This document shows positions 1 to 64,000 of a stretch of 64,000 bases of DNA, one piece after another. Both the position numbers and the translations under genes were made by a program. A model generated the notes under the pieces. The model was not told the DNA's origin. It was given only the letters and a program-made list of their open reading frames with translations, and made no database searches. Each line of letters begins with the position of its first letter. The stretch's first letter is position 1. Source of the stretch: Schizophyllum amplum (Eukaryota; Basidiomycota; Agaricomycetes; Agaricales; Schizophyllaceae); contig VDMD01000011.1 of assembly GCA_007026445.1 (NCBI GenBank), positions 62,001 through 126,000 on the forward strand, read 5' to 3'.

Positions 1-1600
1 TATCGTTTGAAAGACACGAGGGTAGGCTCATCGAGCCGCTCCGATGATCTACATAAGGAGAACAGGCGATACATGGCAGCAGAGCTTGAAACGAGGCATT
101 TGACGCAACAGAAGGCCGAGCACGGCGCATGAGGTTCTGAGATTTGAGTGGCGAAGGCGGTCATGAATCAGAAGAGAGCTCGAATAGACGTCCAAGGCGA
201 CAAGACGGATACTCGGATCATGGACCGCTCGAGAACGCTAAACGTTGGACGGCGATAGAGGCGTGGCAGAGACGTCGCGCTGATTAGGCGTCCGAAGTTC
301 GGCGCGGCGACAGTCGTGTGACGCTTTCCATGGCGATTGGCGTCACTTGAGCGGTTTGGGAGCCATGCTCGAAAAGCCGTGTCGCACGGGCCCGAGGCTG
401 GAGCCTGTGCGGTCGGCGGGCCGGGTCCCAAGAATGAAGGAACTGACTGTGCAAGCGCCGGTGCGGCGTCGAGTAGTGCGATGAGTACGTGAGCGGGCCA
501 GGGAGTAGTAGGCGACGGTGGCATATACGGAGCGAAGATGGCTCGTTGAGAGGCGCATCGTGAGGTTGCGATGGAGAGCAGAGTGATCCTCCCGGGCCAT
601 TACGTATTCGACCGATGGTCGCACTTCAGAGTATGAGAAGTGACGGTCAGATTCACGGCGCGTTTGACGATTACTTACTGAATCATGGGGACTGACTTAT
701 ACGAAGTCAGGAGGGAAGGACGGTGGCGTGTCGTGCTTGCCCGGTTCTTGGAGGATCATGGCTCGATGGGCGCGTCTGTGCCCTTCAAGTCATTGACGCA
801 GACTGGGCTTCTCTTCAAGCGTCGCAAAAAGATACTTCTGCGCGTCGCTTTTCTGCGCGTCGCTTTCGGTGAGACGCGCTTTGAGCCAGTAAAAGTCACT
901 TACCGCGGAGTTACGCTTGTCATAGTCTGAATGGCGGGGAGCCACTCGACAGTACGATGTGCCAGGCTGACGACAGGCGCAAGTTCGAATATGAACTTCT
1001 TTGGAAGCCGGCTCTTCGTGAACACCGCCGGTCATCAGTAAGACGGCGCTTGCTGGTCGTAGCGAGAAGCATCAGGATAGCCCAGCAGTCGCATGAGGAG
1101 GCTTTAAAAACTGACTTACCCAACGCACACGTCAAGGAGTTATTCCTCGGTGAGTGAGCCAACATCGCAGAGCTGAATGGGATGCGACATGTATTCGGTG
1201 AGGGTAAGATTGCCTTCGCGCCATGCCTGGCCCGTATATCGGCCCAATCAGGGTGTAAACGGGAGGGTAGGGACGGGAAGCAATATAATATTATCGATTT
1301 CGTTGCTCATTGCCGAGGTCGTGCTCTTGCGGGGACCTGGACTTAGGCAAGGCTACATTACAGATTATCAGAGGAGACAACAGCATGGATGCAGCATGTT
1401 TAGGCACTCGTCTCGTTATGTTGCCAGTGGTCAAGAGCAAAGCGAAGTGGCGTAGGCCCGGGCTGACCGGCACGAGGATCACGAGGCACGTCACGTGGTA
1501 ATGTTCGTTTTGAGCTGTTTTCCACTGTGATAAGTTGACGATGTGAAGACTCGTAGCGATACGGCAATGATCTAGTTAGAATCTATTTTAAACTGGTCTA
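1..1600. other. no gene recognised
   Basis: I see no reading frame with a recognisable family, no clear exon chain and no clean transposon termini. The last part (about 1490-1600) is the 3' flank of UGT1: a CACGTGGTAATG block at 1493-1504 and a TCTA-rich block at 1570-1606 recur at a similar distance downstream of UGT2 (5771-5880), so this part belongs to the duplicated UGT unit. Confidence 0.5.
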
Positions 1601-1623
1601 GCTGTTCGAATGAAAGCGGAGGC

Positions 1624-3095
1624 TCAAGCGAATTTGACTCCCAAAAGGCTCACAACGATGTCTGCCGCGCGCTTTCGCCCTCCCGCTTCGCAGCATTTGA
1701 CGGCGACCTGCCTTGCGCGCTCCCTCATACGAGCGCCCTCGTCTCCAGAAGTAGCCCGTATGAGCGCCATACTGAGCTCCGGGGCGCACACATCCGGCGC
1801 ACACGTCTTGTTCCCATACACCCCAACTCCCGCGTATTCGGCCGCCACTGCGTTATAATACGTGTCCGCCCACTGCGCTAGCACAACATGCGGCTTCCCC
1901 GCCAGCGTACACTCGTAGTACGAGTTCGCGCCGCCGTGGTGCACGTAGCACACCACGTTCTCGTGTGCCAGGATGGCCGCAGGCTCGGCGTCGAACCACG
2001 TCACCACACGCACGCGTTCACGGTCGTGCGCCGTCGTCAGCACCTCGTCGAACAGCGCGCCTAGCTCGTGTCGGTTCGGCACCTTCCACAGAATTTGTGT
2101 CTCTGCGCCGCCGCCCGCAAGCAGCCCCTTGAGTACGCGCCGCGCCAGCGGCTCGTCGTAGTCGAAGTGTGTGCCCATGACTCAGCACGGTCTCCCCGCG
2201 GTCGAGCCAAGCGGCGAGCTCAGGATCGCTATCGCGGATGGGCACGAAGTCGGCAGAGATGGGGCCGCAGAGCTGGAGCGTGGAGGGCTGGGAGAAGGGG
2301 ACATCCACTTCGCGCATGCCGGGGGTGATGTAAGTGCGTTCAGGCGAGACGAGCATGCACTCAAAGCTAGGATAGGGACCTCTCAGACCACGAGCGGCGC
2401 GCGCCGCGTTGATGCTGGATACCTGCTTGCTTTTCACGCCATGATAGATCCTGGCGAGGAAGTGTATCAGGTTCATCGGTATTTGGCTGAGGGGAACAGG
2501 GTAGGACATGCCCGTGCCCATCATTGGGTAGCGAAAGAGGCGATCGCCCAGCGACTGGTTCTGGTAGCAAACGAGGGAGGGAAGTAGCGGATTGAGAACG
2601 TGATACGGGCGTCGGAGGAGGTTGCAGGCATCCATTCCTTGACTGAAGAGTGTATCGATGAGGATAACATGAGGATTGACGCGCTCGATGACTGCAACCG
2701 CCTCGTCGACGATGCTCTGATACGGGGAATCGCTCGTCAGTCCTTCCATAACATCAATAGAGTCGACAGAGCGCTCACCATGTACTCCTCCGGTGTCCAT
2801 GGGGCCATGTAATCTCCGAACATGCGCCAGAACTTGTGCGTCGGGGGATGACGAATGGACGCTCCTGCCGGAATCATGCGCGCTATGCCGCCAAACTGAG
2901 AGAGTCCGTCCATGTCATGGAACGTACGGCCCCTCGCATCCGCTCAAACCTCTTGCGCAACTCGGAAAACGACGCCAGATGGACCTCCAATCCCGGGATC
3001 GCGCGTGAGTGTAGTTCGAAAGCGACCGCTAGGTGGATGTTGCTCTGCCCCTGTTCGCAGTGCGTGAGGAATAAGATGCGTCGCGGCGAGGACAT
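1624..3095 (-). pseudogene. UGT1, GT1 UDP-glycosyltransferase pseudogene (two frameshifts)
   Basis: This is a broken paralogue of UGT2 and UGT3. It opens with MSSPRRILFLTHCEQG, the first beta strand of the fungal GT1 fold, and ends with a complete C-terminal donor-binding region (VHHGGANSYYE...GKPHVVLAQW). The phase-0 intron shared with the other copies is present (2717-2778). Comparison with UGT2 and UGT3 shows two lesions. About 22 bp are missing near 2925, which shifts frame right after FERMRGAV. A 2-bp deletion near 2179-2183 shifts frame just after RGETVL, where the intact copies read MIMGTHFDYDE. Downstream of the second lesion the frame is open to the stop at 1624. The rest has no stops, so inactivation looks fairly recent. 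An active enzyme would move a sugar from a UDP donor to a small hydrophobic acceptor; this copy cannot make the full protein. Confidence 0.88.
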
Positions 3096-3932
3096 GGTGA
3101 AGATGTGGGATGTGGAGAGCGCAAGTGTCAGGTTGGAATGCTGCTCTGTTATACGCAAGGGTAACGTATCGAGGGCCAGATACGAAGACAGACATGCGAG
3201 AGTGGGCGGCAGCCGGTGCATCTCGGAATGGCGCCATGTTGTATGGCCCTTCTGATAGTGAGTGCTATTGAATTGTGTTGCCTGTGGGAATGTGAGCTGC
3301 GAAGCGCATGCATATAGTCTGGAAGAGAGACAGCAATTGATACAAGGCCCAACTTAGATAGTGAGTCTGTATTTGCTGTATAGCGTGAGTAAGCGCGCAG
3401 CATGCAGCAGTCAAGTAGAGACTTACCCCAAATTCCAGCTCATGGTTACGGCAGCATTCGCTCATAGTAATCGCCCGCGATGTCCACCCCTTGCGATATC
3501 CGAAGCCAGTGTCTCGCCTGCCCGGCGCACCGGTGAGAAAGCTGTACGAATATGTTCACTCTCTATGGCCACAGATTGGCAGATCCTCAGACGTAGCGTG
3601 GACACTGGAGAGTAGGGTGGGGTAGCGATAGCAGTCCAGGAAGAACATCGGAGGATCAGCAACGGTGAGAGTCGGGGGGAAACAAAGAGTGAGGGGCGTG
3701 AGAAAGCGAACGTAAGGCAGATGAGAGATAGCATCGACAACGGCGCGCTTACCTTTCAGCCTCAGCGTAAGGGGAGACACCTGAGGGTCGGCTGAGAGTC
3801 ATGATATAACGACTTGGGAGATGACATGTTCGACTTCTGAGAAAGGTGCGCGAATCAGCACCGAAGCTCGCTGTTCTGCGTTGTCAAAGGGAAGGTTGAA
3901 AGCTCAAGCCCCGCGAACTCAGCTGTCAGTGA
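3096..3932. other. intergenic, no gene recognised
   Basis: This is the upstream flank of UGT1. It has no convincing exon, repeat or element ends. It separates UGT1 from an older UGT relic in the same orientation. Confidence 0.5.
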
Positions 3933-4050
3933 GTCACCGCGTTATAGTACGTGTCCGCCCAATGCGCCAGCACAATCTGCGGCTTCCACGCCCTTGCACA
4001 CTCATAGAAGGAGTCAGATATCCCATGGTAGACGTTGCACATGCCATTTT
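3933..4050 (-). pseudogene. UGT relic (C-terminal fragment)
   Basis: About 120 bp can be read on the minus strand as CNVYHGISDSFYECARAWK followed by PQIVLAHWADTYYNAV. This aligns with the donor-binding segment of the three other UGT copies (VCYVHHGGANSYYECARAGK). Conserved residues have decayed: the HHGG pair reads YHGI. No flanking UGT sequence is recognisable on either side. It is a fourth UGT copy, much older or more eroded than UGT1, and shows that the family has turned over here repeatedly. Confidence 0.8.
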
Positions 4051-4208
4051 GTGCTATGAATGAGCGTCGCCGGAATGTACGTAGCATATCAGAGTCAAGC
4101 TCAGCCTGCCCTCATCACCCTTCATAAGAGCGCCGCGCTTCAGTATGAAGTCGCCCCTGAAGATGGTCAATATCTCGGTCAATGATTGCTAGCAGTACGT
4201 ACTGTTCA

Positions 4209-5538
4209 TCATGGAGTTTGTTTTTCACGGTTCATACCGCAGTATACAAACAGTATACCTCTCGAACGCGCTTTCGGAAGCAGCTTATGGATGCGAGAGA
4301 TCACTGTATGACCGATGTCCAGGGTCGGCTGCCGCGCTGGGGTTAGGCTGATCAGGAGTTCGACCTTCTCTAAGAGAGGCAGTTGATCCATGCGGTTGTC
4401 CAGCGTTTCCCAGATCGTGTCCGTTCTCTGCTCCTGCACCGCGCTATAGGCTACGAGAAGGTAGACGGTGAGACTCTGGAGCGCGGGCGCCTGAAGGACT
4501 GCGTGAAGTAGGTCGATACTTCTGCGATTCGAGCTGCCGAACTCGTTGCCCCACAGATCAAGGAAAGGATTTGTGGGCCAGAGATTGACGCAGAGACGTT
4601 CCATGGTGAAGGAGCGCAATTGGGTGAACTGCGCAAAGTCGAGACGTGCGACTGCGTTACATGAGATTACGGTGCCAAAGACGTAAGATACAAAACTTAC
4701 GTTCCGCTGCGTCGACGTCTTGCTTGCCGAAATGGACATGTATTGTGTTGAGGGTAGAGGAGAGCCTGCGCAACAGTTTGCAAAGGGCGGCAGTGACATC
4801 CGCATCCGAGGGGGGCAGCTGTAGGTGGATACGGGTGATCGGAGGATATTGCGCAAGCGTAACCGATAGAAGTGCCGGAAAGAGTAGCCCGAGAGCGTTG
4901 GTGCGAAGTAAGCCTATGTGGAGTTGGTTGAGCTTCGACAAGAATTGCGTAGTAGGAACTCGTGAGATCAAGTTTGTGATCGCAGACTCCGCGTCGTCGA
5001 TACGAGGGTCGTCCTTGATACCGTCGATGTATATCTCGCGAAGAGAGAGATCAAGAAGGCTGGGGAGCATGGAAAGCATGGAGACGAACGCGGCGAGATC
5101 GACGAAGACGATGCCGTGTAGGTCCAGGATCGTCAGACAGGGCATTCGACCAAGCTGCGGCCAGATGTCAGGAACTTTTGCCATCGGGAGTGCCGGTCTC
5201 CCAGTGAGCTTCAGCGTGGTGATATTCGGCATGCGTCGTAGCCAGTCGAGCGGCTCTAGGGCACTGTCGTCGAACAAGAACGGGCGGCCTAGCAAGACTT
5301 CGCGGACGTGCTGAGTGAAGGTGCAGCCGGCGTGATTGACCAGTGTATCGAACGCAAGAAAGGTGACAGTATCGCTGCAATAAACAGCCTGGACCACATC
5401 GATTGTTCGGAATGCGCAACGGCGACTTTGGTCGACAAGCGCCCAACATACAAGGGCGCAGGACAGGCATGTCTTGCGATCGGTGTGATCGATTACGTGC
5501 TCCAGTATCTCCAGCGGAAGACGAGGTGAATCATCCAT
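4209..5538 (-). CDS. F-box protein A (leucine-rich-repeat-like)
   Basis: Two exons (5538-4701, 4651-4209; 49-nt intron) encode 426 aa. Residues of about 4-45 form an F-box (LPLEILEHVIDHTD, then CLSCALVCWALV), the Skp1-binding module of SCF ubiquitin ligases. The remainder has repeated LPNITTLKLTG and MPCLTILDLHG strings, like degenerate leucine-rich repeats that would bind a substrate. The splice site falls in phase 1 after DVDAAE at the same place as in F-box B (24564-25810), with which it aligns end to end. The start at 5538 was chosen because the F-box begins right after it and the paralogue starts at the equivalent codon. Its promoter lies in the 370 bp behind the UGT2 stop. Substrate unknown; such genes are often expanded in Agaricomycetes. 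Confidence 0.85.
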
Positions 5539-5908
5539 GCTGAGCGTAGCGCCCGTCCTCCTGGAGAGATGCGGCGCAAAAGTTCGAGCTCGAGAGCTTG
5601 CATGAATCATTGCGATTCAGCAAATCCCAAAGCGCCGGACCGTTCGCCTACTCACCGGAGTATATAGACCTTCTGATTATATCCGCTCAAAAGTAACCCT
5701 GCAGTAGGCCGCCGATAGTAAGGATTGAGTGCAGGCAGGTGGTGGGCTATGCAGTGCCACAGCTATGTATCACGTGGTAATGTTTTGAGTTATTTGTCAC
5801 CGTATCTGTTAGGGACTCGGAGGGGCCGGGAGCAGTGCAGTACAAAAATGAGCTGTTTCGGTCTATTCTAAGTAGTCTAGCCGTTTGACAATCTAGGGAA
5901 ATAGAGGC

Positions 5909-7395
5909 TCAAGCGAGTTTGACTCCCATAAGGCTCACAACGATGTCTGATGCGCGTTTTCGTCCACCTGCTTCGCGACATTTGACGGCGACTTCCCTGG
6001 CGTGCTCCCGCATACGCGCGCTATCATCTCCCAGCGTAACCCGCTTGAGCGCCAAGCTAAGCTCAGTAGAGCTGACATCCGGCGCACACGTCTTGTTCGC
6101 GTACACCCCAATCCCCGCATACTCGGCCGCCGCCGCGTTATAGTACGTGTCTGACCACTGCGGCAGCACAACCTGTGGCTTCCCCGCCCGGGCGCACTCG
6201 AAGTACGAGTTCGCTCCGCCGTGGTGGACGTAGCACACGATGTTCTCATGCTCCAAGATCGCCGCAGGTTCCGCGTCGAACCATGTCACCACGCGCACGC
6301 GGTCGCGGTCGCGCACCGTCGTCAACACCTCGTCAAACAGGGCGCCCATGTCGTCCCGGTTCGGGAGCTTCCACAGAACCTGCGTCGTAGCGCCAACACC
6401 ACCAAGCAGTCCCTCGAGCACGCGCCTCGCGAGCGGCTCGTCGTAGTCGAAGTGCGTGCCCATGATCATGAGCACCGTCTCCCCGCGGTCGAGCCATGTC
6501 GCCAGCTCCGGATCGCTCTTGCGAAGCGGAACAAAGTCGGCAGAGATGGGCCCACAGAGGTGCAGCGTGGAGGGCTGGTCGAAGGGGAGGTCCACCTCCG
6601 GAACGCCGGCTGTGATGTATGCGCGTTCGGGTGAGACGTACAGGCAATCCAGGCCGGGGTACGGGCCCGAGCAGCCGCGCGCGGCGCGTGCCGTGTTCAC
6701 GCCCTTCAGCTGCTTGCTCGTCAATGCGTAGTAGATCAGGGTGACGAAGTGCAACAGATTGGTTGGAATCAGGCTGAGTGGAAGAGGGTATGGCATGCCT
6801 GTGCCGGACAATGGGTAGCGGAAGAGGCGACGGACGAGCGGTTGATTTTGATTGCAGACAAGTGAGGGGAGGAGAGGCGATAGGATATGATATGGGCGTT
6901 GAAGAAGGTTGCAGGCGTCCATCGCTTGACTGAAAAGAGCGTCGATAAGGATAAGCTGAGGGTCAACGCGCTCGACCACTGCCAGAGTCTCATCCACGAT
7001 ACCCTGAAGCAAGGCATCAGCTAGATAATCAAACGCACAGTGCTCCGAATTCTCACCATGTACTCCTCTGGCGTCCAGGGTACCATAAAGTCTGCGAAAA
7101 TGCGACATAACTCGAGCGTCGGCGGATGGCGGAAGGGACCCAATGTCGCACTCGCACGCATGGCTCCCGCGACGTGCGGGAGCCCGTTGATATCATGGAA
7201 CGTGGGTGGATGTTCGCCCTCGCACACAGCACCACGCATCCGCTCGAACCTCGAGCGCAATTCGGGGAACGACGCCAGATGCACCTCCAGCCCCGGGATC
7301 GCGCGCGAGTGTAGTTCGAACGCGACTGCCAGATGAATATTGCTCTCCCCCTGCTCGGAGTGAGTGAGGAACAGGATACGTTGTGGCACGGCCAT
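5909..7395 (-). CDS. UGT2, GT1-family UDP-glycosyltransferase (intact copy)
   Basis: Exons 7395-7057 and 7003-5909, with a 53-nt phase-0 intron, encode 477 aa, normal for fungal GT1 enzymes. The N-terminal lobe starts MAVPQRILFLTHSEQGESN, a Rossmann beta strand followed by a loop that usually carries acceptor-side catalytic residues. The C-terminal lobe has the UDP-sugar-binding region: FDAEPAAILEHENIVCYVHH, then GGANSYFE and GKPQVVLPQWSDTYYNA (residues about 350-405). The His-Gly-Gly and Asn-Ser-x-x-Glu core of the plant-type secondary product glycosyltransferase signature is present. There is no signal peptide or membrane segment, so it is probably cytosolic. Likely role: glucosylation of a secondary metabolite, sterol or xenobiotic; the acceptor cannot be told. 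It is the only uninterrupted UGT of four copies here. Confidence 0.87.
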
Positions 7396-7712
7396 GATGA
7401 GGGTGCGGAGGATGTCGATCCGAGGAAGAAGTGTACGATACTCGATGGCGTTCTTTTATGCCAGCCCAAGGTTTCGTTGAATTTTCAATTCGGGGATCAT
7501 GAAACAGGTCAGCAAGATAACAGCTCAGACCGGCAGCAACTTGAGGTATCTCAAGCCAGTACACTGCCAGTATTGCCTGTCATGGTCCCAGGGTATAGGA
7601 GTCCTGTACCCTGAAGGGACGTGCATTCTAGTAACCAGCACGGAGGGAAAGACAGAAAGAGACAAAGACGGAATTCCGATCACCGTGCCGACGTGTGATG
7701 TGACTGTATGTA

Positions 7713-8115
7713 TGGTGCAGTTCGCTTAGACACCACCAACTTTGTACAACGGTTAGTCACACACCAAGGCAGGGTCCGAATTCTTATTCCTCTAGCCAAA
7801 TGATAGCAAATGGCAAGTGGTTGACATGCCCAAGAGCGATTGTTGAAATTCGCAGAAATAAAGAAATTGGATTCTCCGGGATGGCCACCTTACCATATGC
7901 GGAAGGTGTTTCCCACAATAGAACAATGGTTTCGTCTCGCCGGTCACTCTCGGCTCCTCTGATACTCCTGCCTTGCGCTTTTTCTTGCTCTCAGAGGTAC
8001 TCCAAGCCACATACATCCTATCTACTCAAGAATGTTAAAAATGTTTTTGACCTGACCCGACGGCTGGCTACGATGGCCACTGTCAAAACTGGTGGTGACT
8101 AAGCGAACTGCACCA
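7713..8115. mobile_element. 403-bp MITE with TA target duplication
   Basis: The ends are near-perfect inverted repeats of about 35 bp: TGGTGCAGTTCGCTTAG at the left and its complement at the right, continuing through CACCACCA with few mismatches. TA lies directly outside both ends (7711-7712 and 8116-8117). Size, TA duplication and lack of transposase fit a Tc1/mariner-type miniature element. It lies in the 5' flank of UGT2. Confidence 0.85.
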
Positions 8116-8117
8116 TA

Positions 8118-9123
8118 GTCACGAATCACATGGATACACGCCGAGGCCAAAAGAGGCCAAATGCCGGCGTCCGAGCCCATGCAAAAGGACTCCGAGACTC
8201 AGAGGAGCATTTTCCTGCGCACACCACTTTCTCGGACCGTCATGTCCTCTCTGAGGTCCTTGCTGGCCCTTGCTCCGACATTCTCTTCCGCACGATGGGC
8301 CTACTGTACTGTATCTCCGCACGATGAACAACCTGCGTCCGACACGCACGACGAGCTCCCACACGATCGCCTACCTCTGTGAGCCTTCGACATACTCTTC
8401 ATAGTTGGCAAAGGCAATGCGAATGCAGATGACTTGGTGACAGTAATATGATACAGCTTGACAAAAGCAGTTGCGAACGTACTAGGAAGGTGTGTGTTGG
8501 TCGCAGACGGCGGCGTGCGTACAAGTGTCAAGTGGCGCTACGACACTCGTATGGGCGCCAAGATACGCACGTATAGGCGCCACGAACGCCGTACAAGCGG
8601 CGCTACAACACAGGTACAACGGGCTACCGCGAGCTCAGAACCTGTTACGCTTCCGCGTCTTCGTTGTCTCCGATGCAGGCGGTCTATGTGATGGAGTCAG
8701 TGAAAGCAACCGGTGTGACAAATCAAAAGCGATGTGGAGGAGGAACAATAGGATGTTGTAGAGGTCCGCGATGGTGATGTTCAGCGGAAGGACAACAGCG
8801 GAAGGACAACGGAAAAGGACGAGAAGTCATCATGATCAAGTCAAGGGGTCGAAAGCGACATCGTCAGTCAAACGCAACATCGTCAGTCAAACGCAACATC
8901 GTCAGTCAAACGCAACATCGTCACTCACCGTCTTCCCTTCCCCCGCCCCGATGCAGCACCGTCCCGCTCATCAATATCCATGGCGTCTAAGTGTTGAATG
9001 TCAGCGAACCGCGTTCAGAGGCAGGCGGTACAAGAGCATATGTGAGGAGAAGATGCTTGCACAAGTGATGATGTACGGGAGCGACAGAGAGAATGGGTGT
9101 GAAGGTGATGGAGGACGGCAAGG
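8118..9123. other. intergenic, no gene recognised
   Basis: No family is recognisable and no exon chain can be built. The only structured part is the short tandem array at 8858-8925. Confidence 0.45.
8858..8925 (+). repeat. 19-bp tandem repeat, about 3.5 copies
   Basis: The unit ACATCGTCAGTCAAACGCA occurs three times head to tail and a fourth, partial copy begins the next stretch (ACATCGTCACTCACC). No coding role is seen. Confidence 0.85.
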
Positions 9124-10062
9124 TTAACTCAGGCTAGTAGTAGAACGGAACTGACCATTCGCGGTGCTATCGGCTGCAGAGTCGGCCAGCGTGCCCAAGT
9201 TCCCTCCTAATAGAAGTCAGAAAAGAGAGCTAGACATGATGTATCCACCCCACGCACCTCTCGTCGGTGCCTTCTTCTTATCCCGCTTGTCCTGCAGCTC
9301 CTTCATCGTCGCCTGGACTCCAGACTCCCACTGATCCCTCTCTTCCCTGGCATCTGCCCGCGTCTGCGCAGCCGCCGCGAGCCGATCATCGAGGGCGCCG
9401 AGCACGGATGCAGTCGTCGATGACCTGAAAGACGCGAATGAGCCACGCGATCGACAGCCAGTCGCATGTTACGCACCATGCCTGCAGTCCCGCGAGCAGC
9501 TCCGGCAGCGCCTCTGGTCGTACATCGCGACCGACCGTGTACGCAACCTAGAACACAAAAGTCATTTACGGCGCTTGACGCGACTGCACGCGCGACGCAC
9601 CTCGACCACACCCCGCTGCTGATCGAGCGTTGCCTCCAGCAGTCCTTGGTACACCGCATCTATCACCAGGTCCTCCAGCGCGCGCACGCTGGGCGCATCG
9701 AGGGCGGTGATAAGATCGGCGTAGGGCAATATCCGGTGCTCCATCGCGGCGCTCACGACGCTCAGCAGCTTGAGCTTGGTGACCTGCGCAGCGCCTAACG
9801 CGGGATACGCGGATGGATTGGAGGTGTAGTCCGTGTACGTGCCATATGCAAAGAGGTCGAGGAGGGCGCCGTGGGGGGTGCCGGCGAGCTGGGCTGCAGA
9901 GAGCGCGTCGAGGAGCTCGCCGAAGACGAAGACGCCGGGGGCGGTTGTGGCGTCAGAGATGAGTTTCGCGGCAGCCGCGCCCCTGGCAGACTTTGCCATA
10001 AGAACAAAGGGCTCGGCGCGGGCCCCGAGGGCTAGCGCGGACGGAAGATCTATCGAGCTCAT
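9124..10062 (-). CDS. csn7: COP9 signalosome subunit 7 (PCI domain)
   Basis: Four exons (10062-9601, 9547-9477, 9424-9258, 9206-9124; introns 51-53 nt) give 260 aa, the usual CSN7 length. The helical PCI region runs through LLDLFAYGTYTDY and AQVTKLKLLSVVSAA. It ends in the winged-helix signature LEATLDQQRGVVEVAYTVGR, close to the LDQxNxxLEVxxxIGRD string known from CSN7. A basic, Glu-rich helix follows (EERDQWESGVQATMKELQDK). CSN7 is a scaffold subunit of the COP9 signalosome, which removes Nedd8 from cullins and so controls SCF ligases. The last exon encodes a Ser/Thr-rich tail and is the least certain. The gene is divergent from the heptad-repeat gene at 10578. Confidence 0.85.
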
Positions 10063-10577
10063 CGCGGTTCGGGTTCAAAGGTGCTGGCGCCTGGGGCGGA
10101 TAACCTCATCGGCAACTCCCGAAATTCCATTGTGTTCCTGATATAGTAATTACACGTTCCTTGTTCTGTACGCCGACGTAAGAACGCGATGAACACCCTC
10201 ATCGTCCGTTTCCTCTTTCTGTCGACCTAATGAGAGACTAACGGTGTCCACCAGCGTCAGCCCCGCATGTTAGCGACCGACTAGCCCGCGTTATGTAAAC
10301 AACCCATTGACAGCGCAGCCCTCTGATTCAGAATTCCGCAACTGCTCCCGCTGAACCTGGACCGGAGAGATCGAGCGACGTTTTCCGCTCGCCACCTACT
10401 CTCATCCCCCGAGCAGGTACTTACCTCCTCCTCGTCTGCGTCTCTCCTGCGAGCATCCTGCCATTCAACTTCGGTGACGCTCGCCACGCGGGAGCTCGGA
10501 TCAACGGCGCCTCGCGCGTATCAATATACTCGCTGTCTGTACTGCTGCTCTAGGCACGTTGCCCTCTCTCCTTCAAC
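10063..10577. promoter_or_regulatory. bidirectional intergenic region between csn7 and the heptad-repeat gene
   Basis: 515 bp lie between two divergent start codons. A pyrimidine-rich run (CTGCTGCTCTAGG...CCCTCTCTCCTTCAAC, 10538-10577) directly precedes the plus-strand ATG, typical of fungal 5' leaders. No specific operator could be named. Confidence 0.45.
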
Positions 10578-12221
10578 ATGCAGGGCCCATCTTCCAAAGG
10601 CCCGTCGCTCGAGCTCCCCATCTTCGAGAGGATGTCTTCCGTGCATCGCTCGATGGCGCCAGGTCGATATCCCAGCGCCCATAATCCACCGACCCCCATG
10701 CCCTCCCCGCCCGTATCGCGCTCGTCCTCGCCCGACCCGATAACAGCCGCGCCTGCGCCCACCCCCGTCCTCTCGCTGCCCTCCCCCATGCCCTCGCCCG
10801 CACCCTCGCGCCCCGCCTCGCCGACCCGCGCCACAGCCCCAAGCACCGCGTTCGATCCCGTCCTCGCCTTCCGCCCCGCCACCCGCGACGTCCTCCGCTC
10901 CATCGTCCCGCACGTCTTCCTCGAGAGCGCCCCGCAGAACGTCCTCGCGCGGCGTCTGGTGCTCCCCAAGGCCTGCGGTGCCTACACAGGCACCGTCCCA
11001 CGCGCGTACGCGGGCGGCCGCCGCCGCTGGCCGCGCCGCAATCCCACTCGCGCACTCACTGCCCGGTGCGACGCCCTGCGCGCGCGGGATGCGCTGCGAG
11101 CGCGGGGCCGCCGATACGACCCGCTGCGCCCCCTGCGCGGAAGCCCGCTCAAGCGTTGCGCTTATTGTGCGTGCAAGACTTACGTCCGATGCGTATCCGC
11201 AACTGACACCTTTTGCGCCACCAGACGCGGCGATGCTAAATGATGTTGGTGAAGATAGGCCGGCGCCCGTGGATGAAAGGTTGTCGTCCAGAGTCGATGC
11301 GCAGAAGACCGACAAGTCGGAGAAGAGGCGCTCGTGGAAGGTGCTTTACAGGTGAGTAGGTGCCCCTCTGAATACCGCCCGCTGCGCCTAGGCCCACCGC
11401 ACGAAGCACACCTACCCTCTCTTCTCACGTCGCGGTCCTCCTGACCCCCTCCATGCCGTTACCTCTTCATGAAACTGACAGAAGAATTGTCTATGAACTG
11501 TCTTCCCTCCTTCTTTCCATCTTTGCAGCTTCTCCCCGCCGTGAACAGTCAACTGACAGTCGCTTTCATTTACAGAACCATCGGCGCCAGCATCGGTCAA
11601 CTCACCAATCAGCGCTCCAAAGCAGACGCTTCGCCGCAGCAGAACCAACGTCCAACACTGACCAGCTCGCAAACAGAGCCAGCCTTGTCCCCGTCACGTG
11701 CCTCTTCACCTTCGCGTTCGTCCTCGCCATTGCGATTGTCTTTGTCTCTATCGCGTGCCACCTCCCTATCCTCGCGGCCGACCTCCCCCTCGCACATATC
11801 CCTCCCGGAAACCAGTCCCCGACTTTACAACGCCCGGACAGAGTCGCGCACGTCTCTACCAGAGAATACCCTTCTCCGACTGTCGAGCAACAAGTCCCAT
11901 CCTCAGCAATCCAGCGAAGCACAGCCCTCCGCTCGTCTTGCATCAGACAAGGCGTCTCATCCGTCAGACAAGGCTGCTCCTCCGTCAGAGAAGGCCTCTC
12001 CTCCATCGGACGAGGCCGCTCCTCCGTCAGACAAGGTCCCTCCTCTGTCAGATGAGGCCCCTCCTCCGTCAGACGAGGCCCGCCCCCGTCCCCGTGCCGC
12101 CCGCTCGGAGTCGCGGTTCTCGCTGCGCCCCCTCCGCCGCCCCACGCGCCCGTCTCTCCGCAACATCCTGCGCGCGCAGTCGTGCGAGCGGCCACCGCCG
12201 GTGCCGTCTATCGCGGTGTGA
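10578..12221 (+). CDS. Pro/Ser-rich low-complexity protein with heptad repeats
   Basis: I do not recognise a family. A consistent three-exon model (10578-11166, 11225-11351, 11576-12221) gives 453 aa. The N-terminus is Pro/Ser/Ala-rich, followed by a short ordered stretch (ATRDVLRSIVPHVFLESAPQ). Exon 2 is charged (DKSEKRRSWKVLYR) and exon 3 joins in frame as TIGASIGQLTNQR. The C-terminal half holds six to seven copies of a DKAAPPS-like heptad (about 11940-12085) and ends with a basic patch (SRFSLRPLRRPTRPSLR). There is no signal peptide or membrane segment. It is probably intrinsically disordered. The GC-rich part at 10970-11160 is open in two frames, so an extra intron there cannot be excluded. 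Confidence 0.5.
11940..12085 (+). repeat. 21-bp coding minisatellite (heptad repeats)
   Basis: Successive units read DKASHPS, DKAAPPS, EKASPPS, DEAAPPS, DKVPPLS, DEAPPPS. Unit length stays a multiple of three, so copy number can change without shifting frame. Confidence 0.85.
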
Positions 12222-12988
12222 GGAGCGCGGCTTGCCCATTCAATCTGGCCTCTTGCTCCCATGGACTTCTACATGATGCGTCCTTGGACTCTTATACGGA
12301 TTCTGCATCTGCATCTTGCTACTCATGATAGACTCCATGGCTAGTATCTATCTTACAGCCCATCTTTTTTATTCTACTTACCGTGCGCATCGCTCGCTCT
12401 ATACGACGGCTGCTTAGTCGACCAGCCGCAGCACTTCCTTCACCTTGCACTCGCTCCACCTTCCCTCTGCGGACGCACTGATTCTCTTTCGAGCCCCCTA
12501 ACCGCGGACGCTCTGTACAATTACACTGCATACAGCATATTCTCTCGCATCTTTACGTGCTCTTGCCCAGGTCTCGTCATCCTTTACGCTCATCATCCTC
12601 CATTGTTCACGTCTCATCTCGTCACCTCTTGTCATCTTCCACGTCTCCCGATCTTGCTCACGTTCGTCATCCTTGTTCACGTCTCTTATCCTTGTCCATG
12701 CCCTGTCCTCGACCTTCATGACCCGCCACTAGATTGCCATGCTGTACATATACCCTATCCTTCAAAGGCCTAGAATCATCATCAGCACCGCACGGGTCCA
12801 CCATGCATTGCGACGCGCACGTTTCGTGAAATAATGCTCGCAGCTGATGGATGAGTATGAAGTCGAACCAATGTTGAGCCCTGCTTGGTCTTGTTTGTAT
12901 TTGTGGGTCCGCGGTTACTTCCGTCGCCATCGACGGCACGAAGTCCGTGTTGCCTCCATTGGGGCTCAGTACGCTCTATTCAGGAGGA
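12222..12988. other. 3' flank, CT-rich, no gene recognised
   Basis: Downstream of the heptad-repeat gene the plus strand is pyrimidine-rich with repeated CACGT/CTCATC strings (12560-12700). No exon chain is visible. It ends at the TA (12989-12990) used by the left TA element. Confidence 0.5.
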
Positions 12989-13562
12989 TACACAGCTGGC
13001 CATCAACTCACGCGCAGCGCATGAGAAAGGCTTGCGAGTAAATCAAGGGCTGCTCGCGGTTTACTCGCAAGTAGACTTCGGTTTGCTCACAATAAAGTCA
13101 TCAGATGGACCATCAATTCCTTCTGTCTTTGATGGGTCTGGACCTCACCGAAAGAGGTAATCTTATGAGTCACCGTAGGACCATCACCGTTTTGCCGTAC
13201 CGTGCGCGTGCCATTTTCTGCCTCCCTAGGCCGTAGACAGGAGACAACAACGATTTATTATGCTACGTATACTGTGGTAGGATGTACGACTAAGAGCGGG
13301 GGACAAAGGGCTAGCGCGCAACCGGAAGAGCACGCGCCGGGAACGAGGTTGCGTCCACCACCCGACGTTACGCTCCGACGACGGCGCTGTTCCTCCATGC
13401 ATATTAGCGGCTGTCTGTAGTGAACAGGTTGGTATGTACTCTATAAGGGTACTATGCAACCTGCTACACACCTGGGCCAACGGCTCAACCAGAGACGGGG
13501 TCTGGACGGGGTGCAACAGTGAGGAGAACATGGCAGGAAGCAAGGCGCGCTGGACTTCACGA

Positions 13563-14173
13563 TAGTGTTGCCGACGATTCGTGCTAGCTCGGGGACGATC
13601 CGTTCCGTGCTGCAGCACGTTATCCTAAACAGGAAAGCGTTTTGATGCACAACTCGGATCGAATCGTAGCTCGATATAAAAAATCCTACCATTATATCCC
13701 GGCTTGACAGACCTTGTCCTGCGCTCTGAGGCTCAGGCAGATCCCCCCGACAGCACTTCGCACCCACACAGGTATCAAACGCACCTACGGGGGGGTCCGG
13801 GAGCTTCGAGAGATCTCGCGCCGCGCCGTCGTTGTCGTTGGCCTCTCAAAATTCTCTCTCTTTCCATCGTGTTCCGCCAGCCCGTGTCGCTGGCTACACA
13901 ACAGGATGAGGCGGCGTCCAGCGCTCGACAATACTTAATATACATATATTAGACGTCAACTCACACTCTGGGATGTTTTTTAGATCTAAAGGTGTCTTCA
14001 GAGGTCCTGTAGGCAGATGTTTACAACAAGTTGAACTTGCGCGAGGGCGAGCGGGCTACGGCAATTGCCGATATTATATTCCGAGCTAACTCGCAGCTTG
14101 CTCGGATCGAAACGATTGTATTTCCTGAATTTTCTAGCACGGAACGAAACGAAACGGATCGTCGGCAACACTA
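13563..14173. mobile_element. hAT-type non-autonomous element, 611 bp, nested
   Basis: Terminal inverted repeats TAGTGTTGCCGACGAT...ATCGTCGGCAACACTA are flanked by the exact 8-bp duplication CTTCACGA (13555-13562 and 14174-14181). The homologous position in the right TA element (about 18695-18702) is uninterrupted, so the insertion is proven by an empty-site comparison within the window. There is no transposase. The 8-bp duplication and TAGTGTTG ends fit hAT. Confidence 0.9.
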
Positions 14174-14305
14174 CTTCACGAAACGACGAAGTTCCTCGAT
14201 CGTCGTATGCGCCACCATGCGGTCCCATTTGCAAGCAACCCACGCCAGTCCCGTTGCTCGCGAGAAACTCGCAAGTCGCCCTGGACCCGCGATTTACTCG
14301 TGAGT

Positions 14306-15965
14306 TAGTCTCGTGCCCATCCGTTCGCTCCGCCACTGCACCCACAAGGACCCACCCCACAACGTGGGCGCACGTTTTTCGGTATTCGGGCGGTATTGAA
14401 AAGTGGAGAGCAGTGAGCGGAGCGAACGTCTGGCGCATTCGGCGCGGGTTAGCTAGGATAACGTCATAGGTGAAATACCGCCCGCGTCGCGTGCGCGGCA
14501 GCTGCAGGTGGGCGTCGACGCGGACGACGTTGGGCCGCCGGCTTTCGTGTATGACTTCCCAGCACGACGGCTTTGATTGAACATCAAGACTGGACGACCG
14601 ATACGGCTCAGCGGAGGGGAAATGAAAGCCCGTAGAGGACGAAGCCCGTGATCACGTGCCCCCGGGGCGGAATTTGCCGAGCAGCGACTCGCCGTGCTGC
14701 GACGAGGATATAGCACTTCAGCTGCAGTGCCGCCCTTCTGAGGAAGGTGTATTCACTCCGAGGGGCCAATCTGGCTAGAAGTTTGTTGCTGGTACAGTCA
14801 GGAAGCATCTGAGAGAGCGAGAGTAACTCGTGTGAGTCGTGTCGGCGCTGGCGATTGCCGCGCAGCGCCTGGAGAAGGTTGTGCTCCTCAGGCCTCAGGA
14901 ATCAACGGAGCCCTTCTGAGAAGGCTACTCGCAGCGATTCCATGTAGCCATACCACTCAAGATAAAACGATGCTCGTCCGCGCCGTGTCACGCCGACAGA
15001 GGCACAATCGCACTGCGACCGATTGTTCAGTCATTTTACTCAAGAGACGCGAGCTTTTACATCGCGGCAAAGCTCCCCTTTCTCGGACGAGAGGCGCTAG
15101 AGCAAGAAGTGTGCGCCCAGTGCTATACCCTCGTCGCCTCTCGTCGCCGGCTACCTCCGCCGTAAAGCGCACGTGTTCCCTTCCTTCGCTGTACTTTGCC
15201 CTGACTTTGCCCGCCTACGGTGTTCTCTCAGCTCTGATTTCCTTTATATGCTTCATTCCATCCGTCGTATTATGAGGACCATACATAAACATCGGCACGA
15301 GAAGGGCCAACGTCGTCCGCGTCGACGCCCACCTGCAGCTGCCGCGCACGCGACGCGGGCGGTATTTCACCTACTATTCGTCACCCAGTGTATAAACATT
15401 CGTTGAGATCAGCCCATCAATATTGACACACTGTCCAATCGACCTCTTGTGGTTGGAAAATCTCGTTAAAAAGACGGATCTGTATACAATTATGTACGCT
15501 GAATACGATGGTGAAGACCGCTTCTTCATAGCCGAAAGCGGTGGCCAGCTGCTCGCCCAGAGGCCTCCAGGAAAACGAGAGATACATTGATGCCAGTGAT
15601 GGCATCAATCCTTCGTTTCCTGCTCGTCGAGGCTGCCTCTCAACAACGACTGCAGCTATGCTCAAGCGGTGTTCACCATCGTGTTTGGGGTACATAAAAA
15701 CGTATGCCTAGGGTTTTTCAGCGAAATTTTCCGACCACAAGAGGTCGTTTGGACAGTGTGTCAATATCCGCAACGAATATTTATACACTGGGTGACGAAT
15801 AGTATGACGTTATCCTAGCTAACCCGCGCCGAATGCGCCAGACGTTCGCTCCGCTCACTGCTCTCCACTTTTCAATACCGCCCGAATACCGAAAAACGTG
15901 CGCCCACGTTGTGGGGTGGGTCCTTGTGGGTGCAGTGGCGGAGCGAACGGATGGGCACGAGACTA
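14306..15965. mobile_element. nested element with about 225-bp terminal inverted repeats (MULE-like)
   Basis: The ends start TAGTCTCGTGCCCATCCG and are inverted repeats for about 225 bp (14306-14533 against 15312-15371 plus 15803-15965; the right repeat is itself interrupted). CTCGTGAGT is duplicated at 14297-14305 and 15966-15974, 9 bp as in Mutator-like elements. The unoccupied site is seen in the right TA copy (18567-18575). Length without the inner insertion is about 1.23 kb. No transposase was found, so class assignment rests on repeat length and target duplication only. Confidence 0.8.
15374..15802. mobile_element. 429-bp MITE with TA duplication inside the MULE-like terminal repeat
   Basis: The ends CTATTCGTCACCCAGTGTAT... 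are inverted repeats for about 85 bp with one small indel. TA flanks both ends (15372-15373, 15803-15804). The intact counterpart of the target (GGTGAAATACC next to GTCATA, about 14462-14480 in inverted form) shows the empty site. This is the third and innermost insertion level. Confidence 0.88.
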
Positions 15966-16298
15966 CTCGTGAGTAAAATGATGACTTTTTTGTGATCTGC
16001 ACGCAATCTGACTGCGCGCAAACCGCGAGCTGCGCACGATTTACTCGTGAGTATTTCAGCTTGCAAGTAAATCACGAGTTAGTTTCTGGCAGTGTAGCAA
16101 GTGCATTCTCTCGAATGCACGGTCTGTTCCTTGGCTCCGTATGCGCGCGGACACCAGTCTTTCTCAATTCCCAGCCAGAGACCAGAAATAGAAATGGGAT
16201 CCGTCGGCATTGGCGATTGATGCAGTGCAGCTCCCACCATAAAAGCACAGCTATATCGTAAACTTCCTACCTGGATCGACATCCTCCGCACCGTCATC

Positions 16299-18433
16299 AT
16301 GGCCTTGTCGCGACGCATTCTGTTCCTCACTCATTGTGAGCAGGGGCAGAGTAACATTCATCTGGCAGTCGCGTTTAGTGTTGGTCGGGCTCAGGCCAAA
16401 GCCTCCTTACCCGGCCCGACCCGGCCCTCTAAAGCCTGACCCGAGCCTGGCCCGACGGCGGGCTTGAGCAGGGCTCAGGCTCAGGGCTTGTGTTGGGGAA
16501 ACCCGGAGCCCGAGGCTCCAGCCCTGGGCTTTCACGGTCCTAAATGTAGACGGTCAGGGGCTTTCAGTGTCTACGATGTTGCTACTAACCATTATATCCA
16601 GTTCTATCTACCATCTCCGGCTGCGACTGACTTACACGAGCCGTCGCGCACGTTCGAATTACGCGCCGACGCGTCGCGTCACTTGTGTCACACCCGTGAC
16701 ATGTGTCGCTCAACAACGTGACGCGGTGGCGCGCGCACATCTTCGGGGCGTCTTTGCATGGGGTGCTCCGTCCACAAGACACGAGCAGTCCTAGAGCAAT
16801 GTAAGCATGTATAAGTATGCCTACATGTCATTTTTTCCTCCTTGCAGGTGAATTGACATTACAAGTTAAAAGCCCTGGGCTCGAGCCCGGGGCTTCGGCC
16901 GGGCTCAGGCTTTTGGGGGCTCGGGCCAGGGCTCAGGATGTTGGTGAGCCTCAGCCCGACAAAGCCTGGCCTGACCCTCCAAAACCCGGCCCGGCCCGAG
17001 CCCGACCAACACTAGTCGCGTTTGAACTGCACTCGCGCGCGATCCCGGGGCTGGAGGTGCACTTGGCATCGTTCCCCGCGTTGCGCAAGCGGTTTGAGCG
17101 GATGCGTGGTGCCGTGCGCGAAGGCGAGATGCCGCCGACGTTCCATGACATCGAGGGCCTCCCTCAGTTCGAGGGCCAAGCGCGCACGAGTCTGACGGTG
17201 GGCCCATTCCGCCATCCGCCGACGCGCGACTTTTGTCGCGCCTTCGCGGAGTTCATGATGCCATGGACGCCAGAGGAGTACATTGTGAGGATTTGCTGCT
17301 ACGTGTGGTGTACTCACCTGACTGACGCATATCTCCAGAGTATTGTGAACGAGACTTCGGCAGTCATCGAGCGCGTTGACCCCCACCTCATCTTCGTCGA
17401 TACCATGTTCAGCCACGCGATGGACGCATGCAATCTCCTTCGCCGTTCATACCACGTCCTATCACCCCTCCTCCCCTCGCTTGTCTGCAACCAAAATCAG
17501 CCGCTCGTCCGCCGTCTCTTCCGCTACCCGATGTCCGGTACGGGCATGCCATACCCTCTTCCGCTCAGTCTTATTCCAGCCAACCTCCTGTACTTCGTCA
17601 CCATGATCTACTATGCACTGAGGAGCAAGCCACTGAACAGTGCAAATGCGGCGCGCGCCGCACGGGGCTGCCCGGGCTCGTACCCCCTCATGGATCTCAC
17701 GTACGTCTCGCCCGAACGCACATACATCACACCTGGCGTTGCAGAGGTGGACCTTCCATTCGACTGCCCCTCCACGCTGCACCTTTGTGGGCCTATCTCT
17801 GCCGACTTTGTTTCGCTTCGCGATGGCGACCCGGAGCTGGCGACATGGCTCGACCGCGGGGAGACGGTCCTCATGATCATGGGCACGCACTTCGACTATG
17901 ACGAGCCGCTCGCGAGGCGCGTGCTCGAAGGGCTGCTTGGTGGCGTTGATGCTACCACTCAGATCCTATGGAAGGTCCCGAATCGAGATGAGCTGGGCGC
18001 CGTGTTTGACGAGGTGTTGACGACGGCGCGCGACCGCGACCGCGTGCGTGCGGTAACATGGTTCGACGCGGAACCTGCGGCAATTCTGGAGCACGAAAAC
18101 GTCGTGTGCTACGTCCATCATGGCGGAGCGAACTCTTACTATGAGTGCGCAAGGGCGGGGAAGCCGCAGGTTGTGCTAGCGCAGTGGGTGGACACGTACT
18201 ATAATGCGGTGGCGGCCGAGTACGCAGGGCTTGGGGTGTATGGGAACAAGTCGTGCGCGCCAGATGTGAGCTCCACGGAGCTCAGTCTGGCGCTCAAGCG
18301 GGCTACTTCGGGAGAAGATGCCGCGCGTATGCGGGAGCGCGCAGGAGAAGTTGCCGTCAAATGCTGCGAAGCGGGAGGGCGGCAGCGCGCGGCGGACATC
18401 GTTGTGGGCCTTTTGGGAACCAAAGCCGCTTGA
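16299..18433 (+). pseudogene. UGT3, GT1 glycosyltransferase split by a hAT element
   Basis: The gene starts at 16299 (MALSRRILFLTHCEQGQSN) behind a leader matching that of UGT2 (GATCGACATCCTCCGCACC). The coding frame is interrupted after HLAVAF by a 639-bp element at 16376-17014 and resumes with ELHSRAIPGLEVHLASFPAL. Read straight into the element, translation ends after about 25 foreign residues at a TGA. Downstream everything is open: the shared phase-0 intron is at 17285-17338 and the donor-binding region is complete (VHHGGANSYYE, GKPQVVLAQW) to the stop at 18431-18433. So the insertion is the only visible lesion. A chimeric frame beginning at an ATG inside the element (16817) is in phase with the rest of the UGT. 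Its 3' flank continues beyond the right TA element at about 20082 with sequence matching the UGT1 and UGT2 3' flanks. Confidence 0.9.
16376..17014. mobile_element. hAT-type non-autonomous element, 639 bp, inside UGT3 exon 1
   Basis: The ends are perfect 17-bp inverted repeats, TAGTGTTGGTCGGGCTC and its complement. The 8-bp duplication GTCGCGTT lies at 16368-16375 and 17015-17022. UGT2 has the empty site (CAGTCGCGTTCGAAC). Subterminal regions are packed with GGGCTCAGGCC/GGCCCGAGCC strings. It carries no transposase but has an intron-like stretch (GTAAGC at 16801 to CTTGCAG at 16847) that may be left from a parent element. Confidence 0.92.
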
Positions 18434-18446
18434 GCCTCCGTCGTTA

Positions 18447-20079
18447 CACTGCCAGAAACTAACTCGTGATTTACTTGCAAGCTGAAATACTCACGAGTAA
18501 ATCGTGCGCAGCTCGCGGTTTGCGCGCAGTCAGATTGCGTGCAGATCACAAAAAAGTCATCATTTTACTCACGAGTAAATCGCGGGCGACTTGCGAGTTT
18601 CTCACGAGCAACGGGACTGGCGCAGGACTGGCGTGGGTTGCTTGCAAATGGGACCGCATGGTGGCGCATACGACGATCGAGGAACTTCGTCGTTTCGTGA
18701 AGTCCAGCGCGCCTTGCTTCCTGCCATGTTCTTCTCACTGTTGCACCCCGTCCAGACCCCGTCTCTGGTTGAGCCGTTGGCCCTAGCCTGGTGACCAAGT
18801 CCTCCAACCGCGTGCGGAGCCGCGTTGGAGGGCTTGGTAAATCCGGCCGGGATTTTGGCTGACAGGACAGATGATCGAAAACGTGCGCGGTTGCGCGGAC
18901 CGAGGCATAAAAAGTTGCCATATATGGACTTGGTACTGCACGCCCGCGGCGCGCGTCGACGCGTTCTTTGTCCTTCCCTTCACGATGAAACATCCCTCGT
19001 AATCTTACGAAGGTCCTCCGACGCTGCTGGCTCTAAGTCACCGTCGTGCAGTATGATTTCTGTCAGAAAAATTCCGTCATGGTCATGGTCCAGGCGCAAA
19101 TCAAGGCGCATCTGCCGACACGATGACGGGCATTTGGCTAAGCTTCAAGCGGCCTGAATCCAGGGATTGCGGGCGAAGACACTCTACGCTAGAGAGTTCA
19201 TACCCGGTAAGAGCCTACCCCCTGAGGGAAGAGAGCTCCATTGACATGTCCGAGTGTACTTGCATGAGTAGGATATCGAGCATTTGCTATGTTGACGGTG
19301 TGCAGAGCCAGTTGTTCAGCGTGCATGAGTTGTTTATTAGATGTGGCAACAGAATATGATGAGTTTCGAGACGGCATAAGCATAGGTGAGTGAAGTACAA
19401 GGACCGTGTTGACGCGCGGGCGCGCAGTACCAAGTCCATATATGGCAACTTTTTATGCCTCGGTCCGCGCAACCGCGCACGTTTTCGATCATCTGTCCTG
19501 TCAGCCAAAATCCCGGCCGGATTTACCGGTCCCTCCCCAGACGCTTCGCTTGTCAGGGGAGGGATCGGACTCCGGTCTACGTTGGCCCAGGTGTGTAGCA
19601 GGTTGCATAGTACCCTTATAGAGTACATACCAACCTGTTCACTACAGACAGCCGCTAATATGCATGGAGGAACAGCGCCGTCGTCGGAGCGTAACGTCGG
19701 GTGGTGGACGCAACCTCGTTCCCGGCGCGTGCTCTTCCGGTTGCGCGCTAGCCCTTTGTCCCCCGCTCTTAGTCGTACATCCTACCACAGTATACGTAGC
19801 ATAATAAATCGTTGTTGTCTCCTGTCTACGGCCTAGGGAGGCAGAAAATGGCACGCGCACGGTACGGCAAAACGGTGATGGTCCTACGGTGACTCATAAG
19901 ATTACCTCTTTCGGTGAGGTCCAGACCCATCAAAGACGCATCAACAGAAGGAATTGATGGTCCATCTGATGACTTTATTGTGAGCAAACCGAAGTCTACT
20001 TGCGAGTAAACCGCGAGCAGCCCTTGATTTACTCGCAAGCCTTTCTCATGCGCTGCGCGTGAGTTGATGGCCAGCTGTG
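18447..20079 (+). mobile_element. right copy of TA-target element in the UGT3 3' flank
   Basis: The same family as 12991-16094, in opposite orientation: it starts CACTGCCAGAAACTAACTCG and ends with the complement of CACAGCTGGCCATCAACTCA. TA is at 18445-18446 and 20080-20081. About 828 bp remain after removal of the nested element. The sequence just before it (GCTTGAGCCTCCG) and just after it (ACCGAACAGTTAGACC...AATAGAT) continue into one another in the UGT1 3' flank. This shows an insertion into the UGT3 downstream region rather than the end of a gene-carrying transposon. Confidence 0.87.
18784..19580. mobile_element. hAT-like element, 797 bp, nested in right TA element
   Basis: The duplication GTTGGCCC lies at 18776-18783 and 19581-19588. 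The empty site is in the left TA copy (about 13477-13490). The short ends are TAGCCTGGTGACC and the complement of GTAGACCGGAGTCC. Inside them is a longer inverted repeat of about 105 bp (18836-18940 against 19424-19533), and each end also has a subterminal hairpin (CCTCCAAC...GTTGGAGG and TCCCTCCCC...GGGGAGGGA). No transposase. hAT is the best guess from the 8-bp duplication. Confidence 0.78.
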
Positions 20080-20775
20080 TACGAACCGAACAGTTAGACC
20101 GTTAGAATAGATCTGAGCATGCTGGTTGCTGTCTGCTTTGTCACTGTGTATTCAGGTCGTCGTCACTCGTCACAGCCAGGTCGAACATTGTGACATCGGC
20201 TTTTGCCGACAGCTTCTGAATCGCGAAGGTGCGTTCTACCTTCAATCCTCAACATCGACGGGGCTCAGGCGGGGCTACTCGCCGACGATCGTGGCCAGAG
20301 GGCTGATCCCCGACTCTCCGATTCCGAAGGAAGGAGGGTTTGTCTGGGAAATATCGTGCCAGGCACTGTATACAAGCGACTGCAATTAATCCTTTTTTGG
20401 CAATAGTTCCAGACTGGTCTCTGACCGCTTCGGCCGAACGTCCGCCAGCCCATTTTGTCTGCCTACTCACGTATTCCCCACAGCTTCAGAATCGGATTCT
20501 GGTCTTGCCTTTCGTCCTACGTCTACGATATGTCCACCCATGTGCTACCTTATTGACTGAAGTTATACTGGTACGTACAGCGGAACAGTACTTAGGGTAG
20601 GTAGATGGACCCAGGCAGTCACAGTATGTAACGCATTGTGACATATCAACATTGCCCCGGTGCCGAGCGCCTTCAGATGCGCGTCGAGCTTGCAGGGCTT
20701 GCTCTGCTGCATGAGTCCTGCCGAACGTTTGGCCAACGTACATCACGAAAAGGGGGTCCCCGAAGAGGTGATGTC

Positions 20776-20843
20776 AGGTGTCCTCAGGACTTCGGGTCCG
20801 AGGCAAGTCGCCTCAGGTGTGCTCGCATGTCCTGAGGACACCT
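20776..20843. repeat. 15-bp perfect inverted repeat (hairpin)
   Basis: AGGTGTCCTCAGGAC at 20776-20790 is followed after 38 bp by its exact complement at 20829-20843. It is isolated and has no gene context. Confidence 0.8.
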
Positions 20844-21387
20844 CAGTTCTCCTGTGCTCACCTCTGTTCACCTATGTTGTTTTGGTACCTACAAGGTGCA
20901 TTGAGGTGAGCTTAGCCAGTGTCAGGTGATCTCAGGTTATCCCGCTCGTATTATAGCAGAGGTAGTAGTACAGCATATATATCTAATCTATTATCCTCTA
21001 CGGTATGTTCTATACTATAACCATCCCCGCCTCTTCCCCCCGTCACACATCCTTGCCATTCAGTCACTGTGCATGTTATGCAGCACGTAAGGACGGTCTG
21101 CGTGAGCTGCACAGTGGCCTCCTCACCGGCCCTCGCATTGCGTATCTGGTTCAAATCAGCCATGCAAAACAACGGGTAGAGGGGGAGCTGTTCGCCGCGA
21201 CGCGTCCTCTCGCTATGTGCTTTCGCGCTCCCGCATTGGCTTCTCCCCAGCCTCGCTTGCTGACCGAACCGATCACCACGCGTCAGCCTCCGGTTTCCCA
21301 GGCATGAGAATCGCGTATCGCATGATGCGTGGGTCCAGGGTCGATCCAGAAAGACGGCAAGGTGAGCGAGCGGGACGAAGGGTGTGC

Positions 21388-21495
21388 GAGGGAAGGGAAA
21401 GAGGGGGAGGGATGGAAGGGGAGAGAGAGGACAGGAGGGTGGAAGGGAAGAGGACAAAGGGGAAGGGGAGGGAGAGGAGGGAAAGGGGGGGAAAT
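21388..21495 (+). repeat. polypurine tract
   Basis: More than 100 bp of almost uninterrupted A/G with many GGG runs (GGGAAGGGAAAGAGGGGGAGG and similar). It could form triplex or quadruplex structures. It explains the spurious open frames on both strands. Confidence 0.8.
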
Positions 21496-24400
21496 CGACT
21501 GGGTGCGCACCTGTGTCCACGCTCGTCGCCTGCACAACGGAGAGGGAGCAAGCGCAGTACGTCCTGATGACGGGGATGATATGCTTCCTCGGTGACGAGG
21601 GCGACACAACACAGTTTGAGCCTTTGCAACGCGTCTGACGCCTTCCCAAGGGCGGATACGACGCTTTACCGCACGCGGCACAGCGAGTGCGCGTTGCGCG
21701 TATATGCTCTCGATAAGAGCCATCTTGCGTTGAGCACAGGGGTGTAAAGACAGATTGAGGGGGCGAGAGGCGAGGGGCGAGGGGCGAGGAGTGGAGGCGG
21801 CAACGGAAGAGCGTGCAGACGGCAAGCGGCAACAAGCTTCGTGCTGAGCAAAGCCTTAGACAAGGCGCGGAAGTCGTAACGCACGTGATTATGGCTGCGA
21901 ACTGGACCGGACCTCGATCCGGATCCTGTCCGGATCTTGCGACTGCTCACGGCGAGCCTCGCCGCCTGAGTCACCCACCGCACCTTTCCTCCTACCATCA
22001 TGTCTGTCGCCTCCAGGTCGCCTCGTCGATGTCCTTTTCTCCTCCCGCGTTACTGCTCCTCACTCAATATTACCCACCCTTGTTCTTACCGCGCTACCGC
22101 ACCCGCGCGAGTCAACAAATGCAAGGCGCTGCGAAGCAGCACTGATCGCGTGCGCGCAATGAAAGTGCGTCCTCTATGCCTTGCACTCTGTACCTTACTG
22201 ATACACACCTAGCATAGTGCTCGAGACAGCGAGAGGCGTGCACATCGGCCGACCTTGGCTCGGCAGCGCGCCGTCGCGCTGTGCCGCCTCTCCAGTCTCG
22301 CCCTCTCCTGAGCGCGTACGGGCGCTTCGCGCGGCACTCGTGAGTCATCCCCTGCAATCTGTGATTGATACAATAATCTAGCAACGGGTTAGCACATCAG
22401 ACGCACCCCTGTCGACCCTCGACGCTGAAGCGGCGGTGCGCGGGCGCCGTCGCTCGCTGTGCCGCCCTCTTGCGGTGCACTCCCGTCCGTGGCATGGAGA
22501 GTGAGGCGAGGGGAGACCCCGAGTCGAGCCCAGGGTGGGCGGATCCGACTGAGCGATGACGATGGGCGAGGAGCGCCGCCCGCGACAAGCGAGGGGACGG
22601 GCATGCTAGTCGGCGAGGCCAGAAGGGGGGAGGCGTCGACGGGCGAGGTGAAGATGATGGAAGGGGCGAGGGGAAGCGAGTGGGGAAGGCAGACAGGTGA
22701 GCAGAGGCGAAGACGAGGCAAGGGGAGGTGTTGACACAGCCCGACAAGTCGAGGGCGATGGTGGACTGGATGACGGGCGAGGGAAGGAGGAAACGGCGCG
22801 GGTCGAGGCGACGGGCAAGTGTCAAGGCGACGCGACGAGTGTGACAGGCGAGGGGCGACGACAAGGCGAGCGAAAAGCGTGACTTACGCTGTCTAACCCG
22901 CCACTTGCTGACGTACACCCTAGCGGTTGGCTCAACACGGGACGTGCATATGTCGCTTTTGCGATATTGACTGGGTAGAGCAGCGGCAGCGACGCGCCTA
23001 CGTGCCGCTCCTTCAGGTGAGCTTCGTACTATGTTTATGAAGCTTGCTTACTGCTCACGATCTCTTTATCCTTTTGTTCGCGCTCGAAAGGGCTTGCCAC
23101 GGAGGCCGCAAATGCGTTTGCAGCAAAGGTAAGTGTCTCGTGAAGTACGATCACTATTGTTACTGACCTTATAGATCTACAGGTCGCCAGCAGTACTTTA
23201 TAGATGACTTCTGTATTATCGTAGATCTTAATATCATTTGATTCCATTTTTACTGTTTAACATTGCGAATAACCTATAACAATTGCCAGAAACCTGGGCA
23301 TATGGGTCAACTACAGGTGCTATATGGTTGCCTCAGGTCACCCCAGGTGGTGTAGGGTTTCGCTGGCCCACCAACAAATTCCTGGGCATCCTGGATGTCC
23401 TAAACGTCCAGGGCTTGCCTCACATCACCTCACATCACCTGATAGCACCTGATAGCACCCACGATCACGGGGGCTTTTTCCAGATGTATCAATATATGGA
23501 GCTTCTCCATGTCCCATAAAATTTACCTATGTACATGAGTAAAATCCAGAAATTGACCGGTTGGCGGTGCTAGTAGTTGATCATGAGCGCTGAGCGCTGA
23601 GGAGCACTGACAGTAGTGTGGCACATGCAGTGGTTTCATCTAGGTCGTCTCAGGTAGCGTTCGAAGTTTAGATGCGAGCGGGATCTATAAACCTGGTTCA
23701 CTCATTGTGGCGAGGTGCTCGAGGATGCCCGGCACTTATGGTAAGTAATGCAACACCCTGTGTCGTCTAGATGATGCCACGGTCACTTTCTTTTGTGGCC
23801 ACTGATTTGATAAAAAGGTCGCTGGGCATAAAATGAGCTACACTACCATCGTCATGTATCAAGCACCCGGTACACCAATGTACTCTGCAGTGCAATGCAG
23901 AATGATACATATCCATGCAGCTGGTGGGAGTACTTCTGCAGGGACTCGGGGCCTGCTGAGAATCCCATCGGTCGGGTGTAGAGTACTGCTGAGTGGTCGT
24001 GTTGGCTACTGGTTGTGCCGCGGACGCGACGCGCGCTATTGAGCGCGATGTCACAGGCTCCCGACGTGTCGAGAACAATGGAATGCGGGCGATATCAGCA
24101 AGCGGACCAACCGCCACGCACCTTTCTGCCCTTTGCATCGTCGTCCTTGTTCTTTTCGACCCGGATATAGAGCTCTCCGGGGCGGCGGAGTCTGAGAAGC
24201 CTCGGAAGGCTCGCAGCGAAGAGAACGAGAAAGTAAGAAGTAAGATGGTATTCCTGATGCGGCGGCTCGCCGGCTCCGGGGGGGCCGACCCGGGGCCGAC
24301 TCGTAATTCTAATCTTTACACGCCAAGAGCCTAGCCGCTGCCTAGGTGTGCGTCGCAGGTAGGACCACCGTGGACCCATTGCCGGGTTTCTGCAGCTTCG

Positions 24401-24563
24401 GACAATAGCAGCCACTAAGAGAGTCAGGGAACTGGCGCCCCGCGCCGCTACCGATATTTTAAGGTGGGTAATTACCATGCCCGCTCGAACTGTCTGCTAA
24501 GCCGAAATTCATTCGCAAGCTCGACTTGCCTGCCACTCCCGCACGACGGCAAGCGAGCTCAAC

Positions 24564-25810
24564 ATGTCTGATTCTCCTCATCTTCCGTTGGAGATATTGG
24601 AGCATATAATCGAACACGCCGACTTCGACGCTTGCCTATCCTGCGCCCTCGTGTGTCGTGCGCTGGTCAACCGAAGTCGCCGGTGCACATTCCGGACGAT
24701 GAATGTGCTCCAAATCTATTATCGGGGGGATAATTCTGTCTATCATGCATTCGATGTAATGGTCAACCACCCAGGCTGCACATTCACTCGGCACGTCCGC
24801 GAGATCTTGCTAGGCCGCCCGCTCGTAACCGACGACAGTCCCTTGGAGCCGCTCGACTGGCTGCGACGCCTTCCGAATATCACCACGCTGAAGCTCACGG
24901 GGTATCCAGTGTTACCAGGCGCGATGACGGAAATTCCTGACATTGAGCCGCGCCTTGGTCGATTGCCCTGTCTGACGACGCTGTCCCTACACGGCATCAC
25001 CTTCGTCACTCTTGCCGCATTCATTTCTATGCTCTCCATGCTCCCCGATCTACTTGATCTCAATCTTCAAAATGTATGCATCAACGACACACGAATCGAG
25101 AACAAAGTGTCTACCGTTTTAAGGATTCCTACGGACATATTGTCGAAGCTTGGCCGCCTCCACTTGTGTTTACTCGAGAACAGTAGCGACGCTCTCGTGC
25201 TACTCCTTCCGACATTGCTGTCAGCCAAGCTCGTACGTTATCCCCCAATCACCGAGGTCCACCTACAGCTGCCTCGCTCAGAAGCGGAGGTGACTCTCCA
25301 CCTTTGCGAATTGCTGCGCAGAATCTCCTCCAGACTCACAACAATACGGATCCGCATCGGCCAACATGATGTCGACGCAGCGGAACGTAAGTCTTGTATC
25401 ACAGGTCTGATAATATGGTCTCACGTTGCGCAGTCGGACGTCTCGAATTTGCGCAATTTGCGCAATTACGCTCGTTCACCGTGGAACTTCTTCGCACGAC
25501 TCTGTGGCTCGGCGACGAGTGGGAGGACGGATTGAATCCCAGAAATATCGGCATACTTCTCGCAGCCCTCCAGGCGCCCACGCTCCACACTCTCACCATA
25601 CACCTTCTCGTCCTCGATGCCCCGCATGGCCCGGGCACGCACATGAGCTGGGAATCGCTGGATAGATGCTTGGATATACTGCCTCTCTTGAAGGACGTGA
25701 GACTCATAATCCACGCTCCTGCTTTGGACTTGGACACAGCGACCAACCGCATCTGTGAGCTGCTTCCCAGAGCGGTTTCGAGAGGGATATTGCGGTTCGG
25801 CTCGGGATGA
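24564..25810 (+). CDS. F-box protein B, paralogue of F-box A
   Basis: Exons 24564-25386 and 25434-25810 with a 47-nt phase-1 intron encode 399 aa. The N-terminal F-box reads LPLEILEHIIEHADFDACLS and then ALVCRALVNRSRRC, followed by leucine-rich strings such as LPNITTLKLTG and LPCLTTLSLHGITFVTLAA. It aligns with F-box A throughout, with the intron at the same codon (DVDAAE), but is shorter by several small gaps, for example after VCINDTRIE. It lies downstream of UGT3 in the same order and orientation as F-box A lies downstream of UGT2, which marks an inverted duplication of the pair. Expected role: substrate receptor of an SCF ligase. Confidence 0.86.
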
Positions 25811-26096
25811 ATGTATGGCAAACTCTGACGGACACGTGCGCTCAGTTCTTGGGGCCAACGACATTGACGATTAATTAGCAAGGGCGCACTCTCGAACCTA
25901 CTATTGAAGCGCGGCACTCGAGCACATGTCTGCTCGTGCAAGCGATTCGTGGCAGGGAATTACGTAGGGTGACGGGGGCGGGATATACCTCTGAGTGTCT
26001 ACTGGAGCTATCCAATTCAATCCCGAGGCTGAGCTGGACTGTGCTGTCCTGCTTCCAGAGAGCTTTTGTCGCATGGTCATTGCGGTCCACCGCCTT

Positions 26097-27108
26097 TCAT
26101 CGCGACAACGAGAGTTTATAGTACAAAGTCTGAATGGCATACTCCGGCATTCCCAAAGCGCGTGCATCAAGCGTACTGAATGACCGATCAGCGTGGTGCA
26201 AGACGCCAAGTACTCGCTGCGCACCCTCGTGAAAGTGTACTGCGTGGTCCAATTCCCCTTGTTCTTCTTGTTGGGGTCATTGTACAACGACTTGACCGCG
26301 TCACTCATCTGCCCGCTCTTGCGCTTCGCTTCCTCCATCGCCAGCGCGGACACGACGGCGGCGGACACGGTAGGCGCCTCCCTCGCCGCCTTGGCCTTCT
26401 TCGCCTCGGCCTTCTCCCCCTCGTCCGCCGCCTTCCGTTTCTTCGACTTCTTGCCCGGTGCCGGCTCCGCTGCTTCCCGCGCGTCCATCGCCTCGCGCAT
26501 CTTCTCCTCCTCGTCCGCTGTTGGGTTGAGCGTGAGGACGTCCCGCGCGCGCGAGTACTTCTTCTGGCACTGGGGGCATACGTCGAGCTGCTCGCTGTCG
26601 GATGATGATCCAGGACTCGATCCGACCTGCTTGAGGCCCTCGCGCGAGAACGCGCAGCCGCAGGTGGAGAGGTAGACGAAGGGGATGACGCCGTTCATCT
26701 CCTTCATCGTGAAGGGGCAAATGAACTGGGGATGCTCCTTCGCATCCGCACCAGGAGAAGGGGGAGTTGGATTGGGAGTCAGCTTCAGCTGCTTGACGTC
26801 CTGTCCTTCGCGTTAGTTATTATCTCTCAGCCTGGTCAAGGGTGACGCACCTTCAGCGACCGTATGTGCCCACATATCGTGTCCCCATCCCCGAAAGTTG
26901 ACCTGTCCAGCAGGAACTCTAGTATGGCGTCCTTGTTGTACAGTTTCCCGAGCGCGCAAGATACAATGGGCTCCTGAAGTTTCCGCTTCGACAGAGCGCA
27001 GAAGAACCACCGGGCGCGGGTTTGGTTGGCCTTGTCCGCCTGTTCTGCTTTCGGCTTGTTGCGTACAAGGTCACGGCGATCGGGGATACTTCCTCCATCA
27101 TTACCCAT
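26097..27108 (-). CDS. rtf2: Rtf2-type RING/U-box-like replication termination factor
   Basis: Exon 1 (27108-26851) and exon 2 (26800-26225) are joined through a 50-nt intron. The N-terminus has the Rtf2 signature: WFFCALSKRKLQEPIVSCAL followed by GKLYNKDAILEFLLDR. The second Cys/His cluster follows: HPQFICPFTMKEMNG, STCGCAFS and CPQCQKKYSRARDVLTLNP, a modified C2HC2 RING. Then comes a Lys-rich region (GKKSKKRKAADEGEKAEAKK). Rtf2 stabilises paused replication forks and is a target of proteasomal shuttling. The 3' end is uncertain: after WTTQYTFTR either a donor at 26224 joins a short exon at 26129-26097, used here, or translation reads through to 25901 with unrelated sequence. It shares a 231-bp promoter region with MED21. 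Confidence 0.85.
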
Positions 27109-27339
27109 AGTGAATATGCCGGTAAGTTCGAAGTGTAAGATGATGGTGGGAGGCAAGAAGCGTCCAGCCCTTTAGCGGTGGCTGTGCCGTCAAACGCCAC
27201 AGCGGCTGAGGCCGGCCCGAATATTTGATCAGTAATCCCAACAGAGCACGTGTGACATCACCTAACGCGGCAATTGCCTTCAACTTGCTCTCGACTTCCA
27301 TGTTGCTACCGCGAGGAAATGCTTCAGGAAGCATCGCAT

Positions 27340-27966
27340 ATGGACCGCATCACGCAGCTTCAAGATGAAATACAGCAGGTGTGTAGTGCCAATTGCTGGG
27401 GAGGCGGGGAGCTGATTGACGTTTTCTTGCAGCTGTTGAATATCATGGCGAAGAGCATCACGTATCTCACGACGCGGTGCAACTTCGTCCAAATAAGCCC
27501 TGAAATTCCTGTCACAAAGAAGAAGAAAAACTTTGACCCGCCGGACGTCTTTGCTCGTATGTTAATTTCGTTTTCTTCTCAACGTTGCTCGCTGAGTGGT
27601 CGTGCGTGGCAGAAAACACGGCCGAGCTCGCGACGGACCTCGTGAAGAAGGCGAAGCAGATCGAGTACATAATACAGTCCTTACCTGATCCAGAAGCGGA
27701 GGAAGTACAGGTAAGTGTCTCGTGTCGTTTGACAAAGCTTATTGACGATTGTACAGGTAAAGCGCCTGGAAACATTGGAGGCGGAGGTGACGCAGGCCAA
27801 CGAGGAATACGCAAGGGCTGTAAAGAGAGCGAGTAAGACCGTCATTATCTTCTCGTAGCTTACTCTAATGCGATGAACAGAGAATCTCCACGGACAGGTA
27901 GCCGCACTGTTGAACCTCGTGCTCGATAATCCAGAGACGGACATCATGAAAGAAACGTCTTCATGA
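27340..27966 (+). CDS. MED21: Mediator complex subunit 21 (Srb7)
   Basis: Five exons (27340-27378, 27433-27556, 27613-27710, 27757-27832, 27881-27966) give 140 aa, the typical Med21 length. It begins MDRITQLQDEIQQLLNIMA, matching the conserved MxDRxTQLQxxxxQL start. PPDVFA and TAELATDLVKKAKQIEYIIQ follow, then SLPDPEAEE and a C-terminal coiled coil (KRLETLEAEVTQANEEYARA). Med21 pairs with Med7 in the Mediator middle module and contacts RNA polymerase II. The first exon is only 39 nt, which is why no long open frame starts at the true ATG. Confidence 0.92.
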
Positions 27967-28137
27967 TCTCCTACTATATACGGGTTACTCTCATGCATCT
28001 CTATTTTCATTGCGTTTTCTAGTGACTCGCCTCAATGTCTGAGCATCCTTTCTCATTCATCCTCTGTTTGCATCTGTTGTTGTTCACGCGCATATACGTC
28101 ACGCGCTCTGACGCAGATCCACTCCCCTCCCACCACC

Positions 28138-29625
28138 ATGGCCCCGTTCGATGCCCTCCGTCACGCGGCATTCTCCTACCCTGCTATTGACAACCACGCC
28201 CATCCCCTCCTCCAAGCTGCCCACGCGTCCGATTTCCCCCTGACCGGCATCGTCTCCGAGGCAGAGGGGGCCGCGGCAGCCAGTGTCCCCAACACTCTGG
28301 TATGCAGACGCGCGACAAAGCAGCTCGCCGCCTTCCTCGGGCTGCCAGCTAGCGCCACATGGGAGGACGTTGTGCGCAAGCGCGGGGAGGTGGACTACGC
28401 GGAACTGTGTGCGAAGTGCTTGGGGGCGACGAAGATCCAGAGTATCTTGATTGACGATGGGCTGGGGGGCGTCGTTGAGCTTGCAGAAAATTACCGCTGG
28501 CATGATCAGTTCATGGTAGGAGGAGGGCGCTGCTATCGTATCGTCCGCATCGAAGCGGAGGCAGAGGTTGGTCGGTCCTGTGAATTTATCTTGTTGATTC
28601 ATTGATGACACCGCAGGACCTCCTCGGCCTGATGCTTGGCGACTACGCGCTCGAGGGCCGCGAGCCGCCCGCCGGCGTGTACGCCGAGTTCATTGCCGCC
28701 TTCACCGCTTTGCTCGCCCACAACGCCGCATCTGCCGACGTCAAGGGCTTTAAGTCCGTCGTGTGCTATCGTACGGGGCTGAACGTTGTCCCGAACGCGC
28801 CGCCGGGCGTGCAGGACACGTCTACGTTCATACAAACCTGCTTGCAGAGTCTGGCGCGCAAAAAACGCGTGCGGATCGCGTCGAAGGCTATCAACGATCA
28901 TCTGGTCAGTTTGGCGCTGGGAATTGCGGCACAGCATGAACAACCTGGTGAGTCGATGTTTTGGAAGCTGTGTCGCTTCGGTCTACGCTTGCGTCGCCCA
29001 ACCTATAGTTAACGAGCCGATTCTCAGTCCAATTCCACACCGGATTGGGTGACAGCGACATCACGCTCACCCTCGCGTCGCCCGCGCACATGCAACCCCT
29101 CATCAAAGCCTTCCCGCAGACAAAAATCGTGCTGCTGCACTCCAGTTACCCGTACACCCGGGACGCCGGCTACCTCACGGCTGTGTACGCGAATGTGTAT
29201 CTTGATTTTGGCGAGGTGAGCATCAGAATGGCGGCCATGCGTGTCTTTCTCCCTTCGATAACGATTGCCCTCGCCAGGTGTTCCCCGCCGTATCTACAGA
29301 GGGACAGCGCGCGATCATTACGCAGATCTTGGAGCTTGCGCCGACGGATAAAATCATGTTTTCCAGTCAGTGTGTCTCTTCCGTTGGAGTTTCTGGCGTC
29401 TGCGCCAACCAGTGCTGACTGCTCCGCTTCACAGCCGATGGTCATTGGTGGCCGGAAACCTACTACTTGGGCACTCTGCAGGCCCGCCAGGCGCTCTTTC
29501 ACGTCTTCTCACGATGCGTGGCGGATGGGGATTTGACGGAGGATGAGGCGGTGGGGATGGTTGAGAACGCGCTGTTCCATAATGCGAACAAGTTGTACAG
29601 GTTGGGACTTACGCCGGCTGTGTGA
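28138..29625 (+). CDS. amidohydrolase-2 family protein, FluG N-terminal-domain-like
   Basis: Five exons (28138-28566, 28617-28947, 29028-29215, 29278-29365, 29435-29625) encode 408 aa. The metal-binding H-x-H is in IDNHAHPLL (residues about 17-25). Further barrel motifs are QFHTGLGDSDITL, KIVLLHSSYPYTRDAGYL and FSTDGHWWPE, whose Asp would be the last metal ligand. This is the TIM-barrel amidohydrolase fold that forms the N-terminal half of Aspergillus FluG and of nodulin/glutamine synthetase fusions. No glutamine synthetase half follows: the protein ends NKLYRLGLTPAV and a different gene begins 190 bp later. It is thus a stand-alone version. Substrate unknown; cytosolic by absence of targeting signals. 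Confidence 0.85.
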
Positions 29626-29813
29626 CCCGCCCTGGATGGGTATTGGCCACGGTAACACAGAGAGGTTATGTTTGCGACTGTCATGTACACCATCTGCTAC
29701 TGTATACACTACACTCGCTTTCGATCTGCCTGCACCGGCCCGCCAATGAGGTGATCGCGCGTGCTACAAGCTTGCTCTCGACCAACACCCACCATCCTGA
29801 CTTCATCCTGACC

Positions 29814-31315
29814 ATGACATTCACCGTCTTCGGCTACGGATCCCTGATCTTCAAGGTAAGCTGAGGCGTAGCGGAGGTCGTCAGCCGCAAGAGACTGACT
29901 GCTCAGAGCCACCGCCCCATGTTATCAAACAAGGTGCGCTCTTGTGTTCTCTCTCCTCCTCCACCAACTGATTTGCTCGCAGTCCCCGGCTTCCTCAAGG
30001 GCTACGTCCGCCGCTTCGCGCAGGAATCGCACGACCATCGTGGTACAGAAGAGGTCAGCAGCCGGATTCCCGACTGACTATCTCGCCCGCCGATCACCCA
30101 CTACAGCACCCCGGGCGCGTCGTAACGCTCATCCATAAGGAGGAATGGGACGCGTTCTCTGGCGCGGTGCGTAATGTATTGTGCTGCGAGTGCTCCGACT
30201 GACCATGATCGGACACGTAGGACGCGTTCCCGCAAGAGGACACGGTATGGGGTGCGTCGCAGTGCTGTGTACGCATGATCTGGCGGGGATTCACCTGCGT
30301 CAAGGCATCGCGTACACCATAGACCCGGCATATGAAGCGGAGGTCAGGGACTATCTTGGTGCGTTGGCTTGCTATGCTTGTTGAAGCCTGACGCTGACGC
30401 CATGTCCTGCGCAGATTACCGAGAGAAGGTCCGTACGAGAGAACAACAATGTCCATTCCGGCAAACACAGCCAACAGGATGGCTACACGATGGAGACCCT
30501 CGATATCCATGGTCTCGTCGACGGGCAGGAGCAAGTCATCATTCCCAACGTGCGCATCCTTTCCACCATAACGGTCTCGCTACTCACTGTCTTTGACTTA
30601 TGTCAGGCTTACGCAAGTGTCCATATATACCCCCATGCTGACACCGAACGCTGACACCGAGTCGTGCAGTGCTACGTCGGCCGGAATGACAATCCGTCTT
30701 TTGGTGCGCTTTTGTCCTCCTCATGCTCTTCAAGGACTAAGTATCCTCCAGTCGGCTCTGAGCCCTTGAATGAACTTGCGGAGCGGATATATACGTCCGT
30801 GGGCCCTTCGGGACCTAACAAGGTGCGTTCTTACCCATCTGCATGGGTGTTCTCGGGAATTCTGCCTTCCTGTTCCATGATGCTCCTCGTGCTTCATACC
30901 GCTCGCGCCTCTCCTCATGTCGCCCAGAGCTTCACACCTCCTGCCTTGCAACAAAGATGCTGACCCGAAGAGCAGGAGTACCTCTACCGCCTGGCCGACG
31001 CCGTCCGCGAACTGTCCCCAAGCTCGCATGACTCACATTTGTTTGCTTTGGAGGTACGTTCAGGGCTCATGCGTCTGAGTTTTCGCTATGGATCTCAGTC
31101 TTCTCTTTGCATCCGAGTCTTCTTTATGCACCCGAGTCTTCTCTGTGCATCCGAGTCATCTCTCCAAGTCTTCTCTGTGCATCCGAGTTCTCTTTACGCA
31201 CCCGCGTCTTCTCTACGCAGAAGACCTCTCTGCGCGTCCCCATCGTCGCGTGCTGACAATATAACAGGAGAAAGTGAAGGCTTTGGAGCGAGGAGAGAGT
31301 GCCTCTTCTGTCTGA
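29814..31315 (+). CDS. chaC: ChaC-type gamma-glutamylcyclotransferase (glutathione-specific)
   Basis: Twelve small exons (29814-29855, 29909-29933, 29983-30053, 30107-30166, 30221-30251, 30305-30358, 30415-30428, 30478-30549, 30670-30703, 30752-30822, 30976-31053, 31268-31315) join to 199 aa, near the ChaC2/Gcg1 size. The start MTFTVFGYGSLIFK carries the substrate-binding YGSL loop. VPGFLKGYVRRF, TVWGIAYTID and DYREKDGYTMETLD follow, the last holding the catalytic Glu of the family; CYVGRNDNPSFVG completes the fold. The enzyme cleaves glutathione to 5-oxoproline and Cys-Gly in the cytosol. The exon density is extreme: exon 7 is 14 nt and exon 2 is 25 nt. The last intron contains a minisatellite. 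Confidence 0.88.
31088..31215 (+). repeat. intronic minisatellite, about 20-22-bp unit
   Basis: Variants of GAGTCTTCTCTGTGCATCC repeat about six times within the last intron of the ChaC gene. The array ends 50 bp before the acceptor. Confidence 0.75.
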
Positions 31316-32233
31316 TACTCAAAGTACTCGGACGGAATCTGTCGGCGATATAGGCGTCTGCAATGTCATACTGCCCATGCCATGGCGCAAACTGGTTTCT
31401 CCGTACCACGCAGCTTGCCAGTGTGAAGTTCGGTGTCGATTCGTCGTGGACGTGCTCTCACCTGAATACGCAACGGCTGAGGGATTCACCGGACTGGGGT
31501 GCTGACAGCGCTGGCCGACTAGTCCGAGTCGCACAGCGCGCCGACGATGACATCTCGGCATGGGGATAGGTTTTCTTCGAAGATTCCAAGTGGTCCGAAA
31601 AGCGACGGCTCGCAGGTAGCGACCGCTGACAGCCAAGCGCTCAGCGCTCAGCATGCAGGGAGTCACGCTCTACGTCATCGTGTTGCAGACGAGGTCTTCT
31701 GTATGGTACGCAGATGATACTTACGTCGGAATGTCCGCGTTTCTTGGCTGACTTTATGCTACAGACCGTGGCCCTTGTTCTTCCATTATCCCTGCGAGCG
31801 GGAAAGCTCACTCGCCCGCTACAACCCAAGCTTCAACGGATTTTCGATCCGTCCTGGCGCCCTTGCCAGCTGCGGCTAACCGCCAAGTCCATCGCCAAGC
31901 CTCTGCCAAGCCCCTACACCTGCGTTCTGGTCCGGACCCCAGCCTTCAATTACGGTCACCGCCGTCGTCGTGGAGACAGGCGGGCGGCTACATCGCGCGC
32001 GCAGTCTCTTTCACCGACAATCAGCCCAGGGAGGCGTATAAGAGCCGGGCTGCTGGTGGTACATATTCTCCAGCACATTCCCGTTTTCACTACCCTCGTT
32101 CTCGGTACACTTTCGCTCGCTCTCAGCACACTCTCGCTCTTTGTGTATCTGACTACTCTTGTTCCCTTCTTTTGAGGCAGGCGCTTCCCCGTTCTCCCTA
32201 CACAGTCTTCAATATCCTTTGCATATCATCGCC
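31316..32233. promoter_or_regulatory. intergenic region upstream of the pectate lyase
   Basis: 918 bp without a recognisable gene. A TATA-like GTATAAGAG lies at about 32036, roughly 200 bp before the pectate lyase ATG. A strong pyrimidine-rich stretch (32085-32225) leads into it, the layout of a well-expressed secreted-enzyme promoter. No named regulator site could be assigned. Confidence 0.4.
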
Positions 32234-33252
32234 ATGTTCACCCAGCAGCTTGTTGCCGTTCTCTGTCTCGCCCTTGCGGCGTCTGCTTCCCCGTACGTCC
32301 TATCTCATTCACCACGGCTAGACATGATACTGATGGATGATACAGGAATCCCAGCAAGCGCCGCGCCGCTGCGCGCGCCGCTTCTGCGACCTTCCCTGAT
32401 CCCCCTACCACCATCTCGCTCGACGAGCCTATGACCATCAAGGCGGGCGAATCTTTCACCCCTGACGAGGAGTACACGCGCTACGACCGCGGTGTTTCGT
32501 GTGGTGGGCAGAGCGAGGGCGGTGACAAGGACGCCGTCTTCATCCTTGAGGAGGGCGCCTCGATCAGCAAGGTCGTTATTGGCGAGGACCAGAGCGAGGG
32601 CATCCACTGCTTGGGTGAGCTTCAATTGCCGGTAGAGCGTTGAAGGAATGCTGATCAATTATCTTTGCCGCAATCTAGGCGCCTGCACGATCAACGATGT
32701 CTGGTTTGAGGCCGTCTGCGAAGACGCCATCACGATCAAGCAGGAGAGCGGCACCTCGACGATCAGCGGTGGCGGCGCGAAGGGCGCTGAGGACAAGGTC
32801 GTCCAGCACAACGGCGGTGGCACCGTCCGTATCGAGAACTACTACGTCGAGGACTTCGGCAAGCTTTACCGTAGTGTGCGTGTCCGAGCTTCTTTGCCTC
32901 TTCTTCTTCTTCATACTCATACCTTCATCCATCTCTAGTGCGGCAACTGCGATGAGATGTACGAGCGCCACGTCGAGATCAGCGGCGTCACCGCCGTGTC
33001 GGGCAAGGTCCTCGCGGGCATCAACAGCAACTACGGCGACACGGCGACCTTCGACACGAGCAGCGCGACGGACGTCAAGACCATCTGCCAGGAGTTCGAG
33101 GGCAACGATACCGGCGACGAGCCGGAGTCCATCTCCAAGGGCCCGTCTGATGTGAGTCTTTTCCTGCTGCTCGTCGTTGTGATGCACATGTACTGATATG
33201 TTTGTTCCAGTTCTGCATCTATGAAGAAGGCGTCGATGTCACAGAGGCATAA
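32234..33252 (+). CDS. secreted pectate lyase, polysaccharide lyase family 3
   Basis: Five exons (32234-32292, 32346-32614, 32679-32875, 32939-33151, 33211-33252) encode 259 aa. A signal peptide spans about residues 1-18 ([20 protein letters not shown]), followed by a basic dipeptide-rich pro-like segment. The right-handed beta-helix core shows the PL3 strings [59 protein letters not shown] and [18 protein letters not shown]. Cysteines are abundant, as in PL3. It would cleave de-esterified pectin by calcium-dependent beta-elimination outside the cell, consistent with plant-material decay. The last exon encodes only 13 residues. Confidence 0.93.
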
Positions 33253-34008
33253 GCGCCATCTATCCGTGTCGAAGAACCATGCGCACCTCTTACTACTTCG
33301 TTCGCCTTTCCTCCAGTTGTCCGCCTTCACATACCATTTTCTAGCCCACGCTAAAATGCTGCTGCAGCGGCCGGTGGCTGCTGCGTCAGGGCGATTTACA
33401 GCTACCGGTTTAGCTGTACCGTTTGCATGTTGAGGACTCCTGGTTTTTTTACGGTGTTCGATAGTTATCATGTGTAGCATCTGTTTGGGGCTGGATATAC
33501 AAGCTTTTCTGTGCGAGAAAGCTGGGCGCGGACATCATAATCCATGCTCGAGCGTGAGTGCAGGTGATGTCCTTGGCAGTGTACGATATATGATCATGCT
33601 CCCAACCTTATATGTAGAGCAGGGTTGGGAGTTATCGCTTGTATGTGGGTGTGCTGAGTTGTAGGTCCATTTGATCATGCCACGTGATTGACTCGGCGCC
33701 AGCCGTGCTGCCACTTGCTTTCGACAACAGCCTTTCGCAAGTCGGCGTATACCAGGCATTCCCATCAGACTCCTTGTAAGTACCGCATAATCGTTTTGCT
33801 GAATAATCCTTATTACGCGTCTAGCTGTGTCTCTCAGTCGCTGGTAGTGCGACGTCAACTTGTCTGCACGGCGCGGCGCATAGTACGCATTTGGTCGCCA
33901 GAACTTGAAGCTGCCAGAATATAGCGCGCTTCAGCAGGCTATCCCTTATACTTTTGGTAAGCGTGATGCATATCAGAAGCACGATGGATACTGAAGTAGT
34001 GCTTACAT
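33253..34008. other. intergenic, no gene recognised
   Basis: Between the pectate lyase stop and the MYND gene start. Nothing recognisable; only short T-rich runs near 33435 that could serve transcript ending. Confidence 0.45.
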
Positions 34009-35827
34009 ATGCTAGCGAACTCGCTCAACATGGCGACGCAAATGGAAGAGTGGCAGCGACGCTTCTTGGCGGCTGTCAGCCGCTACGACTCATGCAAGAT
34101 TCCCCTGAAATTCATGCGCTCTCCTATAGTGAAGGATGCCCACGCACGCATGGACTCCTCCAAGATCCCGAGTCGTCCTTTGGGACCAGGCGATGTACGA
34201 GTGATAGACGAAGCCCTGCAGGCCCTCATCTCGTACTTGCGACTGCTGATCGCAGCCAACGCGACCGGTGGAGTCGTCGCGAAGACAGCCTATGGCGTGT
34301 TCCCTCACATCTTTAGGTGGATCGCTTTCGTCTCTCCCTCCTCAAAAAACATTGGGGACGACGGCAGCCAGGACAATACGACCCCCTCATTCGTCAACGG
34401 AGAGATAGTCCTCGGACATCTTGCGCTGGTATCTGTGCTTCGGCTGATTCTGGCGAATGTACTCCTGCACGAGGAAGGACGACGAGCCTGTCTGGCGCAA
34501 CGCGACTTCATCGATGTTCTACTCTCCGTGTACACGATCCCATTCCCTGTCGGCCTATCTGATGCCCTGGTATTGATCGCACACCAGATCATACAAGGCC
34601 TTACGCGTCTTCTGGAGGCTCCGGCGCACGGCACTCGCATCTTCGAAGATATCCGCAAGCACGACCTCGAACATCCCGGCGTCCTGCTACGAACGCTTGT
34701 GTACGAGATGGAGACGTTCTTCACTTATCCTTCACCAGCGGAAGAGTTCGTTCCATTGTACTTCCAGCTCAGCGCACGACTCCTAGCATGCGATACGGTA
34801 TTTCATAACTACCGCGAAGGCCGCGGTGTAAAGCAGATCATGAAGATCCTGAGCAGCACAGTCGGTCTTCCAGTCGGCAAGGAGATCCCGTACGCTCGGC
34901 CCATCATGGTGTACTGGCTGTCCCAACTGCGTCGCATGGTCTCGTCTTCGCACGAGAGCATTTTGGGGTGTATCAAAGCCGGCATCCTCGTTGTCCTCAG
35001 GGACTCCATGCTAGATGACGAGGGCAACTCGAGAGATGCCGAATGGATGGCGCCTGCAGCGGACTTTATTCGCTACGTTCTGACACCTGCGTTCGTCTGG
35101 CCTGACGTCCTACACACTCTTCGGCAAGCCATCAAGGAGCGCCACATCAGTTGGGACGTGGAGAGGATCAGACCGCTGTGGTACGAACTCAGCGAGCTCT
35201 GTCGTCGCTATGAGCAGTATTTATGCATAACGAAACAACTAAGGGCGGAGCTCAGAAGCCTGAAATGGTGCCACAATGGAGACTGGGTGAGCCTATAGAC
35301 TCGCATCAATTTGTGGATCTTGACGCGTATCGACAGTGTTTTCAACGAGTCGAACCCAGCGCACGCGGTATGTGTGCGTGCGGTCAAGTCTTCTACTGCT
35401 CCAGGGCTTGCCAGAGAGCACATTGGCGGCGCGGGCATCGCGCTCAATGTCGCACCAGAGACGAAATTGAACGTCAGTCGATTCAGCCCGCGCATCTTGA
35501 GCTCAGATTAACCCTCAACCAGATCTCAAGCTCGAGAATCCGCGTGTCTTAGTGAATCATCTGGAACGGCGCTATCTCAGAAGACTCGCACAGTACATCG
35601 AGGGCGCCAGCGTGGAGCGCCTACAATGCGAGGTCGATGAAGCTCTGCTAATTGACTGCACGGATGGCGTCAATCCCAAGCGGACCGTGTTCAAGGATCC
35701 CCTGGCTCCTACTCGTCCGCCTGCGGATCTGCCTCGCACGTACATGAAGATACGGCTAGGAATGGAAGAAGGAATCGTGTTCACAGGTCTTTCAACGTGG
35801 GGCATCGTCGGCGGTCCGTCAAGATAG
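34009..35827 (+). CDS. MYND-type zinc finger protein
   Basis: Three exons (34009-35286, 35337-35472, 35523-35827) encode about 572 aa; ATG 34030 is an equally good start. The long N-terminal part is helical with armadillo-like character (LVSVLRLILANVLLHEEGRR, FVPLYFQLSARLLACDTVF). The C-terminal MYND finger is split by the first intron. It reads KWCHNGDWCFQRV, then MCACGQVFYCSRACQRAHW and RRGHRAQC, giving the ordered Cys/His ligands ending in H-x3-C. After it come ENPRVLVNHLERRYLRRLAQ and an acidic tail. MYND fingers bind short proline-containing peptides. This architecture is common and expanded in Agaricomycetes, with function unknown. Confidence 0.85.
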
Positions 35828-35937
35828 ACCGGAATGGCCAGTCGTAAATCATTGTATAATAATTACAGACTCGTTGTGCGATCTACAGACGCTATTAAAT
35901 AGAATAGATAAAGTCCTCAGACGTACACGCTTAAAGT

Positions 35938-38372
35938 TCAGTGCTTCTCGTAGGTGTTTTCGTACGGGTCAGTGAAAGAATGACGAGATGGTGCATCCGT
36001 CGACCAAGCAGGGTCCAGAACTGCCTCCCGAGCGGTGGTGTTGACTCGCGTATACTTCCTCCGTTCGCGCACCGACCGGAAGACGAGCGCTCCCACCGCG
36101 ATGAGTAGTACGCCCGCGACGGCGCTCACTCCGATCATGGCATTTCGGTACGTGTCGCGCTCGTCCTCGAGGTCCTTCATTTGTTGCGCGTCAGATGTGG
36201 CAGCGTCAGTGGTGGAGCCTGAGTTGGAGGCGACGGCGCTAGAATCGGAGTCTGAGCCAGAGGCGGCGCTGACGAGCATGCTCTTGACGCCAGCCTGCGT
36301 AACGTTGGACTTGGGGAACAACACGACGCTGTTGTCGATCTCGCATTGCGTATCGTCGCCCTTCGGTAGCTGGTGATCGCAAATTTCAGCACGTATCTAC
36401 AGGCTATGAGTGAGCAAACGTACCGAGCCATCCTTGAATAAGTTATTGATGATCTTGATCGTACAGCTGGACTTCTCGGCCAGGGAAGAGTGGCCAAAGC
36501 CGTCCTGCTTTAAGAGGACGGCGCTGTCACCGAGCAGGTCCGCCATGAGTTTCGCGTTCGCGAAAGGCGTAACGGGATCAGCCTATAGAGCGATATGCGT
36601 TAGCGGCCGGATGAACAATCAAGCAATGGAGACACTCACGGTATTGCCGATGACGAGGATGGGGTTCTTCAGCTTCTTGTTCCATGGTCCCGTGTACCGC
36701 TCCACAGCGCGCGCCGGCCACGCAAAGCACACGTTGCCCTGCATGCCCCACTGGGGACCGAACATAGGCGACACGTTCTTGGACGCATACACGATCGCGT
36801 CGAAACCGTCGCGCATGGTCATGTTGCCAGCGTCGACGCCGTCGCCGCAGTAGATCGCCTGGTGCTCGTATGTGGGCGCGCTGCTGTCGCGCTTTGCATG
36901 CGCAAGTTCGCGCTTTCCGGACGTGTCGGTTATGTTGGCGGCGAGGGCCTCGAGCGACTGGGCGTAGTCGTACATGAAATCGTCGAGCTGGGACCACTGC
37001 GAAGGCGTGTACATGGCCCTGTAAAGATGTTGCCGGGCCCGAGCGGATGTGAGAGTCTGGCTCATGTCAGCGCCTGCCACAAGGAGCTCGTGAGCAATCT
37101 GTGAGAAGACACATAAGCTGACGCGAACGCTTGTGGCGAAACTGAAATCTCACGTCGAATAAGTCTCGGACGAGTTGTGTGATGTCCGCGCCCGTGTCGT
37201 TGTTGCTCTGTACAAGCTTGCAGCTGCCCTTGCCGGCCATAGCGCAACCGGTGGCGAACCCGGCAAACGCTTCATCGGTGGCCGCGACGTCGTCGGGGAA
37301 GTACTGAAGACGACGGGTCAGCGTTGCCGTTCGCAAGCAGGAAGATCCTGTCTTACTTGCGTGGTAGGCTTGTTGGCGTACAGAAGAGGGTCTATGGCGG
37401 TTCAGAATCATTCTTCTCAGGATCTACACACGCAGGACTCACTCATGCAACCGTCGAGGATGACATGGCCAACACGATCAGGGAACACTAGCGCACAGTC
37501 AGCCCATGCGTACGGACGTAAGTGGTCGGACTCACTGTTTACGAAGATGAACCCAAGCATTGAGCCGTACGAGACGCCCCAGTAGTTGATCTCCTGCACG
37601 CCCGGGTCGAAGTACTCCGCCAGCGAAACCATGTCTCGGGCGCCCGCCGCCGAGCCGAGATAGGGAAGGTACTTTCCGCTGTCGGCTTTGGCGCAGCGCT
37701 TGCCCAGACCCTTGTACTTCTTCTCCATCTCGCCGACATGGGAGTAGAATTCTTGAATTTGGTTGCCGTCGGTCAGGTTGCCCCGGATCTCGAGACCAGT
37801 GAACTCGAGCGTGCCGTCGAAGTAGTCCGAGTAGTCGTCACCGGAGTCGAAGCAGCTGGGAGGGCCCGGAGTTGTGTGACCGACACCACGAGGATCCCAT
37901 GAGACGACATCGTAGTGGCCGCCGGTCATGACGCTGATGTTTGGGCCGTAACCGAGGACGTACTCGATGCCCGAGGCGCCAGGACCACCTCCATGAAGAG
38001 TCAGAAATAGCCACGTGCGGTGTGGAGGAGACATACCAGGGTTGCCGAACATAGTGCCCCAGCGCTCCTTGGTGGCCGGGTAGATCGCCACCGCGAGCTT
38101 CCCAGTGCCAACGGACTCGTCCGCCCAGTCAAGGGGCACCTCGTAGTAGCCGCAGGAGATGTTGAACTTGTCGCCGATGCTGTACCGCGAGTTCATGTCT
38201 CCGCAAGAGGACCAGTCGATCTCCGAGTCGCGCTACATTTTGGTCAGGGGCCAAACGCACTGTTGAGGGAATGAGGATGACTTACTCTGATCGTCGAAGG
38301 GCCTGGGACGCTGAGCGCATTGGCCGCGCCAAGGACTGCACCCCCGAGAAGAAAGGTCGACGAGGCCACCAT
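35938..38372 (-). CDS. membrane-anchored S33 (TAP-like) serine peptidase
   Basis: Nine exons (38372-38286, 38232-38037, 37988-37536, 37487-37443, 37391-37357, 37303-37154, 37098-36640, 36582-36424, 36369-35938) give 671 aa. The signal peptide is MVASSTFLLGGAVLGAANA. The alpha/beta hydrolase parts are the oxyanion loop NPGGGPGASG, WDPRGVGHT, and the nucleophile GVSYGS (Ser about 234). GNTADPVTPFA (Asp about 477) and GFGHSS (His about 506) complete a triad in the TAP-like C-terminal domain. A Ser/Thr-rich stalk and one membrane helix (about 606-626, MIGVSAVAGVLLIAVGALVF) precede a short basic cytosolic tail. Relatives release N-terminal tripeptides or prolyl residues. Secreted forms are common; the membrane anchor is the distinguishing feature. 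It converges on the MYND gene with 110 bp between stops. Confidence 0.88.
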
Positions 38373-39509
38373 CGCGGGGCGTGAAAAGGGAGGGAGGGAG
38401 GAGGTGGAAGGGGAGGATGAATTCCGAGACGATCGCGTCGTGTATTCTTATACACGCGCCTGTCGAGGACAAGCGCCCGTACAGCCATAGTCCCACGAGC
38501 GCGTTGAAACGCGAACGCTGCAGTCGTTGGCGCTAAGATCGTCGTGATGACTAACAGTCGGCAGGGTCAGGGGGCATACTTACGCTGGGCATACGCCCAC
38601 AACAATGGCGCAAAGAATGGTGCAGCTGCCAGCCGGGGCCCAATCGGTTTCCTTCGGTTTCGCGAACAAGAGTATTTCATGCCGAGAGCCTAGAGGTCGC
38701 TCGTCCCTGGGCTCACGTTCCGATTGTCAGAGACTCCGCCGGACTCGGAATATTTCCGCTCGATTGGCAAGGATGCAGAACCTGTCCTGAGGGAACGCTA
38801 TAAGCATAGGATCGACGGAGGGTCACGCTCTGGTCAGGTCAGGGTTTTCCTTACCTGTTGAGCGTTACGTTGAGCACTTGTGCACTGGCGGAAAGCTGGC
38901 GGAAGAACGGCTGCGAGCCGTCCGCTTTGAAATGAAGCGCTAAATGAAACAGTTTCCGACCATGGTTGAGGACAGGTTGAGGAGACAGCATAGCACAGCC
39001 ATAGACGTCGATCCAGCACCGCACCTTCCAGGCACCTTCCTGGCACCTTCACGACTTCGTCTGGGTGACATTGAAAGGAGGCGATTGCCCAAAGTCGCAG
39101 ACATCGAACCTGACGCGGGACGACCTGGATTTGGGCGCCGACGGCGCTGGAGGCCGCTGGACGGTGACAGAATTCATTCCATTTCCAAAGACACCCTTCC
39201 TCCTCATAGCCTCCTCATAGAAAGTAGTGTCAAAGCTTGCGAATAATCAATGATCGCCTGCATCGTAGAGAAAGTAAGAAGATGGGAAGAGGCAAGGTTC
39301 AGGAGAGAAAGCGACCGTGGGAATATTTTACCGATGATGAACAATGATTACTACTTTGGGATGTTTCTTTGTTCTCTCCGACCACCAAACCGCCAGCCAG
39401 CTCAATATCTCTGACGGCTTCACTTACCCTCCTCCGGCGTCAGGCTGGAACGCACACTGTATCTTGACCCCTACAACCCTCAATTAACATCGCCGCACGC
39501 TTACACGAC
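38373..39509. promoter_or_regulatory. intergenic region between divergent peptidase and RGP1 genes
   Basis: 1.1 kb between two divergent starts. Several open frames exist but none resembles a protein family. A GGCACCTTCC tandem doublet lies near 39030 and a CT-rich block directly before the RGP1 ATG. Confidence 0.45.
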
Positions 39510-42410
39510 ATGCTTGCGGTGCCAGGATCTTCCAAAACCAGCTCAGAAACCGGGATTCGAGTAGTCGTTACTCCCGCACAATCATCATATTTCGCTGGAG
39601 AACCATTTGCAGTGACAGTAACGTTTACGAATACACGACCACCGACGACAGCAGCAGCTCCTCGGCCCTCAGTAAATGCGCACAAACGCGCCGCACATTC
39701 CATCAGCTCTGCGCCCCTCGCCAGACCTCCGACATCGCCACGAACTCCGAGAGCGGTTACACCTGCATACACACCATCACCTTTGTCGCGTCCCCCATCT
39801 CGTACCGCGAGCAGAAAGGGTTTCATTGGCAAGCGGGAAGAGGAGACAGGCGCGCGGACGCGACAGCTGTCGCTGAGCATAGACTTGCGGCAGCAGCTAG
39901 CAGAGGGAGGGCCCAAGTCTGCCGTCGTAGCGCCGTCGAACTATGGAATTCCCGACGTGGTCGTGGCGCGAGCGACTCCAGAGCGTGCGTTGTCATTACT
40001 TGCCATCTACTTGTAGCTGATAGGAGTCCAGCCCCGCGTCTCAATACCCGGTCCCATACGCTCCCTCTCGCCTCAACACATCCACATGCTCGAAAGCAAT
40101 CGTTGCTGGACGGCCAGCTCCAACTGCAAGGCGTCCCACCATCACCTAGCACATCTAGCTCCGCCCTCGACCCCATAGCCGAGCTGTCCCCACCCCTCGC
40201 CAAGTCGTTCCTCTCCCACCCTTCCATCGCCGAAAGCACATCCGCCGATCACCTCGCTCCACCTCCCCGACGACCCGTACAGCTCGGCCTGGGACAACCC
40301 CCCTCTCTCAGCGAGAAGCGTGTGCCCACCCGCACGTCCTTCTCAACGACCTTCCCTCAGCCCAACACCGAGCTCGTGCTGTACTCGTATGCACAGCTCG
40401 CAGGGACGGTGCACATAGCGCCGGATCCAGGCGTACAGTCACAGGAGCTGCGTGCATTGCGCGCCACGCTAAAGCGGAGCGGCGCGATTGGCGGTGGCAA
40501 CATGAATATCCTCTCGCCCGGCCCCCCCGCGCGACGTCGGCAGCACTCGCGATCGGCCTCGCTCAGCGCGTCTGCTTCGGGGTTGATATCCTCGCTTCTC
40601 GCGTCCTCACCGAGTCTCTCTACATCTTCCTCAGCCAATGGGCGCTTCAGCCACCGGTCGACTGGAAGCGCGTCATATCCAACATTACCTTCCTCAGGCT
40701 CCCTCACGGCGGCCGCGGAGATTGAGGACGTTGATCCAACGCAGCCACTTCCGGTGTTGGACGTGCAGCCCGCCATGCTAGCCGTCGACCTCAGCTTGTT
40801 ACCCGGGGAATCGCGTCGATGTACGTGCTCTACACCGGTCATACCCGCGCGCCACTGACCCCGATGAAGATACGTATACACTTCCCCTTCCCGCCAACCT
40901 ACCGCCAACCTTCCGAGGACGAAATTTGCGGTTCAACTACGAGCTTGTCATCGGCGTATGTCGTGCAGGTGGGACGCCGGGTGCGGGCGGCGTGAGCCGC
41001 GTGATGAAGGTGCCCATACGATTGTACAACAACGTTTCCGGTGCGTCGCTCGTGTGCTGTTAGAGCTCTTGCTGAACTGCGCCATACAGTGGGGCGTGTG
41101 CCGCGGCCATACGATCTGCTGTGGCCCGTGGGACGGCGGATAGCGCGGGATGAGAATGGGAAGGTGAGGGAAGAGGTGGGGCATGCGCTCAGGCGGCCGA
41201 GTCCGAAGCCACCAGGCGAAGGGGAGCAAGGTTGGTGCTTGCGTCCTACGTGACATTCCTTTTCTGACGACATGTGCTGTTTGAAGGTTCGGTCAATGAA
41301 TTGAGAGAGTATGCGGACGGGCTGTCGCGGGGCGTCACCGATTCGCCGGAGCTCAACCTTATTCTGGGCCGTCCGGCACGATGGAAGTCGACCGACGGCA
41401 TCGACACGGACGAGGACGGTCTGGAGAAGGTCGCCAGCTGCAGAGAAGCTGTCGAGATTCTCACTCGCACGCCGAAGAAAGGTTTGTTGTTGCCATTCGG
41501 TTGTTCTGAATTGGCTGACGCGGTCCAGCATCGTACGATGTGAACAAGGACAATGTTAAGGTTGCGGTGCTCACGTTCACGAAGTCGGCCTACCGACTGG
41601 GCGAGACCGTCCTGGGTGTTGTGGAGATAAATTCGCGTGAGAGTCGCTCGCGAGTTCTGCAGGTATGTTGTCGGTGATATGTCTGGACGGCACAACCTCA
41701 CGACATAACAGCTCTCCGCCTTTTTGGAGTCGCACGAGACGCTTCCTGGCTCGCTCGTGTCCTCGGCGCCACACCGGCGCCTCCATGCCGAGCACCACTC
41801 CTCTTTCGTCCTCTCCACCCTCCGCGCCACCTTCGCCCTCGACATCCCCTCCGACGGCAGTCCCGCTTTCGAGGTCGGTGCACAGGGCGGCGGATACCCT
41901 CTTCCGCCGCCACCTGCTGGTGGCCTGCAGTGGAAGGTCCGGCTATGTCTACTGGTCGCCGTCGCGTCCGAGGACGCAGATCCGGGCACAGAGGGCGTAC
42001 GGCTCAAAAGCCTCGTGCGCGACGGGCCCCGGGGCGAGTGGGGCGCATCATGGGGCGCGACCGAGGGGATTGCGCCACTTGTTAGGGAACCCCGTCGCAT
42101 GCCACCACCATCGCATAGAGCTGCGCCGTCGTGGGGCTACGGCCTGGGCACGTTGGCAGCTTATCTGGGAGGGGCGGCCGGGGACGAAGGTGCCAATGGC
42201 GCTGCGGGGGAGGAGGGTAACGGGGTGGAGGGCGAGTACGATGGGATCAAGCCTGATCCTGCTGGCGGGGTTGGGATCGGGGTCGACTTTGGCGGCAAGG
42301 AGGACGGGTGGCGGGGCGTGCGGGTGGAAACGGTGGAGTGCGAGCTGCCGATTAAGGTGTGGCCGGGGAATACGGCTTTCAAGGCGCTCGATGTTGTGTT
42401 CGATGTTTAG
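39510..42410 (+). CDS. RGP1: Rgp1-type subunit of the Ric1-Rgp1 Rab GEF complex
   Basis: Seven exons (39510-39984, 40017-40820, 40870-41040, 41090-41230, 41287-41481, 41529-41662, 41712-42410) give about 872 aa. The arrestin-like Rgp1 fold is clear: GIRVVVTPAQSSYFAGEPFA at the start, SHTLPLASTHPHARKQSLLD, NTELVLYSYAQLAGTV, then RRYTYTLPLPANLPPTFRGR and FNYELVIGVCRAG. The core block is SYDVNKDNVKVAVLTFTKSA followed by YRLGETVLGVVEIN. With Ric1 the protein activates the Ypt6/Rab6 GTPase at the Golgi. It is longer than the yeast protein because of Ser-rich inserts at about 180-420. The first intron would be only 32 nt if the conserved frame is kept, so that junction is uncertain. Confidence 0.87.
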
Positions 42411-42763
42411 TGTCTGACGCTTTTTGCGCGATGAAATCTTTTCGCGACTGTATGGCTTGCTCGCTTTCCGTGGAACAGGGACTTTCTGTGTACATACTCC
42501 CTTCTGGGACGACTTCTACGTTACGCCACCCATGCCGAAAAAGATTACGTGACACTCGCTAGTATGCAATTTAGGCCTGTAGGGCCACAGGGGATTCATT
42601 CCTGTTCGTGTGCGTATCGGAACCAAGGACGCAGAAAGGTAAGACGGCGGAGCATACGGGTACATGTCAGACATGAAAGGACCACCATGGGATATGTAGA
42701 TACCAAGCTAGGGTCCATAAAATGAGTGCATTCCAGTACTGAAAGAGTAAAATCTCTAGCAAT

Positions 42764-42849
42764 GGGCGCTTGGCACAGGGGTAGCGCGCACGCTTCGCAT
42801 CGTTGTACATCGTTGCGTGAGGTCGTGGATTCAATTCCCACAGTGTCCA
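42764..42849 (+). tRNA. tRNA-Ala(CGC) with a 14-nt intron
   Basis: The acceptor stem GGGCGCT pairs with AGTGTCC and includes G3:U70, the main alanine identity element; the discriminator is A73. The anticodon stem CACGC/GCGTG encloses loop TTCGCAT with anticodon CGC. A 14-nt intron sits after position 37, the canonical place. The T arm is GTGGATTCAATTCCCAC. Two stem positions are A:C mismatches (12:23 in the D stem, 53:61 in the T stem, the latter also altering the B box). It may therefore be a weakened or pseudogenised copy. Confidence 0.75.
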
Positions 42850-43234
42850 TAGTCATACAGACAGAGAGTCTTTGCATGTAGACTCGAATAACTCTGGAAT
42901 CATTCGCCAACCGACCTGTGCCCTTCATGTGCGTCTATGTATGTCTGGGCTCTTCCTTTTAGCGTTATGAGATGAAGCTTCGACACATCTTGACATAAAT
43001 TTTGGAAACATGCCCCAACTCGGCGTCGCGCGCATCTCAGAGAAAGAACGAGGCTGCCACAACAGAGGTAAACAATAGCTATTTCCGTGGCTTGTTTGAC
43101 GTTGTTGATCGTTGTTGATGATGCGTTGACTTGTCTTCAACTGTCAACCTACCCTTCCTCGCCTGGCTCTCCGGTGCTCCTTCGCTCTCAATTGGCTCGT
43201 GTCTCGCTCTGCAGAGTCCTTCAACAATATACCT

Positions 43235-44425
43235 ATGTCCACGCTGGAAGAGATAATTCCGCAGCTTCCTGAAGAGATCCTTCAGCGGCTGGACCTTCTC
43301 GTCGACGTCGCGCAGCTCCTTGGTATCGAGGACATCACAGACTTTTTGAGGTACTTGGTATACTACTGGATCTCCAAATATGCTCTCTACTAAAACTGTC
43401 TATGTACTACGACTCAGCTACTCGAGCGCCCTCACCCGGCTCTCGCGCCACACCCTCGAGGCCGAGCGCTCCCTTGTCCGCCTGGAATATGCCGAGGCCG
43501 AACTTCGCGCTCATCTGGCAGAGATGAAGCACGAGGAGCGGCTGATTGAGAAGTGAGTGTGAACTCGGTGACGTACAGTGATATAGCTGATACTCGGACG
43601 CTTCTCAGGTGGAAAACGACTTTAACAGAGGACTATCCGGATGGCGAGAATGCGCAAACCATCCTCCGCCGACGTGACGCCGTGCTGCGCAAGGCGAAAG
43701 AGTACAAAAACGAGCTGGACCGACTAAAGGTGAGTTCAGTACCTTCCGCCTCTCGATCTCAGCAGTCTCTCTTAAATCGCGCTGAGAGAGTGGTGACCGA
43801 ACGCTGGACGATCCAGCGGCCTCTATTTGCTAGCCTCTATTCACCTGCCTCTAATTACTACCCCCTCATTGACTTGACCGAACAACCCCGCTATCATCTT
43901 TGCAACGCTTCAGACTGATCATAAGCATCCCGCGCTTACCATAGACATCCTGCGCTGACCACATCCATCCCGCAGGCCCAAGCTCCCGACCCGCCTACCG
44001 TCACCATAGGCGACATCGCGCGGCAGCAAGAGGCCAATAAAGAGCGGGAACAAGCTATGAAGACGAAGCGGGCGAAGTTGAAGGCGTTCCAGGGGTTGTC
44101 GCCGGTATGTCTGATTTTTCTGTATGTCTGATTTTTCTGTTTGTTAAATCTGGAACCCGGCATACATTCGCTGCACTCTCAATATCGCCGCTGTGTTTGT
44201 ATTTGAGCGACCGCTGCATCCATGTCTACCTCTCTCTTCGTCTGGATTTTCGGCTCGCATCGAGTCCGATTTTCTCTCGGCTCGTATCCAACGTAACTGA
44301 CGTCCTCCCTCCTCCAGAACCTCGACATCGCGCGCGGCCAGCTGCGGCAGGCGCAGGACGAGGAGATGCGGCTCATTGGCGTGCGCGAGCGGATTCTGGC
44401 GAAGATGGCGGATAGTGTGGTGTGA
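43235..44425 (+). CDS. small coiled-coil protein, family not recognised
   Basis: Five exons (43235-43350, 43418-43552, 43609-43729, 43976-44104, 44318-44425) join in frame to 202 aa. The N-terminus (MSTLEEIIPQLPEEILQRLD, then LLVDVAQLLGIEDITDFLRY) is a compact helical region. Nearly all of the rest is charged coiled coil: LEYAEAELRAHLAEMKHEER, ILRRRDAVLRKAKEYKNELD, RQQEANKEREQAMKTKRAKL and RQAQDEEMRLIGVRERILAK. Small single-coiled-coil proteins of this layout occur in kinetochore, spindle and vesicle-tether complexes, but I cannot assign one. Frame conservation across four introns supports a real gene. Confidence 0.72.
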
Positions 44426-44545
44426 GGTGTTTGCGTGGTGTGAGGTGGTTGTGTGGTTTGAGGTGTGTTTGCGTGGTGTGAGGTGTTCGCGCCGTGTCTT
44501 CGGGGTGGTTGCGTCTTTGGAAGTGGTTGCGTGGTGTCTTTGGAG
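44395..44545 (+). repeat. GTGGTGTGAGGT-type tandem repeat
   Basis: Imperfect copies of GCGTGGTGTGAGGTGTTT begin in the last codons and 3' flank of the coiled-coil gene and continue for about 130 bp. The stop codon itself lies in the first unit. Confidence 0.75.
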
Positions 44546-46114
44546 GTGTTTGCCTCGCGGCCAGCGGACCTTTCAGCGGCAATGGCCAATGGGGGGATGA
44601 TTTCAACGACAGTGGGAGCTTCCAGCGGTGGTTTGGGCTTCCAGCGGTAGTGTGGGCTTCCAGCAGCACGGCAGACAGGCCCGATGCAGTTCAAGGTGAG
44701 CAGCTGGAGATCGTACTTTGGGACCGTTCCGATCTGACCATCGCCAGTCTTGACATTTCTTCGCCGGCGCAGATGACCTCGTCGGCGTGAGATAGTAGCT
44801 CTTAGATGACAGCAGCGACGTGACGCGACCCGTTCCGACTACCGGAAGAGCCAAGATATTGCAGTACGTGTACACGTCGGTCTACTACATCTTGTGGTGC
44901 GACCCGACGCCTCAAGCCCGCCTACAGTACTGAGTACTTAGTACTATAGTGAGGTACGTGAGCTACCAGTCAACAGAGCGCTACTGACCGTCTTCATAGA
45001 AGGACGCAGGAATCTGACTTGCGCCACTGTCTCGTAGCCCGTGGCCATTCGGGTTGAATGTAGACATTCGCTGGGTAGACAACTGCATGGGAATTCAGCG
45101 TATGGAAGAAAGCCACTGTATAGAAGAAGGAATGTATAGGCGTTACTTACTTGCGAATGTCTCCCCACCACTGTAGCAGGTGACCGGTGGCCAATTGGGG
45201 GCATACAAAGTGCCCCTGCCGTGAGGGCGCTTTGGAGGCGCGAGGGATCTCGGGGCCAGCATCTAGGTTCACGTGAGAATGATGGAAGCAGAACGCGAGA
45301 GAGCCTCCGAGACCAGAGGACTAGGTCCGCCCCGAGGCTGGCTACCAGAAAGCAAGACCCGTCCAGCTCGGTCTCAGCGACAAGGAAGGTGGGAGCAAAA
45401 TTGTTCCACGGCCTCGACCGCGTTCGCTGTTCGAATTCTCGGCGTTGTCCGTGTACACTGTAAGCCCGCGAGTTCTTCGCGACGGGCGCATTCCGCTGGC
45501 ATGCAGGAGCGGTTGTATAGGCGAATAGGACTCTAGCTGCGCTGGGGAGGGTCTCATGCCCTTGGAGCGGGCGCGCGCACTGCCTTCGAGCGTAATGCCC
45601 GTCTCTTGTGACGGCGCGATTGGTAGAGCGGGGCTACGTGACCTTGATCAGCTGTCCAGAGCGCCGTGTCGAGCGGTGCGTGCGATGGTGATTTGCCCAG
45701 CGGCTGAAAATTTCTCTGGGACTGCGGGGGCCTGGAGAGCATTGTTTGACGCTGCATGGGTACAAGGCATGTCGTTGCGGGCGGTGGTGGTGGCGAGGAA
45801 ACGTGCTTTTGTTTTGTTTTGTCATTTCCTGTTCCTTTTTTCTGGCCACGTGATACGGGGAAGAGTTGCCCAATATGGTAAGCGTCCTCGGATTTGGGAG
45901 CGAATAAATGTGTCGTGCCCCCGCTTGTCTTCTGCGTCCATCTGTGTGTGCGCGCACGAAATAGTTGTCTTTACTGACAACGGAATCCTTTAACGACCAG
46001 GCTCCTAGAGCTTTGTATACTCTTTATTCGTCCTAGACGCCAGCGATCCCCCGACGCTGATTTAGATCCGGGTGTGGGGTAGACCACTAGAACGGTGCGT
46101 CCCCAGTTCCTCGC
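44546..46114. other. intergenic, no gene recognised
   Basis: No exon chain or family is visible. The region ends with a CT-rich block and a CTCCAG immediately before the ATG at 46151, which may be the acceptor of a 5' leader intron of the PSP1 gene. Confidence 0.45.
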
Positions 46115-48382
46115 ATGCGTTCCACCGCGCTCATCTCCCCTTTTCTCCAGATGAACACTTTTCCAGGACAGCAGCAAGCGGAAGAGGACGACCGCAAGAA
46201 TCGCTTCTCAGGAAACGTCACCAATGGCAGCGACAACATGCGCGAACGCGCTGCATCCCAGCCCCCGCACTCCTCCCAGCAGGGCTTCCTCTCCTCCCCC
46301 ACTGTATCTTCCAGCATTGGCGGCGGCGCCCCGTGGCCCACCTCGCGGTCCTCGTCCCGCTTCCTCAGCCCCACTCGCGGTCTAGGCTCCCGCAGCTCCT
46401 CGTTCTCGACCGGGAACAACCCCTCGCAGCAGCGCGACTTCGCGTTCGCGATGCGCGAGACAAGCATCTTCGATTCCACCTTCGAGGATGACGAGACGGA
46501 CGGGTTGGATGTATACGACGAGCGCTACCTGCCCCCGTCCATGTCACGCGGCCGATCGTACCAGTCGGACATCTCCCGCAGCCGCTCGCAGTCGCTCGCC
46601 ACCGGTCACGGCGGCGCGTTCAACAACGTCGTCGGATCGCCCGGGATGGGCAGCTGGAACGACTCGTTCACTTCGCCTCTCAATATCCCTGGCGCGTCGC
46701 GCTATGGAGAGATCGGGAAGCCACCGGGATCTAGTCGGTACGGTTCCCTTGGCACGATGGGCCGCTCACCGACCGCCATCTCCTCGTCCTCACCGTCTGG
46801 CACGCCCATCATGCAGAACGGCTTCTCGCGGTCGGACATCACCAACATGAGCCCCTTCGTGAGAGACGTGGGGCAGATTCTGCTCGATGACGGATCCGCG
46901 TTCAGGGAGCTGTGGGCGGGCATGCATCCGCCACGAGATGAAGTCAATGGCGGCGGTGGCAGCGGTACCACGAGTCGGCGACACAGCGTCAGCGTTGTGC
47001 AGCCGCGGCGGGGGAACATCGTTGGATTCAATGCACCGGGAGTTAGCGATGGCCCAGATGACGTCCCACGCTCGTTCGCCGGCGGCGGGGGCTTTGGCGG
47101 GGGACTCATGCTGTCGGACGATGACCTGGCGGCGGACCTGGGCATGCTCGACCTCAATGGGCCGCCGAAGTCGTCTCAGCAGCCGCCTTCCCAGCCTGCG
47201 TCACTCCCGGTGTACACGCCCATGTCGCGCAGCCCGCCCTCGCAGGACCAGTATCAGCCCATGAACATCGGCTCGCTCTCGTCCCACAACGGCGACCTGC
47301 ACCGCGACCCGAGTCCGCCGCAAACGCAAGACTCGCCCCACGACCTGCACCCGCGCTTCATCCCAGGCCAGGGCATCCAATACCTGTCCTCGCAGGCGAT
47401 CCAGCAAGGCGCGAACGGGCACTACGCGCGTACGCGCCGGCCGTCATACACCGGCGGCGGGGGGCCCATGTCGCCGACGCGCGTGGTGCAGAATCCCCAG
47501 CAGCCGCCCTACTACCCGACGCGCCGGCCGTCGGACGCGCAGGCCCCAGCGCCCCCGCAGCAGCTCAACGAGCTCGGCAAGGGCGTCCCGCTGCACGCCG
47601 TGCCGCCCTCCTGGCCGCTCTTCATCGTCGAGTTCAAGGCCGGGCGCACGGATCTGTTCTACCTGACGGACGTCTCGCAGGACATCCGCATCGGGGACCT
47701 CGTCGTGGTGGAGGCGGACCGCGGGAAGGACCTCGGCAAGGTCGTGAACGATAGCATCACCACGGCGGAGGTGGAGGCCTGGCAGACGCGGCAGGGCGGT
47801 GGGAATGGCGGTAGTGGTAGTGGTGGCAATGGTGGGGCAGAGCCCGTCAGCCCGGGCGGTCCGGGGCAGTCTTCGGGGAAGAAGGAGATCAACCCGAAGA
47901 TGATGTATGGGAAGGCGTCGGTGCAGGACACGCAGCACCTGCAGCAGAAGCTGCAGGACGAGATGAAGGCGCTGCAGCTCTGCCAGAGCAAGGTCCGCGC
48001 GAAGAAGCTGCCGATGGAGGTGATCGATGCGGAGTATCAGTGGTGCGTGTTTTTTTTGTCCATACTTTTTCCCCAAAACTCCTTCTTCAAAACTCCTTCC
48101 TCAAGATGGCGGGTGTTGCTGACGATGGGTGTGCTGTTGCTGATGATGGGTGTGCTGTTGCTGATGATGAGTGTGCTGACGATGTGCTGCAGGGATCGGC
48201 GCAAGCTGACGTTCTACTTCATCGCGGAGAAGCGGATTGACTTCAGGGAGCTCGTGCGCGAGCTGTTCAGGTATGTCGTTTTCTCTCGATAGTATGTCGT
48301 CCTCACTAACATATCTGTCAGGCTATACAAAACACGAATCTGGATGGCCTCGCTGCAGGGCGGCGTCTCCTACGAACAATAA
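46115..48382 (+). CDS. PSP1 C-terminal-domain protein
   Basis: Three exons (46115-48042, 48193-48270, 48322-48382) give 688 aa from ATG 46115, or 676 aa from ATG 46151, which follows a splice-acceptor-like CTTTTCTCCAG. About 480 N-terminal residues are Ser/Pro/Gly-rich and look disordered (SRSSSRFLSPTRGLGSRSSS). The conserved PSP1 domain is C-terminal: PLFIVEFKAGRTDLFYLTD, RIGDLVVVEADRGKDLGKVV, and after the first intron DRRKLTFYFIAEKRIDFREL and VRELFRLYKTRIWMA. A Gly-rich insert interrupts the domain. PSP1 was found in yeast as a suppressor of DNA polymerase alpha mutations; its biochemical role is not settled. The first intron contains tandem repeats. Confidence 0.88.
48110..48180 (+). repeat. 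21-bp tandem repeat inside PSP1 intron 1
   Basis: TGATGATGGGTGTGCTGTTGC recurs about 3.5 times just before the acceptor. The repeat has no stops in one frame and its length is a multiple of three, so intron retention would add a repetitive segment. Confidence 0.75.
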
Positions 48383-48654
48383 GGCGCTCCTGCGAAGAAT
48401 GAGGCGCGTGCCCTTGAGGCACGCTGCACGATCTCGGGGCACGCTGCACGATCTCGGGGCACGCTGCACGCCTTCGAGGCCCGCCGCTACGCCTACGCGA
48501 ACAAATCCGCCTACACGAACGAATCCGCCTACACGAACGACACCCGCCGACACGCCCCCATCCGCCCGCATTTCCCCTCGGACATGACGCACAATTTACG
48601 ATCGCCCGGCTAGACACTGCAGCACTAGTTTCCTACTTACTTACCCGACCGCCC

Positions 48655-48850
48655 CACCCACCTCTCATCTACGCACACCCACCTCCATCTACCGCACACC
48701 CACCTCCACCTACCGCACACCCACCTCCCATCTAGCCCTCGTGCGCTTACCTAACCCTCGCATGCCCATCTAGCCCTCGTGCGCCCACCTCCATCTACGC
48801 ACGTCCACCTCCATCTACGCACGCCCATCTTACCCTCGGGCTTCCACGCA
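48655..48850 (+). repeat. CACCCACCTCCATCTACC-type tandem array
   Basis: About nine imperfect units of 18-22 bp, made only of C, A, T and rare G, continue from 48655 to 48850. Confidence 0.8.
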
Positions 48851-48949
48851 TATCCTACCTCCCATGCCATCCCGCCTACCCCGTGTCTTGTTGTACTACC
48901 TACCCGCTGGTTGGGCTCGTGTGCCCCGCTCCGTCGTTCACGCTCGTGC

Positions 48950-49095
48950 CCCCGCGAGTCATGCTCGTGCCCCCCTAGTCATGTTCGTGCCCCGCTAGTC
49001 ATGTTCGTGCCCCTCAGTCATGCTCGTGCCCCCCTAGTCATGTTCGTGCCGCCCTAGTCATGTTCGTGCCGCCCTACTTATGCTCATGCCCCTGC
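48950..49095 (+). repeat. 22-bp minisatellite, about seven units
   Basis: Units resemble TAGTCATGTTCGTGCCCCCC with small length changes; most contain TCATG(T/C)TCGTGCC. Confidence 0.85.
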
Positions 49096-49209
49096 TACTT
49101 ATGCTCGCTCCTCGTCGTCCTGTGTATTACAGCTCGCCTTTTTTTTGTACTATATACCTTTCATACATCTCTTTCTCGGTATCGTCTATACATCTCTTTC
49201 TCGGTCTCG

Positions 49210-49251
49210 GCTTTTTTGTTTGTTTGTTTGTTTGTCTGTTTGTTTGTTTGT
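49210..49251 (+). repeat. (GTTT)n microsatellite
   Basis: About ten TTTG/GTTT units with one GTCT variant. Confidence 0.9.
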
Positions 49252-49261
49252 TTATGCGACG

Positions 49262-49412
49262 CGCAAGGGTGGGTGGGTGGTGCTGGGCTCGCTGGGCGCT
49301 GGTGGAGGGTTTGCTGGGCGCTGGTGGTGAGCTCGCTGGGCGCTGGTGGAGGCAGACTCGGTGGTGGGCTCGCCTGTTGTTGGTTGGCGGAGGGCTCGCT
49401 AGGCGCTGGCTG
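49262..49412 (+). repeat. GCTCGCTGGGCGCTGGTGGAG tandem array
   Basis: At least five imperfect copies of a unit of about 21-25 bp, G-rich on the plus strand. Confidence 0.8.
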
Positions 49413-50097
49413 AGATGCCGCTAGGCGAGCGTCTATGCACGAATGTGGAACGGGGGAGGAATGGCGCAAAAGAATATAAGTGTATTACTAACGTACACGG
49501 TGGATAATGAAAAGTAAACCACTTGTTCATGAGGGACGGAGGCTGGGTGGCATCGATGGACGCTGGGGAAGGTTCGACGGTCTCCGGGGCACGTTCGACG
49601 GTTTCCGGGGCACGTTCGACGGCCTCGAGGTGGTTTAACTGCGTGGTCAAGGGGCAGTGGACCACGACGAGCTATGTCGTCGTCGCGAAAGGAGTTCGAT
49701 GAAGGCGAGAGTAGCCTCAGTGAAGGGTGATGAATGCGTCCCTGACGTGGACGGAGGCTGACTTCCGGTCCTGACTTCTCACCTCACCTCACCAATGACT
49801 TCCCAATGACCTCCCCGTGACTTCCCAGTGACTTCCTCCTTCCGTGATGCGAGATATCGGTGGGGCGGCTTTCAAGTCGGGTTTGTATACAAACGTCTCG
49901 TTGGCTGGTTGGAAGAATGCCGAGGTAGTCTCCCAAGGCAGCCGTTCCGAATGATGCCCAGGTGGCGAGATGCGATATTCGAGCACATGATGAGTGGTAT
50001 AATTACATACGATAAAATTGGCTTTCTCATTCGTCAGGCAAGTCGAGTTTGAAAAGGCGGGAACATACTTCGTCGTGTCGCGAGTGGCACCAGTGGC

Positions 50098-50490
50098 CTA
50101 CTTGTTCCCCACCTTCCGCTCTGCAGTCACTGAAGACAAGATGGATCAACTTTAGTCTCGTAGCAGAGAGCGAGAGCACGAACCCCACGGTCGTCGATCC
50201 ATCGGACACTGCTGCTTTGAAGAAGCAGTTCCGATCCATTTCAGCAAACAGTGCATATGAAAAACATGACTGCATTCTCCCCAAACTTAGACAGAGTCAG
50301 CGTACAGGCCAACGCGAAAGCTTTGCGTGGACTGACTCAGCGGGCAGTCGTCTCCCGGCATCTTGCAGGCGGGGCAGCAGCCTTCGTAGGCGACGCGGCA
50401 GATGCCGCAGACGTCGTCCTCGCTATCGTCGGTGCCGATGTCCCAGCGCCACTGGGCGACGGCGTGCCAGTTTTTGATGACCACCTTCAT
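50098..50490 (-). CDS. APC11: anaphase-promoting complex subunit 11 (RING-H2)
   Basis: Three exons (50490-50337, 50285-50184, 50129-50098) give 95 aa. The protein is nearly the textbook APC11: MKVVIKNWHAVAQWRWD, VCGICRVAYEGCCPACK, GDDCPLIWGECSHVFHMHC, LLKWIGTASSKQQCPMDR and RPWVTAER. All RING-H2 Cys/His ligands are present, with the extra metal ligands typical of APC11. It is the catalytic RING of the anaphase-promoting complex and recruits the E2 that ubiquitinates cyclin B and securin. The last exon is 32 nt and restores the conserved VTAER ending. A short insert (GTDDSED) after WRWD lengthens it relative to the human protein. Confidence 0.95.
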
Positions 50491-51100
50491 CCCAAAATAG
50501 AGGGTCGCGAGGTAATTATAACAAGACGAAAGAGATGGTGAAAGTCTAGGCCAACTTGGGGACAATTGCCGGCAGGCGGTGACGGTGACCGAGTGACGCG
50601 AAGCGACGCGGATCACGTGGCTGTCACGCTACGTCACCAAGTTGAGGAAATTGACCCGAGCGCTTCATGAGTACACCTTTCTTGAACTTCTGAGGGCAGC
50701 TTTACAGCTAAATCATGCTCATGACGATTCGCCTTCGAAAGCCCAAATTACTCTTGAAGCGATGCATGAAACCGTGAGTCACCATTTGACCTCGCAACGT
50801 TCCTTAACTTACTTTGGTGCCTGTCTCATCGACGTTCACATGGGTGTTGGGCGCTTAGCGGCTTAGCGGCCCGCGGATGGGCCGACACAAACCGACTCCG
50901 ATGGGGACACAACGAGCGCCGGCGCCCCATCAGTCCATTGAGAACTGTCTGCGATCTGATGTGCAATCAGGAACGCAACTTGACATCCTACTCCCAGAGC
51001 TTTCCCTCTCGCCCTCAGCATCGCTGCGCCCTCGCCCGCCCGCCTTCCTCTTCACCAGCTCTAACGAAGTTCTCTACGCTCGTTTTCTACCAGTGAAGAC
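50491..51100. promoter_or_regulatory. divergent intergenic region APC11 / gtaA-like 1
   Basis: 610 bp between two divergent starts. A CT-rich stretch (51000-51090) precedes the plus-strand ATG. No gene and no clear binding site is recognisable. Confidence 0.45.
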
Positions 51101-54100
51101 ATGCGGGCCACGCTTTGCTGTCTGGCGTTCGCTCTTTTGTCGACGGTCGTCGCCCAACAGTCATCCTCTGGGTTTACGCCCCTTTGGGTCCCTCTGGCCG
51201 AGCGGACACCCCATTTCAATGCCTGGAAAAGGAGCACCGCGACGGACTGGGCAGTGTCGCCCTTCAACACAATGGTGCGCGTCGATCTGAAGCTCGTTGA
51301 CTTCATCCTGACCAGAAGCAGGGTCATATCCTGGCATGGACCGGCTATGTGAAAGTCGACGATGTGATCTACACATTCAATGGCGTCGTCTTCGATGGTG
51401 CGAATTTCAACGCGACGGCCTCGCAGGTGTGGCGCGTAACGCCAACGCGGACGATACAAACATCGCAAGCGGGCCCTGTGCAAATCACAGCAACATGGAC
51501 GAGTCCAATCGAGGTGCGTACACAAGACTACTCCTCCTTACGCCGGCCTCTGACCTCCCTGCAGCCAGAAGATCTCGTCAAGCAGTCCATGCCGTTCGTG
51601 TACTTTTCCATGAAGGCGGCCTCAACCGATGGCTCCTCCCACTCCGTCCAATTCTACTCCGACGTCAGCGCCGAGTGGCTGTCCAACGACCTCACTACTA
51701 TCGTCGAATGGGACACGACCACGACCGCAAACTCCATCTACCACAAAGCCAGCCCGCAGGATCCCCAGCCGATGGTAGAGGAGAGCGGCCTCGCGCAGGA
51801 CGGCACGCTCTACTACGGTGTGGCTAAGGTACGTTCACTCTGCTGGCCGTTTGATACGGGGCTCAGAATGCATTCCCAGTCTTCCGCAGTTACGTGGCAG
51901 ACAGGCGAGGCGGACGACATGCGCGGCCAGTTTAATGCAACGCACAATCTCAAGAACGCCGTGGATACTGATTCGCGCGCCATCAACGACCGGTGGCCCG
52001 TGTTCGCCCTCTCTTGGGACATGGGCGATGTCTCCAGCGATGAGGAGGAGGCTGTGTTCGCGCTCGGCTTTGCCCGCCGGCCTGTCATCGAGTACGACGC
52101 GGGCGACGCCACCCAGGAACGCTACCCTTACTTCTTGACGGAGTACTCAAATGCGGACGATGCTGTACGTGTACTGATGACCTCGGTCGCGAAGATTATG
52201 CTGACACCAAACGCCAGTTTGAAGCCTTCATCGCTGATTACGATGATGCGACCAAGCGTGCGGATGCCCTTGACTCGAAGATCATGGACGCGGCAGGTTC
52301 CGTGTCCTCCGACTACGCCGACCTGGTAGCTTTGGGCGCGCGCCAGACTCTTGCTGGTGTGGAGTGGACCACGACCGACGATAATGACACGGACGACGTG
52401 CTGGCATTCATGCGACAATCAGGCGATTCACAGTACGTGTCAACTATCTCTTTCCACCTCGATCACCACTTACCTCGTTTCGCAGACGCACCAACGCCGT
52501 GGAGACGCTGTACGCCGCCTGGCCTGCATTCTTGTATCTCAACGCAACCTGGGGGCAGTATCTCCTCGAACCCCTCCTGAGGTTCGAGTCCTCGACGGCG
52601 TATACCAAGGACTACCCCGCGCCTGATCTGGGTGAGTTTCGTCTTGAATGCCAGACTCTCGCCATCTTGACTCACTGACGTCGGAATCGACAGGCTCGTC
52701 TTATCCCGTCGCAGATGGCAACAAGGCGCCCGCTCAATCCCTAGCCATCGAAGCGGCCGGCGATATGCTGATCATGGCCTATGCGCAAGCGCAGATCTCC
52801 GGCAGCGGATACCTGATCAACAAATACGTGGGTTTATCTCTCCTTCGCTCATACGGACTCAGTGTTGAACATTTCCTTATGTGGTTCAGTACGACAGCTT
52901 CAAGAAGTGGGCGGACTACCTCGTGCAGAATGCGCAGAGTCCGGCGAGCTCGCAGTGAGTCTTGTCTTGTTTATAAGGTGCGCGTGGCGTGGGACTGAAC
53001 CATCTTCAGGAAGCTACCGAATGGCGTGAGCGGCGAGGACAACGCCAACCTTGCGCTCAAGGGAATCATGGGTATCCGAGCGATGGCGGGCATCTCAGAT
53101 GCGCTGGGCAAGTCGGATGACTCCAAGTCGTACTCGGTTAGTGTTGGCTTTCAGTGCTACCTCTTCCTCCCCCATCGTCCTCAATCTTGTCTCACAACAA
53201 CCTCGTCTCGCCTCGTTCTCGCCCACTCACACATCTTCTTGCAGAACACTTCATCGTCGTATATGAGCTCGTGGGCGGACAACATTGCGGGTGGCGTCAA
53301 TGCGGCGGACGGCATGATGTACAATCTCTATGCGGACAAGCTGATGCAGACGAAGCTTATACCGGATGCGGTATGTTTCATTGCCCTCGAACTACGATGA
53401 GCGCCTCGGCTCACAAGCTCTTACAGGCGTATGAAACCATCAGCTCCTCCGAGACCTACTCAACCTACGGCTCCTCCTTCGACGGCTCGTCAACTATAGC
53501 ACGGTCTGGTGGGTGTTTTCGAATTCTCTATATTTCTACATCTTTGCTGACGAACCCGTGTGTACTCCAGATTACATGTTGTTCGCCGCCGCGTCCGCGC
53601 CCGATAGCTCCATAAGGGATGTAATGGTGGGGACCGTATGGGCCAGGACGTCCAACACCTCCGTCGGCGGCGCGTTCCCGAGCGCGTACGACGATAACTC
53701 GGGCGCCTTCGAGAGTGGCTCCGCCAGCCCCGCGCAGGGCGCGATGTTTGCCCTTCTGGCTCTTAAGTGAGTTGTCTACCCTTCCTCGTCGTACGACATG
53801 CCATGCTAACCCACCCTTCCCAGCCTCACCACCACCACCATCACTGTGCCCGCCGGCTCATCTTCGTCCTCGGGTGGCTCCTCCGGCGACAGCAGCAGCA
53901 AATCCCACACCCCCGTGGGCGCCATCGCCGGCGGCGTCGTCGGCGGTGTCGCCGTCATCGCTCTCGGTGGCGCGCTCGTCTGGTTCATGCTCCGCCGGCG
54001 CCGCGTGCACCAGCAGTCGAACGGCACATACGACATCTCGGAGACGGGCTACGAGGCGAAGCCGTACAACCCATACGCGGATGGACAGCCGGGCGAGACC

Positions 54101-54730
54101 GCGCCCCTTTCCCCCGGAGGCAGCACGCTGTATACGCCCGGGGGAAGCGCGGTGTACGTGAACGGGGCGTCGTATATGGACGGCGCGCACGCGGCGCCGT
54201 ACACGCCCTATGCGGACGGAACGGAGGGCGCGCGGACGAGCTGGGTGGTGCCTGCGGGTGCTGCTGTGGGCGCTATGGGGGCTGCGAGTGTTGGGGCGCC
54301 GGGCGTCGCACTCCCGCCGGCGAAGGCGCTGTCGGGCGCGCCCGCGCCGAGTCCGCGTCCGTTCGCGAGCGCGATGGAGGAGAAGCGGAAGCTGCAGCAG
54401 GCGCATGGCAGTGCGCTGTCGTATGGGAGTAACGGGAGTGGGGTGCTCGCTCGGGGTGCGCAGAGCGGGCCGTCGCAGGCGAGCTCGGATGCTACGTCGA
54501 GTTCGGGGGTGCGGTCGAGCTCGGGGGTGCGGTCGAGCTCGGGGGGATTGAACTTGCGGTCGGAGGGGGATGGGGCGGGTGCGCTGGGGCAAGATGTACC
54601 TGGGGCTGCGGCGGTGAGCCCGCCGGAGACGCACGAGTTGCGCGCGGAGGTGGAGAATCTGAGGAGGGAGATGGAGGTGTTGAGGACGCAGACGATTTTG
54701 GATGCGCCGCCGGAGTATCGGGATGCATAG
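51101..54730 (+). CDS. GtaA-like glutaminase family protein 1 (DUF5127/DUF4965), membrane-anchored
   Basis: Thirteen exons (51101-51274, 51316-51513, 51565-51828, 51880-52164, 52218-52432, 52486-52631, 52694-52827, 52890-52954, 53010-53136, 53245-53370, 53427-53508, 53571-53766, 53824-54730) give 972 aa. A signal peptide (MRATLCCLAFALLSTVVA) leads into FTPLWVPLAERTPHFNAW and HILAWTGYVKVDDVIYTFNG, the GtaA N-terminal region. ADALDSKIMDAAGSVSSDYA and LVALGARQTLAGVEW follow, then NLALKGIMGIRAMAGISDAL, which belong to the DUF4965 helical domain of fungal extracellular glutaminases. After a Ser/Thr stalk comes one membrane helix (about 702-727), an RRRR stop-transfer motif and a 245-residue cytosolic tail. 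The tail ends in a short coiled coil (ELRAEVENLRREMEVLR) and a terminal PPEY. Secreted relatives hydrolyse glutamine; activity of this anchored form is infer­red. Confidence 0.85.
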
Positions 54731-56077
54731 TCGGGCTCGAATTCGAGACTCGATATTTGTGTTCGAGAGCACTCCCTCATATACTCGCAATCCTCAACTC
54801 CTCGCATGTCCTGCGTATTACATGTCTTCACCTCACCTAGTCCATCTTTCTTCTTTCTTAGGTTATGTAGTCGACATTACTGAAGTATCATATGGGGAGG
54901 GGTTGTAATTTATACTGAAGTCGATTTTGGTCGGGTAGATGACCGGTGGTGAATATTCAATACTTACTTAGGTGGTCGATCAGTGCACACACAGGTGTTC
55001 GGTCAGTGCATAGGTGATTGGTCAGTGCACAGGTAGTTGGTGGCGCGGGAGATACTGGTTGGGTAAGTACACCGTCTCAGCACTTGATGGCACTTGGTGG
55101 TGCGATAAGCGAGCCGACTGGGGACGGTGGCGCGCCGGATAATGCTAAGAGGTGCTGTCCCAGTTCAATGGAGGTATTAACCATGGTTCACGGGAGGTTC
55201 AGTGGTTCACGGGAGGTACCGTTAAACGGTCCACGGGACACTATACAAAACCCCGCGTGGTTTGCAAACGGATTGTGGCGTACAACGGATCGGCGGTGGC
55301 GCGCGAGTCGCTTGCGAGTCGGGGTCCCGGAGACTCCAGATTCCAGACACATACAATTGAGCTGAATAACCTTGGTCGGACCGTCTCCGACACGCCAGAA
55401 AAACATGCATATCCCGCGGATGCGGCGAATGGCGACGGTGGCATCTGGGTGGCATCCTGAAGTCTCTTTCCGGCTAGGCGCGAGCGACAGATTGAAATTT
55501 AAATGGTGACAGGCTGACCTGCCATGGGTCCATGTGATATGCTTGGAGACTATGTATTTGGCTTTGCAGGGGGGCTGCGGGTAGACCTTGTATAAGTCCG
55601 TCATCCGGTTTCCATCTTCTGTTTCTGGAAGATGTTGGGCGGGGACAGGAGCTGCGCATGTCGTCGTATTCGTCATATAAAATTTCTACCGACCCCGACT
55701 GGCTGTCTCTGGCTGTGGTAGTGAGGGCTCGTGGTCGTCGTTGCTCTCGAATCCGAGAACAGAGTTGCAGTTCCAAGGTTTAACTTGAACTTCGGGGAGC
55801 AATAGAGGCGTGGGAAAAGCAACAATTATGAAAATGGGGCTAGGAACTTGAAGCTTGAAGCTTGAACGGCTTGAACCCCGACCTCATCGTCAAGCGCGAC
55901 GAGCAAGCATTTGAACGTAACTTATTCACTTGTCGCGGGCGAGCCTGTGCATTCCTTCGCCCGTAGATAATCTCCGTCCTCCCGTGATCAGGAGCCAGGA
56001 CCTGACAGGACCGAACTCGCGCCTCTTCGTCCCGACCACCATCCGCCACCATTCCCCTCTTCGCCGGCCTCGCAAAG
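54731..56077. other. intergenic, no gene recognised
   Basis: 1.35 kb. Around 54965-55040 the string GGTCAGTGCACAGGT recurs imperfectly about four times, and a GGTTCACGGGAGGT doublet follows at about 55183-55217. Open frames on both strands (55190-55680) lack family resemblance and splice support. The last 100 bp are the G-alpha leader. Confidence 0.45.
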
Positions 56078-59000
56078 ATGGGCGCCTGCATATCCTCCTC
56101 GGGAGGTATCGAGGTGTCGGACGCGGACAAGGCCCTGCACAGGGAGGCGGAGAAGCAGCTGAAGGAGGTACGTTGCCTGGCCACTTCTCGCGGACTCGGC
56201 TGACCAAGTTCCAGGCCAAGGTCAAGTTGCAGCACCAGGTCAAGGTGGGTGGAGAGAAGAAAAGCTATTCAGCGACTTTGCTGACACGCAGCAGGTTTTG
56301 CTACTGGGCTCAGGAGACTCGGGCAAGTCGACGATCCTCAAGGTGCGTTCCCCAGCGCCTCTCTTGTCCCCCTCGCTCACTTTCGGCTTTCTCGTCCCTA
56401 GCAAATGCGCCTCATCCACAAGCTACCCTTCTCCGCCCAAGAAACGGAGTCTTACCGCCAACTCGTCTTCGACAACCTCACGCGCGGGCTCAAGTACGTG
56501 CTCGACGCAATGGACGACATGGAGCTTCAGGTCCTGGACGAGCACCTCCCCTACATCGACCTCGTCGAGAACGCGCGAGATCTGCGGGACGGCGAGGCCT
56601 TCCCCGAGCACTTCTACGAGCCGCTCAAGGCCCTCTGGGCGGACCCCGCCGTGCAGCACGCCTGGGAGCGCGGGAACGAGGCCGCGCTACCAGAAAAGTA
56701 CGTCCGTCTCATGACCCGCCCCCGCTCTCTCCCCTCTCTTATCACCCCCACACAGCCTGACCTACTTCTTCGCCTCCCTCGACCGCCTCTTCGACCCCGC
56801 CTACGTGCCCACCGAGCAAGATATCATCCAATGCCGCGCGCGCACCATTGGCATTACCGAGACTACGTTCTCCCTCAGGGATCACGAAATGCTCATGGTC
56901 GATGTGGGCGGGCAAAAGAGCGAGCGCCGGAAGTGGATACACTGCTTCCAGGACGTCACAAGTATCTTGTTCCTCGTGAGCTTGAGCGGGTATGATCAGT
57001 GTCTGGTGGAGGATAAGGACGCGGTGAGTGAAATCGGCTTTTTTATTCTATCTTATTTGTTTAGTTTGCTGTGTTCTTCCTTATTCTTTTTTCTGTTCTC
57101 CTTTGTTTTGTATCGGGATGTCAGACGGCGTCGCTTGTGTCTCTCTTTCCGCTCTTCAGAATATGTCGGACTGACGAGCTACCCGTAGAATCAAATGCAA
57201 GACGCGATGACGATATGGGACTCGATATGTCACTCGCAGTGGTTCAAACAGACGTCCATCGTAAGTTTTTCTGGACTATCTTTTTTTTCGATGACTGCAT
57301 TTCAGCCGTGGCTTGTGCTGCTGGCAGGTCGGGCGCGGTAGATGCTGTCGGAAGCTCCGCCGAGCTTGTAGCGGTGCCGGCCGCTGCTTGCACTGCTGGC
57401 ACTTCTGATATGACACATGGTGTCGCCATAACTCTATTTGGGTTGCGTCTCGCCATAACTCTCGATCCCACCACATCTCTTGCCCCCACTGCAGCTCTCG
57501 ATCTCGCTGTGTGACTTCGCTGACATCCACCTCCCTCTCTAGATCCTGTTCTTGAACAAGAACGACCTCTTCCAGCGCAAAATCCCACACTCCGACATCA
57601 AAAACTTTTTCCCAGTGCGTTTTATTTCTTTTCTTTTCTTGCACTTCCTTTCTCTTGTTATTCTTCCTTCGATTTCTTTGGCAATCTTCGATTCCTTTTG
57701 CAACCTTCGATACCTTTCGCGATCTCCGATTCCTTTCACAATCTCCGATTCCTTTCGCAACCTTCGATTCCTTTCGCAACCTTCGATTCCTTTCGCAACC
57801 TTCGATTCCTTTCGCAACCTTCGATACCTTTCGCAGCCTTCGATACCTTTCGCAACCTTCTCCCATTCCTTTGTTGCTTCTCCCATTTCTTCGTTTTTTC
57901 TTTGTTTGCGGTCCTTTCGTTCATGGCCCTTTCGTTCATGTTTCCTCCGTTCATGGTTCCTCTGTTCATGATCCTCCTGTGCATGGTCCTTCTGTTCATT
58001 GATCCTTCCGCTCATTCGCCGCGTCCCCCATCCCTCATCACGTCGCTTGCCCGACGATGCACCGGTCTATGAGCTCATCACGTATACGCATCTTTCTCGC
58101 CTGTTGACACCAACCGAGCCTGTTGACATCATCTTTGCTTGTTGGGCACGTTGAAGCGCATTGAACCTCTTATTTGGTTTACATCTTTTTGTGCTCGTTG
58201 GCATCTTTCCTTGCTTGCTCGACATCTTCCGTGCCCTCCGGTCCTTTCGCTTTCCTTGACGTGCTCCTTGCCCAATGACATTATCCTTGCTTGCCGACAT
58301 GATGTTTGCCTGCCGACATTTTCAATGCCCATGATTGTACTCCCTCCCGTCTCCACCAATGGTGTCCTCCCCCAATCTCTGCACCTCATCAACCTCAACA
58401 CCAAACTTACCACCCGCCCGCAGGATTTTGACGGCGAACCCGGGGACGTCCGTGCCGGCCGCGACTATTTTAAGAAGCGGTTCGCCAAGCTGGCGCAGAA
58501 GGCCGGCCGGAATAAGGAGCGGGAGATCTACATACAGTGAGTGGTCCTTCCGTCTCGAATGGGTGGTCTTTCCGTTTTGTATGAGGAGTATCGGGCTGTT
58601 ATGAGGGGTATTCGTCTGGTATGCTGGGTGGTGGGTGTAGCGGCGAGAGAACCGACGGAGCGGGGTGGAGCAGGGGGCGGTTGTGTGGCACTGTTTGGCT
58701 TTGTGGGCGACTTGGGGTCACGTGCACGTGGGTGGTGGTTTGGCTGCATGACTTCTCGGACGCGCAAGTCACCCGCTCGACAGGGCGTTGTCTCGCATTC
58801 ATAGCCCTCCTGTCAATGCTTACATTACCCCTTCGACGTTGACGTGCTTTACCCGCGTCACGGCTTTACCCCCTTCTGATACTCCGCTCCTGCTAACATT
58901 ACCCTCAACGCTCGCCCGACACGTATTTACTCACCACCCTCCTAGCATAACAACAGCCACCGATACAGCAATGTTACGAGTGGTCATGGCCGCGGTCGAA

Positions 59001-59257
59001 GGTGCGTTCTTCCTTCCCTCGCTTTCGCCGGATCGTAACGCTGACTGCCTCCCTTTCCCACAATCTAGAGTGAGTCTTCCTTCCCTTTGTCTGCTTTTGT
59101 TTGTTCCCCCTTCTCCTTTCGGCGTGCGCCTTGTTTCCTCCTTTCCCCCGGTGCTCTGCTCTGCTGTTGGCTTCGTGGCGTCGGACGCGCGCTGAAACCC
59201 CTTCGCCCACATAGCATCGTCTTGCGCTCCAATCTGGAGGTCGCGGCGCTGATGTAG
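56078..59257 (+). CDS. heterotrimeric G-protein alpha subunit
   Basis: Exons 56078-56167, 56215-56244, 56295-56342, 56402-56697, 56756-57023, 57189-57260, 57543-57614, 58424-58536, 58946-59001, a predicted single nucleotide at 59069, and 59215-59257 give 362 aa. MGACISSSG allows N-myristoylation at Gly2 and palmitoylation at Cys4. Nucleotide motifs: P-loop LLLGSGDSGKST (Asp replaces the usual Glu), switch I RARTIGITET with the catalytic Arg about 182, MVDVGGQKSERRKWIHCF with Gln about 208, FLNKNDLF, and ITTATDT where most G-alphas have TCAT. The C-terminal helix ends NLEVAALM without the Cys used by pertussis toxin. It couples seven-helix receptors to cAMP or MAPK signalling. The subfamily looks like a divergent basidiomycete one. 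Confidence 0.9.
57665..57862 (+). repeat. 19-bp minisatellite inside G-alpha intron 7, about ten units
   Basis: CTTCGATTCCTTTCGCAAC repeats head to tail with few changes. It is followed at about 57905-58005 by a second array of TTCGTTCATGGTCC-like units. Together they make this intron 809 nt, against the usual 50 in this window. Confidence 0.9.
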
Positions 59258-60936
59258 TCGCGCTACTCAGGCCCGCTGCCCGCGCCCTTGCCCATGCACA
59301 CCATTCCCACCCATCCTATGTCCGCGCACACTACACCCTCTCCTGACACCCCCCTCCATCTGTCTCAGCACATATATGTTTCCCGTTCTTTGCATTCCTA
59401 CCTTATTTTATCGCTGTCTTGGGAACAACCGGCTGAACGTGCATGTCTTCCGCCGCCTACTCCGCCCTGATCGTGACGCAACTCCGTGTTCCGTGTCATG
59501 CTCGCTAAACAAACATGCAACACCCGCCGATCACCCAATGGTACTCGGTCGATCTTCTGGTGCTCCGCACGCTCGCACGGACATCCTCCTCCGACGCGAA
59601 CACTCCGCGCCGATGAACGACGATCGCCAAAACTGTCGCACGAACGTCTGTCTAATGGCCGGTCACCTGCGTTCGCCTCCGTGACCGGATCCGTCTTTCG
59701 CGCCGCCAGCTCGATCATCAGTTCGAACGTGAGTGGCCACCGTGGGTGTCAGTAGTTGAATGGCGTGGCTCACGCCTTGTTGTCGTCAGATTCGAGCGAT
59801 CATGCTATGAGGCAGAGCTTGTGGAAGAAGCGCCGGGCCATCAGAGCGGTTTGGTGGGACGGAGGTCGGGATCATCATGCTGGATAGATCGTGGGAGGGC
59901 TGGCGAAATTTTGCCTCGGCCAGGCAGTCCTAGACTCCGCGCATCTCATAACGGCCCAGGGTGGCACGCGTGCTTTCGTCGGCAATGCAGCAGCGTATCA
60001 TACGGCTACCGCACCCATCATCCGTGCACATTCTCCGCCATCGGTTCTCGAATCATCTCCCACTTCTGACCTCCGTCCGCACGCACCGTCTACTCGCCTC
60101 TGCATACGCACTTCATATACATCTCCACCTCACATAGCCTTCGTCGCACTGCATCACCATACTCCCTTCCGACCACGCACCATTCGCATCGAGTGTTACT
60201 TCGTCCGTCGCATATGCGTACATATCACGTCCATTTTCTCATCCGGGGCCCTTCGTCTGTGCTTACTCTTTTTGTCTATAACCGGCCCCGTGTCTACCCC
60301 AACGGCCCTAGAGGTCGAACTCACGCATCGCGAGCCCGGCTGGCGTGTCTTTATCATTATTGGTTTGCAGTTCATTTACGCTACACTACGTATACACTTT
60401 CACATTCGGGCGTGTAATGCTATTCGTGTGAGACATGAATCCCAGTTATTTAGGATGAGATTTCGACGTGAGGTCGACAGATCGCTAGTCAAACTTTCAT
60501 GAACAGTAGTCCGTACCCAGTCGACCATGACCGGTCGCCTTAGCCTCTCAGGCTCGACTGCCCGCTGTATCATAAGCCAGCGCATCACCATAAATCGCTG
60601 CAGCGCTTCGCCTCCATCGCGCTCGAGAGGTTAACACTGCGTCCTAGCCGGCTGACCACGCCACCGGTCGGAGCTCCCTGGTCATCTAAGATTGTCGTCA
60701 TTGTTTTCTGAGTTACGCAACCCAATCCCAAAGGATCACTGATGGACCACTGGCAAAGTGAGGATATCAGGAGAAGATGAGGGAATGCGTAGGTCGTACA
60801 ATCCAGCTAGCGGAGGTGAGGCGATACAATGCATGTAAAATAAGTAAGGTAGGAGGTCCGACACGGACGAGTTGGGGCAAGGCGAGCCGACCCGGCGAGG
60901 AAGACAGAAAAGATGGTAGGTAATCCCCCAAGCTCA
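59258..60936. other. intergenic between G-alpha and gtaA-like 2, no gene recognised
   Basis: 1.7 kb between the two 3' ends. Frames at 59890-60500 are open but have no family resemblance and no supporting splice pattern. Confidence 0.45.
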
Positions 60937-63900
60937 CTATAAATCCCGATATTCTGGCGGCGGCGCATCCGTCTGCTGCATCCTCAACACTTCCATCTCC
61001 CGCCTCATATTCGCTATCTCCTCTCGTAGCTCGTGCTCTGGCAGGCGCCCATTGTGTGCCCTAGCCACATCCCCTCTTGACGCTCCCGAGACGTCTTCCC
61101 CGAGCGCACCCACGCGGATAGACCCATCTGCTAGTGGCCCAGAGCCCTGCCGCTGCGCCGCATCCAACCGCGCACGCGCAACCTTCGATCTTGATTGCAA
61201 CGGTGCGCTTTGTGGACCCAGCGCAGCCCCATCGCCATCTGGCCGCCCGTTCCCCGCACTTCCATGAGCCAGAGCACTCCCGTGCAGTTGCTGCATCTGC
61301 CGATTTCCCTTCGTCGCGCTTGCGAGGCGGTGCCCAGGTAAGTACACTGGCAGCGACTCGTGTTCGCCCACCTGCCGACCGCCGTATTGATCAAACGGCT
61401 CCGCCTCGTATCCTGTTCCAGAGTACAGGGCATGGGACTGCTGACGCGCCGAGCGCCGGCGGAGTGCGAACCAGACGAGCGCCCCGCCGAGGGCGAGGAC
61501 GGCCAGGCCGCCGACGACGCTGCCAGCAATGACGCCCACAGGCGTGGCGGTGTCCCTGGAGGGGGCAGAGGCAGAAGAAGAAGGGGAGGCGGGCACGGTG
61601 ATGCCAGTGGTGGTCAGGCTGTAGGGGTGTATCACTGAGCGGTTACAGTTTGGCGCAAAACGATGAGTGCGCACTCAAGAGCTAAGAGGGCGAACATCGC
61701 GCCCTGTGCGGGACTTGCCGACCCGCTCTGCATCATGCCTGAGTTCTGATCATACGCGCTCGGAAATGCTCCATCGAGGGAAGCGTTGGACGTCCTAGCC
61801 CATACGGTCTGTAGCAGCGAATCCCTCATAGAATTGTTGGGCGCAGAGGCGGCGGCAAAAATCATCCAGTCTAGAGTGCACCCAAAGATATGAGCAAGGG
61901 ATGCGATAGAACGAGTCATGACGATCTCACCGGAGCGCACTGTACTCGATGAGCCGTCGAAGGAGATACCGTAATGTGCGCTTGCATCAGAGAAGGAGAG
62001 GCTGACGGCTTCGTACGCCTACAGGAAACCCCTTGTCATAAAATTATGAAGGATATTGAAAGAAAAGAAACGTACGGCATCCGGCACGAACTTAGTTTGC
62101 AACAACTTGTCCGCAAAGACGTTGTATATCATGCCATCTGCCGAGTTGATGCCACCTGCAACCTTGTCCGCCCACGAGCTCATATACAATGATGCATTGC
62201 TCTGCACGAATTACGTGGGTTAGCAAGAACGAGGCGCGACGCGATCAAGGACGACGAAACGGACTCAAAGCGAACACTAACCAAGTACGATACCGAGTCT
62301 TCCGACTTGTCTAGCGCATCTGAGATGCCCGCCATCGCTCGGATGCCCATGATGCCCTTTAGCGCAACGTTGGCGTTGTCCCCGCCGTTCACGTCATTCG
62401 GCAGCTTCCTAACGATAACTGGTCAGTCTCATGCCACGCCTTGTAACAAAATAAGACGCACTGCGAACTCGCCGGCCTCTGAGTGTTCTGCACGAGGTAG
62501 TCCGCCCACTTCTTGAAGCTGTCGTACTAAGCAGAGAAGGGCATGTTCAGTACGGAGTTCGTATAAGCGAAGCAGGGGAAAGAAACCCACATGTCTGTTG
62601 ATCAGGTATCTGCTGCCGGATATCTGCGCTTGCGCGTAGGCCATGATCAGCATATCGCCGGCCGCTTCGATGGCTTGGAACTGAGCAGGCGCCTCATTGC
62701 CATCTGCGATAGGATAGGACGAACCTATCCATCCAAGCGTGGGTTCAGTTGAGATGACGGGGGACTGTAACTGCCACGAAGCTCACCCAGATCAGGCACA
62801 GGGTAATCCTTGGTATACGCTGTCGAGGACTCGAACTTCAGGAGGGGTTCGAGCAGGTATTGCCCCCAGGTTGCGTTCAGGTACAAGAATGCGGGCCAGG
62901 CAGCGTACAGCGTCTCCACGGCGTTTACGCGCCTGAAATGCATTGACGTGAGTTCAATGAAGGTGAGATTGGGAGATATACACGTACTGCGAGTCGCCTG
63001 ATTGTCGCATGAATGCCAGCACGTCGTCCGCATCGTTATTGTCGTTCGTGGTCCATTCCACACCAGCAAGAGTCTGTCGCGCGCCCAAAGCTACCAGGTC
63101 GGCGTAGTCGGAGGACACGTAGCCTGCCGCGTCCATAATCTTCGAGTCGAGGGCATCCGCACGTTTGACGGCATCATCATAATCAGCGATGAACGCCTGA
63201 AACTAAGTAGCGCTCGGATTCAGCAGAATGTTAGCGCCCGTGTTCATCTCAGTACACGTACAGCATCGTCCGCGTTCGAGTACTCCGTCAGGAAGTAGGG
63301 GTAGCGTTCCTGGGTGGAGTCGCCCGCGTCGTACTCTATGACAGGCCGGCGGGCAAAGCCGAGCGCGAACACAGCCTCGTCCTCATCGCTGGAGACATCG
63401 CCCATGTCCCAAGAGAGGGCGAACACGGGCCACCGGTAGTAGATGGCGCGTGTCGCCGTATCCGCGGAGTTTTTGAGGTTGCGCGTACTGTAAAACTGCT
63501 CGCGTATGGTTTCCGCATCGCCTGTCTGCCACGTAACTGCGGAAGACTGCGAATGCATTCTGAACCTTGTAAAAGACGGCCACTGGCGGCGAAGCAGACG
63601 TACATTGGCTACACCATAGTAGAGCGTGCCGTCCTGCGCGAGGCCGCTCTCCTCCACCATCGGCTGGGGATCCTGCGGGATGGCTTTGTGATAGATGGAG
63701 TTTGCGGTCGTGGTCGTGTCCCATTCGACGATGGTTGCGAGGTCGTGGGACAGCCATTCCGCGCTGACGTCGGAGTAGAACTGGACGGAGTGGGAGGAGC
63801 CATCGGTTGAGACCGCCTTCATGGAAAAGTACACGAACGGCATGGACTGCTTGACGAGGTCGTCTGGCTGCGGGAGGTCAGAGGTCGGTGCAAGGAGGAG

Positions 63901-64000
63901 GAATCTTGTGCACGCACCTCGATTGGACTCATCCATGTCGCTGTGATTTGTACAGGGCCCGCTTGAGATGTTTGTATGGTCCGCGTTGGCGATACGCGCC
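60937..64000 (-). CDS. GtaA-like glutaminase family protein 2 (5' end outside window)
   Basis: Twelve exons are visible (64000-63918 partial, 63867-63604, 63546-63262, 63202-62988, 62932-62787, 62724-62591, 62526-62462, 62408-62282, 62201-62076, 62018-61931, 61870-61675, 61618-60937). Ten match the exon lengths of gtaA-like 1 exactly (264, 285, 215, 146, 134, 65, 127, 126, 196 nt and the phase of the partial one); only the 88-nt and last exons differ. The DUF5127/DUF4965 regions, Ser/Thr stalk and membrane helix (PVGVIAGSVVGGLAVLALGG) are conserved. The cytosolic tail is 70-80 residues shorter but keeps the coiled coil (ELREEIANMRREMEVLR) and ends PPPEYRDL. Signal peptide and exon 1 lie beyond 64000. 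It is tail to tail with paralogue 1. Confidence 0.87.

Follow-up and report, generated by a model that had tools for sequence, protein, structure and literature searches.

Exons of a single nucleotide represent the lower limit of splicing, and three reports describe them from two genes of plants and from a P450 family of Fusarium (PMC4674806, PMC8831610, PMC12940212). Such an exon has been described in APC11 of Arabidopsis (PMC4674806) and, for plants, in both APC11 and VPS55 (PMC8831610); the one in the Fusarium P450 gene CYP621A is claimed by its authors to be the first in a fungal gene (PMC12940212). A single-base exon has also been recorded in the mitochondrial cox1 gene of a placozoan (PMC5436844). 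The first-pass annotation of the DNA discussed here had called one-nucleotide exons very rare and named plant APC11 as the known case. To this case, plant VPS55 (PMC8831610) and Fusarium CYP621A (PMC12940212) have to be added.

Alternative ends of a G-alpha protein are known from the vertebrate gene GNAO, which has mutually exclusive pairs of last exons, the exon pair encoding regions required in receptor coupling (PMC5896119). In Flammulina filiformis, four G-alpha genes with products of 339-355 residues have been reported (PMC9030616). For G-alpha genes of fungi, the titles and abstract openings listed from the open-licence literature gave neither a one-nucleotide exon nor alternative last exons, and microexon terms gave no match in PMC11590231. 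The gene described below belongs to Schizophyllum amplum, and its analysis leads to the prediction, made with high confidence, that one A, at position 59069, is spliced as a one-nucleotide exon that completes an Asp codon and joins the G-alpha body to either of two tails.

The G-alpha gene and its predicted one-nucleotide exon

The gene lies on the forward strand of the window, by which is meant the whole 64,000-nt stretch of DNA that was analysed. Its predicted product is a heterotrimeric G-alpha subunit, as judged from the whole-length PF00503 domain and the nucleotide-binding motifs. In a profile search with the corrected protein as query, PF00503 covers the sequence nearly whole (profile positions 4-333 of 333, 392 bits). 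The protein contains GSGDSGKS, DVGGQ, NKND and TTATDT, which we take to be the G-alpha nucleotide-binding motifs, and MGAC, presumably a lipid-anchored start. Its best relatives of solved structure are G-alpha-q chains, and in these matches AAVKDTILQLNL lines up with AAVEDIVLRSNL; the query carried two extra Q, one where exons 2 and 3 meet and one where exons 8 and 9 meet. The translation of the joined exons 1-9 shows no difference from P0001, the S. amplum protein at NCBI, as far as AAVE, and the complete P0001 (349 residues) is identical to a window model from which 59002-59068 have been removed. The model with the one-base exon and the first of the two tails, tail a, has 362 aa. The parts of the gene as far as this tail are as follows.

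56078-56167, 56215-56244, 56295-56342 and 56402-56697, + strand: G-alpha exons 1-4, matching P0001
56756-57023, 57189-57260, 57543-57614 and 58424-58536, + strand: G-alpha exons 5-8, matching P0001
58946-59001, + strand: exon 9, ending GAA-G (phase 1), from sequence and translation
59002-59068, + strand: predicted intron of 67 nt, donor GTGCGT, acceptor CTAG; exactly these bases are removed in the NCBI model
59069, + strand: predicted one-nucleotide exon A, the middle base of GAC (Asp), from sequence, frame and the Asp of homologues
59070-59214, + strand: 145-nt intron predicted between the microexon and tail a, with GTGAGT as donor and CATAG as acceptor, from sequence
59215-59257, + strand: tail a exon (phase 2), IVLRSNLEVAALM and stop, from scan and translation

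Introns in the 3' part of the gene measure 165 to 809 nt and far exceed those of the 5' part in length, and the 809-nt intron (57615-58423) holds a 19-nt tandem repeat, CCTTCGATTCCTTTCGCAA, present in 10.3 copies with 89% matches at 57666-57860. Upstream on the + strand, at 53560-54730, another gene seems by eye to encode a stretch rich in Ser and Gly, a single membrane-spanning segment and a long tail, its end lying near 54730.

The letters on which the first-pass annotation had built its case for a microexon are all present. Exon 9 ends GTC GAA G at 59001 and is followed by the donor GTGCGT (59002-59007), and the last exon reads C ATC GTC TTG from 59215, with a stop codon ending at 59257. 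Direct joining of 59001 to 59215 breaks the frame, giving AAVE-ASSCAPIWRSRR*. Between these exons, CACAATCTAG at 59059-59068 precedes an A at 59069 and GTGAGT at 59070-59075, that is, a full acceptor, one base and a full donor. With A59069 inserted the frame is restored by the codon GAC, and the translation becomes AAVE-D-IVLRSNLEVAALM*. That this base is spliced as an exon is a prediction. A stwintron, which would leave no base between the two introns, was considered and rejected; it yields AAVE-ASSCAPIWRSRR*, out of frame.

The intron at 59002-59068 contains a branch-like CTGAC, whose A lies about 25 nt from the intron end, and the intron at 59070-59214 has no CTNAY site, only a CTGAA about 20 nt from its end. 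Both donors flanking the microexon fit GT[AG]NGT, as do the nine other donors of the gene, including one inside the second tail (tail b, described below). The microexon acceptor is also used in the NCBI model of the gene itself, which removes exactly 59002-59068; P0001 then ends AAVEE* because the next donor is read through as GAG TGA (59069-59073).

A script that listed in-frame routes to tail a returned 36 single-intron routes (GT-AG, GC-AG or AT-AC) and 5 two-intron routes (starting from 59001), and among these 41 listed routes the one-base exon alone gives Asp with no residue gained or lost. The first-pass annotation had named a donor or acceptor that restores the frame without 59069 as an argument against the microexon. 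Such a donor does exist near exon 9, the only one that keeps AAVE being GTTCTT at 59006, but it adds a residue and departs from the donor shape. Use of this weak site, with no microexon and the joint E-G-A-IVLR, would keep the frame with tail a and with tail b, and 8 NCBI models share the form of this joint, G plus one extra residue. GTTCTT is nevertheless off the GT[AG]NGT shape of the gene's other donors, and no Asp would result, against Asp in 72/72 transcript-like homologues among the matches listed (see below), which makes this route scarcely credible.

The string [CT]AG-N-GT[AG]NGT, a pattern picked after the microexon hit was known, occurred in 0.06% of 20,000 dinucleotide shuffles of 59008-59208, and [CT]AG-A-GT[AG]NGT in 0 of 20,000 such shuffles. 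In the whole window, on both strands, there are 8 strings of the former kind, 2 of them with N = A, the microexon included.

A candidate second ending

The microexon and tail a of the first-pass annotation are borne out by the letters and the frame, whereas a second tail at 59710-59810 had been overlooked. It was found by scanning the window with homologue tails, and the match begins 453 bases behind tail a. Its predicted parts are as follows.

59070-59709, + strand: 640-nt intron predicted for the alternative route to tail b, which bypasses the tail a exon, with CGCCGCCAG as acceptor, inferred
59710-59728, + strand: tail b first exon (phase 2), CTCGATCATCAGTTCGAAC, encoding SIISSN, from scan and score
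59729-59789, + strand: 61-nt intron predicted to split tail b, with GTGAGT as donor and TCAG as acceptor, from scan and score
59790-59810, + strand: tail b last exon, ATTCGAGCGATCATGCTATGA, encoding IRAIML and stop, from score and translation (compare IRDIML in P0156)

With a score built from 16 homologue tails, tail b reaches 44.8. When the 2 kb in question were shuffled 400 times, the best value was 18.9 (0/400 as high), and 60 other 2-kb stretches of the window, on both strands, gave 22.7 at most. The last G of exon 9, the single A and tail b together read D-SIISSN-IRAIML*; without A59069 tail b is out of frame and the translation is AAVE-ARSSVRTFERSCY. Tail b provides 12 residues after the Asp, compared with 13 for tail a, and is itself split by an intron, a split that a Lactarius model (P0156, ending GTIRDIML) hints may be shared with that genus.

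Two predicted endings are thus encoded in the locus, tail a (59215-59257) and tail b (59710-59810), both of phase 2. Because both start in phase 2 and exon 9 ends in phase 1, each tail needs one added base, and thus two separate exons would need the same single A. No CTNAY site occurs within 50 nt of the tail b acceptor, the nearest being 55 nt from the intron end.

Homologues, public models and the distribution of tails

Three protein searches, represented by the best 120 of 6376, the best 120 of 202 and the best 120 of 217 hits, yielded 166 different proteins, of which 94 are NCBI records and 72 are transcript-like. The latter come from jgi, lgn and ena, on contigs roughly 1 to 3 kb long in which the whole frame is uninterrupted. 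The 72 presumably derive from spliced transcripts; they were taken as such because the contigs are short and the frame is whole, although in S. amplum some ten introns interrupt this gene. Asp and a tail were present in each of the three queries. Those of the 202-hit and 217-hit searches, which were aimed at the tail, were the corrected protein; that of the 6376-hit search had the two extra Q mentioned above, and this search was not aimed at the tail, Asp plus tail being a small part of its query. Junction classes in both groups of proteins were sorted by tail length.

All 72 transcript-like proteins, among the best 120 listed per search, show Asp followed by a tail, which agrees with the earlier claim that Asp is the family residue at this junction. 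Among these matches, 41 carry a tail a (of the IVLRSNLEVAALI kind) and 31 a tail b (of the AIISKNIRTIML kind). In the 6376-hit search considered by itself (best 120), Asp plus tail is found in 51/51 transcript-like proteins, 32 with tail a and 19 with tail b.

In the NCBI records, Asp followed by either tail is found in 0/93 readable models among the matches listed. The count leaves aside P0111, whose junction is unreadable, and includes P0017, a protein found in nr only, which ends AAVEE*. This ending occurs in 27/93 models, one of them S. amplum P0001 and the other 26 from other genes; the corresponding species named in the 6376-hit search include members of Agaricales, Polyporales and Russulales as well as Punctularia. 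In 12/93 models G replaces D and the sequence then continues in register, and 8/93 have G and one extra residue, as from a donor forced four bases downstream; these two numbers include the transfer by hand of P0133 from the former class to the latter. A further 8/93 read S-IVLR, as a read-through of the tail a acceptor (AG|C ATC) would yield, and in another 32/93 the first letter is G, which is what reading through GAAG|GT would produce. The remaining models begin with V (2), A (3) or D (1, P0143, with unrelated letters after the D). The 27 AAVEE* ends fit a read-through of AG|A|GTRA. Taken together, the errors of the NCBI models would fit an exon end GAA-G, an acceptor followed by A-GTRA and a phase-2 tail exon; the three parts never appear together in one NCBI model.

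These records bear on two rival explanations. The second intron might be kept, so that the natural protein ends AAVEE* as in the public record and the tails are relics or minor forms. P0001 is identical to such a kept-intron model, and so is the ending of the 27/93 readable NCBI models among the matches listed. AAVEE* is, however, the end of 0/72 transcript-like homologues among those matches, the letters of both tails are conserved, and the other G-alpha loci with a visible end have the full 13 residues, all of which renders a kept intron very improbable. Alternatively, a base at the end of exon 9 may have been lost by sequencing error, or the gene may be decaying, with a single normal intron at 59002-59214. 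One A added at the end of exon 9 would indeed also give GAC, with either tail. Against this stand the 26 AAVEE* models from other genes, which an error in one assembly does not explain and which an acceptor followed by A-GTRA does. Moreover, the remaining frame is intact, and AG-A-GTGAGT within the intron (GAAGGTGCGT as sequenced) would be mere chance; this explanation deserves hardly any weight. A one-nucleotide exon at 59069 remains the preferred reading, and the public C-terminus of this G-alpha subtype appears to be wrong in all 93 readable NCBI models among the matches listed. This matters for the tagging, modelling and expression of the protein. AlphaFold models of two homologues are of low confidence at the tails, where pLDDT falls below 50 at 341-358 in P0004 (tail a) and at 355-361 in P0007 (tail b).

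Ten other translated G-alpha stretches of the genome were inspected by eye. In eight of them an acidic residue is followed by 13 residues and a stop, so that the 13 residues after the acidic position, described earlier as standard for the family, are the same in 8/10; two of the eight (L022 and L023) are near-identical copies. Of the other two stretches, L013 stops short of the stop codon and L015 does not include the tail. No codon split at the acidic position is seen in the ten where the site is visible, and in L014, L016 and L018 the acidic codon seems to be preceded, at a distance of a few codons, by the end of an intron. An overly strict motif search of the other G-alpha loci for the microexon arrangement returned the window only, besides one spurious stretch in L016. 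As a separate observation, the genome contains 51 PF00503 matches, several with odd or long open frames, and the G-alpha family seems enlarged; the hits at L022/L023 and at L018/L019 (contigs C25/C2 and C252/C18) match, so that these loci look duplicated, perhaps as separately assembled haplotypes.

Whether the two tails belong to one gene or to two was approached with a tree of 69 transcript-like bodies, built with the tails excluded and without the short P0131, P0141 and P0145. Four labels (P0022, P0124, P0125 and P0137) were set to tail b, three by hand and the fourth by length. The tail type changes 17 times on this tree, at least 7 of the changes being forced by well-supported branches. 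The labels are somewhat clustered, as the shuffled mean is 22.8 changes and 6 and 9 of 500 shuffles were as low. Two paralogous clades, one for each tail, would predict about one change, and this idea finds no support in the tree.

Pairs of proteins with a common body and unlike tails point in the same direction. The bodies of P0092 (tail b, with Asp) and of P0072, a Suillus fuscotomentosus model (tail a, with a forced G-Y), are 99.1% identical over 348 aa. Between the bodies of P0045 (tail a, with Asp) and P0156 there is no difference over 337 aa; the latter is a Lactarius tabidus model whose end, GTIRDIML, resembles the last exon of tail b. Each pair consists of one transcript-like protein and one genome model, and the two pairs suggest that both tails may come from one gene. 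Over 291 aa there is also no difference between P0128 (tail a, with Asp) and P0147, a Leucoagaricus gongylophorus model that has lost its end. Of the transcript-like pairs with unlike tails, P0148/P0126 (96.4% identity over 390 aa) is the closest among the matches listed. Annotated proteins with unlike tails are also present in Armillaria solidipes (P0069, P0076) and Mycena olivaceomarginata (P0133, P0162), and these may be separate copies.

The latter two species fit a further explanation, in which the one-nucleotide exon is real and feeds tail a only, the tail b of relatives comes from a second gene and 59710-59810 is unused. The tail b acceptor without a near branch-like site agrees with it as well, and tail b of S. 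amplum is predicted from DNA, not from transcripts. The tail b match is nonetheless well above shuffles and controls, the tail types are intermixed on the tree, and the pairs from Suillus and Lactarius combine a common body with unlike tails. In addition, the gene end is single-copy: a DNA search of its own genome (49.65 Mb, 309 contigs) gave only the self-match, with no twin of the gene end and no second allele to compare. A microexon serving tail a only is considered unlikely, and the reading in which A59069 leads to both tails is retained.

Proposed splicing and comparison with known systems

In the proposed mechanism, the two introns flanking A59069 would be removed one after the other. 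Short fungal introns are usually recognised each by itself, and each of the flanking introns would probably be recognised on its own. AG stands at the end of exon 9 as well as at the end of the first intron, so that AGA|GTGAGT (-3 to +6) is the sequence of the second donor both before and after removal of the first intron, and therefore the order of removal need not matter. The choice of acceptor would come next, either that of tail a, by removal of the 145-nt intron, or that of tail b, by removal of the 640-nt intron; if the second intron were kept, the protein would end AAVEE*. Two proteins would result, unlike at the end of the C-terminal helix. In animal G-alpha proteins this helix contacts the receptor, and by analogy the choice of tail would influence which receptor couples.

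A broader proposal, to which about even odds are given, is that the one-letter exon acts as a fixed splice hub across mushroom-forming fungi and that the choice of tail is a regulated receptor-coupling switch in development or mating, missed by gene finders. If the prediction is true, a one-nucleotide exon occurs in a central signalling gene and, to go by the protein records, in many mushroom-forming fungi, where it would be the common entry to two alternative receptor-contact ends. Some mushrooms have good laboratory genetics, which makes both splicing and coupling testable.

Compared with the exons of APC11, VPS55 and CYP621A, the locus has the same build, CTAG|A|GTGAGT at 59065-59075 within what appears to be a single intron, and A59069 is likewise needed for the frame and gives a conserved residue. 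The plant exons are single bases between full splice sites, A in APC11 as well (PMC4674806, PMC8831610), and are conserved across land plants and absent from reference annotation (PMC4674806, PMC8831610). They differ from the present case in belonging to plants and in having been shown by cDNA (PMC4674806, PMC8831610). Furthermore, the alternatives of VPS55 consist of the base being in or out, whereas here there would be two exons to choose from after the base (PMC8831610).

The Fusarium exon is also a single base between AG and GT that restores the frame in a conserved motif (PMC12940212), public models miss the base, as they seem to do here, and the exon is found across CYP621A orthologues (PMC12940212). 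On the other hand, CYP621A is an ascomycete P450 gene, its base is G and transcript reads are presented for it (PMC12940212); the accessible part of that report does not describe alternative tails (PMC12940212).

In stwintrons of the [D1,2] type, two introns share one fungal site and are removed sequentially, as proposed here (PMC12403724), but one intron splits the donor of the other with no exon base between, and in the present gene one base would be left (PMC12403724). GNAO resembles the locus in that a single G-alpha gene encodes two alternative versions of the receptor-contact end (PMC5896119), and differs in that it is an animal gene whose last two exons, 7 and 8, are swapped, with no microexon mentioned in the part available (PMC5896119). 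What the S. amplum locus would add to these systems is a one-nucleotide exon in mushroom fungi, predicted to form the fixed junction for two receptor-contact tails.
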